From Daphnia pulex (Eukaryota > Arthropoda > Branchiopoda > Diplostraca > Daphniidae), in assembly GCF_021134715.1 (NCBI RefSeq), contig NC_060018.1, forward strand, positions 10,433,501-10,497,500: 64,000 nucleotides of DNA, in the 5' to 3' direction. The translations under genes were made by a program, and so were the position numbers. This document shows, in pieces, positions 1 through 64,000 of the stretch (its first letter is position 1; every line of letters begins with the position of its first letter). The notes beneath the pieces were generated by a model. It saw only the letters and a list, made by a program, of their open reading frames with translations, was not told the origin of the DNA and made no database searches.

Positions 1-212
1 CAGTTAATTTATAAAAGGAAAATGTAAAAAGGGTTTGAATATAAAAATTCCTTCTTAAAAATTAAATATATAAAAAGCAATATGAAAAGCCCATTTGAGC
101 CATAAGACAACACGGCCGGCGTCGGAGTGATCCGATACTTTGTGCGCCACTTTTCTAGGCATAAAAAATAGGGGAAAAAATCTGAAAAAAATTCAGACAA
201 TAGAAAAAACGT

Positions 213-254
213 AAAATGACATAAATCCCAAGTTTGGTGAATTTATGTCATTTT
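213..254. repeat. Perfect 14-bp inverted repeat (hairpin)
   Basis: Arms AAAATGACATAAAT (213-226) and ATTTATGTCATTTT (241-254) are exact reverse complements around a 14-nt loop. No gene is recognised nearby. It could be a remnant of a palindromic mobile element or chance in AT-rich DNA. Confidence 0.7.
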
Positions 255-524
255 TTCGATTTTCGCCACCCGAAAAACCCATATGAAAAATACACGCCGC
301 CTTATGGAACGGCGCGGGGTGATCCCATACTTATGGAGGGGACTGTAGAAGAATTAACTATAATGGTATTGACAAGTGTCTCTAAATCCTTTTCCCAAAC
401 ATTCCCTTTGCAACGAGACAAATGAAGCAAGTCTTACCAGGACAGATATTTTGGTCCTTTTCCTCGTTACTTAAGTTAGGTAAATGGACACTTTAAAAGA
501 ACTTGCCAGCAAAGGCAAGTTGGA

Positions 525-1880
525 ACAACAAATTTGAAAAATTAAGAAAACATTTTTTCGTTATTTCACAATGTCTGTACATCAATCGACGATGAATTTC
601 AAGGCAAATCCATTGATATGCAAAATTTATGGGTTTAAATTCTAAGTTTAAGCATTATTGACCAAACATTATTTCAGTGAAATTGCTGGATCGATCGGAA
701 ATAGCGATAATATTATATATTAGACAATAAATAATACAAGATTACAATTTTTATGAGATAGATTGTATTGGTGTTGAAAAGAAACCCAAAAATACTGCCA
801 TAATGTATAGTGCAAAAAGTCAAAATCGTACTGAAGACCTTTCCTATTATATATGAAGGTCTTTTTCACTGTAAATCACTGTAAAATAACTTATTCAAGA
901 GTAACAATACAAGATTGGGTTATGAATGTAAGTGGTAGGTTGCATTGTTTATGGAAATAATGACAATTTACCGGAAGATTCACGAAAGTTAGCAATAGTG
1001 CTATAAACATAAATCTCTTGTCGAAAAAAACTATAAACATTCGTGAAATTTAGGGTCGATTACGTGTAATTTAAAAAAAATTCAAAATTTGGTCCAATTC
1101 GAGAATTTTCGTGGACAAAAACGTTATTAAGGAAAAAAACTGGATTTTGGACCATTTTCATTATTTTCAACCGACAAATGAAATTAAACCAAAATTTAAC
1201 GATAACCACGAATTTTGGGTTCTTTTGGGCCTCCAATTTACTAACTCAATTTTGGAAGCTTTTCGATTGACGTGGAAGATTAATGGGTTTTATTGCGTAG
1301 TTTAATCATTATTTACCAAAAATTATTTCAGGGACGTTGGATAGAGTCTAACAAGGTCCAAGAAAATTGCTGCTTCATTTTTTTTTAAATATTTTTTTTA
1401 AATAATTGAGCAACAGGGCATATTGTTATACCTAGGATTAAACGAGAAATTGTTAATTTAAATCTCAAAATTTCCCTAGTGGACAGGAAATTCAGGCCCT
1501 GTGCTGGCTGTAAGAAAAAATCACGCTGTAAGGAATATTTAGAGTAAAGGTGGACTAATGTATAAATAATTATACCAAAAGATTAGGAATACAAAGTTTT
1601 ACAATATTGAAAAAGGTTTTTTCAATTTTTTTAGTATTTTTCGAAATATTTCGTTACCAGGAAATGGAAGAAAATTGTTAATTTTGGAACAGCAGACGCG
1701 TATATGGACAACAAATTTCGAAAAAAAAATGTCGTTATTTCGCAATGTTTCTATAACAATCTACGCAGATTTTCAAGGCAAATCGATTGATGTGATACAT
1801 TTATGAGTTTTATTGCTTGATTTAAGCATTATTAACCAAACATTTTTTCAGGGACTTTGGATCGAGTCTGGCCAAGAAAA
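525..1880 (+). repeat. Three diverged copies of a dispersed direct repeat
   Basis: Related blocks lie near 525-700, 1262-1352 and 1700-1875. Shared landmarks are a CGTTATTTC(A/G)CAATGT stretch, TTTCAAGGCAAATC, a TTTAAGCATTATT(G/A)ACCAAACATT segment and a closing TTTCAG followed by GGA(C)TTGGATCGAGTC-like sequence. The middle copy retains only the last portion. No coding capacity is convincing. The intervening 700-1260 and 1353-1700 stretches hold nothing else I can name. Confidence 0.55.
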
Positions 1881-2530
1881 TGATTTTTTCTATTTTGTTT
1901 TTTTGTTTTATTCTTTTCGCAAAATGATATTTTTAAAAAGAATAGGGTTTCAGTCATTTTTGCAAAAAAATTTGAATTTCATGTCAACATTTGAATTAGA
2001 TAATGGCCTTTTTTTCTCGCCGGATCTAATGTCCAAAACTAGCCCACAATTGTTTTTATCGGAAATGATATTCGAGTCGTATCGTTTTTTTCATTTATCT
2101 CATAAATCTTAATTTAAAATACAAATAGGACGAAAAACAGTAAATATTATTTTTGATATAATGACAGCCTTGAGATTCGAACAAATGACCAATAATGGTG
2201 ATTTTATCCTCAAGCTACCACCTAACCTACTGTTCCGCCCAAACTAAAAATGTGTGAATTCTTAAACCTGTCTATTCAGTTGAGAATTGATAGTAGAATT
2301 ATTTTTTCCGGCTATGTTTTAAATTTGGAACAGCCTATCATGGCGTTTCATGAAATAATATTCAAAACACCAGTTCTGAGAATCAAAATCAAACAATATA
2401 ATATATACACATATACACATACATAAAGATATTCACATTTTTTTAAATCATTAAATCCACTCTGCCATCTGAACCTGCGTCGTATATTGATCAATTCCAA
2501 TGTATGATTGATACCTGCGAGAAGTGGCCG
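1881..2530. other. Intergenic, with one SINE-like scrap
   Basis: There is no supported gene. Around 2160-2240 a GATTCGAAC box followed by a CTACCACC...CTGTTCCGCCC segment resembles a diverged, reverse-oriented tRNA-derived SINE head related to the copies at 9.3-9.9 kb. Confidence 0.35.
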
Positions 2531-2534
2531 TAAA

Positions 2535-2665
2535 ATTGATTTTCAAGGGTATACTGACTGTGTTGTGAATTTGGGACATCCATGATGCGTTTTCAAAATG
2601 ATTTTGAAAATATGTTACCTTTGTTGGTTACCTTGAGCATTTGCTGTCTCTAAGTTATGTCATGG
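2535..2665 (-). repeat. Diverged SINE tail related to the 9.3 kb array
   Basis: The sequence around 2548-2600 (GGGTATACTGACTGTGTTGTGAATTTGGGAC, here read in parts) parallels the start of the units at 9303, 9511 and 9730, including the following TGATGCGTTTTCAAAATGATTTT block. Only the tail part is recognisable. Confidence 0.5.
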
Positions 2666-2878
2666 AATTCGAACGACGAAATTTTACAACCATAAGCTCT
2701 GTATTTTCCCTTGCCCCATTACATCCCATTTCCCATAAGACTAAGTTGGTTGAGAATTTTTTTGTTCAAAATTGTTGTTTTGTTTCATGGGGCTTTAACA
2801 GCATAGGAAATGGCAATAGCCAAAAAAGTGTTCCGAATTTGTACTAAAAGGTAGTTTAATTCTAAGGTTAGATCTATT

Positions 2879-2898
2879 GCCACGACATATGTCGTGGC
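2879..2898. repeat. Perfect 20-bp palindrome
   Basis: GCCACGACATATGTCGTGGC is exactly self-complementary. It lies 33 bp before a second inverted repeat that uses the same TTGCCACGA core, so both probably belong to one small element. Confidence 0.85.
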
Positions 2899-2931
2899 CT
2901 GACGGTCAAAACTAAAAAAAGAAAATTGTCT

Positions 2932-2982
2932 ATTGCCACGATACGCCTATACTTCCTCTCTGATCTCTCATATCGTGGCAAT
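2932..2982. repeat. 12-bp inverted repeat with 27-nt loop
   Basis: ATTGCCACGATA (2932-2943) and TATCGTGGCAAT (2971-2982) are exact reverse complements. The core repeats that of the neighbouring 20-bp palindrome. Confidence 0.8.
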
Positions 2983-2999
2983 ATTGTTAGATATGAGGT

Positions 3000-5480
3000 A
3001 GCTGGACTGCTTCATTTGATCAGAAAATTTGGGTATAAAGGTATCCCTGCTTTTCTATTTTAATGGCTGCTTGGAATGATTATTGGACTTCGATACTTTA
3101 GCGTTCAGCCATGAGTTAAAAACTGAACTTCTCTTTCTTTTACTATTAATTTACTTGAGTGTTTTCAATAGGGATAGGCCTCTTCTGGATATCGTTCCCT
3201 GGTCTTGTCGAAAAAATTTTAAAGGTAAATTCAAACCTCCAGATTGACGAAGTTTACAATGTGCTCGGTTCGATCTTCGACTGTCACGAAGTTCCTGGTT
3301 AACAGGTTTCTAATGGAGGTATTTCGGTATGTATTAGCCGACGGACGGTTAATTATGTGGTTAACGGTACAGTCAAGATATTCCGTTCTTAAATCATCTT
3401 CATCCGGAACCTAAATAAAAAAATTCATCATATTTAGACGTAAACGAAGAATGAAGTAATACTTCACCATCATCGGACCTCACATCGACTGCATGGAGCA
3501 GCAATACCTGGTATTTTGATGAACAATTGAATCGAGAGAAACCGCTTAGTCAACGGAGAAAGCGGATTTATTGCTGCCTCTGCTGTAAGTAGGGTCCTCT
3601 ATCCCTGAGCGTTCAACTCGACAGGTCTGCTTACGTAAGTGTCGGTGAAAGCTTGCGCTTTACTCCATGAAGCGCACAACAATCCCTGGTAGACGGTAGA
3701 CGAGACTGCAAAACGGTTGAAGACCAGAATAATACAGGAAAATAGAGCCAATTTCCCATCAATCTCAGGGTCAAGCCAACTACTTCGGGCGACCCAACAA
3801 GTCAACCAATCACATACGAGATGGTGGACGAAACACTGAATCTACCACTCTGACTGGTCAGACAGTGGTTTAGAGTTGGGCATTTTCAATGGTGGTGGGT
3901 CTTTTAGAAATATTTCCTTAAAAAAGCTGTCTGCAAAACCTTGTGGCTTAGAAGAAGCTTAAAACATTAAAAATGGTAACGTAATTCGAAAATGCCACGG
4001 GCCTCTAGCAGACGCATTTTTTTAGTTCTAGGGCGTGTCTAAAAAGCTAGGACTGCAAAAATGATGAATTTTTAGTGAGTCAGGTGATTACTTATATATT
4101 TCTCCTTGAGTCCCGAATTTTTCTCTGCCATTTCTTCATTCTGCGACTAATTAAATAATAAACTACGACATTATCTAACCAAAAACCAAAAAGTCTATCA
4201 AGTATTTAGGAAAATAGTAAAAATTAATAGATCTTGGGTTTCAAAAATGGATACGCCCCAAGTACCCCCATAGGTAGGCGCAGAGTGGATTTAGTCTGTT
4301 TGACACTCGATATTATATTGGATGAGAAATAAAATACGACTAATTAGCAAGGCGATGGGCAATCTTGTGGTCGTTTCATTTAACTTGTGTACCTTGTCGC
4401 TTAAATATAATGAAGCATTTATTCAAGTCGTTGGCTGAAATTGTGATTGAATTACAATACACATACAGTTGGATACTTATAGTGTTTGGTAAGGTAAGCG
4501 CTTGTATTTGCTATATATGTTTAGTCTTGAATCGTCGAAACTCTATATTTAGTGCGGTATTTTCAAATGCACAATATAAGCAACCACTAGCGATAACCAT
4601 AAAAATGAAAAGATAGGCGTTTAGGTGAAAAGATAAATGGTATTATTCAGTTAAAATTAATCGGTTTTCATAAGTGGTTTCTTATTTAAGTGGTGATACT
4701 TTAATTAATTGTTATTCCCCAAGTTTTTTAAATAATTACTAAAATAGTAGAATTCTACAATGGTTGGAAGCAATTCTGTTGACTAATTCTCGAAAAAAAA
4801 ATTAGAAAAAATATAAATAAAGCATCGAATACAAGCAACCACAAGCGACATTCAACAAAACCATTAGCTAATTGCATAGTAAAAACACTACGTAATCATA
4901 TGTAGGTAATAGTTATTCGATTTAAATCAGTGGTTACTTATATCCGCATACCGTTAACACCAGAAAAAACCACCCCAATGACAAAGTAGATATTTAACAA
5001 AATTTGTGGTTCCTCACATTATGATCATACACATAAGATTTTAGTAGGTGAATAACTAATTCTAAAATTTTACTTTAGATTTACTAATACATACGAGGAT
5101 TCGGGATTGCCTTTAAAGATATGAATGAATCTTTTTATTTTCATATTGTTATTTATCGATAGAATAAACATTGAATTTAATAAATGGATTTAAAATAATT
5201 TAATTCAGGACGTTTTTTGATAATTTGTAAATATTTCCATTTGGCAACTTTTCGCAAAGCCCTAAACCTATTTGTCGTGTGTGTCCGTTTCCCTTTATTT
5301 TTTGAAAATGACCAGACAAGTTAATTCAATTACTCTTTTCTCTGATACATCAAACATTATTTTCATGGCGGCTAAATCTCTCCAGTTTTGAGCTAGGGAT
5401 CCTTCACACGGGCTATCGACGTCGATTGACTGGTCTATTTATATATTTTTTAGAAATTTATACTGTTATCCACTTGCGGA
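3000..5480. other. Long stretch without an identifiable gene
   Basis: A minus-strand open frame at 3599-3805 (68 codons) is the only sizeable one, and its protein resembles nothing I recognise. The rest is AT-rich sequence with no supported exon, RNA or repeat. Confidence 0.4.
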
Positions 5481-5494
5481 TTTCTTATTTTATT

Positions 5495-6060
5495 TGTGTG
5501 GTGGTTGATGGCCCTCCCGAAAAATTAAAAACACCAAAAGTCTTTTGGGTGGAAAACAAGAATTTGTGAGAGTGTTTGTGTGTGTGTGTGTGTTGTATAC
5601 ACACACTGGGGATTGTATTTATACACACGTGTATATATGCTGGCCCCCTACCCGACCCTCCTCTATAAAAGGGGATGAGAGAGCCGAAGCAAAAAGAGAG
5701 GGAAGGAGGAGGTCTTTGGGTTTTGTATAATGTATAGCCAGTCTAGCGTCGACCACTGTCCGCACCGCATACGTTCGTTTCGCTCCTCCGTTATTTTTAT
5801 TTTTGAATTTTTGGTTTTCCATCACCCGTATTTTTGTTTTGTCAATTTGTGAATTTGTGAACACGTGTCAATCGTGGCATTTACTGTGGGTTTTTATTTT
5901 TTTTTTATTTACGGGGACCTTTATTTACGGGTTCGTTTGTACTCGGGTCGGACTGGGTGACCATCGTCGTGACCATCTTCAAGTTAGTCGCTTCAGCCGT
6001 GTCTTCGCCACAAGCAGGTCAGAATTCATTTTTTTAAAACAAACTACTGGTCGGAAAATG
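5495..6060 (+). promoter_or_regulatory. TATA promoter-like or solo-LTR-like segment
   Basis: A GT/AC-rich simple sequence (5575-5632) is followed by CTATAAAAGGGG with the TATA box at 5664-5670, then a GC-richer leader with no convincing start codon. The arrangement fits an RNA polymerase II promoter and leader, either of a host gene lost from the window or of an LTR. Matching terminal repeats or a primer-binding site are not visible, so the LTR reading is only an alternative. A palindromic TGACGTCA box (CRE type) lies downstream at 6087-6094. Confidence 0.4.
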
Positions 6061-6452
6061 TTTTTCGTTTTTTGTCATAATTCATGTGACGTCAAACGTC
6101 TTTTCCATTATTTTTATTTCACTCACAAAAGTTTTATTGATCCACTTTCGCCGAGTTCTTTGAAGTTGATAACGGATTGAGTTTCAGCTTCATTAAACTT
6201 TTCTTTTCTTTTTATTTTTCGATTCTTTTATCGGAAGATCAGGTTTCTTCTTTTTTTTTATTAGTTTCGATTGTCGTTTGACTAAATCCTTTTTCATTCG
6301 AATCTTTTTTTACGACAATCAATTTGAGTGAATCAATGAAAAGGAGAGACATTTGGTGGCTTCATTCAAAATCCGTTCCGTTTTGGTGGCCTCTAATGCG
6401 GTATACACGCAAAGGGGTTGGGGCTAATATCAATGACAGGTGATAAATGATG

Positions 6453-6891
6453 CAATTTGATCAAGTTGCCCATATAGGCGCAGAGACGAGGGCCACTTCG
6501 GGTCCGCGCCGATCTTCCATTCCAGAGGTTACGTCTCCCATTTCTTTGAGATTCTCCTTCTTTGATGTCATGGACCACTGCTGATCTTCTTTGATCATTC
6601 GAATTTCCTCTTCCTACAGAGAGTTGTATTAACCTATTGTATCATGAACTATAAGAATCCAAGGAGAAATATACCTGAAGGTAGGTTTCGATGTTGTTTA
6701 GCACTTGAACTTTCAGTCGCAAGGGAACAGAAGGTTCCAATAAACTCTAAATAAAAAAAGGGACGGAAAATTAAGTAAGAGTCTGATGAATTACGATAAC
6801 CAATAATTTCAACTTACATTAAGATAAACTGATTTCAGGGATTCTACCAACATATGAAGTCGTAATGCATGATGCAAACAGAACCAATAGC
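6453..6891 (-). pseudogene. Nipped-B/SCC2-like cohesin-loader fragment
   Basis: Three consecutive minus-strand exons match the HEAT-repeat region of Nipped-B/NIPBL, which loads cohesin onto chromatin. Exon 1 (6891-6818) reads AIGSVCIMHYDF then, after a frameshift, ESLKSVYLN. Exon 2 (6746-6675) reads SLLEPSVPLRLKVQVLNN ending NIETYLQ, 24 codons in phase 0. Exon 3 (from 6613) reads EEEIRMIKEDQQW and KENLKEMGDVTSGM, the best-conserved block of the family. GT and AG dinucleotides flank the two introns. After GM the homology ends and a stop follows near 6453. The frameshift and the loss of the rest of this ~2,000-residue protein mark it as a DNA-level duplicated, decayed piece. Open exon-like stretches at 7010-7080 and 7140-7310 on the same strand may be further upstream exons but are not convincing. 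Confidence 0.75.
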
Positions 6892-7319
6892 CTGGAAAAC
6901 AAATTCAAAGTTTTATATAAGGCAAATTAAGGAAAATAAATATTTTCTTAATACATGAAGAGTAAAGAACTGTTTCATGCCATGTATGTATGTTTCATGC
7001 CTCACTTTTCATGCCATGTACGATAGCAGTGAGAATTTTGTTCTACTGAGTAGCCAGTACTTCAGCATCCTGCATTTTCAAAACATTTTAGAATTTTCTC
7101 ATTAAAATTATGTAATAATTTAATCACTTACAATATCCTGGAAAATATATCCAATTATTTCCAGAGTGAATTGAGATTTAGAAAATGTGAGAAGTGATGC
7201 CGAGCGGCCATTGAAAAGTCGCGCTAGATCATCGTTTTCGGAAATTGAACAAGCAGTGCCGGATATATTTTTGTTGCCGTCATCTTGTGATTCTTGTCTA
7301 AGATGTGGTCATCTAGCGA

Positions 7320-8100
7320 TAAAATTTGTAATTTTAATCAGCAGAGTCGGAACTTGAACGCCGGCGGCACCGTTACATCCAAGAAGCCGTCCCACAGTAA
7401 TTTCACTCCTGGAAAAATCGGATGACAACCGATGTAGACACAAATTTCCAAATATATACGACGCAGATGGACAGAAAAAGGAGGAGCCGTAAAAGTAACC
7501 TCACCGAGATTCGTACGAAACTTCTTTCTTTTTCGGATTCTCCACATTCGATTCTCCACAAACAGATTCTCCACAAAACGACCTATGTTAAATGTAAATA
7601 AGCTTTAATAAAAAGGAAACAAAACCCAGAATTTATGGCACTCAACTGGAATTGTTAGAAATGGGCCATTCATGAAGAAACTGCAGCACGTCCACCAATA
7701 AAATGTTTCCATTCACACAGCTTAAAAAGTTTTCCACCTGCTTGAGTATTCGTTAATTATTTAGTTTGACCACGTTCCTCAACTAGTTTTAAACATTTCC
7801 ACAGCACCAGCAAAATCCTATTTTTTATTAATATTTAATTTTGGGGCTATTGATAAATTCGCTATGGATTTTACTTGAAAGCTAAGAAGTTCTCGATATT
7901 TTGCTAGAAGAATTTAGGACCAGTCTTGTAGCATCCCTTTTGGCAAATTAATGACAGCACTTTGAAACGGAATTAGTATCTCCCACTGAAAGTACAAATA
8001 AATCAAAAATAATCACAAAATGCCCCGAAATAATGAAAATTGATTATCAATAGAAATGAAACATAATAGATAGTCTAACTTTTTTGTAGAGAGTCAACAG
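7320..8100. other. No supported gene
   Basis: A minus-strand open frame at 7338-7574 (78 codons) has no recognisable motif. Nothing else stands out between the Nipped-B fragment and the receptor gene. Confidence 0.35.
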
Positions 8101-8613
8101 AGGTCGATTTGGCCAACCGTGAGATAACCGGTTCAGTAAAGTTTGGATCTCAGAAGTGTGGTAGGATTCAATCAGCTGTTGGATTAGTTCTACGGGTCTG
8201 GATTAGTTCACTGGCGCCGATCGGCGTAGGCATATTTTAACAGTGCCACAGTGTTTAGACGAAAAACCTTTTCCTGCTGAATTAAGTGTTTCTTAATCTT
8301 TATCGTTCATTGTGGTTAGTGCCTGCATCTGTTTCCGATAAAAAAAACTTCGTTGCATGCTGATTTCTTTCCAACGAACCATTTGGTTTTGAAATCTAAA
8401 TCGTTGCCTAACCACTCTTTCTGCCTACGGCTAAAACTTCTCGTTCCTTATCAAGGTTTTCCCCTCTGCTCACCAGCATCCTGTTCTTTATATTTCTCAT
8501 GACATTTTACGTATTCACCTTCAGTCAGTTGTTTTCACGCCAAATACGAAAGCACTAGGTGCCAAACAATTTTACAGCATGTGATCACATATTTACAATC
8601 ACAGTGTCTGGAA

Positions 8614-9303
8614 ATGTTTGCGTGTAACTTCGTGAAGTCGATGCAGTTGGTGTTTTTCTTTTACTTCGTTCGAAGTTATGCGCAACGGATACGTTTGCTT
8701 CCGGATGTGGCAGAACAAGTGATTGATGCAGGTTCCAACATCACTCTGATTTGTATCTTTGAGGATTTAAAATTTTACAGTAAAATATCGGCTGTGGCAC
8801 CTCTATCATGGGAATTGCCCGACTACATCGTGAAATATCCGGAAGTAAGCAGTACAACTAATTATATCATTATTTTAATCCTTTTCTTCAAGAACAATTT
8901 TTTAACAACAATTGTATTTACAGGAGAGTTTTGTCGCTAATCGCCTTGTTAAGACGTTTGACACCAATGAAACGCACAAGATATCGTCTCTTACTCTGGC
9001 ACAGGCCACAACGAAAGACACGGGATATTTCGGTTGTACCGGACGGTTATTGCGTGTTTATGATGAAACCTTAGAAACCAAACAATACGTCTACGTTTAC
9101 CGTATCTTATTCGGGGTGTATTCATTAAATCAAATTTGCAAAATTTGATTCAAAATTTGCTGTATAGGTAACGATAGCCTCGCTTTCATTGACGATCCAT
9201 CCCAAGGTGGTAGAAAGGGCTACCACTTTACTTTTCGACAAGGGAATTCCGGCCTTGTTCCATGCAAATCCACTCATCAAAATGTTACCGTAACTATCAA
9301 ATC
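8614..9303 (+). pseudogene. VEGF/PDGF-receptor-like gene, first Ig domains only
   Basis: Three exons splice cleanly: 8614-8844, 8924-9101 and 9168-9303, with GT...AG introns and matched reading phase. ATG 8614 or 8641 starts a hydrophobic signal peptide (MQLVFFFYFVRSYAQ). The first Ig-like domain has the paired cysteines (SNITLICIFED and DTGYFGCTGR, the usual D-x-G-x-Y-x-C). Exon 3 (NDSLAFIDDPSQGGRKGY... up to PCKSTHQNVTVTIKSG) opens the second Ig domain in the style of arthropod Pvr/VEGFR-like receptors. The frame then meets the first SINE unit and no kinase or transmembrane region follows. These exons carry no stops, so the copy was truncated recently or by the SINE event. A related copy sits at 62.7 kb. 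Role, if expressed: extracellular growth-factor binding; this remnant would be a secreted fragment. Confidence 0.75.
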
Positions 9304-9890
9304 GGGTATCCTTACTGTGTTATAAATTCGGGATAGCCCTGTGGCGTTTTTTGAAATAATTTCAAAAATACCTCTCCTCGGATTTGAACCAATAATAAAA
9401 AGTATAACGTGGTTCCCAGCTAGCGACTGAACCCACTGTGCCATCGGAATACGTCAATATATTATGAACTCATGAAAACCAAAGGGAAGTGGACGTCGAC
9501 TATATTTTACGGGTATCCTTACTGTGTTATAAATTCGGGACAGCCCTGAGGCGTTTTTCGAAATAATTTCAAAAATGGATCTCCTAGGATTTGAACCAAG
9601 GACCAATAAAGATATTCGAGCTCCTAGGCGGAGTCTGAACCCACTGTACCATCGGAATATATCTTACATTTTCGATCTCTTCAACGTATGATGCAGACCA
9701 AAGAGATGTGACCACAGAATTAATTTTACGGGTATCTTCACTGTGTTATAAATTCGGGACAGCCCTCAGGCGATTTTAGAAATAATTTTAATAATTTTTT
9801 GGATTTGAACCAACGACTAAAAGTTACACAGGTAACTGATAGTTACTTAACCCACTGTGCCACCTGAACTTTATTTAGGAGTATGTAATA
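9303..9890 (-). repeat. Three tandem tRNA-derived SINE units
   Basis: Three units begin with CGGGTATC(C)TTACTGTG near 9303, 9511 and 9730. Read on the minus strand each has an RNA polymerase III B box GGTTCAAATCC (complement at 9380-9390, 9597-9607, 9801-9811) and an A-box-like TGGCACAGTGGG or close variant (complement near 9430-9446 for the first). The tRNA-like head is followed by a tail containing CTGTCCCGAATTTATAACAC. Units are about 204-217 bp apart with similar inter-unit sequence, so this is a tandem array and not three independent insertions. Relatives lie near 2.5 kb and 54.7-55.1 kb. Confidence 0.75.
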
Positions 9891-11130
9891 ACAAATTAAA
9901 ATGGAATTAACAATAAGGGAATGCAAGACTCTTTTAAAAAATCATCAATAAAGACGTAATGAAAAAACTTTCAGCATGATCAACATCCACCTCAAAATAA
10001 GTGTCGTCAAACTGCACGTAACTTAAAAGAAGTTAGTAAATCCCAGATATTGACACTTCAACTAGTACCATCTTGCGTACATTATACTGTCCCGATTTTG
10101 TGTACTTGGGTGTCCCGATTTTGTGTTATGGGTTTTATCACCAGCAAGCTTCTCGATCGATTTTATGGAAATTTCTGATTTTTTCTTGCATTTCAATGAA
10201 TGGAATCTAGAGATTCTGTCGAGCTCTTTCATTTAAGACTAAATTCAGCTCAAAATAACCCCTAAATAACTTAATATGGATGGATTTCAAACGTCCCAAA
10301 TCTAGCTTTTTTCTAAGTCCTTTTTTATAATATATTATTTGTCATATCTTTACAATTTGTACAGCTACATTGACATAGTTGTATGTAAACGTAGATCCGT
10401 TTATTTTCTTTAATTTCAGCAACTTTCCCTTTAAAAAATCGGGTTAGTTTTTCTATTAAACTGAAAAATGTTATTTCGTCCCAAATAAGAAATTTTCGGG
10501 CCTGTCCCGAATTAGGTACTTTACCCTAACACAATAAATAATAAAGATGAATTTTCAAATGCATTTTTAATATTTTAAAATAGAATAAACAAAAATAAGT
10601 CATTAAAAACAAATTTGATTTGTTTTTTTGCGCAATTTAAAAAAATTGTGAATTTCAATTACGAAATTTAACATATCAAAAATTGTCTAATGACTTCGAC
10701 CGTATTTAAGGATAGGGAATCAAATTATGTTTAAATTAAATCTATTTCTGGACACATTGATTAGTAATTTTATAGATTATAGAACAAAAACCTATATTTT
10801 TACTATACCCCCGAGAGGCGAGGGTCCTCCTAACCTAGCGAACCTGGCGGGAATCTTGGGATCCTTTACTAAACACCCGCCGTTTCTTCCAAGAGACTGG
10901 GATAGCCGGATAGTGCATCTTTCCTATTATATCACGCTGAAACCAAGAAGTTAGAGTTGGGCTATCAAATTACAGCCTTATGGAGAGTTGGATCCCACAC
11001 CCTTGCTACCTATTAATCAGAGTGTAGCAGAGACTTGACGTTGCTCGTTCCTGACCAAATTCTCAAGAGATTCAGTGCACGAAGAATTCTACCAGAAGTC
11101 ATAACTAAGAATTTTATAGAAAGCTACGCG
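9890..11130. other. No supported gene
   Basis: A short direct repeat TGTCCCGATTTTGTGT occurs twice around 10087-10126. An open frame at 10727-10954 lies in a locally GC-rich patch but has no recognisable motif. Confidence 0.35.
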
Positions 11131-11136
11131 TGACGC

Positions 11137-12060
11137 TTGTCGGTCAAGGAAGAAGAAGAGCTACCCACCCGATATTGGCTGCCCCATTTCGGTGTACCAA
11201 TGGCCTCTGGGTGTCAAGAATTGCGCTTAGTATTCGGCGCGGCCTCAAAGTATCACGAAAGTAGCCTTAACAACTACGTCACGGCAAAACTGACCCTTCA
11301 AAACCCACTTCCCGCCGTTCGTTTCCGTTCTTCGTTTCCACTAGGGAGTGGTTGCCTGGGCATCCGACATCGTCGCCATCTTTAGTCGCATTCGATACAA
11401 CCGTGGATTGAGGAGAGGCAGATGGTGCCATTCTGCGCAACATCTACGTCGATGACTACCTCGACTCTGGCAGGTGCATGGAAGAAGCGTTCTGGTGAGC
11501 GACAGCAGTAAATGGGTTGGTCAAGAGCGGCGACTTTCACCTAGACCATTGGGTGTCGAACGACATCCGTCTCTTGGTGAAACTCCCGCCATTCGACTCG
11601 AAGAGTAACAAGTTTGTCAACATTGGAGCTTACGACGCGGAGATCATCCTTGGAATCACAGAGAGGCCCGCCACTAACATGTTGGGGTTCCGAATGAAAT
11701 TAATACACATCACCTACACGAGTGTTGAACTTTTATCGAAAGTGCGGGTCTTTTTTACCCTTGGGGAACTGCTGCACAACTTACTCTGAAGGCCAAAATT
11801 TGACTAAAAGAACTGGGCTTAAAAGGATTGAAGTGAGATGTCCCAGACACTGGTTCAGATCGCGAATGCTTTGAGCAGTTCTTCGGTGCAATGGAGCAGC
11901 TGCAGAAAATAGAATTCTCCCGCTGCATCTTTGCGGATAAGGAAAATATTGTCCGTACGGAATTGAATACCTTCGTTGACGCCTCAGAATAGGCCACATG
12001 CTACATCCAGCGTGTATAAAGACCATAAAGTAATTGTCGTCACTCGTCAAATCAGTGACA
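11137..12060 (+). mobile_element. BEL/Pao retrotransposon pol remnant (RT to RNase H region)
   Basis: The plus strand carries consecutive BEL/Pao reverse-transcriptase motifs in shifting frames: a YWLPHFGV block and LRLVFGAASKY (family form RVVFDASAK) near 11170-11270, the catalytic YVDD at 11445-11456, a KSGDFHL...W-SND block near 11520-11560, and LGFRMKLIHITYTSVELLSK near 11690-11745. Further downstream come the KIEFPRC-like and VDASE-like segments typical of the region entering RNase H, around 11905-11990. Several stops and frameshifts interrupt it. No gag, protease, integrase or LTRs are visible, so this is a dead internal fragment. Confidence 0.8.
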
Positions 12061-12279
12061 TAATATCTGTCCATGGTTGATGGTTCGAATCACAAAAAAA
12101 TTATAATTGATGATTTATATTTGAATGATATAATTGAACAGTATGATTGGAAAGTCGACTATTGCTAAGACATCTAAGCGTGAAAAAATGTTTGCTCTCT
12201 GAAATCATCATTCAATCTCATTTTCACCCATATTTTTACGTCAATAACAACATCCGAAAAGTAACATATAAACAAGAAT

Positions 12280-13760
12280 GAAATTAGCATTGTAAATTAG
12301 ATCGTTTTCATGGAAGTTTGGAAAAAGTGTCACATGCTTATCTGCGTGCCACACTTTAGACATTGGTACCGGGAAAAATCCCAGCAGACAAAGATTGGTC
12401 GAAACCGTATTGGAGTATCTGAAGGCTCCTAAGACACTCATCTGACATCTTCTACTTCAACTGCGGCGATTTTGCTATCCGTTTCCTCCCGTTTATGGCA
12501 CTCTCCAGGAGATTGACCATGCCATGACGTTTCGTGTGGTGTTCGTGAAATGCTTGAGTTATTGAAACTCTCACGTAGTCTTCCTCCATCTGTTTGGAAA
12601 TTTACTGTACTGACAGTTTCGTTCCTTTAGATTGTCCTATTACATAATGGCATTTCTACATCTTATGACAAAAAAACTGAAATTTAGCACCAACCTGAAT
12701 ATCAAGCATGATTGAGCGGAACATCGCGATGCAATGTTCTTTTAAGACGTCATCTAGTATGGGAATTATCTTTTTTTTTTATTTCGATGTAATTACAATG
12801 CCGTTCAATCAAAAGATTAATATACTTCAGTACGAATACAATTTCTAATTTAAGATAATGGTGGGACAAAATTTTTTCCATCGTACCAAAGTCGTACCCG
12901 CTTGTGATTCCAGTAAATCATACCTATAACACCAACAACGTTAGTTATTCCACTTTTAAGTTATCCCTAGTGAAAATATGACAATTAATAACATTTAATT
13001 GCTGTAGATAACCAAATCAAAGTAATCTTATAACATTAAACGACATAGAAGTTAAAAGTGGGAAATTGAAATTGCTGTAAAAATAATACAACCAAATCAA
13101 TACAGTAACTTACTGAGAATTTGAAGTCCTCCAACAACATTTGGCTGTTTCTTTAGTATGTTCTTAGAGTTCACTAGCTTTATCAACAATTTCTCTGTGT
13201 AAAAAAAGTTGGTGGTAATCTTGTTATAGAGAAGTATCAGCTTTTTTCTCTTTCACTACTTCAAACATTTCATTCCATTTTTCATCAACATCTATAAAAT
13301 AAAAAATCATTACATTTGTCAATATGTAAAGGGAAATTTAATTTGAAGTCAATTTAAATGAAGCAATAGTTTTAGCATTTATTCATTTAATCTTCTCGTG
13401 CTTATCTCTAAGAAATTTGTAGGAGACTAGTGTGTCAGGTAACCTAAAACAAAATCAAATTTTGCCGATTTGTTTGCCATTGTAACGGCAACTGCAGCAA
13501 CAGTTTGCATTGTGTCGATGGAGGACTCAAGCAATTCCTATTAGTGCCCCATGAAATCTTCAAATTTCTTACAGATAGTATTGATGTCTTTAAAAATTTT
13601 GCTTGCATCGCAATACTCCTTCTTGTTTGAGACGAAACCGTCTTTAACACTTTTTATTATTTCAAAATTTTATGTGGACTACAGTTGTGTGCGTAACCAG
13701 CAATATGTACTAGCAATTGGGTTTGGAAGCATCGCACATTTCAAGTAATCAATCAAAGTA
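12280..13760 (-). pseudogene. Unrecognised minus-strand coding scraps
   Basis: Several short minus-strand stretches look protein-coding by composition: a charged block with MEEDYVRVSITQAFHEHH near 12600-12460, an exon-like piece with an upstream TTTATAG acceptor reading DVDEKWNEMFEVVKEKKADT near 13290-13225, and a piece reading GFVSNKKEYCDASKIFKDIN followed by two stops near 13640-13450. I do not recognise the protein. Alternating frames and stops indicate decay; the pieces may belong to one gene or to several. Confidence 0.3.
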
Positions 13761-15480
13761 AGTGCTTGATCGCAAAAATGCCAACTGATCTTGGATCGCG
13801 TAAAATAGATCTAGTTGTTATATGGCGTTTAAGTCCACAAATCTAAGACCATATTTTATACAATTTAACTCAGAACTTAAAAATTTCGAAAGCATTACTC
13901 GGTAGCCTGGTGTTAAGTGAAGCACATCTAGTTCTACTTTCATTTATCCATTTTCAAAACTTTAGTTTTAACATTTTATTTCTTGTCTTTCTTTTATGTT
14001 ACTGAGATCAAATTTGTGAGTACGATAGAAAATATGGTTTTAAGAGTAAATTAAATTTCCGCCATTGTTAGAGACGATGCTGGTGACATCGAGGTTAGCC
14101 GTTGAATTGACATCGAAACAGTAGTAAGTGTAAAAACATATGTTAATTCTCGTAAGATATTTTGAGTTTGGAAACATTGCATTACATTTTTACAAAGATC
14201 GTCACGTCCCAGTATCAATTATCGAGTAGGAATTTTTGAAACGTTTTTGGATTCGTTAAAATTGCGGAAACATTTTACTCAATCAATGGCTGTTAGAATT
14301 TAAAAGTTATCAAGTGCCAACGAATTAACGACACATTTGCTGGAGACAATAGGGGTTCGAATGAAATTAAACATCTGAAGAAAATCAACGTACCCATCAC
14401 CAATTGGAATTTATATGCAACAAATAGCACCATGTCATCATCATCAGATTAAAAAATGTCGGAATTGGAAAATCAGACATTGTGGAATGCGTTGAGGGAA
14501 AATTTACACAAATGAATGTTGAGTAAGGGCAGTATTTTTAATGAAGCTAATTTCATATTCCATAGCAGTCTTAATGGTTTTTCATATAGAGCTACTCTGG
14601 AATTGCTGTGTGTGGAAGTTCTTTTCTAGTTTCTCTACTCTGGATGTTGGTAATTCCAAAGTTAGCACTTCATGAGGTAACAAATTACATTAACCAATTG
14701 TATGTTTGGAAAAATTACATTTGAATAATGTGTAAAACAACTTTAAAATGAAATTCAGTTGTATGTTCTCATTTTTATTTATTCTGAGTTGAACGTAGAT
14801 AAGCGAAATTTGACCTACTACTCTAAAGAAATACGGCCTACTTAACTCTAGGCCTAAATTCGAGCTATAGCCCCTATTGTGAAGCTTTTTCTTCCAATGT
14901 CCATTCGATCAATCTAACTGGGAGGTGGCGTATCTATCGCTCAGATCGCAATTATATTCCCATTAGTAACAACAAATTTGAAAAATATCCATATCATCAA
15001 TATAAGTTGAAATTCCATAAATGAAATCTGAAAAGTAATAAAAGAAGTTTTCAGCTAAATTCAAATACATATTTAGAATAAATTCACTGTATTACTTGTC
15101 ACTCGTCAGTTAATTAAACATAGTTGCAGTTACAAGCACACACATTTAGAAGTTTATGTAAGTCAATTAGGACATTCTCTTTGGTTTCAATTTGGTTTCA
15201 ACCACTGGTCTGCAATTCGGAATTCAAAGCTATTACTTCTCAATAACAAGGGCGGGAGAATTTCTGAAATTCAGTATTTATAGTTCCGAGTTAACACGAC
15301 CTCACCTTTGTTCAAGTGAAGAAGCAGAAAGCGGTTATAATAAGGACAAATTGGCCTATAACAAATTTGTCAATTAGAATGTTACAACACAAGATAATAT
15401 GGTTATGGCAAAAATTTGCCACAAGGATATGTTGAATTTCTTAAATTATAATTAAAAAAGCAAAATTATCCGGAAAATAG
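13760..15480. other. No supported gene
   Basis: AT-rich sequence with only short open frames. I see no repeat, RNA gene or exon that I can defend. Confidence 0.35.
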
Positions 15481-15483
15481 GTC

Positions 15484-15817
15484 AGGAACTTGAAATCTGG
15501 ACTGTTCCTGCGGACTACCTTGTTACCTTCCAGAACATAGAAGAAAATGGTCATCTTCAATTGCTTCTACTTTATGCTTTCACCAAGGCTGGCAACAGAA
15601 CCATGTTCTGTCGTGTATTACGGAACGCCAGCATGTGGATGAGGATACCAAATCAAAACAAGCACTAATTGGCTTTCGTCTTACTGAAGCTGAAGGAATG
15701 GAGGACAGAATTGAACTACATATATTTCAGCACATTGACAAATACTTTTCAGGTGACTATTCTCCATGTGATCACTTCCAAGACGGAGGATCATTGACAT
15801 CGTTGACATTATTGTAA
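15484..15817 (+). pseudogene. Unidentified coding remnant in two frames
   Basis: One frame from 15484 reads QELEIWTVPADYLVTFQNIE and continues to RNASMWMRIPNQNKH before a stop near 15667; a second frame (15635-15817) reads KQALIGFRLTEAEGMEDRIE onward. The shift between frames suggests a broken gene. The family is not recognised. Confidence 0.3.
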
Positions 15818-15829
15818 TTGCGAGAATTA

Positions 15830-17790
15830 ATGCATCTTCACCTTCTGTCGTTTCAGAAAACTTATTGAAAATGGTATTTTCAATAATTAAATTTATTTTC
15901 TTTCATTAAATTACCTCTTTAGTACTGCATATTCTTTTGAGATACAATGGATCCAGCGCAGTTCGTGTCAAACAACGACGAAGAGACGAAGTGTTCCTCT
16001 ACAGCTGATGTATCCAGTATCACATATGACCTAAGATGCTGCTAGATTATCTGTTTCTTCGGATCGCATTCCAGTACTTCCACCGGAAGTCTCGACTTAC
16101 AAGGCTCTTTTATCCGGTATAAGATATGGCCTTCTCTCTGAAGCGGCTTGATTATCAGTTTCTTCAGTAGTTCGTGATCTAGAGTCAAAAATAGCTGAAA
16201 TTGGTTATCAATTGTTTCATCGCTTATTCTGATTGATTAAGATGAGTGAACGTCAGCTGAAGAACCAAATCATCAGATTTCCGCTAACTTTACTTGTTTC
16301 GATAAAAATGATAAAACTCTAATAATTCTACCGTAAACAGTAACCGATAAACGAGTAACCATAATGAGGCATACTAACCGGATCTCATGGTGTTTGCCTA
16401 ATTTTGGTTCTACTTCCTCTCATTACTTGATGCAAAATTCTGTTTTTGAAAGAAAAATGAGGAGATACTTTATTTAATAAAATTTTTATTATATCTTACC
16501 CGAAATGATTTTGTATCCAGGCCGCCATTGAGTTTAATTTAGCCTTTAAACGCACACTGAACAACACCGTCTATCTTCTTGCACGAACCCTTTCTTTCCA
16601 TAAAACCCCATTGATCTTGACATATTCCAAATTTATATAATTTACCAACAAAAATAGCTTCACAATTCACACACACAAGAGTGATTGACACAATGCCCAT
16701 GATTGGAACTTCATGTAATGCAATCTGTCACTGCGTATTGAAATTCTGCATTCAGCAGATAAACCTTTTAAAACGTAATTTGTATCACTGTACAATAAAA
16801 CTATAATCTGCAAAGAAAACATTTTTTTACTAAATATGCTCTTTAAGACACTCTTTAATAGTTTTTATCAAGATGCTGCAGCTCATGCCCACTAAAGCTA
16901 TCTTTCATTGGAGATAGGAAAATGTCTCCGTCATAAGCAAAAACATGATCGTATGCACACTCAGTCTGCAGACTATGGATTGTGTGAGTGTAATGTTCAG
17001 TACTGTCTGTTGGACAGTGAAATAAAATAATTCTTAAAATCAGAGCATAGCATAAGTGTCTTAAAGAAAAACAGGGAATACCTTCAATAATACATGATTT
17101 GGCCATAAATGATTGTGGCCACCTGCTACACCAACCTCAAAGGTTGGGGGCAGATTTGGGACTTTGAAGTTTTGGGGGTTACGTACGTTCTTAAGGTGGG
17201 GGAAATGACGTTGTGAAAGTGTAAGATGAAGAATTGATATAGGGTTGAAGACAGAGGAAGTGGGCGAAGAAGTCGTTAAGGAAGAGAACGCTGAAAGCAA
17301 CGCAAAGGAAGGTGAAGAGAGGCTGAGGTTAGCGGTGTTGGAAAGAGGAAAAACTCAAAATAAAAAGGAAAAAAAATCGAACGGAAATCTAAAAATCGTC
17401 AGAATATGATGCACAGACGTACGGTTAGTTTACCATCTTACTTTTACCACCTACAAGAATTAATTTGGTTAACAAACTTCATTTGTGAAGGACTTTCCAA
17501 CTTTGCTTCTATAGATGAATGAATTCCAATAAAAATATATCTAGCTTAGACTTCTTCATGGAGAAGTATTGATATGACAGTAGCATTTAAACCATGCTGC
17601 AGCAACTGACAACCTTTGCCGACAAGTTGTTTGAATGTGGTCTTCTACTTAACCAAGAATTTGTATCGAAAGTGGTACTCTAGTTAACTTACTCAACTAG
17701 GATGGACAGAAAATTCCGTCGTAATTCTCTTTTTCCTATTTCATTGCTATTTTTGAAAAAGGAATGTAGAAAGGATTTAAGCCATTTTTC
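15830..17790. other. No supported gene
   Basis: Only short frames occur, for example 16855-17106 and 17061-17300 on the minus strand. None has a recognisable domain or splice support. Confidence 0.35.
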
Positions 17791-17849
17791 ACTACTGTTC
17801 CATACTTTCAGTTCATAGATTCATAAAACAGTTCAATACCTTTAGATTT

Positions 17850-18080
17850 ACGTGCCCAGATAGCACACTGCAGTCCCATAGACGCACAAAACACGTCACT
17901 TTGAGACGTCTGAGATGTACTTGGCACATAGCAGATTCCCAAGTTTACATTCCTAGGACGTCTTTTACGTATGGCCAATGTCCGCTTCGCCGAGATCTCA
18001 TAGCGGTCCTTATCCCGTCCCATTGGATGGACATTAGACGTACTTGGGACGGAAAAAGGATCTCAAGAAGTCATTAATAA
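17850..18080. repeat. GACGTC-rich MITE-like segment
   Basis: The stretch repeats variants of GACGTC(T) and of CCCAAG/CTTGGGAC (around 17890-17960 and 18010-18055), in both orientations. A further GACGTCCTTGGGAAC occurs at about 19242. This patterning is typical of a small non-coding inverted-repeat element; exact ends were not resolved. Confidence 0.3.
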
Positions 18081-18274
18081 TAAATCTTTTTCTGGACTCT
18101 GAATTTCGTTCCTTTTTCTTTACTCTTCTTTTTCTTATGAGTGTTTGCTGTGCCGACATTTATTCACGAACGCTGATCCGGATATCTGGACGACAAGTTT
18201 ATTTGTCAAAGTATGCAAAGGGTTACTGGACACACTTCATAAATCGACTGCATACTAACAGCGCTGTTGAAGAA

Positions 18275-18355
18275 ATATGGAACCTGAACCGGGGGTCGAA
18301 CCCGGATCATCGTGGTGAGAAGCCAGTACTATACATATGGGCCACGAATTCATGT
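18275..18355 (-). pseudogene. tRNA-like sequence, probably a tRNA pseudogene or SINE head
   Basis: On the minus strand a perfect T-arm is present: stem CCGGG, loop TTCGACC, stem CCCGG, followed by a TTCAGGTTCC 3' end. Upstream is an anticodon-arm-like TGGCTTCTCACCA and a poor D-arm. Acceptor pairing and D-arm are defective, so it is unlikely to be a working tRNA. Confidence 0.45.
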
Positions 18356-18774
18356 TTAAAGTTTTGAAGATAAAGGTTATAATAAGATTTTAGAATCAAA
18401 CTTTGCCGCGAAAACACAAAGACAGTTTCTCCGAAATTTTCTAAGTGTCAAGAAGGAGCCAAAAAATAAAAACGGGACGCATCAGAGACTTCTACGAGAG
18501 GGAGTAAAAAATGACGTATCCGACAAGATGAAAAATGAGTAACGCATTCAAATAAGGGCTCGCAATGGGACATATTAGAGATTCCCCTGTGCCCAGCGCA
18601 CCAACCGCACGGCTTTGGTCCCGCCTTGGGAGAAAAATTCCTATCTGGGTGTCATCTGAGAATTGATTGTTTTAAATATGGCAATATATGTTAAAAAGTG
18701 ACGTTTGCAGTATCACGAATCATTTTCTTAATCAATAAGTGATTAAGAATTGCGAAATTCATTTCTAAACGGAG

Positions 18775-19090
18775 TAATGTACTCTACTTGTGTATTTTTA
18801 CTCGTAATATGTAATGTTTTGCTAAATAAATCCAAGGTAACTCTATTATTGTGTTATTTAAACTCTTGGTATTGTGGTTACTCTTAACTAAATGTGGTGA
18901 CTCCAAATGTAATAATGAACTCTTATAGGAATTTTAATTACTCTACATTGAAAAATAACCTGTTTGATATTTTTGTAATTCTTAATTAATATGGTGACTC
19001 CATATTGAATAATTAAATCTTAGTATTTTGGTTACTCTTTATTGGATATGGTGACTCCATATAATTAACTCTACATGTATATAAAATGTT
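18775..19090. repeat. Degenerate repeat built on GTTACTCTT / GTGACTCCATAT
   Basis: Blocks of the form GGTTACTCTT(A/T)...ATGGTGACTCCA(A/T)AT recur at roughly 18877-18915, 18965-19000 and 19030-19065, separated by AT-rich spacers. It is a decayed tandem repeat. Positions 18420-18775 hold nothing I can name. Confidence 0.4.
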
Positions 19091-19477
19091 ACCCTAAATA
19101 AATTTGTTTTACTACAATTTTTATTCGTGATTACAAATATAGAATATATAGCTCTACGATGCATAGAGAGAATCGTGACTCCCAAAGAGGAAGTGAGAAT
19201 ACAAAAAAAGACGTACTTTAGCATTTCACTGCCATGGGGCATAGACGTCCTTGGGAACAGTAAAAAAGAGGTGACTGTAAAAAAGGGTTGACAAAAAAAA
19301 GGGGGGAGAGGTTATGCCCTTACCGGATAACCTTGGCCGAACCAGGACAGAGGGGAAAAAATAAAAAATAAATCAGTCTTTTGGATATCGAGCCACTTGT
19401 TCCTGGTAGTGAAATACGTTCACTTTGTTTAATTTCAAGATTGAGATCAAAACTTTGTTTTTATAATGCTTGTTTAG

Positions 19478-20188
19478 GTGGGAGTAATTCTAGGAAAGCC
19501 TAAGAAACTCGTTGTTGGAGAGGTTACTGAAGAGGCAGCAGAAAAACCTACAATCACCTTCAACTTCGTTCCCTTTGATCAGCTACCTAACCTGGAAAAT
19601 GATTGTATTGTTGGTAAGTTGTCTAGTTGCACTATCATTCAAATTTTTCTATTTGAACGGTAACTAAGATATGACTAATTGACCCTGTATTCAGATGTTA
19701 TTGGTTTGGTATTGCATTTGCAAGAAAAGGTTTTGGTTGAAACAAAGACATCAAATCAATTCAATCAAATCAATTTGCAAGAAATGGTTTTGGTTGAAAC
19801 AAAGATAACAAAAATATCGAGGTCTCTAACAGCTGAGTTTGTAGACAGTACCAACACAGAGGTTAGACTACATTCTTTGTTTAATTATCGAGGTACGTTA
19901 ATCAGTGTGTGAAATAAAAAATCATCGTGTCTTCAAACGTTAGGTTCGTTATTGGAAAAAGTGGCAGATAAATGCATTGTAGCATTACCCAGTGTAAAAA
20001 TTTCGAACAAATTTGGACGTCGTTATCTAGAAACACTCTCGTCTACCGTCGTGCAGGTAAAATTTAATTGTTAAACTTTTCATTTCTCTGTTATACTACA
20101 GCGCTTATTTTTTAAATAGATTAATCCTGACATGACTGAAGTTCGTGAACTCAGAGAGTGGTACGAGAATCGCAGAAATGTCGCATGA
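19478..20188 (+). pseudogene. RPA1-like fragment (replication protein A 70 kDa, DBD-B region)
   Basis: Four exons splice in phase: 19478-19613, 19695-19892, 19944-20056 and 20120-20188. The reading runs ITFNFVPFDQLPNLENDCIV, DVIGLVLHLQE, then SNKFGRRYLETLSSTVVQ and INPDMTEVRELREWYENR, matching the OB-fold B of RPA1 (family forms VDIIG..., LS.LSSS, INPDIPEAYKLRGW). RPA1 binds single-stranded DNA in replication and repair. The N-terminal domain, DBD-A and the zinc-binding DBD-C are absent. A stop comes right after the conserved tryptophan region. Exon 2 carries an in-frame 60-bp tandem duplication (KVLVETKT / MVLVETKI). It is most likely a partial duplicated gene copy. Confidence 0.7.
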
Positions 20189-20189
20189 C

Positions 20190-21380
20190 GCCGATAATGT
20201 TTTTCTTTATTACTCTTTGCAATGGCCGATATCAACAATGGAATCGTTTTCATCATACATTTTTTGGTTTCACCTTGTGTGTTTATAATCCTTTTTGTGA
20301 GCAGATAGAAAGGATAAAAGGGAGTACTTTATCATTTAATATTTCAATGTTTTAGCTCTACTTACATTATTGGCAGGATCAAAAGTATTCTCTTTTGTTC
20401 TGGATTTTATACAATTTTCTCTTGTTGGACAAAATTGGTTTTAGATATTTCTTTGAAACAACTCAAATTAAGTCCTTGTTATTTTCCCCAGGACGTGCGA
20501 TTTCACACAAAAAAGTGATGCATTTTTCAAGCTGGGGAACAAGGAATTCCACAAGGCCAACAACAACGGCCTTAGGCCGTTGAGCATGAACTTCGACCCC
20601 GAGATCTGCAAAAAACTTTCTAAAATCAACTAATGACAACTGCAATATTGGCGTTCCTACAAAAGTCTCTTAATTCCATTATTTTCATGGTCATCTCAAT
20701 AAATGTATATTTTACGTACAATAAACTTACTCGATTTTACTACAAAATACAACTGGTACCGCATCACTTTTTTAACGCAAGGAAGATAGCCCACACTCTT
20801 GACATTTGGATGCAGAGAAATGACAAATGAGCACAACAAACACAGTTTTTAGACAAAAGTCCTCTTTAATCTTTAAGCCTCGCCATCTTTAAAACTTGTA
20901 AAACAATTAAAATATCAACCGAATAAATTTGTATTTTACAGTTTGCGTTTTTAGAACCAATATCTTTTTCCCCTATTTTGAATTTTTTATTTTTTTATTT
21001 TTATTCATCGGGTGGTATTATCGAGCGCTAGATGGCTTCGTCGTATCCTCCCTATCCTGATTGGATCTAATCAGCACGTGATCAGAAAAGATTCTAATTG
21101 GATCTTGCAAGAAAATTTGGCCACGCCTCTCCCCTTCATGGAGGACCATACAAGTTTACTGGCCTTAACCATTTAGTAGGCCATGGTCTAGGTAGGGCTG
21201 GCTGCTACTTTCTTCATTCATGCCTAGCCGAGAGAGCTGTTATGAAGGATAATATTGGTTGACAGACCTAGATGAGGCCAACTAGATTCTGTATTCTCAC
21301 TATTAAATTATTTAAAAAATGAGAATAATTATAATAGCTCGATCACTTTTCTCTTTTTCAATCACTCAGGCTTTGGATTT
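20190..21380. other. Mostly empty stretch
   Basis: A plus-strand segment near 20505-20630 reads SDAFFKLGNKEFHKANNNG in one frame and looks coding, ending in a stop at about 20633, but I cannot identify it. The rest, including 20650-21380, shows no supported feature. Confidence 0.3.
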
Positions 21381-21388
21381 CTAATCTT

Positions 21389-21755
21389 CTACCTATCACT
21401 TATTCTGTCGTAGCATCCATGAGAAAAAACGAAGACGAAGATGCCTTGGAACTCAGATATATCAGATGTTACAAAATCATTCACTTCTTTTAATAGCTCT
21501 TCCATTGATTCTACTTCTTTAACTTCAAAACCAAAACCAAAACCTTGAAAAAACCCATTCAATTCATTCGAAGAGTGAACCAAACTTTTCATAAACATCT
21601 TGTTTTTTCGTCCTGCAATAAGAATATATTTGATTATTTCAATTTATCTGTATAGTTGAAATGTATACTTTAAACATCATCTGATATTTGACCAATCCAG
21701 GACGTCTATTTGGAACATCATATAAAGGATACGGGGTTCCGCTTCTCTTCACCAT
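21389..21755 (-). pseudogene. Caspase p20-like fragment
   Basis: An ATG at 21755-21753 begins MVKRSGTPYPLYDVPNRRPG, resembling the Y-x-M/L...R-G-x-x-L start of a caspase large subunit. After an intron-like gap the minus strand reads DVYEKFGSLFE, then in a shifted frame GFGFEVKEVESMEELLKEV and FQGIFVFVFSHG, where the HG is the catalytic histidine motif. The catalytic cysteine block (QACRG-type) and the p10 subunit are missing. The frameshift and truncation mark a pseudogene. It lies immediately after the JmjC gene on the same strand, so a read-through transcript is possible. Confidence 0.6.
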
Positions 21756-21845
21756 TTAATGCTGAAAATTATCTAGAAATTAACAGAGTGAGATATTAGT
21801 AATTATTGAAATCAGAAATAAAAAAAATTTCGATGCCGTTATTAC

Positions 21846-23508
21846 GCCGGAGAACATCTTTTTCATGTTTAGGTCCCCTATAATTTCCACCTTTAAAGCT
21901 TTCTCTATTTCCTCTTTTTTGGCCTTCACCTTCTCCAGCTCTTCTTTCAGCATCGCAATTTCCTTTTTCATATCCTCTTTGCTGACTAATAAGAAAATGA
22001 AAAGTAATTTCCTTTCGATGGCTGTATAACCTGCAAGACGCGGACAGGTGCATCTTTTAAATGGATTCTTGTAAAATTTCCTTTCCTTACTGGGGTAGTT
22101 CATGGCTTCCGCCACGTTGGCGCCTTCGTTGAGCACGAAATGAAAAGCTGATGGGCAGGTCACCACATAATCCCCCGCACACTGTTTCAAAGTGTGAAAA
22201 GGTATAGATGGACTATGACCTATCAGTATCTGAGGAAAAACAGGTATCCCCTTGTGCCTTTTAACGACAAATATAAATTAATAACACGAGCATCAAGGGT
22301 AAGTTGAAGTAACACTCAACAGTCCGCAGCTTCACAAGAGTCATAGTAATGCGGAACTTGGTCACGGAAAAGCTGCCGCAACTCCTCCGTGTACTTGTAG
22401 GAGACCCTAAATGAAATGAAAATTTTTATTACATCTTGCATGTTATCGCAACAACAAGAAAATCACTTAGGCGATCCAATGCTTTGGTTCACCAAAGTGA
22501 TGCTTGTTGATGCTAAAGAGATTCAAATCCTCCACGTGCCAGGCCGAAAAACTCACCAGCTGACCGAGGAAGATTTGAGGCACGTTGACTCCTTCTATAA
22601 TTTCGTCCGGATTATGCAGAAATTGCCTAAAAGTCCGGCGAAGATTGGGTAAGTACCTTTTAAAAAATAAAAATTGATTAGACATTTCCACTATGAATAT
22701 GTGTTGGTTTTTTTACCACATTTTGTTGCTGTCAACAGGGAAGAGGGAAAACAGAACGTTAATCACGTACTGTGGCTTCTGTTCCCTACCTTCCGAAACG
22801 TTCTTAAAATGGTGCAGCATGGCAAACCAAATCGGCATCTTTAGTTTTGTTGTGCTACTGTAGAGAGCTCCGCGTTTTGCTTTGTCGGCCTTAAGGGATG
22901 CCTCGACAGTGACATCTGTTAAAAAACGGAAATTAATTTGAAGAACGGCTAGAGTATTTAAATTTTCGAATGTTTAATGTTTCCTTTATTACCCTTCTCT
23001 TTCTTTTGGGACTTTTTGTCGATCAAGAGGAAAACCCCATCTTGTTTGCTGGGTGGCTGCGTGTAGAATTGATCCAGGGGGTGACTTTTTTTCAGATCAT
23101 CCATCAACTTGAAATCACGTTTCAGTTTTGTCGGTGGCCTGACAATAAAAGCGCCGTGTTCTTCCCAATTGTTTCTATAGGTCTGCAAGATGTATGGTTC
23201 AAATTGATCCATCTCTTCTTGGGTTGGTGTCAACACCAAACCAGAGTTTTCTGGTACATCTGGAAATGAAAAATTTTGTTTAAAGTTACACTCTTAATTA
23301 ATTAATAAAGCACCAGCAATCAAAGACAGTCTAAAGAATTCAGACTTGTCATCGGAACTCAAGCACATCTCTTGCCAGAACAAATGGGTGTCGCAATCTC
23401 GATAATGATGACCCAGCTCGAAATAATGACGGCAAGGCAAGAACTTGATGTTGGGACACTCTTTACGCCAATGTACGAATTCACCGCATGTGTGGCATGG
23501 TTCGTTTC
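21846..23508 (-). CDS. CCHC zinc knuckle - JmjN - JmjC - coiled-coil protein (KDM4-like), partly decayed
   Basis: Seven minus-strand exons can be read: 23508-23314, 23259-22993, 22915-22717, 22656-22471, 22406-about 22324, 22257-22031, 21985-21846; phases match at the junctions checked. Exon 1 has a CCHC knuckle (CHTCGEFVHWRKEC) and a second whose second cysteine is tyrosine. Exon 2 is JmjN (VLTPTQEEMDQF, HGAFIVRPP). Exon 4 is JmjC with the iron/2-oxoglutarate HxE pair in FSAWHVEDLNLFSINKHHFG; exon 6 supplies the distal histidine region (CAGDYVVTCPSAFHFVLNEG) and a CTCP motif. Exon 7 is a charged coiled coil. Known family role: oxidative removal of methyl groups from histone lysines. The donor after exon 4 reads CTAAGT where GTAAGT is expected, and the exon 5 donor is unclear, so this copy may be dying. 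No start exon is visible upstream of 23508. Confidence 0.7.
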
Positions 23509-23937
23509 CTGGAAAACCCGGAAGAAATCAGCCACACTTTACACAGTGAGATAAATTTACGTACTAAACATGAGGGAATATTTTTTGGGTGTTTTTTCCT
23601 AAAAATTTAACTACACCTAACTAGACATGTATGTATATGTATATATATGTACTTAACTTAACTACACCAACCTTTACTATCGTTTCAACACAGAATAGAG
23701 AATACAATAGACATCAGCAGTGAATCCTGATTAAAATTTATAGGCCTAGTTACCCAGATTTTTAGCCATTTCTCTCTTTCAACGACTCTGGAATGGAAGT
23801 AGAGAGGGAGTAGTGACACGTTGCCTGTTCTCCCTAGTCGAGAACCTGGAAATGAATGAATGGAGCAGCTGTTGTAAGCAGATGTCAGTAACGGGCTGTA
23901 AATTCAGCAATGGACTTGTGTAGTGCTCGTTGTATTT

Positions 23938-25386
23938 TCAGGTTCCTGATGAGATAATAGTTGGCATACTGAAAGGGAATAAAGTCATGATGCGTAATAC
24001 CTTTGAACTTTGCAGGACACTCGTGCACAACTGATGGAGAGAGTGATAATGGTGCCACACGTCGATTGGTGTAGATGTTGGCACTGAAAGGAGTGCTATG
24101 TCTGTCTGTTGTTGCATCTCTGATAATTTTGGAAGAATGGACAAATGATAAAGCGTTTTTCCAATCCTCTCGCCCATCATGACAACTGCTTTGTTCTTCT
24201 TAAAGGTTACTTTGGTCTCAATAAAATGTACAGACAGGCCAACAGCGGTAACAGCAGCAATCGAAATTAAATTGGTGCCAAGATTGGGTACACAAAGGAC
24301 ATTTTCAATACTGACTATTCGCTTGATGGTACCTACTGAGACAATGAATTCAATACCGTATCCACGCACGAATAGACGAGTAGACCCGATTCCACTAACA
24401 GTCCAAGAATCAGGAAGAACTGGTTTAAAGGTTCAGAAAAAGGAACGTTGGTCACTCATGTGCTGTGTGGCACCTGAGTCTGTGAACCAATCTGAATTGC
24501 TTCGTCCAATGAAACATGAAGATGAAAAATAAGCGTCGTCATTGAGATGTTGTTCAGGGTTATCAGCATCTTCTTTTTCTTGAGTTGATGCAGCTTTGGC
24601 AGCACTTGCGTTGTTCTTTTCTTTCCTTGCATCTTCTTCATCTCGAATTCTTTTTCGACAATCTTCTATGGTGTGGCCAGCAATGTCGCAGCGTCGATAT
24701 TTGCAAAATCTATACGGTTGTTGTCTGTAGTTAGAACGGCCACCACGTCTGGAACGATCACGACCACGTGAGTTGAGGTTGAAAGTTTGTGGATAAGACG
24801 GGTTTTGGTGGGCGAAGAAAGCTGCATCCTGAGCATCCGGTTTTCCAGTGTTCCATCTTTTCGCCATCTCTTCCTCTTTTAGTAGACGGGATGTTAATAA
24901 TGCCATGGTCCTATCTGCAAATGTGACACTATCCCACGCTGTGACAAAACTTCGATAGCTGGGTGGCAAGGTACATATGATCTTCGTCATGATAGAAATG
25001 GCGTCAATTTCTGCTCCAATATCAGTAAGTTGTGTGACCATGGTTTCTATCTCAGATATATGCGCCATGATGTCCTTGTCTGGCTTGAAACGATACTCAA
25101 AGAATCTGGTTTGAAGTACATACCGATTCTCGACAGCATTTCTAAGGTATTGTGCCGATAGTCGTACCCACATCTCGTGAGCTGTGTTGCAGTTGATTAG
25201 AGATCTTTGTTGTTGACTTTCAATAGTTGAGATGAGATAACCACGGGCAAGTGTGTCTTTGGTATGCCAACTTGCTATAGCAGCAGCATTAGTGACTACA
25301 CTACACCTAATGGCTAATACTACACCGAATGGCCGGACTTGCAAAATCTTGACAAAACCTTGGATCTGGATAAAAATAACCAACAC
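23938..25386 (-). mobile_element. Copia-type retrotransposon gag/protease remnant
   Basis: The frame 25386-24433 contains a UBN2-type Copia gag (TAHEMWVRLSAQY, IICTLPPSYRSFVTAW), an RG-rich stretch and a zinc-knuckle-like CKYRRCDIAGHTIEDC in which the first spacing is widened from CX2C. It ends at the retropepsin start WFTDSGATQHMSD. The protease continues in another frame at 24369 onward with VLCVPNLGTNLISI, followed by the gag-pre-integrase-like WHHYHSLHQL. Frames are shifted around 24370-24430. Integrase, reverse transcriptase, RNase H and LTRs are absent, so the copy is truncated at its 3' side near 23940. Confidence 0.85.
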
Positions 25387-25451
25387 ATTAAATATTCTAA
25401 ACTACTTCTTCGAACAAATTTTTTATTTGACATCTTGTTTAAGATAATTTT

Positions 25452-25581
25452 GACAATTTGACAAATCACTCCCATGACAATTTGACAAATCACTCCCATT
25501 ACAATTTGACAAATCACTCACATGACAAATTGACAAATCACTCACATGACAATTTTAAAAATCACTCAAATGACAATTTCT
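25452..25581. repeat. 24-bp tandem repeat, five units
   Basis: Units of GACAATTTGACAAATCACTC(C/A)CAT start at 25452, 25476, 25500, 25524 and 25548 with a partial sixth at 25572. The period of 24 keeps one reading frame open on the minus strand. It lies just upstream (5' side) of the Copia gag frame and may be part of that element's leader. Confidence 0.85.
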
Positions 25582-25599
25582 ACAGTTAACTTTCCTCGA

Positions 25600-26930
25600 C
25601 AAAATTGACACTTTACTTGACAACTTCTACAATTTTTTTTACTTTTTCTGAGTTGCACATGACAACGTTCGACAAACATTTGTTGAGATGGGCTCACCGC
25701 GTTGGAAAAATAAGAACACATCGACACAAATAAAAAAAAACTTTCTACGTGCAGGGACTACTTCCTCATGGCTCGTTTCCCCGCAACACCACTCCTCTCC
25801 AGATCGTCACTCCTCCATTTTATTTTGACCTCATCACCAAACAAAACATTTATTTTATTTCTAAAAAAAATTCACAACGCCTGGCTTGTCACTGGTTCCC
25901 CCTATCTGAAACCAATTTCTTTATCTCTGCCTACATCACATTTTTTATTCTGAAAAAAAATGTAATTTTTTTTAAATGAAAAACACACCTCAGCAGTTTG
26001 AGATGTAAACAAATAAAATGAATTAGCGTACAAATAAATGAAAATTTGACGCCAAATCAAGCTCTTGATGTCGGGGATATCGAAAATGGTTTGACAAAGC
26101 CAGGAGTAAGTAAAACAGGGCAGCAATTTAACTTTTTATGAATCAAATAAAAATCAATTATACGGAGATTGTTTCCAGACTAATTGATCTCCCACCTTTC
26201 GGAATAGGGTAACTTCCCCTAAAAGTACGTGAGTTAGACTCTAATTTAGACATGCAATTGTTTGTCTCACAAAGTTTCACTTAGACAACCCCCCTCCCCC
26301 CTTTCACTAATACAACAAAAAAATGCACGGAACTACCAGATAATGGTTTTTGGACCGGAACTCGCCATAGTAATACCCACAAAGAACCTCACGGAAGACA
26401 AGAACGAATCAAATTTGTATATTCCGAACGTAACATTTTTACCGCTAAACATTGAAGTAAGAAATCCTTCCACTTTGTGCTGCAACAAAAAGGGGTTTTT
26501 ATGAGTTTCTTCAATTGCATGAACAAATTCTTCCCCCGGAAGGAATGTGTTGCATGGAACGGTTGCAAATCCTTTGTTTGTCATTTGTACTTCCAATCCA
26601 TAGCAGAAAAAGATAAGACAGCTGGGAGGAACCTCAAATTTTGGCATAAAGTACAAACTCTGCCTGCAATTTCTTTAACTAAGAAGTTATTGGATTTAAA
26701 TAAAATCAATTACATACTAGGAAATGGAATGGGCTGAGAGTAAAGTTAGCCAGATGAAACAGAAGAATTTTAATCCTTGTTCCGTGGAGTTATTTTGCCA
26801 GAATGCAATCCAACAGGTAAAATATTGGAAGATTATGAGATTTGCAACGACAGCGTATCATTCCACAAATGGAGCATCTTTCATCGGCAATAGCGTCAAA
26901 ATGTGGAATAAACTTCTGTCGTAAATTTTT
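25600..26930. other. No identified gene; open frames of unknown meaning
   Basis: Between 26262 and 26924 both strands carry open frames of 66-107 codons (longest 26656-26333 minus). None shows a domain I recognise, and overlap of frames on both strands prevents a choice. Polypyrimidine-rich sequence precedes it at 26280-26310. Confidence 0.3.
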
Positions 26931-27880
26931 TGGTTGGTTTATTCCTTTTATGCCATTTCCATACCCCAATAATTAAAGCGCTATTCTGCTCTCAAATTAC
27001 TTATAAACTAATTTTTTCATTGACAACATTACACGCGCTTAGACTTAATTAAGCTATAGAGATTATTATAGCTTCAAGCTGCTTAATATCCAAATTATTC
27101 AAGTAAGATGACAATTAAACATTAAAAAACGAAAACTTACAATTTTTAGTGCAGGCATTCGGCTTGGAAACGTTGGGCCGTGTCAGTTGCTTCCCCCCCT
27201 ATGTCTTCCAAGAAGGAAGAGATAATCGTATTGAATTAGGCTGATTTGATCCGTTTTGAAGTTTGGATTTTTAGATGTAACATCCTTGGGTGGCACTGAG
27301 AGATATCGTTTAGTTTTATTCTACACATAAGAAATTTTTTTGCAAATGGTAAGTTCGTAGAAATCGAACAATACACAGTTTACTCCATAACTGTAACTGC
27401 ATACAGAATGTTTTGTTTTTTTTACAATTTTTCTTTTGAATGATAAACCATGTAATTTTTTCAGTTTTCCTGTTTTCCGGCTTCAATAAAACATACGACA
27501 TACCGACATCTGAAACGGCATTGTAGTAAACCCAATTTATCGGAAAAAATGTAAAGATTCATTCGTAAATACAAAATTGTGACAATCTATTTGTGCATAC
27601 CATGTTCTTTTTTAATGGCTCCGGAAAGTACCACTTAATTGCTTCTGGTTATTTCCTATAGATAAAAATTAATAAAAGGTTAGATTTTACGTATAATTTT
27701 TACAACGCAAATTCTAAGAGACTGTACTACCATGGAATGGAAGTATTTGACGTATTTCGTGTATAATTTTCTTTTACTTTCCACAAAAACACAACCTTTT
27801 CTTTGCATTTATCTGTTTCACTTAAACAGGTGAATCATCTGACACAAATATTCACTTTTTTCTGTACAACAGATTCGGAT
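26930..27880. other. No supported gene
   Basis: AT-rich sequence with one minus-strand open frame (27501-27316) lacking motifs. Nothing else is supported. Confidence 0.35.
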
Positions 27881-27899
27881 AAAGTAGACACAGTTGATG

Positions 27900-27965
27900 A
27901 GAAGAACAGCTATCATCTCTAGGCAGTTGGTTTTTCTTTAAAGACGCATTTACGGATGTTTTCAT
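27900..27965 (-). pseudogene. Extra partial copy of the last-exon segment of the adjacent gene
   Basis: The minus strand here reads ASLKKNQLPRD, closely matching APLKKNKLPKD in the final exon of the five-exon gene just upstream. It is a third, untranslated relic of the internal duplication seen in that gene. Confidence 0.5.
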
Positions 27966-27998
27966 TCCTTTTTCTGGTGTACAATGACAGAGTATGGA

Positions 27999-28795
27999 TT
28001 AACTGGTATGTTTACTTTTAATCTTTCTGGAAGCATCTTTGGGCAGTTTGTTTTTCTTTAGAGGTGCACTTTGAACAATATTCAAACTGGATTTTTGCCA
28101 TTGTGAAGCATCGTGTGAAACATCAAATGAATCAACAGGTTGACCACAGGTCTCTGAGAACCGAGAAAAACATTCTGAAAAAAATAAAAGTAGACCAAAA
28201 ATGATGTAGAAGAAGCAAAGGTTAAAAGATTCAAGTTACCATTTCTTTTACGCTTCCTACTTTTAGCCAAAGAAATTAGTCCAGTCTTTTGTTCTAAGAG
28301 AGAAAAAATTTCGAGAGCACTTTGCAGGAATTCTATGGACACGAAAAGAAATTAATATGATAATACTACAAACATTTAAAAACTGCTCTTACGGGGTACA
28401 GTTTGGTTGAAATCTTGTTCAACATAAATTGAATCAGCTGGTTGATCATGGATATCTGGCCACCGAGAAAAACTTTCTAAAAACAATAAAAGTAGAACAA
28501 TAAAGTAGTTTTCGAATAAGTCATACAAAGAATAAAACAATAAAGTTTACCATCTCTCTTTCGCTTATTCCTACTTTGAGCTACAAGTTCAGATTTTTTC
28601 TGTTTAGAACCGTCTCTTGAGTTATCCGCACCACTAGCAAATAGTCCGAAAGATTTCATTCCTTAAATAAAGCAAATTTAACATTTGAAATATTTCATTT
28701 GTCTAAGAAAAATAACCTTTTCTTCGACTGTCATTGTACTTCTTAACTCGAGCCTTTTGTTCTTCGCTTCTTAAATCACAACCTTTACGTTGCAT
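27999..28795 (-). CDS. Five-exon small basic protein of unknown function
   Basis: Exons 28795-28717, 28661-28551, 28476-28393, 28332-28240 and 28174-27999 join into one uninterrupted 180-codon reading frame with GT...AG at every intron; all four introns are phase 1. The start ATG opens MQRKGCDLRSEEQKARVKKY. The protein is lysine/arginine-rich with two nuclear-localisation-like clusters, SRNKRKRD and KSRKRKRN. Exons 2-3 and 4-5 are duplicates: RNKRKRD-ESFSRW aligns with RKRKRN-ECFSRF and each is followed by QPADS or QPVDS. It ends KSKHTS. No known domain is recognised; a nuclear role is inferred only from charge. It is the only host gene in the window that looks intact. The exon 1 donor (GTTATT) is the weakest splice site. 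Confidence 0.65.
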
Positions 28796-28799
28796 ATTT

Positions 28800-30215
28800 T
28801 CAATTAAACGAATTCAATAGCTACTCTAGAATTATAAAATCCAATTACAAACTAAAATAAAAAACGCAGTATATTACAGTTGACAGTGGGGACAGCCGAA
28901 TTGAAAAATGTAAACAAGTATAGAAAGATGCGTCTGCAAAAAGTACTAACAGTATCCAAATTTAAAAAATTAAATTGTATTTTCAAATAAATTGAATTTG
29001 CAAAATTTAGACTGTTTAAAAATAAAATATGAAACAAAACATAATAGTTAATTGAGATCCAATTAAAACAATTCAAATTTAAGTTTAAATGAACACAACT
29101 CCATTTTACCCTATGCTTCAGAGCGAAGGAAAATTTTAACTAAACTAAGAATATATAAATGAATCTGAATCTGTATGAGGTTGTTTAACACAGGAACCTA
29201 TCAAAGAACATATTTAAATTAATTGAAATACAATGGAAGCAAGTCTAATAAAAAAAACTTACATGTTCTTATTCCAGCCTTCATAGTTTACGATGAAGAA
29301 AATTCCACTGATAACCAATAATACTGGTAATTTCTTCAGAAAAAGGGTCCCTGGATCAATAATAATAGAATAATGGTTAATAAAATTGAATGGCTGCAAA
29401 CTTTCTATAGACAGAATGTAAAATGCAGTAAAAAAATAGCGAGCTTACCAAGCCATACCCCATAATTGATATTTTACAAAGAAAATGGGGGTGTTTTGAT
29501 GGGAAAAAAGCAGGTTACTGAAAGAAATATCACCTGTAATAAACTGAGTTACTTAATGTGATAATTATATCTTAAAATCACGAATTTACCATTTTGACAG
29601 TTCCTATAGGCAAGAGAGAGAAAGATATTTGGTAAAAAAATTAAACAAAATGACTGGAAATAGATGTACATAGGGTAAATTTAAAAGCTGAGTACGAAAA
29701 ACACCACTAAAAATCTCAAATATTGATAATAAATAAGAAAATACAGTAAAAATATACGGGCCTATTTAAGAAAAAACAAAATGGCCGCCAAAATCAACAA
29801 ATCTGGAACGACCAATTTGCCACCGCGGCAGCACTCTTTTCCCCCTACTAACCTGAGAGCGCATTTTGAGGACGAGCGTTTGAGCTAGCTCACCAGTTCC
29901 GTGTTTTTTTTTCTCATTCTCATTTTTCTCGTTCATGTTTCACTAAGCAGTTTCAAAGTTGTGTGAAGAAGTAGATGCGGTTTTAGATGGGTTAATGATT
30001 ATACCGTCTAAATAAACAATAATTAATTCTTTCCATTCTTTTTATCCAGTAATAGAAATATGGTTTTCGATATCTCCTGAAAGTTTTTGAAAGGGCAAAG
30101 CTAATTCTGTAAAACGTTCACACAAATATCTTTTTTTGTCTTAGTAGGTCTTTAGTAGTTTTAGTAGTTATTTTTTTAGTCTAATTTCCGCTTTAGTGCC
30201 ATAATCAATTGATGA
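28800..30215. other. No supported gene
   Basis: Strongly AT-rich DNA. The minus-strand frame at 29076-28852 may be leader sequence of the five-exon gene but lacks coding character. An ATGGCCGCC at about 29780 opens no long frame. Confidence 0.35.
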
Positions 30216-30223
30216 GAAGTGGG

Positions 30224-30258
30224 TGACGTCATCGCTCAATGCTTGCCCATTATATATA
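30224..30258 (+). promoter_or_regulatory. CRE plus TATA promoter-like pair
   Basis: A palindromic TGACGTCA (30224-30231) precedes TATATATA (30251-30258) by about 20 bp, in a locally GC-richer patch with a CT-rich stretch downstream. This is a eukaryotic promoter arrangement on the edge of the bacterial-type segment. No spliced host gene is recognised downstream. Confidence 0.45.
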
Positions 30259-30491
30259 GGCGTCGCTCCATCGCTTCTGCTACCCAATTCCCCTGAATTT
30301 ACTATAGATATTGCAAAAAGAATTTTGCAAATTTACCATTTTCAAGAAATCTTTTCTATAACATTTACGCTTTATTGAATACCGTGATATTGTTACAAGC
30401 AACAATTTATTATTTCATTTTTCTACATATATTTTTCTTGCTATCATTAACTTAAATCATCAGTATAGTTATTAGCACTAATTTATATAGG

Positions 30492-31837
30492 TTGAGAAAT
30501 GATAGGGTATCAGCAAGTAGCCAAACCAAGGAGCAAAAAGAAGCTGTCGGATTACTTTCATTTGGAACGTTTCTTGACTATTTTGATCTGATGCTGTATG
30601 TACATATGGCAGTTCTTTTAAATGAGCTCTTTTCCCCAAAAAGCGATCCTTTTACCTCTGCATTGCAGTCTGCTTTTGCATTTTGTTCAGTGTTTGTTTT
30701 AAGACCTGTTGGTGCACTTATTTTTGGTAGGATAGGTGATAAAATCGGTCGTCAACCAATAGTTATTATCACAACCTTTATTATGTCTATTGCATGCATT
30801 ATAATTGCTACTCTTCCAACATATGAACAAATAGGTATATCAGCTGCATGGTTAGTGACCGTGTGCCGCATGTTACAGGGCATGTCATCTATGGGAGAAA
30901 TAGTAGGTGCAGAAATTTATTTAACTGAATTCGTGAAACCACCTATGCAATATCCGGCTGTAATGTAAGTTGCAATTTTTTCTTTTTTTGGAGGGACAAC
31001 ACCTTTGGGCGTTGCATCTATTACAACTAAATATCAATTTTATTGGCGTATTGCATTTTGGATTGGTGCACTAATTGCAATGGTTGGTGGTGTTGCTAGA
31101 ACAGCACTAAAAGAACCAACGGATTTTGCAGATGCAACATGTCGGTTAAAAAAGATCTTAGATAAATCCGGTGTGAGCATGGCTAAATTAAAAGATGAAC
31201 CTATATTACATGAAAAAGTAAGCAAAAAAACAACTATAGCCTTATTTATAATACAATGTGGATGGCCATTATGTTTTTTTTTACGTATATTTATTGTGGG
31301 AATATCCTTCAAACTCAGTTTGGTTATAAACCAGAAGAAGTAATTAATCAAAATGTTATCGTACCAATGGTGAATTTAGTTGGCTATATATTATTAATGT
31401 ATTTAAGTTATAGAATACATCCATTAAAGATATTGAAAGCAAAACTATTTATATTCTGTCCGGTTGCCTTGCTTTGTCCTTACTTGCTAAGCCATATAAA
31501 CAGTCCATTACATATATTTGCACTGCAATAATATTTTATGTTATTTGTGCTTAGCACTAATCCAGCTACCCCTGTTTTTTATACTCATATTCTCATTTTC
31601 CAACGTTTTACTTATGGTGGTTTTATATATGGTGTGTCTCGTATTATCATGCATATTACTACATCATTTGGAATTATCTATTGTGAGAAATATTTTGGAC
31701 AATGGGGAGTGTCGTTGATCATAGTGTCTATGGCAATAGGTTATGGATTTGGGATATTTTACTTTATGAGACTAGAGAAGGAAGCCGGAAATTATCATGT
31801 GAAGTTTGGTGATCATTCTGTCTCTGCATATTCTTAA
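30492..31837 (+). pseudogene. proP: Rickettsiales-type ProP-like MFS transporter, broken
   Basis: The intronless frame covers nearly a whole ~440-residue major facilitator of the proline/betaine (ProP) type found in many paralogous copies in Rickettsia-related bacteria. Seen are FDLMLYVHMAVLLNELFSP, the MFS loop 2-3 motif GRIGDKIGRQ near codon 80, CRMLQGMSSMGEIVGAE, and hydrophobic helices to RLEKEAG near the end. A nonsense TAA at 30966-30968, a frameshift near 31250-31300 and another TAA at 31529-31531 inactivate it. The frame opens with TTG; the first in-frame ATG is about 97 bases in, so the exact bacterial start is uncertain. It converges on the SpoT-like gene and overlaps its stop. Codon use is AT-biased and unlike the GC-richer LINE nearby. 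Confidence 0.85.
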
Positions 31838-32398
31838 AACATAGCCTTGCTTGTTTTTTGCTCAACTTTTGGGGTTCCAAGATAAATACTAAGACTCATA
31901 AATCTGCTAAGAGTTTCTTCTATTATCTTCTTAATTTTTCTGGAGATTTTACTCCAATAGTTTGTACATTATGAATTCTATCGAATAGCTTAATGATTAA
32001 GACATCATATTTCTTTTGTAGCCATAATAATTCTACTGTTTCTTCTGCACTAATTTTTCTGTCTACCTTCACTTTGGTTAAGTCTTCTACCTGATTAGCA
32101 ACCTGACTACCAAAAATACTATCAATCATAGTTTTAGTTAGAGCTGTATCTTCAATAGTATCATGAAGTAAACTGGTAATAATAATATCAGTCCTGAAAT
32201 ATTGGGGCATTTCTAATGCTGTGTGCTGTGCAACCATGTACGCTACTTCTATCGGGTGAGAGTAATAAGGTTCGCCGGATTGTCGCATTTGCGAACCATG
32301 ATATTTTTTGGCGTAATATATACCTTTTTTAACCTCATCAATATCTATTGGTGGTTTTACTTGCTGATTCAGTCGAGTTAGTTTATTGAGTAACCCCT
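31834..32398 (-). pseudogene. spoT: SpoT-like HD-domain (p)ppGpp hydrolase, frameshifted
   Basis: The frame begins near 32398 (LLNKLTRLNQQVKPPID), reads GIYYAKKYHGSQMRQSGEPY then SHPIEVAYMVAQ, the HDxxED hydrolase motif in LLHDTIEDT, and LFDRIHNVQTI. These are the metal and substrate residues of the SpoT HD domain; no synthetase domain follows. A single missing A in the run near 31925 shifts the frame, after which IIEETLSRFMSLSIYLGTP continues to a TAA at 31836-31834. Animals have their own short homologue (MESH1/HDDC3), but the lack of introns and the bacterial neighbours favour a rickettsial origin; stand-alone SpoT genes are common in rickettsial amplified elements. Its stop overlaps the transporter stop by four bases, a compact bacterial arrangement. 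Confidence 0.8.
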
Positions 32399-32843
32399 AC
32401 TAAAACACCGCATACTAATAACGTTATATGATGGTCAAAAACGAATGTGTACAACCACATTGATTTTTCGAACGTTGTATTTATCTAATTTTTGTTCGAA
32501 GAAATTCATCTTAAATTTTAGATTCGCTTAACGTTCATAGCATGTACGAATACAAAAATCAATATCAGCACCTAAAATGAACATAAATTTTAGGAACGGA
32601 TTTGAAGGTGAAATCTAGAAAGTAGATATTTCACATTTGTAATAAACATCTTACGTTAATAGAACATTAAACGCCGAACATATATCTAATCCGCAAAATT
32701 GTATATTCATGTGACGTGCGGGATCGCAAGTAATATACGAAAATTATGCTTCTATTTTGAATGTTGGGCGAATGTTCATATAACCTTCCCATTTGTACAA
32801 AGGTGTATGTGATTCTAGCCTCTTGGCGCCATAAATTTTGATA

Positions 32844-32912
32844 GGAACAAATAGCTCAATGGTAGAGCAGCGGTCTTGTAAGCCAAAGGTCTATGGTTCG
32901 ATTCGCAGTTCC
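32844..32912 (+). pseudogene. tRNA-Thr(TGT)-like sequence, bacterial style, degraded
   Basis: GGAAC at the 5' end pairs with GTTCC at 32908-32912. The D-arm GCTC-AATGGTA-GAGC is perfect, and the anticodon loop CTTGTAA gives TGT (32877-32879). GGTTCGATTC forms the T-loop. The anticodon stem keeps only about three pairs, the T-stem has mismatches and the acceptor is short, so it is not functional. AGCTCAATGGTAGAGC is typical of bacterial tRNAs, but a tRNA-derived SINE head cannot be excluded. Confidence 0.5.
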
Positions 32913-33097
32913 GACTTCTCTAATATAACGCTTCGGTAGCATGGCAGATTGGATATAGATACCAATGTATGTGTATGTTTTTTCTATGTTCTATGAACAT
33001 ACCAATGGTATTCAGAAGAGAACTATAATAGTATATGACTAAATGGACATTAAATGCGCGGCAATAGGGAATCAAAAATGAACATTATATTCATATA

Positions 33098-33306
33098 CAG
33101 TATTGTCCAAAATAATCCGAACACCATGGTCTCTTTCTTTATTTTTTAAAAATATTTCGAAAATTTTTTCTTAATTCTAAAAAATGAACTTTGTAAAACA
33201 ATTAATTCTACACATAATATGAAGGCTTGAATGTTTAAAACAAAAGATATACATTAAACTGGGCTTTTGAAAAAGAGGTGCGTTCGGATTTTTTTGGACG
33301 ATACTG
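33098..33306. mobile_element. Tc1/mariner-type MITE, 209 bp, TA target duplication
   Basis: Terminal inverted repeats start CAGTATTGTCCAAAATAATC at 33098 and end with the complement of CAGTATCGTCCAAAAAAATC at 33306, about 30 bp with few mismatches. TA dinucleotides at 33096-33097 and 33307-33308 are the target-site duplication. The interior lacks a transposase. It lies between the tRNA-like sequence and the leucine-rich-repeat gene. Confidence 0.85.
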
Positions 33307-33535
33307 TACCATTTGAACATCCACATACTTTTTTTGAATCTCACATTTACATGCAATGAACGTCGACGTTTTAGTAGGGACCTTTCAGCATACTCACAAG
33401 ATTCAAACTTTGACTGCCAATTATGAATATCTTCCATTAAACACCTAACACATTAGTTTAATCATAAATTAAATTAAACTAAAATTCTGCTACTTTCAAG
33501 CATTTACTATTTTAAAAGGTGAATATTTTTAAAAA

Positions 33536-34142
33536 TTATACCATTAGTTTTTTGTTATGGTTCTCTAAAACCTGAGTTAACAACTCTTCTACTTCATAAC
33601 TAGTATTTTTATTTTCAAAATCTGAGAAATCTATTATTATTTTGCTTCTAATTTTATTAGACTCCAGAATTTTCACCAGTTCTATTGCCCAATTGTCAGT
33701 AATGTAATTATAGCTAATATCTATTTGGCTGATGGTTCTATTAGTTTCCAAAGCTTTAACAATCTGGACAAGCCCAACGTCACCAATATTATTAATATTG
33801 ATTTCCATTTGTTTTAGAGTGCTATTTTTTTTAGAAACTCTGCTAGTATGATTGCTCCTTGATCACTAATATTATTGTCACAGAGATTCACTTGCTTTAT
33901 AATTTTATTTTTTGTTAGAAGTTCTGCTAATATATCTGCTCCCTGATCACCAATATTATTGTGATTAAGATTTATTTGCTTTATAGTTTCATTATTTTCT
34001 AGAAATTCCGCTAGTATGATTAGCCCCTGAATACCAATGTTGTTATACCCAATATCCATATTTATCAAACTATGATTAGTCTCTAAAATTTTGATAAGGA
34101 GACTGAGTTCCTCAAAACCAATATCGTTGTCGCAAAGATTAT
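33536..34142 (-). pseudogene. Bacterial-type LRR protein, C-terminal part
   Basis: Ribonuclease-inhibitor/NLRC3-type leucine-rich repeats follow one another: NLCDNDIGFEEL, MDIGYNNIGIQGL, NLNHNNIGDQGADILAELL, NLCDNNISDQGAIILAEFL, then EININNIGDVGLVQIVKALE and IDISYNYITDNWAIEL. The repeat unit is about 28 residues. A one-base loss in the A-run near 33826-33833 shifts the frame after EFLKK. The end is at about 33536. Such proteins are frequent in Rickettsiales and other intracellular bacteria, where they are suspected to contact host proteins. The gene continues on the far side of the LINE at 36.4 kb. Confidence 0.75.
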
Positions 34143-36400
34143 TTTATGTATGTATGTATGTAAAATTTATTTATATAGCGCACTTATCATGCAACCATGC
34201 TACACATGACGCTGAAGTACAATCGTCGGTTTTTGGAACAATAAATTTCATTGGGAAAATGCGATACTGAGGAGGTGGGTCTTTAGTTTCGATTTGAAAG
34301 AGCAGATTGTTGTCGAGCTAGTGATGGTGGGTGGGAGAGAATTGAGAAGTGTAGGACCAAGAAAAGAGAAGGATCTTTCGCCGTATGATGCAAGACGAGC
34401 GCAGGGGACAAGGAGGAAGGTAGTGCTAGAGGACCTTAAGGATCGCGCTGGGGTGTAGGCGGAAAGAAGAGAAGAGAGATAGACGGGTGCGAGTGGGTGA
34501 GAGAGACGACAGCGGAAGGCGAGAGTTGTGGCTTTGAAATTTATGCGAAACTTGACGGGTAGCCATTTTAGGTCCTTGAGGAGTGGAGTGGCACCGTCAC
34601 GCTTGCGTCTGCGCAGGATGAGCCGGACGGCAGCATTTTGGACCCTCTGTAGGCAAATGATGGTTTTGTCGGGTAAGCCGGCGTACAGGGAGTTGCAGTA
34701 GTCGAGGCGCGACATCACGAATGCAAGAACGAGAGCTTTTGTGGCTGACTGGTCAAGGAAGCGACGAATGCGGGCGATGAGCCTGAGGTGGTAGAAGGCT
34801 GATTTTGCTGTACTTTTTACTTGGCGCTCCATTGTGAGCCCAGCGTCGAAGAGGACTCCGAGGTTGCGACACTTGGTTAACGGGAAGAATTCAAAAGAGC
34901 CAACTGTTAACGGGGTGTCGGGTAGGAGATGAAGTTTGTTTTTAGGCGCGGCGAGTAAAAAGACGGTCTTGTCGATGTTGAGTTTTACACGATTTTTGAG
35001 GTAGAAACGCTCGCAATTGAGGCACCATTTGGAGAGAAGAGAGATAGAGGTGGTGGGCTGGGATTAAGGAAAGGGATTTTTAGCAAGAAGTAGTCTAATT
35101 CGGGCTTGAGTGTCGTCAGAAAAACCGTCGATGATGACGCCATCGGTAGCTGTCACTGAAGGAAGCTGGCAGATATAGATGGTGAACAGAGTCCCGCCGA
35201 GAACTGAGCCTTGGGGAACTCCAAAACGAATGTTGATCGTCTGTGACGAGACGCTGCCGATCTTGACAACTTAAGTTCGGCCACGGAGGTAAGACGTGAA
35301 CCAGCTAAGTGCTGGGCCAGTAAGGCCGCGACGTCATGGTCGATATTGTCGAACACGGCCGACAAGTCGAGGAGGACTTTTGCGGTTCCGATTCCATCGT
35401 CGGCGGCCCGTAGCAAGTCGTCTCATAGGCTTAGAAGAGCTGTTTCCGTGGAATAGTTCTGCCGGTAGGCGGATTGTCGGTCTGGCAGTAAGTCGTGACG
35501 GGTGAGATGGTCGCTGAGCTGAATAAAGATGTCCCTCTCGATAAGTTTTGAGAGAAAAGGGAGGTTAGAAACTGGTCTGTAGCTGTTGGGGTCGTCGGGA
35601 TCAAGATTAGGCTTTTTAAGTAGGGGAGAGATAGAAGCGTGTTTCAGTGCACTGGGGAAAGTTCCAGTGGAGAGAAATAAATTGAGAATGGCTGTTATCG
35701 GAGAGACGAGAAAATCTATAAAACGCTTCAGTAGCACGGTTGGAATTGGATCGAGGCAACAGGACTTATTTGGTGAAGAGAAAATTAGTTCGCGGACATC
35801 ATCGGTGGTAAGCTGGTGAATAGCGGCTAGGCGGGTAGATGGATCAGCGACTGGAGCAGGTATGTGGGGCTGGATGGGTGAAAGACCGGCGTCGTCTGCT
35901 GCGGTTCCGAGGCCAAAACGGATTTGAGAAACCTTGGTTTCGAAGAAATTTGCTAGCTCGGCAGCGGCGACGGCGTCAGAATATCTATTTGGTATGGCCC
36001 GGGCGGTCTGAGTGCCCATCAGAGAGTTGACGAGTGAAAAAAGCTTCTTGCTGTAACCCTGACAGTCCGCCACCTTTATTGAGGCGTGCGACGTGCGCTC
36101 GGAGGCAAGCAGGTAGTTGTGCTGACGTCGCTTGTCACGGTAAAGTTCAAGATGGACGGTGAGTCTGCGTTTCAGCCAGGTCCTCTCTGCGCGACGCTTC
36201 GCTCGCTTTGTCTGCCGTGTTGCTTCCGTGATCCATGGGGCGGATGGGCGGAGAACGACGTTTTTTGTGACGCGTGGTTGTCGATAAGGGAACGAAGACT
36301 ATCATTGTATTGGGCGACGAGGCAGTCAAGGGCGTTGGACGGATCGGTGAAGAGGTTCAAACGTTAGATGTCGTGGACGAATGCTTCAGGATCGTGAGGT
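34143..36400 (-). mobile_element. 5'-truncated CR1/L2-type LINE inserted in the LRR gene
   Basis: On the minus strand the element starts near 36400 in the linker before the reverse transcriptase (DPSNALDCLVAQYNDSLRSL), then shows PNKSCCLDPIPTVLLK, LKKPNLDPDDPNSYRPVSNL, the RT motif DLSAVFDNIDHD and a catalytic FSDD (family form YADD). The C-terminal region (34832-34248) has ARIRRFLDQSATKALVLAFV, SRLDYCNSLYAGLP and WLPVKFRI. Frames shift several times. No endonuclease domain is present. It ends in a TATG/CATA microsatellite at 34143-34163, typical of L2-like tails. GC content is clearly higher than in the flanking LRR gene. Target duplication is not clear. Confidence 0.85.
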
Positions 36401-36637
36401 TATAAGTTCATTATGTTCCAAAGCCTTTCTAAGTATCTCAATTACTTCTAAACCTATATGCTCTTCGCTTAGGTCTATGTGGGTTATGTTTTTGCTCTGC
36501 AAAACATTTCTAAGTATTTGTCCAGCAATATTAGTGATATTATTTATTTCTTCATTTGTTGAATTATTTTTTTGTTGATTTTTAACCTCGGTGCTTGACA
36601 CCACACCACGTAGTGTCATCTTCACAGATATCTTCAT
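36401..36637 (-). pseudogene. Bacterial-type LRR protein, N-terminal part
   Basis: The frame begins with ATG at 36637 (MKISVKMTLRGVVSSTEV) and ends, at the LINE junction, in a repeat reading ITHIDLSEEHIGLEVIEIL and ALEHNELI. This is the same repeat type as at 33.5-34.1 kb, and the truncated repeat is continued by NLCDNDIG on the other side of the LINE. The N-terminal 40 residues are polar and carry no signal peptide. Confidence 0.7.
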
Positions 36638-36849
36638 TAACCCCAGAAGTACAGAGGTTTTTCACTATATAGTGATTTTTTTGTAAAATTTATTATAGCA
36701 GTGTTGAACTAGAGACAGTGGCTAAAATTATTATTAAATAAACATGTAATTTAGCTAAGAAAGCATCAAGTATCACTTTTATTTTTAGCAATGATGGCAT
36801 CTAAATACTTTATGACTTGTTGTAAATACCAGATAATGATTGTAGCACT

Positions 36850-37481
36850 ATCCTCTGAATAATCGTATTAGGAACTCCAAATTCGTACAGGAATTTGAGT
36901 ATATACCAAGAAGAAAAATCAAGGCTAAAATAAGTGCAAGTAATGTTAATAGAATAGAATTTTGAAAAATAGCTATAGCACAAATTATTGGTGATGAAAG
37001 TAAATATAAGATCATAGCTGATGATAAAGCACAAAATATTTTTTTGTTACCAAAAGTTTTAGCTCCTGAAATTTTTGAACTAGCCTTAGTTAATTCTTCT
37101 GGGAACGTGTCTGATTTAATACTTAAGGTAGAAGATATAGAGGGGCAAATTATCAAAATTTCCATGGATAATTTTTATAATAAATCATCTAACATCTGCT
37201 CCTTATCTCTTGAAAATAAATGGTTAGTACAATCCCAAGAACAAGAAATTGCAAGGATGATAAGGAGTATGGTTTTGGATAAAGAAGATAAATATTACGT
37301 AATTAGAGTAAAGAGAAAAATTAACCGTTTGCAAAATATTGGGCTATCCGTAGAGCAAGATAGGATTTATCGTTTAAGTAAACTTATTGGAGCAAGGCTA
37401 AACATCACTAACAAAAACTCTAAGAAACTAATTCATCTTAACGAAGCATACTTTAAAATAATCTTTTTGATTTTTGTTTAG
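36850..37481 (+). pseudogene. Unrecognised bacterial-like reading frame
   Basis: A plus-strand frame can be followed from about 36850 (NNRIRNSKFVQEFEYIP), through one stop near 36962, then ADDKAQNIFLLPKVLAPEIF and VRVKRKINRLQNIGLSVEQD to a stop at 37481. It is intronless, lysine/isoleucine-rich and AT-biased, like the transporter and LRR gene. It lies divergently from the LRR gene. I do not recognise the family; the internal stop suggests decay. The next 130 bp on the same strand (PPKAKGFVWVVAKERDDLSF) also look coding in a shifted frame and may or may not belong to it. Confidence 0.45.
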
Positions 37482-37611
37482 CTACCACTATTGAAAACCA
37501 TACTTCCTCCTAAAGCTAAAGGATTTGTTTGGGTAGTAGCAAAGGAGCGAGACGATTTATCATTTAAATTTCGAGCAGCTACTTTGGGGGTCGAGATTTC
37601 AAGACCAGAGA

Positions 37612-38908
37612 ATGAGCATCAACATTTGTAGTTGCACCGAATTGGATAAACTCTATGAAGAATTCCTGTACCACAATGGAATTGACCCCTCCACTGTCAC
37701 TTTGATTCGAGGTGGTGAGATGCGTGGCAGTGAAATAATCGAGAACCTTCTCCAAACGAAATACTCATTTCTTCCAGAACTAAACTACAAGGCTGAAGAT
37801 AATAATTGTACCAGTTTTACTTTTACCTCAACGCGCAGAGTTGTGTCTCATTCGTCTATCACATGAACGAGTGGGATGCTCTGACTCTGATGATTCATGA
37901 TGCAATTCAAGATATGACGACAAGAATCCTTTTTGGGAGAAAATGTTTACGAAGTTTGAGGATAACTTAAATGAAGGTTGTTTTTTCGCAGTATGTTGTC
38001 GACCAAAACACAACACTTTTTGCTGACGCTGAATATCCACGTTCATTCACTTGCTAGGCTCTTTTGCTATGTTTGACTTTATTTTTTACTCTAACAGGAG
38101 TCTACCGATGTTTCACTAAATTTTTACTCCTTATCTCAAGGATGCTGCGGAAGACATGCATGGCATTAACGTAACTCAGCTATTAGTTGGTTCGAGTATG
38201 AGCTACACTGGCTTTCATGTCGAAAACCTGAATGTTCCCAGTTGTATCTACCTGCATCAAGGCGCCGACAAGTTTTGGATTGCTTATGATATTTAATGTT
38301 TAATTTATTTGTTTGAGCTAGACGGTTTTGCTACACCTCTTACTTGTAGTCTCACCGATGTTATTTATGTTGTTAATATTGCATTTGTTTCCCCATTACC
38401 TGGTGCCTGCTCGGTTTGCTGATAAGTTGCACCAACTTTTGAAACATCTTTTCCCAGCACAATATGCAAAATGTTCACGTTATGATTGGTGAGTATCATA
38501 AAATTTTCTGCACTGTAACCGTTGGCTTTAGGCCTACTATTTTAATTCTATTAGTATTTATTTAGTCATAAAGACTGTATAGTTATGCCGCAAGTATTGA
38601 GGGCAAATAACATTCCTTTCCACTGCATCAAACAGAGCCCAGGAGAATACGTTATCACGTTTCCGGGAGCTTACCATATGATGATGAATGCGGGTCAAAA
38701 CTGGGTGGAGGCGGTAATCTTTTGTATGTCCCAGTGGCGGCATTTCGTACCGGATATAGTGTGCACCTGTACCAAGGATTGCAGTGTGGTGCGATCCAAG
38801 TTGAAGTCGCATTCTGTTGAGTTACCTTCCCAACAGGAGTATGCAGGCAAAAAATTGGAAAGTAGGACAGTCACTGAAGTTGCCTTACCAACCCATTTGG
38901 GTAAGTAG
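37612..38908 (+). pseudogene. JmjC-domain demethylase-like fragment
   Basis: Exon-like pieces on the plus strand follow JmjC order. Near 37915-38030 comes NPFWEKMFTKFEDNLNE and YVVDQNTTLFADAEYP, resembling the segment between JmjN and JmjC in KDM4/KDM5. Near 38145-38295 comes GINVTQLLVGSSMSYTGF then HVENLNVP, keeping the iron-binding H and E. Near 38400-38475 comes PARFADKLHQLLKHLFP. From 38585 the second half reads IKQSPGEYVITFPGAYHMMM, with the distal histidine, then a CTCTKDC block like the minus-strand copy at 22 kb. A first open piece at 37612-37866 is not recognised. Donor GTAAGT occurs at 38898. Other junctions are unclear, so I treat it as a decayed copy. Confidence 0.6.
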
Positions 38909-38918
38909 TTTTGGCTAG

Positions 38919-39269
38919 CGGCGGCGCTTAAGTAATCATAACTCATTTTCGGCTAAACTTCAATTATGGTTGCCGGGGGGCTTTCGCGTGGTACCGCCAG
39001 GTGACCTCCCGTCCGTTCCGTCGGGTGACTCTTCTAAAGTGAAAACTAAACGACCTGAGTCAACTGACATTCAAACATCAGGAGGGGCTGAATTGGTCGC
39101 TGCCAAACGTCAGTGTTTAATGGATGTCGGCGACATGGGCTCAAACGAACAAGACTCTAAGAATTCTCGTGAAGTCGTCGTCATGAGCGTTCATGACCGT
39201 GTGAGCGTTACTTTGACGCCCGCGGACATTGGCTTGCTTAAGCCCCCGAGCATTACTATGGGTGGCTAA
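38919..39269 (+). CDS. Unrecognised acidic/basic open frame after the JmjC copy
   Basis: An open frame from about 38919 reads LPGGFRVVPPGDLPSVPSGD, then KTKRPESTD and a polar region ending PSITMGG. The composition suggests a disordered, possibly nuclear tail. It could be the last exon of the JmjC gene, but a suitable acceptor is not visible. Confidence 0.3.
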   Translation, partial: RRRLSNHNSFSAKLQLWLPGGFRVVPPGDLPSVPSGDSSKVKTKRPESTDIQTSGGAELVAAKRQCLMDVGDMGSNEQDSKNSREVVVMSVHDRVSVTLTPADIGLLKPPSITMGG

Positions 39270-39446
39270 CTAAGTCCCACCCTTCCCTACTTATACACTC
39301 CAAGGGAATCATCTTTAACGCATCTTTAAATCTGGCGGCTCCCCGTAACCGACTAGAGACTATGGAGTGGAGGTTAAAGTCCTCACTCCTTCCACCTCGA
39401 ATCCAACCAAGGGAATCATGTTAAGCACCTACCCTCCCTACCACGC

Positions 39447-39500
39447 TATATAAACCTGTGTTCATTTAAATCCAAATTCATTGGGTGCAGTTCTGTTGCG
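39447..39500 (+). promoter_or_regulatory. TATA-box promoter of the multi-ORF RT element
   Basis: TATATAAA at 39447-39454 is followed about 25-30 bp later by an initiator-like TCATTGGGTGCAG. Upstream, the phrase CCAAGGGAATCAT occurs twice (about 39300 and 39408). This is the likely start of transcription for the ORFs at 40.2-43.5 kb. Confidence 0.5.
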
Positions 39501-40224
39501 TAGCGACACAACTCACTCACGAGTATGGCTGTTGTTACGATGAGACTTAGAGCTAGTAATTGCTCTTTGTGACTGTTACCCAAGCCTAATTGCTCTAGCA
39601 ATAGTAAGTGACACCCGAACCGTGACGTTGTCCGATAAGGGGTAGTTTATCTGCCACCTTTTGAAAGGCATGTGTGGGTTTTGATGCATCTCGCGGTTCG
39701 CCATTGCGGCTCCAAAAGAAAGATCATTGGCAATGGAAATTATCACAAAAGTAAGCTAAATCCTTTCCTTCCTATTCTACCCTGGTTAAAATTAAGACAT
39801 CTACTCAAACTTACGCTACTAAAAAAACCTCAAATCAACTAAAAACAAACCAAGAAGAAAACAAGTTCTACAAAAAACAACTCTACAAAGAAGAAATTTG
39901 TCCTTTTTAGTCTATATCTTTTTAATTTAGAATTATTCTTAAATTAAAATGTTAAGTTTAGGGTTCCAGTAGAGTGTGGTCCCTTTCTTGGCCTACTCTA
40001 CCTCGTCCAAAGGGAATATTTGAGATTAGAGGTCGAAATTCCCATCCATGCCTACGGTATGGACAACTTTGGATTCTCAAACTGACGAACTGGATTAGAA
40101 AACCCTAGTTTTACTAAGAAAGTTAGGTTAATTTCCAACTAAGTTATCTAGGTTAAAACTTCATTACTTGTTAACTTAAAATAAGAACAATCTTTTTTAC
40201 ATTCTAAAAAAAGTACGTATTAGC
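39500..40224 (+). other. Long leader of the multi-ORF element
   Basis: About 700 bp without a coding frame. It contains repeated TAATTGCTCT and ends with a TTCTAAAAAAA box at 40202-40212, thirteen bases before the first ATG. Confidence 0.4.
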
Positions 40225-40575
40225 ATGGACCCACCAGCAGAAAGAACAATTTTGGTTACGGATCTCTTTCCAAATTATCTTGGCGTGATCCTTTCACACT
40301 ATTGCCCCGCCTTCCTGGCCGGACGATCGGAAGAAGAAATCCACTCTTTTCTTAACGAGGAATCATCGTCTCTAGACAATGGCTCCCACAACTGTTTTTA
40401 TTGGCCTTGTTGGGCTTTCAATATTGTCCAACAACTGAAAATTTCCCATTCCCTCTCCATTGTTGTAGCCACTGGCATTGCGTCTACAGTGATTGCACCT
40501 ATATTTCAAATAATCTCACCCCCTTCTTTCTTCCCCATCACCACTAACTACTTGTTTATACATAAATTAAAATAA
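40225..40575 (+). CDS. ORF1 of the multi-ORF element, unknown protein
   Basis: A 116-codon frame from ATG 40225 starts MDPPAERTILVTDLFPNYLG. It is cysteine- and aromatic-containing in the middle (NCFYWPCWAF). No family is recognised. It is followed by an 11-base box identical to the one preceding it. Confidence 0.45.
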   Translation: MDPPAERTILVTDLFPNYLGVILSHYCPAFLAGRSEEEIHSFLNEESSSLDNGSHNCFYWPCWAFNIVQQLKISHSLSIVVATGIASTVIAPIFQIISPPSFFPITTNYLFIHKLK

Positions 40576-40652
40576 TAAACAATAGAATATGGCCCACCCG
40601 TGAAAACACGGAAACCTTCTAAAAAAACAATACTATTTTTCAATAGATAAGA

Positions 40653-41571
40653 ATGAGCCAACATGTTTCACTCGACTTCGTAGAAATCAACGGAAGATAC
40701 TACAACCTCAGCTTCATAATCGTAAAAAATGGTGATCCCAAGGATCCGTGGTCGAATTTTTTCTGCCGAACTTCATGGGCTTCAAACGTCACCACGCCCA
40801 TGTCTTTTTACACGTTGGACCTTGGCGTTCACGGCCGACACAAATTCTACCCATGTGCACCGTTCCTTCTCGCAAAAGATGACTGCAGCCCTTGGTTAGA
40901 ATGGGAAATCGTCCTTCCCAGTAACGACGAAGAAGATGAGGTTAAGATTGTTGCATTTCATCAATGATCCCAATGAAACACTGGCTGACACCAAACTCAA
41001 AACAAGGATTTCAGCCCACCCATGCATCGCCCAGTGGGCTGAACAACTACTACAAGGGCCCGCACCCATACTGGGAAATATAAACCGGATGAAAGATCTC
41101 GTGCGAAACACAATGTTTCACTCCTCACGTTCGATACCAAATATGGTATGTAACAGACTCCGTCAAGAATTACGAGAGCTCCAGCAGCAGGAACCACGCC
41201 AAGTAGAACGACAGTCACGACAACGATCTCCTCACAATCGGAGCTACGATAGGTCACCCGACCGACGTCGATCCCCTCGACGTCATAATTCACCACAGCA
41301 ATACAGCACACATCCGGTAATTCAGCCCATGTACGGAACTCAGCAGATGCAGCCGCAACAATTATTACAACCCCAAGGGATGCTCCAACCAATGTATACC
41401 ACACAGCAGCAACAACCAGCACAACAGGTTATGCCACAACAACTTGTTGTACAACAACAGCAACAACTGAACCCCCAACAGCAGCAATGGAACAACGGGA
41501 TACAAAATGTGATGTCTAACCAACCACAACCGGGACTTCTTTACGCACAACAACGTATGAATAATTCTTAA
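40653..41571 (+). CDS. ORF2/ORF3 of the multi-ORF element: SR- then Q-rich protein, frameshifted
   Basis: ATG 40653 starts MSQHVSLDFVEINGRYYNLS; this frame stops at 40967. A second frame (from 40936) carries on without a gap in similarity of composition, and one extra base near 40960 would explain the change of frame, so the two are probably one gene. The second part has an arginine/serine-rich tract (QSRQRSPHNRSYDRSPDRR) and then a glutamine-rich tail from about 41330. Such SR plus low-complexity proteins often bind RNA; a nucleocapsid or Gag-like role is inference. An AATAAA lies at about 41626. Confidence 0.45.
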
Positions 41572-41744
41572 ATTATGTCTCATCGTAATACGTTGTGTGA
41601 ACCTCACAAACACCATTTGAATTAAGAAATAAAAAGCTTACTCACATCAATTGTTCAAAAAACCGGCCTTACTCGTTTACTAAAATTAAGTTTCTGTCGC
41701 TATTATAGTACCCTATCGGAATTACGTAACATCGGTTCATCAAG

Positions 41745-43522
41745 ACTACAAACCACAATTTTTTGCTAATGCAAAACAACTGAATAAACTACTCCAGAAG
41801 AAATTTCTGATAAACCAGTCGAACACGGAAATATCTGATGAAGCAACGGAGGTGTTGTGCCTTGGCCTCAACTTCATTCCCTCAAGGAAATTAGTTAAAG
41901 AAAAAATAAACAAACCACTTAACAAAGTAATCTCGGATATCAACAAACACATTGTGCTACACAAAAAAAAAGGAAACCGTGAATAAGGGATGGTTATCAA
42001 AAATCGTGAAAAATGAATGGATCCCGGACGAGCAGACATGGACACAAGACAACCGGATCATCCCATTGCTGCACAAACTATCTGACCCAGAGGAACGAGT
42101 TGACCCTGTCTTACACGACAGTGTCTTGGAAACTCTGAAAAAATTACAAACACGCACGGACATACACATTCTAAAGGCGGACAAAGGAAGAAACACGGTG
42201 ATTTGGAGTACCGCTGATTATGATAGGGAAGCCGAACGTCAACTAGCAGACTCATCCACTTACCGTGAACTCTCGGAAGATGAGTATAACAGTGAACTAT
42301 TAAAAATCAAGTACGAATGCTCCCAAATGGCGGAAAACCTACTCGCCCTGAAGCACATCTCCCCAACAGAAGATGAGGCCATCCAACAAAGACAGCCAAA
42401 GGGCGCAGAAATATATTTCCTTCCCAAAATCCATAAGGACACACAAAATGATAGTAAAACGTTCCCGGGCAGACCAATAGTAGCTACTTTCTCGTCTGTC
42501 ACACACCTACTCGACAAATATATAACTGAAATTACCAGCAATCTGATAAGGCTTATTCCCGGATCCCTCATCGACACACAAGACTTTCTAAACAAGCTCC
42601 CGACGCATCACTCCCCAAATCAGCATTGCTTGTCACCGCGGACGTATCAAGCCTCTACCCCAACATACCGTGGAAAGAAGGAATTGACGCATCAACACAT
42701 TTCTACAAAGCCAACCACCTGATCCTGGTCAACAAAGCAATAGAATAAAAAAAGAAGAAACCCCCACAACCCCATTTATTCAAAAGGATCCTTGAGCTCG
42801 TTCTCACCAACTCAATGATCTCCTTTAAAAACAAGCGATTTTTCAAACAAATTAAGGGTACAGCAATGGGTTGCTGCATTTCGGTCTACTTCGCAAACTG
42901 CTACATGTTTGATGTCACCAAAAACCTGATCAACAACAGACCATCTTGGCTTATTTCCTTCCTTAGGTTTATCGATGACTTATTCTTTATCTCGGAATTA
43001 AATAATATTCCTGAAATTAATAAACTCATCCAATCCATTTCAAACGAAAACATCAAGTACGAAGTAAGTACTCCGGGAAAAGTACTGAATTTTCTTGATA
43101 CAACAATCACATTGACCAAAAAAGGTGTCATCTTGTTTGCCCCTTACTCAAAAGAAATGGCATCAGGTGCCTATCTCCACCCTTCTTCCACACATCCGCA
43201 GCACACAATTGTAGCATCACCATACTCTCAGCAGCTTTTAAGGATCAGACGGATATCTTCTAATATATTTATTTACGAGAAACATGCCACACCCATGAAA
43301 AATAACTTCATTGACATGGGATATCCGGAGAGACTGATCATTCGCCTCTATAACATTATTATGAAAAAAACTTTGTCCGAACTTGTTCACAAAAAGGATA
43401 ACAATTCAAGGAATGCCTTTAGATTAATTACGAAATTTAATTTTACCCATGACTGGAAAAAGACCAACAGTGACCTGAAGACCTTCCATATTATTTGCAG
43501 TCAACTTATTACCTGTGATTGA
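41745..43522 (+). mobile_element. Penelope-like reverse transcriptase, frameshifted
   Basis: From 41745 the frame carries CLGLNFIPSRKL, the N-terminal PLE motif. After a slip in an A-run near 41965 comes ILKADKGRNTVIW (PLE form ADKG...VV), FLPKIHK and GRPIVATFSSVTHLLDKY. RT motif A (LLVTADVSSLYPNIPW) lies near 42625-42672, a stop at about 42745, then QIKGTAMGC, the catalytic RFIDDL near 42967 and KVLNFLDTTI. The tail reads SSNIFIYEKHATPMKNNF. No GIY-YIG endonuclease follows before the stop at 43522. It is co-directional with the small ORFs upstream and is inactive through at least two lesions. Confidence 0.7.
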
Positions 43523-43534
43523 TTGTCGTCGTTT

Positions 43535-43800
43535 TTATTTTTCATGGATAGGGATGTCTGGAATGATACCTCGTCGTACGATCGTTTCATAGTTTACGAT
43601 TTCCAGCTCGTTTATTTTCATGTCGTGCACAGTTTTTCTCCAGAAGTTTAACAAGTTGATTGGAGCGTTCCTAAAATACCCTTCAAATGTTACACTGGCG
43701 GTCTTTGACTTAAGTTTTTTTTTTCGTATTGCTGAATCCGGATTAGAAATCTCTGGGCTATAATTTCGCCCTCGTATTGCCTCTTATTTGTTGTTTTTAA
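43535..43800 (-). pseudogene. Unrecognised minus-strand coding fragment converging on the RT
   Basis: The minus strand reads QYEGEIIAQRFLIRIQQYEK, then in a shifted frame APINLLNFWRKTVHDMKINE and IVNYETIVRRGIIPDIP up to a TAA at about 43538. Composition is convincingly coding but I do not know the family. It may be an opposite-strand gene of the RT element or the end of another element. Confidence 0.4.
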
Positions 43801-44068
43801 CCTTCTCTCTACTTCTGAGAATGTTTTCTATCGACGTTGCTTCAACGTATTGTGTGATACGCCAACGTTCGTTCTCTCTCTTTTTCTTGAGTCGGCGAGA
43901 CTTGTGTCGTCTTGCTTTTCACTCTCTCTTGTCTCAACAAGCGTGTAAAACAAGTTTAATTGAAAATGGGCAAACGCCTTCAAGAAAATCGTGCATCTCA
44001 TCAAAATTTAAATTTTCTGCAAAATGAAAATATCTACTGGCATTAAGGAGACTTGCATATTTTATTCC

Positions 44069-45263
44069 TTACTGAGAAATATCACAAACTCTTTCATTTG
44101 AAGCTACCACAGCTTGGTCGTAGTCGTAGTCTCTCAAAACGAGCTGGTCGACATTACTTTTAAAATTGATTACTGATCGATGTATTAGGCAAAGACGACA
44201 AAACCTTTTTGCCGACGGACTCATAAAACCACCAATTTCGTGAGCCCCCTTACTGTCGGCAGAAACGGAAACAAGGGTACCTCGAATGCAAAAAAATTGC
44301 GTGTCTGGAATATCAAGAAGCATCCCTTCCTCAGACTCTAGCTCTTCCAACTCTTTCATAAATTCTCGAAGAACAAACCCGAAATTGTCCTCAACAACAT
44401 CTAGAGTTTTACAGACGGCAAAAGGCAAAACTCATTAAATAACTCGTGTGATTTGTAGTGATTAGTGTTTATATGGCAACGCATTCTACCGTCAGGGCTT
44501 GGTTGCTCTCCAAAATACAAAGCTCTAAATTTAGGAATAGCGAAAAGCGAAGATAGTGTTCCTTTAATTGGGATGTAGTGAAAAAATCGAGGAACAATTA
44601 GTTTTCTTATGGTGTTACTTTCAAAACGATTTGCCCAGCGGCGTTGCTGTATCGACAGTAACTGCTTGGGTGATTTGAAACCAAATTTTTTATGTAAAAA
44701 GCACTCCTGTTCGTCTGTGAATTCAAGTTTGTAGATGCGTCTTCTATTAGTGAAAGGGGACTTTTGGCGGCCTCAGCAAGGATTTTTGTCATTTCTGCCG
44801 AAACAAAATTCAATGCACTATTCGTAACATTGAATTTTGTTCGAAGATTGAGAAACAACTTGGCTTCCTGTACTTGCTTCTCACACACCATTGGTTTTTC
44901 TGCAACATCAAAATTTACATCTAAACTGCCATCAATACTTTCATTTTCTGTCAAACTTTCAATTTGTGGAACAGCTGTTTGCGAGGTAACATTATCTCCT
45001 TGAAAATATTCACACTCCAATAAATGATGTCGAAATGATCTGAAACTCATTAACTGAGCTGAGCAAGAGTTCTGTCCACATATTAATGGGTTACTTACAC
45101 GTTTACTTGCGTTAATGTAATGCACATGTTTGAAATGTATAACAAGTTTGAGGTAAGGACCAGAAACTACTACCTTACAAATGAAACATTCAAAATTCTT
45201 CCTTGAGGAGGGTATTGATTTTGACTTGTTCGGAAGTTTTTTTGTCAAAACTGAGTTGGACAT
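44069..45263 (-). pseudogene. Transposon-like protein with C2H2 fingers and GAHxxGGF motif
   Basis: The frame from ATG 45263 has two zinc-finger-like units (CFICKVVVSGPYLKLVIHF...H and C-x5-C with HHLLEC). After a one-base slip near 44675 the minus strand reads RWANRFESNTIRKL, then FFHYIPIKGTLSSLF and PDGRMRCHIN. In the last frame (44428-44069) it reads CIRGTLVSVSADSKGAHEIG and FMSPSAKRFCRLC. Proteins with the fingers plus the D-x-x-(G/A)AHxxGG...C-x-x-C block are widespread, repeat-derived genes in invertebrates; I take it as transposon-derived. At least two frameshifts disable it. Confidence 0.5.
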
Positions 45264-45289
45264 TGCCTATTGTGGTATTTTAAGTTTAC

Positions 45290-45600
45290 TGAAGGTGCAA
45301 GTCAAGTCAAGTAAAGTGCAAGTCAAGAGGAACTCTAAAGAAAGAAAAAGCTGGTATCACGAAGGTAGACAAACCTCATTTTTACTTGGATTTGTTCGAC
45401 ACTTCTTTGCCAAGTTGAGCTCTGAAAGCTAAAAAAACTCATTTCAACTTGTTCGACACTAATTGTTCCACTAAAAGTTGTTAAGCCTGTACAAAGTTGT
45501 TTGAATTTGCTCGACACATGTCTTTTCAAAGATGGGTTTAGAAAGCTAAAAAACTGATTGAACTTGTTCGACAAAGTAAAAGCTAACAAATCTAACATTT
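45290..45600. repeat. Short degenerate repeats
   Basis: AAGTCAAGTAAAGTGC-type direct repeats occur around 45298-45325. The segment GAAAGCTAAAAAA(A)CT...ACTTGTTCGACA occurs at about 45424 and 45540, with a weaker relative near 45380. No gene is recognised from here to 46.6 kb. Confidence 0.4.
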
Positions 45601-46613
45601 ACCTCTTAACACATTTGTGGTTTTCCACTGAACTCTTTCCCCAAGAGATGAGTCTCAAGTTCCTGTACTTTTAACTTTATAACAGTGCTCTTAGAATCAA
45701 CGACGAACATGGCAACCGTTCCAACGCACGTGGTCAGCATGAATCCAGTAGGATGCAATCTGATGAAACGAAAAGTATGTTTATATTAGCTCTTGCACAC
45801 AGCTGTCAAAGCAAGAAACCAACTAATTATTTGGTACCTTTCAAAGTTTCCAAAAATCGAAGAACACAACTTGAAAATATAGACAAGATTAAACTTGCGC
45901 AGCCGGCACTCCTATACTTGCAAATTTCTGATCCTAAAAATGGATGAGCATATTCAAAGTTCCTAAGTCCTATCAGCTGACAGGTGGATTAAACAAATCC
46001 TTTAAAAAATATTTAATTTTCAAGTATTCAGAGTAACAACTAAAACAATAATTATGACTACATTTTAATTTGTTTTTGAAAAGACAAAAGGAATTTATTT
46101 TTACAAAAATTATTCAATTTTCTTAAATTTTTTTATTTTATTGCTATTCTTATTCTCTCTAATCCTTTGTCATCTACTATCGTCTGCTTCAGTTAATCGG
46201 TAACACTTGCTTACTTCGAAGATCCTTGAGATTTTGTGATGTTTTATTTTACCTGAACTCTCGCTGGTATTATTTAAAAAATGGAATATGTCAAATATGT
46301 AAATAAATAAAATAAAATAATCATGAAAGAGGGAGTTCCCTTGAAAGCCGATTGCTATGAAAGGATGCTGAGAGAAGGTAAATTTGATGGTATTTTCTTA
46401 TTATTGGTTGCATGTCTCACTCTTAAATCTAATACATTTACAGTTCACTTTTACTGGAAAATGAATATGGAATAAAAGTACACTCACCGGGACTCAGATT
46501 TCTCTTACCAAGGCCAGAAATGTATTTGTGAACGTGACTTTTTGGATGGCTTAAAATCCGCTAGTCTGAAATAATCAATCCCGAGCAATAGGCTCGTCTT
46601 TATATTTGAGAAA

Positions 46614-47277
46614 ATGCCTGGAACGTGGGGTCGTCATCGGCTTGTAAGGCTACCATTCCATTTGGGAAATGTTGGTGCTGTCGTTGACTTAATTGGGTTG
46701 CGATCGCTTCACTTTCGATGCCCATTCTTGAGAGACCAATTTCAGATTCAGATTGCCAACACTGGCCTTGGATCCGGGTCGTTTGCTTCGTTTGACGTTC
46801 CGAAGAGTGGGTTTATCTATTCGTTCCCGTTGACCAACAGAACCCCTTGTAGCGCTAAAATAGCATCCGTTCCCATAGAGAGAGGAAAGCCTATTTTGTT
46901 GTCCTCTACTCTGTACGCTACGAATGTCGCGGGGTGGTTACCGTAGCCGATTTGAATGCATGTCTCCCCTGAGGATGGGGAAATTACAGGAAGTTATTTG
47001 GTTCACGAATGACGTTACTGGGCCAAATACAGGGCGAAGGACACATTCTAGAGCCGTGGCGATGGATTGGCGTACCAGAGTGATCGCCAAGTTGGTGATA
47101 AAATATGCACGGATGTGTCTTCCGTTTGCCACTGTGGTTACCACCACTTTCGAATCCAGTTCTGAATTGAAAATTCAGAATAATTTTACAAGAAGTCTGG
47201 CCAGTAATACTGTCGAAATCAAAATATTTTGGACTAGGATTATTTGTTTGATCCTTCCATTATTAGCCTTACTTTAA
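46614..47277 (+). other. Two open frames of unknown meaning
   Basis: Overlapping plus-strand frames 46614-46946 and 46924-47277 (110 and 117 codons) lie in a GC-richer patch bounded by AT-rich DNA. The minus strand is also partly open. The patch is probably a fragment of a coding element, but neither strand gives a recognisable protein. Confidence 0.3.
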
Positions 47278-47513
47278 AACATTAAGGTAGAATAAAATAT
47301 TTCAGATGAATTAGTTGAATTAAAATATTTTAATTTTGTGCCTTACTTAACTTTATGTTCGTAATATAGCCCCCGAAACACTGATCACTCAAAAAATGGA
47401 TAACAAACGTGATGACAACTATGGTGATTCTAAAAAATTCTTGTCACCCCCTTTACTTTAGAGGGTGATAGCAAAACTATAACGCTGTATTTCGTTTCAT
47501 TCGTTATTTTTTG

Positions 47514-49000
47514 TTAATCCTTTTTATGTTTTTGTTCCCTTAACGTTACAAAAAAAATTTCTAATGTTATTTTTGTGAACGAATCTGGTTGCTGCCAGTG
47601 GCCAAGTGGTGCGACAAGGAAGGCAGCAGGTTGTTTCGTAAGACTTCTGCCATGGGGCCAGATCTGATTCGGCAACCTTCGTATACTTGTCCGGCAGGTC
47701 CTTAGCGGAGAGGAAAGTGAGCTGAGTACCCATAAGGACACCAAGGTAGCATCGCTTTCCCCTTCCTCCAGGTGACGAAGATTGACGCCTGTGTTGAAAA
47801 GTGGATGGGCAATGAACGCCTTCCCTTTGATAAGGCAGAGGGAGTAGCACTTTCTTCCGTTGAAATGGAGGCCAAGTTTTGCAACCCCTAAACCATGACA
47901 TTTAGATGGGAGAGATGACGTCGGCATTGGCCGTTCCTTTGAGAAGAGCGGGAAACCAGTTTTGTGGCTCTTTTGGCGCTGAGGATGAGTGGTTAAACGA
48001 CAAGATTGAAAATAATTGAGATTAGGTCGCCCACCTTGCGGACATCGGATGTCGGATGTATCGGGATAAGCTCTTGGGAAACGACAAACTGAAAAATGCT
48101 TTCCTCGCAGATGTCAGAGAGGATGTCTTCAAGGGCAGTCGGCAATGGAAGGTTCAGAAAAAGCTTAATGAGGAATCTGTGTGGGTGGGAGCCAAATTCG
48201 TTGGCGAGTACCTACCAGCAGATGGCAAGGTTCCGCTTTTAAATTTTACTTCTTCGATGGCCAACTCAAGCACAAAATTGTGCTCCTAGATGTCACGAAC
48301 ACCACGAACGAGATCACGAAGCCCTTATGCTCGAGAGACAGCAAGGAGTTATTAAAGGCAACGGTGTTGAGTCTCAATGCGATGGAAATAGAACACCATT
48401 TGTACAAGGTAGAGACAACAAGGTAGGCACAAGGTCTTCAACTTCCAGGCTGAGGAATCTTCATCTCGTGTTTTGAGGGAGTGATAACAAGACAGCTGGT
48501 TTCTCCTCAGATGACTGAAACCAATGGAAGTCATCGTAGGTACCCTCGGTTTCCTGAATATTAGTAGGCAGTTAGGAGCGGTTGTTTGTAGGCCCCTCTA
48601 AGGAACGAAGCTGCAGCCTCTGATTGATCCCGTGTGGATTTATCCTGTGTAGCCCTACTAACATACGCCTGGCAACTCCCAGACGGCTGTTGGGGTAACG
48701 TTTGAAGAGAGTCTGGAGCTTCTGGCCTCATTCCACCATTTAGCGTTGTTTTTTTTCCACGATGCACTACTTTTGCGAGACCTCACCTCGTCCTTGGTGA
48801 GAAGGGATGCTAGTAGGCGGAGTAGATGGTCGGATAGCCTATCGGTAGTAAGAGGGGATGGATTGGGCTTCAGCTTGACTCTTTGCCACTCGGCGGCGAG
48901 GTTATCGGTGACAAAGTCAAAATTTTCTCTGGAAGAACAATTGGAATGAGCTGCTGTATAATACTGATACCTAGGCACGAACTCTTTGTTTAAATAACAT
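47514..49000. other. GC-richer coding-like patch, unidentified
   Basis: Frames on both strands overlap: 47927-47514 minus, 48056-48289 plus and 48978-48658 minus (reading ENFDFVTDNLAAEWQRVKLK, which looks genuinely coding). Base composition differs from surrounding AT-rich DNA, as expected of a transposon remnant. I cannot assign a family. Confidence 0.3.
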
Positions 49001-49629
49001 GAAACAGGTTGAACGCAATTGTAGAAAATTGGGTGAAATGTAAAAACTAATAAGTAATCACCTAATTATACCCGCCCAGTAATTCAGGCCTGCGTCTTTC
49101 AGATTCACAATTTTTTACATGCCCTTCAGGCCCAAATTTTTTCAAATGAATTAAATGACAAATCAATTTGATTTGGTTTTTTAAGAAATGACTCGCTATA
49201 AATGACGATTTTTAGTGTTTAATAAAAAGTCAGTGCATTCACCTGAGGGATACGAAAAATAGCCTAGTGATGGAGATATCCATCCCATATATTGTAGTCT
49301 ATAGTTCGAACAATAATAGAGCTAGATTTAGATTACGGTAATAGTCTTTTGCTGTCAAACAGTGGTTTCCAGTTCCAAATATTATATTTTCTTTATTTTT
49401 CTATCCTTTTTTGTAGTTGATTGATCTTCATTACTTAGTTATGAACTACAACATACTTATCATTACTTACTTCATGAACTTTTGTGTCGTGTGGATGAAT
49501 ATCCATAAGTGAAAGAGTTCATAATGGATTTCTAGTGTTTCTTTTTGGAAAGTATATCCTTGTTTTTTATGTTAATCTACAAATCTAACAATGTTAATCT
49601 AACAAATTCTTTGTTTCCCTTTTTCCAGG

Positions 49630-50830
49630 CATGAGAGATGGTATTCAACACAGTGAAGCCAGTTGGATGATACAATCACTTGACCCCGTCTTTCAATCAT
49701 AACATATATCAAGGCTATAGGACTAAATCCAGCCTATGTAAAGGACAACCAGACCCGGAAAACATGTCGGAAATTGCGTATCCTGCACCTGCTGCCAACA
49801 CGAAAATCCGGAAAAAGTTGAAAGTATTGCTTCCAATGTTTATGCAGCACGTCAAGATTAATAGCAACGGTGAGGGTACCCACGACAAACTCAAAACTGT
49901 TGCTCGTTTTGTGATTTCTTAAATGGTATTTCTGAATTAGGACTTAAATCCACAAATCGTATGACCTTTCTGATTAATGTGTAGGGAGTGGCGAAAAAAA
50001 TTGTCATTACAGCCAAACTGTTGTAAAAAAAATAAGTCCTCCATAAACTTTATATAGACGCAAGCAGCACAATCTGACCTCTTCAATGCTATCTTTTACA
50101 AGGCGCTTTTGCAGCTCGGGGGGCTTACTAAGAAGCATTCCAAAGCATATCTAAGAGAACTGAGGAATGGCTAGGCCAGGAGATCCAATACTGTAATTGA
50201 AATTATTATTTCTTTTTATTGATTCAATGTGATCAGTATTGATTCAGATAACAATTCATTTTCATTCACTTCAGTTTTATACTCAATTTATTTCCAGAAC
50301 TCATATCAAATCTACTGTGCTATCGAAGAAAAGAGTTAATTAAGATCGTCATTAAAAATGTCCTTAATTTTCACATATTTTAATCGGTATAAACATTTTG
50401 ACATGGACTGGGACCTTGGAGTGGCAGTTCATCTTGCTGACCACTTTTTCACATGTTTTTACCACCATTTTACCAAGCAAACAAAAGTTGTAGTAGATAA
50501 AGCAACCGGAATGAAATTTTTCAAGCAGGGAGGTATATTTAACAATGATAAAAGGCGGCTTTTTATTGAAGCAAACTCATTGTGGCTACTTAGATTCAAA
50601 CTGAAAAAGAAGCCAGAAAATGTTGTCCAAGAAGCCATTCCTCATAAGGAAGTAAATCAAGAACCCACTGAATTCTTGGATGATCTAACATTGGATTCTT
50701 GGTACTGATTTCTTGGAAAATTGTCTTCTTGACTTCATCCAAAATGTAGAATCTCCGTTAGAGGATGGAACGGAAGAAAAGGCTTCAAATGACGGCGTAA
50801 TAGCCTACTGATGCTAAATCAACTAAAGAG
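49630..50830 (+). pseudogene. Unrecognised plus-strand coding pieces
   Basis: Open pieces at 49680-49920 (IRKKLKVLLPMFMQHVKINS), about 50059-50175 (SDLFNAIFYKALLQLGGLTK) and 50358-50708 (starting MSLIFTYFNRYKHFDMDWDL) share strand and coding-like composition. Shifts of frame separate them. No domain is recognised, and whether they form one gene is unknown. Confidence 0.3.
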
Positions 50831-51607
50831 ATAGATGGGGGTGTGTTTGACGCCGAAGATGGAGACACCATAAGAGAAGTTGTGTTGTGTAGGATATCTA
50901 GCACTCTTTTCTTTTTTTCCCCTTGCTCTTTCCTCATGTTATGCTTTCTCGGTCTTTCACCTATAACGGACTCGACATTGGTGGATTCGTCCAAACTTAT
51001 TTTATTCCTATTTTTGAAATTTACTTTTGATAATTCCATTTCTTCTGTAGATGTCGACGTTTGCGTTTAATTACAACTTATAACTGCAACTTTAACTGGG
51101 AATTTTTGGTCGGCCATGAGTCTTTCCCAGGTGTTTTCCCAGCAACTGAACTTGGTGAGGGAAATGATTTCCCCTTTTTTTATTATTCATTTTAACAGTC
51201 GCGAGATGGAGCGACCCTGGGAAATCTTGTAAAGCCTAAGCCTCATTGCTGAACCAGTTACATCTCTGAATTTGTTGAAGAAGTTGTTGATTGGTTCACG
51301 TTATTGAGATGTTGGACATGAACTTGAGCGACAGGCCAAGGGTTTCGTTTACTAGCCGCTGATGCAGAGGAATGTCGTCGTCCTTGAATTGCTGCGACAC
51401 GTGCTGCGTACCAGAAAAACAATCTCTTTTTTTATTCTGGTCTTCTTGCCGGAGTTGCTTCGCTCGTTATTAATCCGGCTTTTTAAATTTGCTCTCTGTG
51501 GCAGCGGTGGTCTAGGCGATTCATTTTTTTCCTTAATGCGTTCTCTGCTGGAGAGTTTGCGTCGTAACACACGTTTCATTTTTCCATTGCATTTACAAGC
51601 TCCATGA
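50785..51607 (-). other. Open frames, unassigned
   Basis: Minus-strand frames 51039-50785 (MELSKVNFKNRNKISLDEST, charged) and 51579-51352 (arginine/lysine-rich, KRVLRRKLSSRERIKEKNES) look mildly coding but have no recognised homologue. They could be exons of one small charged protein. Confidence 0.25.
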
Positions 51608-51659
51608 TGGAGATTATGGTATTGCTAGAATTGCTTCTGTATTACATCTTAAACACACA

Positions 51660-53500
51660 AAAATTTTCTCTGATGCCAGTCTATGGGGAAGGAGCAAGCA
51701 ACGTCTGCCGTCCCACCGCAATTTCGGGGGCACTCGCAACAGCTTCCGCTGGTGAGGAAGACGACGATCTACGTCACGGCTCCCGTCGTAAAAATCGAAC
51801 AGCCAACCGATTTAAATCTCGAACAGGTATTGAAGTCGTTTTCTCCCAGTGGATGGCGTAAAACGATTATTCTTTTTTGTTTTTTTGCACTTTTCAATGA
51901 TCGTAGTTTACCGTAAGACAACTAGGGCTGCGTCACATGCTGAAGTGCAGGAAAGTGCCAAAGGAAAACGGAAGCTTCCGCCGGTACGGTCACTGAGTAA
52001 AAGCTGCAATGGAGCCGGTCATCATTGGAGCAAATATCCGGTGAGGGCAGAAAGACATGAGTCGACGGTGACACTGAGAGAACGCCAGCAATTGGAAGAA
52101 ATAAGTAAGAAAATTTCTTGCTTTCGATAATTTGAGTTAATATGGTGGTGAATTGCGAAGATGTTACATGTTGCATGTGCCTCACTCCTTTTCAAGAGGC
52201 TTATTCAGTTGGAGTATATGACCGAAGACGACAGGTTAGTTGTTTAAAATTTTTGTTATCTTCATTATTAATAATATCTTTTTCTATTTTTATGCAGATG
52301 TGGCCCAAAATTTTTGTTGGCTAAATTCTCTTTGGACTGGGAGAGAGGAAACGATCTTGGCGGGTGGGAATATGGGAATTCCAAGTCAAGAATCCTGCAA
52401 TTAGTTGCCCGAAATAACATCGACTTAAGTATGCGCGAAACATCTTGGCAACACCAAAACCGGAACGTTTTTAGGTGTTCGCTTTATATTCCTGATGGAT
52501 GTAGTTAATAAAAATTAAGTGTTTAATTATAAAATAATTTTTGTTTTCTTTACAGTTTGTTTAGTGGAGAAAACGAGCACACATTCAAAAAAGGATGCTA
52601 ATCTATTAGCACATATGGTATTAGCACAGAAACTGTTCGAAAAAAAATGGTGGATCGTTTTGATTACTACACTCAAGAGGCGGCTCGTAAAAGAGCTGAA
52701 CGGAGGAATTTTGCCATCCCTAATTTTTTTTTTCCAAATGTTTAGTTTTGCTTATTGAAGACATTGTTATCTGTCACCCAACTGAAGCGGAATTAAAAAA
52801 ATTTCCAAATTTGTTTTTTAATCCGAATTTTTTTTTACCATTTAGTAGCCAACCTTTCTCAATCTGTCAATAGTCTCTTTCTCTCTCGTTTCTTTTTGAA
52901 ATTTTAACGTCGGATACGTTTTAGGAACGTTTAGTTACGTTTAGGAATGTGTTTTCTTCTAAATTCAGATTGCGAACTGAAAGAATTTCGAAATTTCTGG
53001 AATTGATCCAGCCTCCGTCATCTTTATGACCTATGGATTGGACGGAAGCAAGGAAACGGATGAACATTTCTACGGTGTTCCAGAAAAGTTCACAATTTTC
53101 ACTGGAAAACAAATGCTGGATAGGATTGAGGAAAGTCGTACTCCTCAAGGAAACAGGATTCCCAAATCCACAAAAGCTCATGTGGATGGATTAATAATTT
53201 CTGCATCGAACCGTAATTTCAATAATTCATTTTTTTTCAAACAATTAATTTTAATTTTTAATTTAATTTAATTTTAGATGGCGCAACGCGAAAGACTAGG
53301 AATGTTGGTGGTCGAAAAAAGGGAAGAGGAAGCGGAAAGAAGGAAAAGGAAAGAAGAAGCCTTAGCCCGACTGATGATTATTTCCTCATTATTCCCTTAT
53401 CTTATTTCCCTCATCCTCTGGCTCGGTTATTTCAATTCAACGCACATCCTCATTATCTACACCATTATTTGTCAGGAATTCTAGCAAGCCTTCAAGCGGC
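51660..53500 (+). other. Exon-like pieces, unidentified
   Basis: Plus-strand pieces with plausible splice borders include 52142-52234 (EDVTCCMCLTPFQEAYSVGV, two CxxC-like cysteines), 52298-52508 (FSLDWERGNDLGGWEYGNSK), 53026-53180 (DEHFYGVPEKFTIFTGKQML) and 53278-53380 (a charged helix, EEEAERRKRKEEALARLM). They may belong to the Harbinger-type element that follows or to another gene; I cannot connect them. Confidence 0.3.
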
Positions 53501-53699
53501 TACTTTGCGGCAAGGCGGCCGTCAACGGAAGGTCGGCGTATCGACCACGGAAACTTCGTTGAATAAAAAAGAAATTCACCACCTACCATATCCAAAAAAC
53601 CGCAGAAAACATTTATGAAAAAAGAAAATAAAATCCCCAGTATGCTGGATGTACAATTTGTGTAGAGTGTGTAGAGAAGAAGTAGCGAAATAATCAAAT

Positions 53700-54690
53700 G
53701 GGAAAAGAAATAGCTTGAGTTCTTCTTCTTTTTGTTATTTTTTTTAACTTGAACTTTACATTTTTATTTCTTTATTTATTTACGACTCTGGACCAGCGGA
53801 AATGATCTCAGAGAAAAAGTTGTACTGTGCATTTATTGTAATATTTCAATTTATTGTTTAATGTTCACAAATGTTAATTTTTAAATTACTTTACTGAAGT
53901 GCTTTTCTAACTGTTAGTCTTCATACACGTAAAAGAGGAAATGGGAAAATCAACGAAGATAATAAAGGAGTCTGAAGATGAAATCCATATTCTCCATAGT
54001 AATATCGGTATTTAAAAAATCACCACTTCTTATATCTATTGATACTTTTTCTTATCCTATTAATCTAGATTGTTATTGGTATTGAAAGAATACCGGAAAG
54101 GAGAATTAATACCATTGATAAAATGTTTCAAATTAAAGCGTTGTATTTGCCCAGGTCAGAGCAGAGAACAGGAACAGGTTGGCAGGAAGAGAACTTATGA
54201 ATACCGGATAATTGTGAGAAATCATTTTATTGAGGAATTCCCTCATTGCATTTCCCTTTTGGATAAACCCAAACTTAATCTAATTATTTTTTAACCTTTC
54301 GATAAAAGGTTCTGAACCTCATAAAATACTGTCGATATAGTCCATTCTGTGCATATTTCATTGCTTGGAAAATATAAGGAATGAGGTTAAATTGGGCTCT
54401 TTTAAGAACGACATAAATTGTGTACTTGCTGGACCAAAGATTCAAGACCAACTGCACTACTCATTCTCTAAGAGGAAAGGGCGAAGTTGCCAAGTTATAA
54501 CATGAAGGAGCAATGGAGGAGGCTCTGCTCGGGCTAAAAAGTGTCGAGATGCTGTAATTTCCGTAGGCCACGTAATTGGTTCCTTTTTCCGTCACTAGGT
54601 GCGGAAGAGTAGTCCAAAGTGTCGTTTTCAGGATTTTGGTTGCCATCGTTACGGTACTTAGTCTACTTAGTCGGCAGCCCAACCATAATG
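53700..54690. other. No supported gene
   Basis: Only short frames, such as 54070-54294 plus and 54682-54461 minus, without motifs. Confidence 0.35.
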
Positions 54691-54699
54691 TTTCAAAAG

Positions 54700-55145
54700 T
54701 GCAAAATATTTACAAAGTGCCAAAGTGATTCAAACATAGTTAGTTACCCAGGTTCAAATCCAGGTTCATCAAAAATCTTTTTTCGTGAAATTCATTTGCA
54801 AACCGCCCAAGGCTGTCCAGAATTTTTAACATGCTAGAGATGACATGGAAATTATTTTTTTTTTATTTCACCATTCTTCAAATTATATCAACATTTGTTT
54901 TGCTCAGTAACCTTTGTATCTAAATTGTTTCAGTCGATTTGGGGATATGGAAAAACATAGTTACCAAAATCGAATCCAAGATTCATCAAATTCTTTTTTC
55001 ATCACATTCATTTTGGAAATCGTCCCAGGCTGTCAAGAATTTATAACGCGCTAGAGATGGCATGGAAAAGTATTCTTTTTTGAAATTTCATTATTCTTCA
55101 AATTACTTTAACATTTGTTATGCTCAGTAACCACCCTTGGATATA
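54700..55145 (+). repeat. Tandem pair of SINE units
   Basis: Two copies with a 221-bp period: ACATAGTTA(G/C)... at 54735 and 54956. The first has a perfect B box GGTTCAAATCC at 54751-54761, the second a diverged one. Both continue with GGCTGTC(C/A)AGAATTT(T/A)TAAC and end near GCTCAGTAACC. The GGCTGTC...AATTTATAAC tail matches the minus-strand units at 9.3-9.9 kb, so it is the same family in the other orientation. Confidence 0.65.
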
Positions 55146-56050
55146 AAGGAGATATAAAGGTCATTATGGTTGTAGACGAGTGTAAAATAACCTTTTCTTT
55201 GTTCAAAATACTGCCGGAATTTCTAGCCAAAAAAGTCGAAAATCATACTGGAGACCTTTTCTATCCTATATAAACAAATAACCCTCCCCCTCCCCCCAAA
55301 AAATATTTATTACAATTATCAGCCATTCTTCCTTTGTAGGGTTTTTACTAAAAAAATATCTATCAATAAAAAAAAAGTTCATGAATAAAATTTGAAGTTA
55401 CCATTTCTTCCCAATTCCAATGTTGTGAGTAAGGCGCGCGGAGGTAGGGTGTTAATATCGATATTTTAGCTCCGTTTTCACTATCGAGCAGAGATAACAG
55501 TGATTAGCTTCGTCTCAGAAGCAGACCAACAATGTGTGAAAGCCTGGGGTTGAAAAAAGGAGATGAAGGGCGTATCAAGTTTGTAAGCCCTCATCTTGGA
55601 TCAGAGGGGAAAATGGATCTCAACTGAGTTTTGTGTATGCAGTAGCAGACGACACAGCGGACGCGAAGTGCGTTAAATGTTTTGTTTGAAGAAAAACAAA
55701 AAAAAAATCTGTTGAGAAGGTGGGGATAGAAAGCTTTGGAGATCATTAAGCAAAATATTGAATTCAGAGGTTTGGGCACTAAAACCTTTTCGGGGTTAAA
55801 GTGTTTCTTTCTTTAGTTTGTAAAAAGCGTTCACAGGAGAAAGAGAGAGTGAATCATGTCTGAAAATGAAGTTTTTGGGAATGGATCCAACGTTTTGAAA
55901 TATTTTATTCCTTGTTGTTGCATCGTATACCTTCGTGTGACGGAGGAGATAAAAACTAAATATGAAAATGGTAAAGTAATTTTAATTTTCTGACTATCTT
56001 TGTAGTGATTCAAATGTTCCCTTGGCGTGTTACGCACGTGTGTTCATTTC
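55145..56050. other. No supported gene
   Basis: Contains a C-rich run near 55282-55300 and an A-rich stretch; minus-strand frames at 55591-56037 lack motifs. Confidence 0.3.
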
Positions 56051-56056
56051 TTTCAG

Positions 56057-57229
56057 ATTCCCAATACAAAGCTGATCTTAATGCTAAGGCGTATCAATAT
56101 TTCCTCAACATGGAAGAACAGAGAAAGAGGGTCGAAGAAGAAAGAAAGAGGCAAGAAGAATTAGAATTAAAAAAGACGGTTAAGTCTGAAGTTTGCTGTA
56201 TATTTCATTTGGTTTATTTCAAATAACATTTATGTAAATTTATTTTATTTTCAAGAAGACCAAACGGAATGTGAAGTAGAATCGTCAGGTGACGAGCAGG
56301 TTGCCAAATCGGGTTGTGGAGCCAAGCGTCGTTTTGGCGCTGCATCACGTGTGCAGGTTGATAACGGAGTAATTAAAGTCTTACCCGAGCCTGTTAATAG
56401 TAAACAATCCGCACCTTAAAAAAATCAAGAGAGAAAAAAGCCGACTCGACCATTCAAAAAGAGAAGAATGGACTATGCTGAGAACGAGCCGAAACCTTCC
56501 TCATCAACTGCTGTTGGTACTTGTTCATTAATCTGCGTGAAAGTTGTGTGCCGGATATTTAACTTTTTTTTGTAGACGTATCTGACGAGGAAAACGAAGA
56601 CATTTCTGGGGCTGGCGAACAGGATTCTGATCCTAATTTGGCCATAGAAGATTCCGGGTCGGACGAGGGTGGTGGTGATCCTGGAAAGTGGACCACCAAA
56701 GAAGTTTCTACACTCTTGGACGTGTATCAAAATTTTAAGCCACAATTTAACGAGCCTTACGCGGTTAAGTTCCACATCTGGAAAAAAGTAAAAAAATTTA
56801 ACTTTATAATTATTTTTTAGCCTGATTTACAGCCATTTTGTTATTTAGATTTCGAAAATTCCCAAAATAGTGGCAACCGGAATGTCATGTTTTCAACTCT
56901 CGAAAAAAATTGATAACCTGAAAAAGACTTGGCGCAAGATGAAACGTCCATGCGCAAAGGCTAATTCCAATTGAAGATGGACCGAAAAAATGGATCTTAT
57001 ATTTGGGGACGACCCAGCCATTGAGTTGAATGACGTTGCCGAGGTCGGGGATGGTGGTCCCAAAAAGAAGGCGCCAGCAGTTAATAATTCTTCAAATTGG
57101 AAGACACAGTTGGTGGCCATTGGGAAAGAACGTGTCGATGTTCTCAAAGACATCGCACGTAGTCAAGTAAAAAAAACTGCAACTTTTGACCGTTTAACTT
57201 CTATTATTGAAAAGTGGTCTGAGAAATAA
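56057..57229 (+). pseudogene. Harbinger-associated Myb/SANT-like DNA-binding protein
   Basis: Exon-like segments run from 56057 (a charged coiled coil, YQYFLNMEEQRKRVEEERKR), about 56256-56513, about 56575-56790 and 56850-57229. The third and fourth carry the trihelix Myb/SANT pattern: KWTTKEVSTLLDVYQNF, FHIWKKISKIPKIV, KKIDNLKKTWRKMKRP and EKMDLIFGDDPAIEL. PIF/Harbinger transposons encode such a protein beside the transposase to help it bind DNA and enter the nucleus. An acidic stretch (DEENEDISGAGEQDSDP) precedes the domain. Stops after KQSAP (about 56417) and after AKANSN (about 56972) show decay. It faces the transposase remnant on the other strand. Confidence 0.6.
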
Positions 57230-57364
57230 TAAATTAATACACTGCTTTTGTTCATACTTCGATTTGATTTCATTTTCTGATTAGACAATAATGATATACG
57301 AAAACTGACGGATTGCACTACTCACACATAATTACATCAAAAGATATGATATGATTTGTCTTTT

Positions 57365-58160
57365 TCCAGCAGCCGTACCACGTTCGTCACAGTTTTCATC
57401 CTCTTCACCAGCATCATCTTCTACCTCCTCAGCGTGTACATCCTCATCTACATCCTTCAGTTGATTGCACATATTGTGAAGACAGCAGGAAATAATAATG
57501 ACGTCTGGCATCCTGTTCTAAAGCAACATATCTAGATAGCGAAGTCGTCTCCATTTTTCTTTCAACAGTGCAAACGCACGTTCAATAGCTGACCGATTTC
57601 TGGATAGTGTTTTGTTGAAATTTTTCTGCCTCTAAATTAAAATGATTTTCAGCATTAAGTAAATTTCCCTAAACAAAAAATAAAAATGTGAACTCAGACG
57701 AGAAAGTCTACCATTATTTCGGTACGGTTTCATGATTCGCGTAGATATGCTGAATCTGCTAACAATTAATACCGCGTCTCGGCTAGTAGTCTTGTTAAAT
57801 TCTGACCAATATTGCTTTGGGCAAAAACATTTGTATCGTGCATAGACGAAGGATAACCAGTAGAAACATCAATGAATTCCCGATTAGGGTAGTTACACTT
57901 CAAGCAGTCTGTAAGACTGCTTGATTGATTTAAGAAGAACAAGAGGATGCTGATGATGTTGTTTCATTACCCCAAGTAGTGGTACTTTTTGAATTCGTCT
58001 ACTGAATAGAAAAGAGAAAACACCACAATAAAATGTGACATGTCGTAGCTTTTATCCATCTTTAGTAAGTATCCACAAGATAATTTTAGCCATCGATATT
58101 GGGGGTCAGAGAAATTCAGATCAGGGACATTCCGGTCAGGGATATTCAAGCCGAGGGCTT
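57365..58160 (-). pseudogene. PIF/Harbinger DDE transposase remnant
   Basis: Read from high to low coordinates the minus strand gives IDVSTGYPSSMHDTNVFAQS and YxLLADSAYL (DDE_Tnp_4 motifs containing catalytic aspartates), then FNKTLSRNRSAIERAFALLK, RRLRYLDMLLQNRMPDVIII and SCCLHNMCNQLKD, the usual C-terminal HNxC block, with an acidic tail. Frame changes and stops separate the blocks. Further exon-like minus-strand sequence extends towards 58.8 kb (for example ITTESFVIAEAVTELNSGML near 58690-58630) but I cannot place it in the protein. Terminal inverted repeats were not found by eye. Confidence 0.7.
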
Positions 58161-59139
58161 GAAAGTCCCGGCCACTGGCCTGAATATCCTAATCCTTTTA
58201 GGCCAAGGTACTAGTAATCCATTTTCGTCTTATTATATTATAATAAATATTATTGCAAGATATCTAGTGCTTTCTTCTATCCCAATTTGTCTTAGCATCA
58301 AGGACGTCTCTTTTTTCTTCGAAACATGATTTGCTCCACCTTTTAATAGTTTGCAACCATCGATAGGAACAAACATGTCGACCGCTACTTTAAATTCTTT
58401 TTTTGTGGTATCTGAAGGTAGATTTGAAACGAAGATGTTTAAGTGATACATAAACATTTGATTGATTAGTAGTACTACCGATGTCGTAGTCTAAAAAATA
58501 ATAACAATTAGAATTTTATGTTTATTGTAATTATGTAATTAATTGAAGAGAAATGGGATTTACAGACAAATTTATACCCCGGTCAACTTCTTGCTGACTT
58601 GGAGTGTATGCTGCTCTAATGTGAGCTGTAGCATCCCTGAATTCAATTCCGTAACTGCTTCTGCAATTACAAAAGATTCCGTTGTGATTGCCGCTTGGTC
58701 GATGGAAGCTGCCACACTTCAAGCATTTCAGCCTCTCTCTCAGGGTTCAGTGCATAAGGCTCTTGTTATGGTCTTACTGAAGATATTATTGGTGCAGAAA
58801 GGGTTGAACTTGACGAGCAGACAATTTTGTCATAAATCAATAAAGTAGAAACAAAATATATATATATTGGAAACAAAGTTGCTACAGAGGTGAGTGACAT
58901 AGTAAGAAAAATAACTGTTGATTCAACTAGCCCTTTTTAAGTCAAAGTGTTTCTTAGTAGATATTGCTGTTAAAACTATTCTACAGCTAAAAATATTCAC
59001 ATACCTACTTGTCGCACCTTTACACTAGGAATTATGATTAATGACACAAAAAGGAAAGCAAGAAAAGGTTTGATAAAAAATGCTTAATTTTCCGTTCAAA
59101 AATTTTTTCTACTCGTTTCCGTTTTTGAATTAAAGAAAA

Positions 59140-59665
59140 AAACAGGGTTGTTAACGATACTCTAAAATAATACCGGCGACATAGATACCGATACTCGTTT
59201 TTTTTTCTATCGTCGATACCGTTACCGGTACTGATTTTCGAAAGTATCGCGATACCGATACCGATACCGGTACCTATATTTTAGACTAAAAAGTTACAAA
59301 CTATTCATTTCAAATTTATTTTTTCATGTATGAATACAACTCTAATCTAGAAAAGGCAAGAATTTAACCTAAAAAAAAACAGCGATTCAAAACGTTGGTC
59401 ACTCAGTTGCGTACGCATAGGAGTTAAGACTCTGCCACCAAGAGAGAAAAGCCGTTCTACTGCGGCGCTTCACAGCAAACCAGTATTGAATTGAATAAAT
59501 AATTTGCGGATATAGGGAAAAGAAGAATCGAGGCATCTGAGATCATAAGTAGTTTTTGATTCAAAAAACCTACTGATTTCATCATCCGCAGGAAAAAAAA
59601 TGGGCAGTTGGCTAGAGATAGGTTAAAGAGGCGCAAAAAAATCTTTAGGGTCAATCGGGCTTACA
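59140..59665 (-). pseudogene. hAT transposase C-terminal (dimerisation) remnant
   Basis: The minus strand reads FIQFNTGLL, a stop, then SAAVERLFSLGGRVLTPMRT and QLSDQRFESLFF between about 59495 and 59360. This is the highly conserved hAT dimerisation block (S-x-x-x-ERxFS...G...R-x-x-L). Upstream sequence to 59665 is in the same frame region but diverged. The adjoining 59160-59275 repeats ATACCGATACC/GGTACC motifs and is probably the 3' non-coding end. Confidence 0.75.
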
Positions 59666-59891
59666 TCTAGCAAATTATATTATTAGTCGCACCTGAAATC
59701 GCTTTGGTATCAGCCTAGATCATGATTTCTATTTTTCTTTTTAATTCAGCAATGAAACTAGTTTTACTGGGATCAATTTCTTATTTTGAAGAGTATCCAT
59801 CTGACCACCAATTGAATTTAAGTTTTGGGTGAAGGACGGAAGCAAGTCGAAGTTCATAAGAGAAAAAGTAATTATTGCAACATGGCCTCTC

Positions 59892-60133
59892 CGACTTAAG
59901 ACAAGGCTGTGTCTGAAACTTTTTCATGTAACAGACAAAGCCATGTCTTAAGTTTTCCTTCTTTTTATTACATTACCTCCTTATATTTGTTATACATTTA
60001 TTTTATCCCTTTTCAATTCACAGCATAAAATTTTCCAAACGTTAATGTTCCCTTTCATAATTTTCTAAAAAAAATTCTGTTTCAATGGTATGGGTTACAT
60101 AAAAAATTTCAGACACAGCCTTATCTTAAGTCG
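59892..60133. mobile_element. Foldback MITE with 27-bp terminal inverted repeats
   Basis: Termini CGACTTAAGACAAGGCTGTG... and its complement ...CACAGCCTTATCTTAAGTCG match over 27 bp with one mismatch. The left arm is itself a foldback: GACAAAGCCATGTCTTAAG at about 59934-59952 pairs with CTTAAGACAAGGCTGTGTC. The 242-bp element is AT-rich and non-coding. A target duplication is not evident, so the superfamily is undecided. Confidence 0.8.
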
Positions 60134-60279
60134 CAGAGCATATGTTGAGGGTTGCACATTTTGAGAATTTTTTTCCTTTTTATCTTAGCATTTCTTTAAA
60201 AAACTTAAACCTTAGCGTAAAGCAATTATCAAGTTTACTTCAAGATTTGAAAAAAAAAACATTTTTTGAAAATTCTTCC

Positions 60280-60560
60280 CATTTTCATTGTTGGAGCACG
60301 GTCTACCAGGAGAGGTACCCAAACGCCTATCCCTTTCGTCAGCCAGAATAATCAAGGGACTTAGAAGCTTCCTCAAAATGCCGCTTGTATCGCGGGCGTG
60401 GCTTGGCCACCTGCTCCCTCTCCCCCCTCCCTCGATATATTCGGGGAATCCCACCCCAAGCCGCCAGCGGCAATTGGCGGCAATGGCAGCATTGAAGAGT
60501 TCTGACCAAGCTACGCCCGATCCCACCCCAATCAAATCGCCTAACTGTTCAGGGAGATGA
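60280..60560. other. GC-rich island of unknown origin
   Basis: A locally GC-rich stretch is open on both strands (60288-60560 plus, 60574-60212 minus) and contains CCGCCAGCGGCAATTGGCGG-type symmetry. No protein is recognised on either strand. Confidence 0.3.
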
Positions 60561-60599
60561 GAGGAAAGTGTCAAAATGACGCATTTTGACCGAAAGGCC

Positions 60600-62500
60600 T
60601 GTCATCATGTAACCACAAATTTATAAGGAATTTTAAAAATAAAAATACCAACAAGAAATGTAACTTGACTGGGAAGTGAAGAAAAGACTGTAAAGAAAGC
60701 GGCCAATGCTAACTGACTAATGGCTCAAAAGCAAAGACATCACAATTAACCAAAGAAAGTAACACCTCACATCAAAATTGCACGGAATAAGACAAGCAAT
60801 TATTGACTTTAAAACAAATGAGGGGAGGGCATTCGTTCGCCTTTGGAACACCATAAAAATTCTGAATGATTTGTACGGGGGGGGGGGGGAAGAATGGCCC
60901 ATTGAAAAAAGCCTCGAACCTACCTTGTTAAAATCGCATTCCCGCCAGCGACGTTGACTTGTTATATATAACAGACGATAGTCATAGGCCTACTCGCCGT
61001 CTCACGTCAGCCCGGACGAACTCGAAGACATCTGACGATAGAAAAAAGTATTTTGCTTAGATTTATAAAAATAAAGTGATCTGCACCTATGCTACTAGAT
61101 TCAAATAAGTGGAAAGTTAAAATTAAAATTTTAGCAAGAAATAAGCCAGAGGTGACGTCATTAGTATCTAATATACATCCTATACAATAAAGATTCAATT
61201 AAGGGATTACTTACTTCTTTTTTTAAGGGTTGAATTCCAGAAGTCTCTTTGAAGTGACGATCCATTTTCCAGGCAGTGTCATGTGACATAGGCACAAAAA
61301 TCCACTCCACTGGAGACTGCTGCTGCCGCCTGAAAAGGAGGTAACCCCAAGATCATTTCTCCGTCTCGGACGCTTCCTTCTGAGTTCATCTGATCCATCT
61401 CTTGACCTTGAACTATGCAAACATGAAATAAAGAAAATTGAATTATCACCATCTCCATTTCTTTACGATCAGAAAATCAAGGGGAAAATCAGACAAACCA
61501 TCAGAAAACCACCAGGTGTGTGAAGCAAGTGGATGCGGATGTATCTGCCATATGTATTGATGTATATAAGGACTGTAATCTTGCCATCAAGTAAAGTGGG
61601 CTCAGCAACTGAAACTTCAAATAAATAAAAAGATCCATCTCCAATGGATTTCTTAAAAAAAATCTTAAGAAGAAATAGCAACTGTGTAAAACATAAATTA
61701 AATTGAACGCACTTTGGTTTGATGATGTATACTGTATATCTGCTCTGTTGATCTCATTCCAGGTTATCTCGATGCCTAATCCTGACGAACTTTGTTCCTT
61801 CCTATAGGTAGCGGAGGTAGCGAAAAAATGTATGCATGCAAACAATCAGATTTTGTTTAATGATACGCCTTAAATATATAATACATAGTTTAAACAGTTT
61901 AATAGCACAGCTACACAACCGAAGCTTTCACCATGTCGCTTTCTTTTCAAACTAATTTGAACTCTCTGGTATTGAATCTTTTTCTTGAACTGTATAATGT
62001 AACATTTTTACTGTTATTTTGTTAGAAAAGAATGGGCCATGCTTTCCGTTAAAAAAAACAAAAACAAATTATATTAATCGAATCGAATTTCCTTCTACCT
62101 ACTACCGACATTAAATACCAGGAGAATATTCACAGACAATATTACGAATCGAACTAATAATAATACATTCCGGGAAAGAAATTTTTCAACCCAAATCTGT
62201 CAAGAACTAGCTTGGAAATGTTATCGACAGTTGCGCATTTCCAGCACCCGAAGTGTAAAAGTAACATTTAGACACATATATAGATGTAGTCTCAAAACCA
62301 CTTCTCGTTGGCTCTATAATCTGCATAACCTGTAGGGCCCATAGGCACGCACAACTCCCTACATCGTGAGGACGAACATGCGCCTTCGACATGTCGCCAT
62401 GGAAATTCCCGTTTACCTTACGGAGACACTGCCTTTCTCTTTCCTTTTTTGTTCGCTAGCCGAGAGGCGAGAACGTTCAAGAAAGTGCGCAGCAGTAGAC
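60600..62500. other. No identified gene
   Basis: A run of 13 G lies at 60877-60889 and a CRE-type TGACGTCA at 61153-61160. A minus-strand frame reading SIGDGSFYLFEVSVAEPTLL (about 61660-61600) and neighbouring pieces look mildly coding but are unassigned. Confidence 0.3.
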
Positions 62501-62689
62501 GTTGGCGAGTGGAACAGAGCTGACTGTTTTTGAGACCGAAATATTAAATCAATAATTAATTATTCGTCGTTTGTTTAATCCATAAACTATTTGCAACAAT
62601 TTGAAATTGTGTTTCGTGTTTGGACGTGGGGCTGCTGCAATTCCCAGCATTGAGTTGACAATGTGTGACACTTATTCAACGAGACGGGC

Positions 62690-64000
62690 GCTGATGCTCG
62701 GACTTTGGTTTTCTTTTTGAGCCAATCACATCGTTCAAACTGATGCTGACGAACAATTACATAATACTGCCCAAAGTAGAAAAGGACGAACAAGTCAATG
62801 ACGAAGGATCAACCTTGACACTCAATTGCATCGACGAAGATGTCGATGCAACTTTTATTAATTAAACCGATCCAAAATGGATTTTTCCACGATCTGAGAT
62901 GATAAAAATTACTTCGATTAACTATTAAATTTTGAATGTCGTCACTCGTAACCGTTAGTTTTCTCTAGACGGAAGCGCAATGGGATGGGCATTCAATTGA
63001 CGAAAAAGACGAGCGACTAAACATAACCATTTTCAGAAATGAAACGCACCAGATTACGACGATTGACTTTAATGAACCTAAAACCCGAGGACACGGGCTA
63101 TTACAAATGCGAAGCCTGGCCGTTTCATTATTCATCATTCTTATCCCATTCATTCATCATTCTTATCCCATTCATCATTCTTATCCCTTTCATTACAACT
63201 CATCCGAACGTCAGCATTTCACTTTTCAAGCGTGCTCGAAGCGACTGGCGCACGTACCTCGAGGTAGGCCTATTTCGAAATCATGGCATCAAAGAAAACA
63301 TGAAAGAAGACACGGCAATATGACACGAATAAAATTTTGCAAATCGTGTAGCTCGCAAGGTTTGGAATTCCTCAACCCCAACTGAAAATTCGAGATGGTC
63401 GTTCGATCCTAGAACTGGATTGACGTTGAAGAATCGAACCGTTTTCGACTCGGCAAAATATTATGTTTTCGGCCATTTGCCCTTTGTTAACGGAAAACCC
63501 GCCAACATTCAACACAACGATACCGATATAGAAGAGATGATACGCAGAATCTTCCCAGTGGATCGGATCGAAGCTGTCTGGATAACATTTCGGTTTCTTG
63601 TACCAGGCAATAAAAATAGTGACATTACCCCAGTAAACTTATACAAATTGAATGCGATTATGCAACTAGGAATCGAAGTTGAGAGAGTGGGAGCACCTGA
63701 TGATCCAGTGGAAGGATCCAACGTCACTTTAATCTGCACTTGTTTCGCAATATCCTCAAACTACTATTCAAGAGACCCACCGACATGGTTCTATTGCGCA
63801 AATGGGAACGCGACGTGGCACGAATTTTCCAAAAATGTTTTAAAGGAACCAAACGCAGGCATTTTAACACTATAAATACTACAAGAAAATTGACGTTGAT
63901 TTTTTACATTCTTTCTATTTGCAAATCTCACTACCGTCGCAGATATTAGAAACGAAATTGAAGTGACGTGGGAAGAGTTTTACAAGTGCCAATTGCACTT
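62690..64000 (+). pseudogene. Second VEGF/PDGF-receptor-like copy, decayed, runs off the edge
   Basis: The plus strand parallels the 8.6 kb gene. A signal-peptide-like MLGLWFSF is followed by a stop; the first Ig piece reads DEGSTLTLNCIDEDVDATFI with another stop before DPKWIFP. After an intron (acceptor TTCTCTAG at about 62969) comes EKDERLNITIFRNETHQITT, a frameshift, then LKPEDTGYYKCEAW. A TTCATCATTCTTATCCCA triplet repeat interrupts at 63120-63195. From about 63360 the second Ig domain is open (SRWSFDPRTGLTLKNRTVFD, YYVFGHLPFVNGKP) and a third begins at about 63690 (VEGSNVTLICTC). More exon-like sequence follows an acceptor near 63940. Stops in the first exons make a working receptor unlikely unless a different start is used. 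Confidence 0.7.
63124..63195. repeat. Minisatellite TTCATCATTCTTATCCCATTCA, about three units
   Basis: Three imperfect copies of ATTCATCATTCTTATCCC(A/T)TT follow one another inside the Ig-domain copy, separating the first Ig remnant from the second. Confidence 0.7.

Follow-up and report, generated by a model that had tools for sequence, protein, structure and literature searches.

A decaying fragment of Torix-group Rickettsia DNA within a chromosome of Daphnia pulex

About 4.1 kb of DNA assignable to a Torix-group Rickettsia ('Candidatus Tisiphia') was found within a chromosome of Daphnia pulex (C2:10433501-10497500), in a stretch of 64,000 nucleotides that was analysed as a whole and is referred to below as the window. 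The bacterial DNA extends overall from about 30201 to 37556 of the window and is interrupted by host elements at 32395-33379 and about 34141-36394, with host DNA on both sides (repeats on the left and a gene family from 37906 on the right). As judged from the sequence, its history would very probably be a single germ-line capture of a chromosome fragment of Torix-group Rickettsia in Daphnia, followed by neutral decay. The features of the locus are given below by their positions in the window.

28801..30196, unstranded: host DNA flanking the insertion on the left; one repeat ends at 29905 and a second match runs to 30196
30201..30306, unstranded: dispersed Rickettsia repeat of about 106 bp, the first bacterial DNA at the left edge
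30304..31837, plus strand: pseudogene of a ProP-like MFS transporter with upstream DNA; pieces at 30456-31834, two premature stops and frameshifting indels
31926..33455, minus strand: pseudogene of a SpoT-type HD hydrolase, split by the host transposon at 32395-33379
32395..33379, unstranded: host transposon of 985 bp inside the HD gene, with the TIR CCCTACTAAAAC and a 2-bp AC duplicated at the ends
33098..33306, unstranded: MITE inside the 985-bp transposon, with features that by eye are Tc1/mariner-like, TA duplicated
33536..36661, minus strand: pseudogene of a leucine-rich-repeat (LRR) protein; pieces at 33539-34143 and 36389-36661, split by a host LINE
34141..36394, minus strand: host LINE-type retrotransposon, 5' truncated, inside the LRR gene
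36869..36886, unstranded: filler of 18 bases replacing 2.14 kb of RiCimp (traE and neighbours), RiCimp 4674 being joined to 2533
36887..37556, plus strand: traK pseudogene of an F-type conjugation operon (RAGE type), 96.1% identical to RiCimp, with one premature stop and two 2-base indels
37906..38908, plus strand: copy of a host JmjC-domain gene (Pfam JmjC, 41.8 bits), with related copies on C11 and C7

Origin of the bacterial DNA

The HD frame matched 49 loci in a collection of prokaryote genomes, the best match (96% protein identity) being on the chromosome of RiCimp, the Rickettsia endosymbiont of the midge Culicoides impunctatus. In the available part of PMC9098888, RiCimp is placed in the Torix group, limoniae subclade, with the proposed name 'Ca. 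Tisiphia'. The window is colinear with a single RiCimp locus at DNA identities of 96-98.6%, in the following stretches.

30304-32395: 97.2% over 2101 columns
33380-34140: 98.6% over 762 columns
36395-36592: 96.5%
36580-36868: 98.3%
36887-37556: 96.1%

Chance matches are excluded by the identities over the 2101 and 762 columns of the first two stretches. Over its whole length, the first stretch also matched two more loci at lower identity (RiCNE, 94.9%; Lappe4, 92.4%). In RiCimp, ProP is followed by HD, LRR, a small frame with no Pfam match, and then a run of four genes on one strand, the first two of which are pilin- and TraL-like (by position and by eye only) and which ends with traE and traK. 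The window has the same order, with a ProP-like transporter, a SpoT-type HD protein, an LRR protein and traK. On the strength of these matches, the DNA can be assigned to a source in the Rickettsiales, narrowed to the Torix group or 'Ca. Tisiphia', with RiCimp as the closest in the genome collection. No match to the plasmid collection was obtained for 29000-38500 of the window in a close-match search, and a plasmid origin was rejected on that basis. Within the window, neither tRNA genes nor Rfam families at the gathering score were detected. A copia gag frame lies elsewhere in the window, at 24433-25386.

A preliminary description of this DNA had reported Rickettsiales-like genes at 30492-37481, in consecutive frames for a ProP-like MFS transporter, a SpoT-type HD hydrolase, an LRR protein and an unrecognised product. 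The origin is borne out by the colinear RiCimp locus, and all four frames are present, the last being traK by its match to RiCimp. The extent has to be amended, as bacterial DNA is present from about 30201, where the 106-bp repeat had gone unmentioned, to 37556, and is broken by two host elements instead of forming one block. Since the HD and LRR frames lie on the minus strand, 'consecutive' holds in the sense of adjacent only, and not of co-directional. That description had also proposed protein trees as a check. In a tree of the HD protein built from 23 rows chosen out of several hundred, with 2 of its 20 inner branches well supported, the window protein was not placed with animals; it fell into an 11-row group holding RiCimp and other Tisiphia, far from a host exon that we take to be MESH1-like. 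The tree is weak: MESH1 and one Rickettsia row are on very long branches, three Rickettsia loci were translated regardless of frameshifts, and R. rhipicephali is clearly misplaced. Host HD genes were rejected as a source of the frame, the two genome matches to Pfam HD being read as host genes that are presumably MESH1-like and HDDC2-like.

The four bacterial genes

All four bacterial genes are disrupted in the window and have intact counterparts in RiCimp. The first piece of the ProP-like gene matched the NCBIfam profiles 2A0106 (E=4.5e-38) and ProP (E=1.3e-30), with bit scores far under the full-length cut-offs because the pieces are short; the intact RiCimp counterpart has 448 aa. The HD frame at 31926-32396 on the minus strand, open across 157 codons, matched Pfam HD_4 (1.5e-15) and NCBIfam spoT_relA (1.7e-29), and the RiCimp sequences matching either side of the 32395-33379 transposon are adjacent in RiCimp. 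In the LRR gene, which encodes 270 aa in RiCimp, a one-base deletion and a 76-bp deletion near the start were found in addition to the LINE; LRR_6 exceeded its cut-off in one of the three LRR pieces, and the third piece was assigned because its DNA matches the LRR gene of RiCimp.

The formerly unrecognised frame, at 36966-37478 on the plus strand, matched RiCimp traK, and the segment is accordingly read as the edge of a RAGE-type operon. The intact RiCimp TraK scored 24.6 bits with TraK_N, slightly below the cut-off of 24.8, and its neighbour TraE was clear (98.6 bits). The F-type tra content of the window amounts to one broken traK, the operon being found in RiCimp (TraE by Pfam, the others by position), and neither an integrase nor an attachment site could be recognised when the two edges of the segment were inspected by eye. 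The segment is therefore described here as coming from the edge of a RAGE and not as a RAGE itself. Two deletions, of 76 bp and 2.14 kb, are present in the window, and the missing sequence is found in both RiCimp and Lappe4, the latter carrying a 2.15-kb stretch at the filler site. When the filler at 36869-36886 was considered as a copy of its surroundings, P was 0.09.

Host transposable elements within the bacterial genes

The 985-bp transposon has seven other large copies, on C3, C4, C7, C10 and C12, at 90-96% identity, and its empty site is present in RiCimp; by eye, a clear 2-bp duplication is not found at every one of the other copies. The MITE nested in it has at least 31 other copies (40 of 98 candidates being scored), and its empty site, with a single TA, occurs as an exact string in four of the seven transposon copies. 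The closest MITE copy is 99.5% identical, which suggests that the MITE is the youngest layer. For the LINE, 29 other matches were found altogether, among them partial copies and four that are near-full (93%), and copies extend beyond the 5' end of the window copy in all four cases in which their end was found. The RVT_1 match of the LINE reached 16.7 bits, a weak score that falls short of the cut-off of 29.6, so that the LINE-type reading rests on the copies and on reading by eye. The presence of host transposable elements within its genes shows that the bacterial DNA resides in the nucleus.

Borders and host flanks

The 106-bp repeat at the left edge has at least 25 matches in RiCimp, of which one is partial and the best reaches 93% (40 of 174 candidates being scored), and no second copy in the host genome; we assume that it resembles the rickettsial palindromic elements. 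It is absent from the corresponding place in RiCimp, Lappe4 and RiCNE, so that either the donor differed from these or two bacterial pieces were joined, and the left edge may be a junction of two bacterial pieces. Host copies of the left flank are found on C3, C5, C7, C8 and C9, its second match having one other copy, on C9, at 90%. At the right edge, RiCimp homology ends at 37556, within the last traK codons, and 349 bases (37557-37905) lie between the bacterial edge and the host JmjC family, which begins at 37906. The two edges of the segment look unrelated to each other, and no empty host site for the insertion was found.

Substitution pattern and age

In the count of private substitutions, Lappe4 served as an outgroup for all five pieces, joined by RiCNE for the first piece and by Pante1 and nzgw532 for the second and third; differing sites at which the outgroups disagreed were excluded. 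In 4006 aligned sites, 79 private substitutions were assigned to the window (1.97%) versus 7 to RiCimp, and the density in the window was 2.0% in coding and 1.7% in non-coding sequence; the window also has eight private small indels. The 67 coding substitutions of the window comprise 49 nonsynonymous changes, 3 stops and 15 synonymous changes, so that 52 of 67 are nonsynonymous or stop, compared with 53.5 +/- 3.1 in 2000 simulations without selection. In the bacterial control (RiCimp versus Lappe4), 111 of 235 changes were nonsynonymous or stop, which differs from the window (Fisher P=1.2e-5), and the changes fell on the three codon positions as 68:38:129, versus 23:15:29 in the window. The ratio of transitions to transversions (Ts:Tv) was 28:51 in the bacterial parts of the window versus 184:65 in the bacterial control (P=1.2e-9). 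Together, the private substitutions look neutral and, in their spectrum, unlike bacterial change. The Ts:Tv of the bacterial parts is numerically below that of the host elements (38:42 for the transposon set and 76:59 for the LINE set, which includes the window copy at 50:44; the MITE set has 3:6).

In the available part of PMC12926508, Ts:Tv values of 0.81 and 1.58 and a mutation rate of 2.30e-9 to 4.53e-9 per site per generation are given for D. pulex. A silent divergence of 0.134 is given there as well, and the private change of about 2% in the window is less than half of that value. At those rates, 1.97% corresponds to 4.4 to 8.6 million generations, or to 0.4 to 1.7 million years assuming 5-10 generations a year. 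The insertion would then be at most about 4-9 million generations old, this being an upper estimate if some of the change predates the transfer. The transposon copy in the HD gene differs privately at 11 of its roughly 700 compared bases (1.6%), which points to a residence time comparable to that of the bacterial DNA and fits an early insertion. A total of 94 private changes were counted over the roughly 2250 bases of the window LINE copy, more than in the surrounding bacterial DNA, and part of these may be older than the insertion of the LINE.

Other copies and traces

The assembly (133,188,837 bases in 13 contigs) was searched with three segments of RiCimp, each of 12.5 kb and together covering 37.4 kb of its roughly 1.6 Mb, and no second copy of the locus was found with these segments. 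Elsewhere in the assembly they gave only short matches, namely two pieces of one IS630 transposase, which in RiCimp has HTH_Tnp_IS630 and DDE_3, and two AT-rich matches on C8. The first IS630 piece, of 58 bases at 100%, is on C3; the second, of about 49 bases at 85-92%, occurs at 11 places on C2 and C4, within a host repeat of which many copies on C7, C8 and C11 end at the edge of the piece. Both pieces could be derived from another bacterium with the same IS. In a search with the HD protein, none of the best 120 of 1093 matches was above 96% identity, so that no independent HD copy was obtained among them. A database protein of 125 aa (P0043, from a cluster of five sequences and a contig of 2068 bases) ends at the premature stop of the window. 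At the five positions of this stretch where the window differs from RiCimp, P0043 has the window residue in four and the RiCimp residue in the fifth. P0043 is likely to be another allele of the Daphnia insertion; it could also come from a bacterium in which the gene was already broken.

Proposed history and alternative explanations

A piece of bacterial chromosome at the edge of a conjugation operon of RAGE type would have entered a germ-line chromosome of Daphnia once, from a donor closely related to RiCimp. Provided that the missing 2.14 kb disappeared only after entry, the fragment would originally have measured about 6.3 kb, and the 76-bp deletion may likewise have arisen in the nucleus. 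As the two edges look unrelated, the likely route would be capture during the repair of a double-strand break, and Daphnia germ cells would have been in contact with Tisiphia. The nuclear copy, being without use, would have accumulated neutral substitutions, stops and small indels, and the host TIR transposon and the host LINE would have inserted into it, with the MITE inside the transposon. Several points speak against this history: an empty host site was looked for and not found, the Ts:Tv of the bacterial parts is lower than in the host elements, P0043 could stem from a bacterium with a gene already broken, the best 120 of 1093 HD matches include no independent copy, and the left repeat is absent from this place in RiCimp, Lappe4 and RiCNE. 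The preliminary description had likewise proposed that a piece of an endosymbiont chromosome or integrative element moved to the nucleus and is decaying, and each part of this agrees with the present data: the source locus carries RAGE-type tra genes, which makes 'integrative element' apt for one edge of the segment; a host transposon, a nested MITE and a LINE lie inside the bacterial genes; and decay is seen in neutral substitutions, stops, indels and two deletions.

Symbiont mis-joins are common in draft genomes, and the segment might be an assembly artefact or contamination, in which a symbiont contig was wrongly joined to the animal chromosome. However, the transposon, the MITE and the LINE interrupt bacterial genes at single points beyond which RiCimp sequence resumes, and with host elements layered in this way a mis-join is very unlikely. 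The three RiCimp segments, covering 37.4 kb of about 1.6 Mb, had no other long match in the assembly and so gave no sign of a symbiont contig, and we regard this explanation as negligible. The genes might also have been decaying already in the donor bacterium and have moved recently, in which case the neutral pattern and the shared stop would be those of the bacterium. P0043, with the same stop and most of the private residues, is compatible with this, and RAGE genes often decay in Rickettsia. It is nevertheless improbable, given the similar rates in coding (2.0%) and non-coding (1.7%) sites and in all four genes, a mutation spectrum strongly unlike that of the bacterial control, the 1.6% private change and comparable residence time of the inner transposon, and the intact genes of RiCimp.

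Retention of a bacterial gene by the animal for a function could be suggested by the HD frame, open over 157 codons, and by the entry of foreign pieces into arthropod genes described in the available part of PMC13389597. None of the four genes is intact, transposable elements having disrupted two, and the change across all genes combined fits neutrality; a functional gene was rejected on the match of the changes to neutral expectation, and we consider retention highly improbable. The DNA may instead have arrived without a lasting infection, for example through ingested or parasitic carriers of Tisiphia or another vector; such an arrival keeps the same insertion event as the germ-line capture proposed above. 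The closest relative is a midge symbiont, and the Torix papers checked by term do not, in their available parts, mention Daphnia. Against this, germ-line transfer is easiest from a bacterium dwelling in the ovary, and the short IS630 pieces elsewhere could signal repeated contact, which makes an arrival without lasting infection unlikely, if still worth considering. With regard to the wider history behind the germ-line capture, it is tentatively proposed, as something possible but short of probable, that a Torix Rickettsia close to the midge strain was inherited in the D. pulex lineage at some time during approximately the past one to two million years. The nucleus would then retain several traces of it, comprising the 4.1-kb fragment from the RAGE edge and, separately, short IS630 transposase pieces of Tisiphia type. 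One of these pieces would have spread on two chromosomes together with a family of host repeats.

Relation to known systems and significance

Nuclear Wolbachia transfers occur in insects and nematodes, and were reportedly described by Hotopp in 2007. The Daphnia locus is like them in that an animal chromosome contains decaying chromosomal DNA of an intracellular member of the Rickettsiales, interrupted by host elements, and unlike them in its Torix-group Rickettsia donor, its crustacean host, its length of about 4.1 kb and its single locus in the segments searched. With the RAGE of Rickettsiales, as described in the available part of PMC9098888, it shares the proximity of an F-type tra gene to genes for HD/SpoT, ProP and LRR proteins, which is also seen in RiCimp; it differs in that only a broken edge is present, with traK as the sole tra gene and a nuclear location. 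The HGT-chimeras of Daphnia pulex and D. pulicaria in clusters 20 and 21, according to the available part of PMC13389597, are likewise foreign DNA of recent arrival in these two species, but are annotated fusion genes. No report of a Torix Rickettsia insertion in Daphnia was found among the titles listed in the literature searched, a library without subscription journals and preprints, and Daphnia is not mentioned in the available parts of the Torix papers checked by term, including PMC9098888. The kind of event is known; the donor-host pair was not found in print.

The locus may be regarded as a datable nuclear fossil, in which DNA of a Torix symbiont would have reached the germ line of the model animal Daphnia, and as a record of a past meeting between a relative of Rickettsia and the germ line of a water flea. 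Since a near-unchanged relative of the donor has been sequenced, it would provide a clean natural experiment on the decay of bacterial DNA in a crustacean nucleus.

Repeats and other frames within the window

At the edge of the Rickettsia-like locus, positions 30201-30306 of the window hold a 106-bp Rickettsia repeat that is dispersed in the genome of RiCimp, the Torix-group Rickettsia endosymbiont of Culicoides impunctatus, where it has at least 25 matches (79-93% identity among the matches listed, two of which lie on the plasmid-or-chromosome RiCimp contigs C1 and C2). The host transposon inside the SpoT-type pseudogene contains a stretch at 32848-32919 that appears tRNA-like by eye, which suggests a SINE-like part within this element; ARAGORN, run on the whole window, reported no tRNA. 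Other frames and matches in the window are as follows.

24433-25386, copia-type gag frame, with relatives found
37906-39230, copy of a JmjC-domain gene, with diverged relatives on host contigs C11 and C7
42815-43522, weak reverse-transcriptase match, under its cut-off

Observations elsewhere in the host assembly

On host contig C2, the regions at ~10.86-10.96 Mb and 11.06-11.16 Mb gave paired matches spaced by exactly 194,000 bases (for example 10963213/11157213, 10864748/11058748 and 10875650/11069650), a pattern expected if 194 kb were perfectly duplicated here, or if it arose as an artefact of the assembly.

Short pieces of the RiCimp IS630-type transposase gene were also detected away from the main locus. 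A 49-base piece occurs at 85-92% identity in 11 places on host contigs C2 and C4, including an inverted pair at C2:10646277-10646379 (locus L121). It sits within a host repeat family, many copies of which on C7, C8 and C11 end at the edge of the piece. A 58-base piece on host contig C3 (4004151-4004208, locus L120) is flanked by host repeats and matches the RiCimp transposase (positions 7331-7388 of RiCimp locus L015) at 100%; it has the appearance of a bacterial micro-insertion in its own right.
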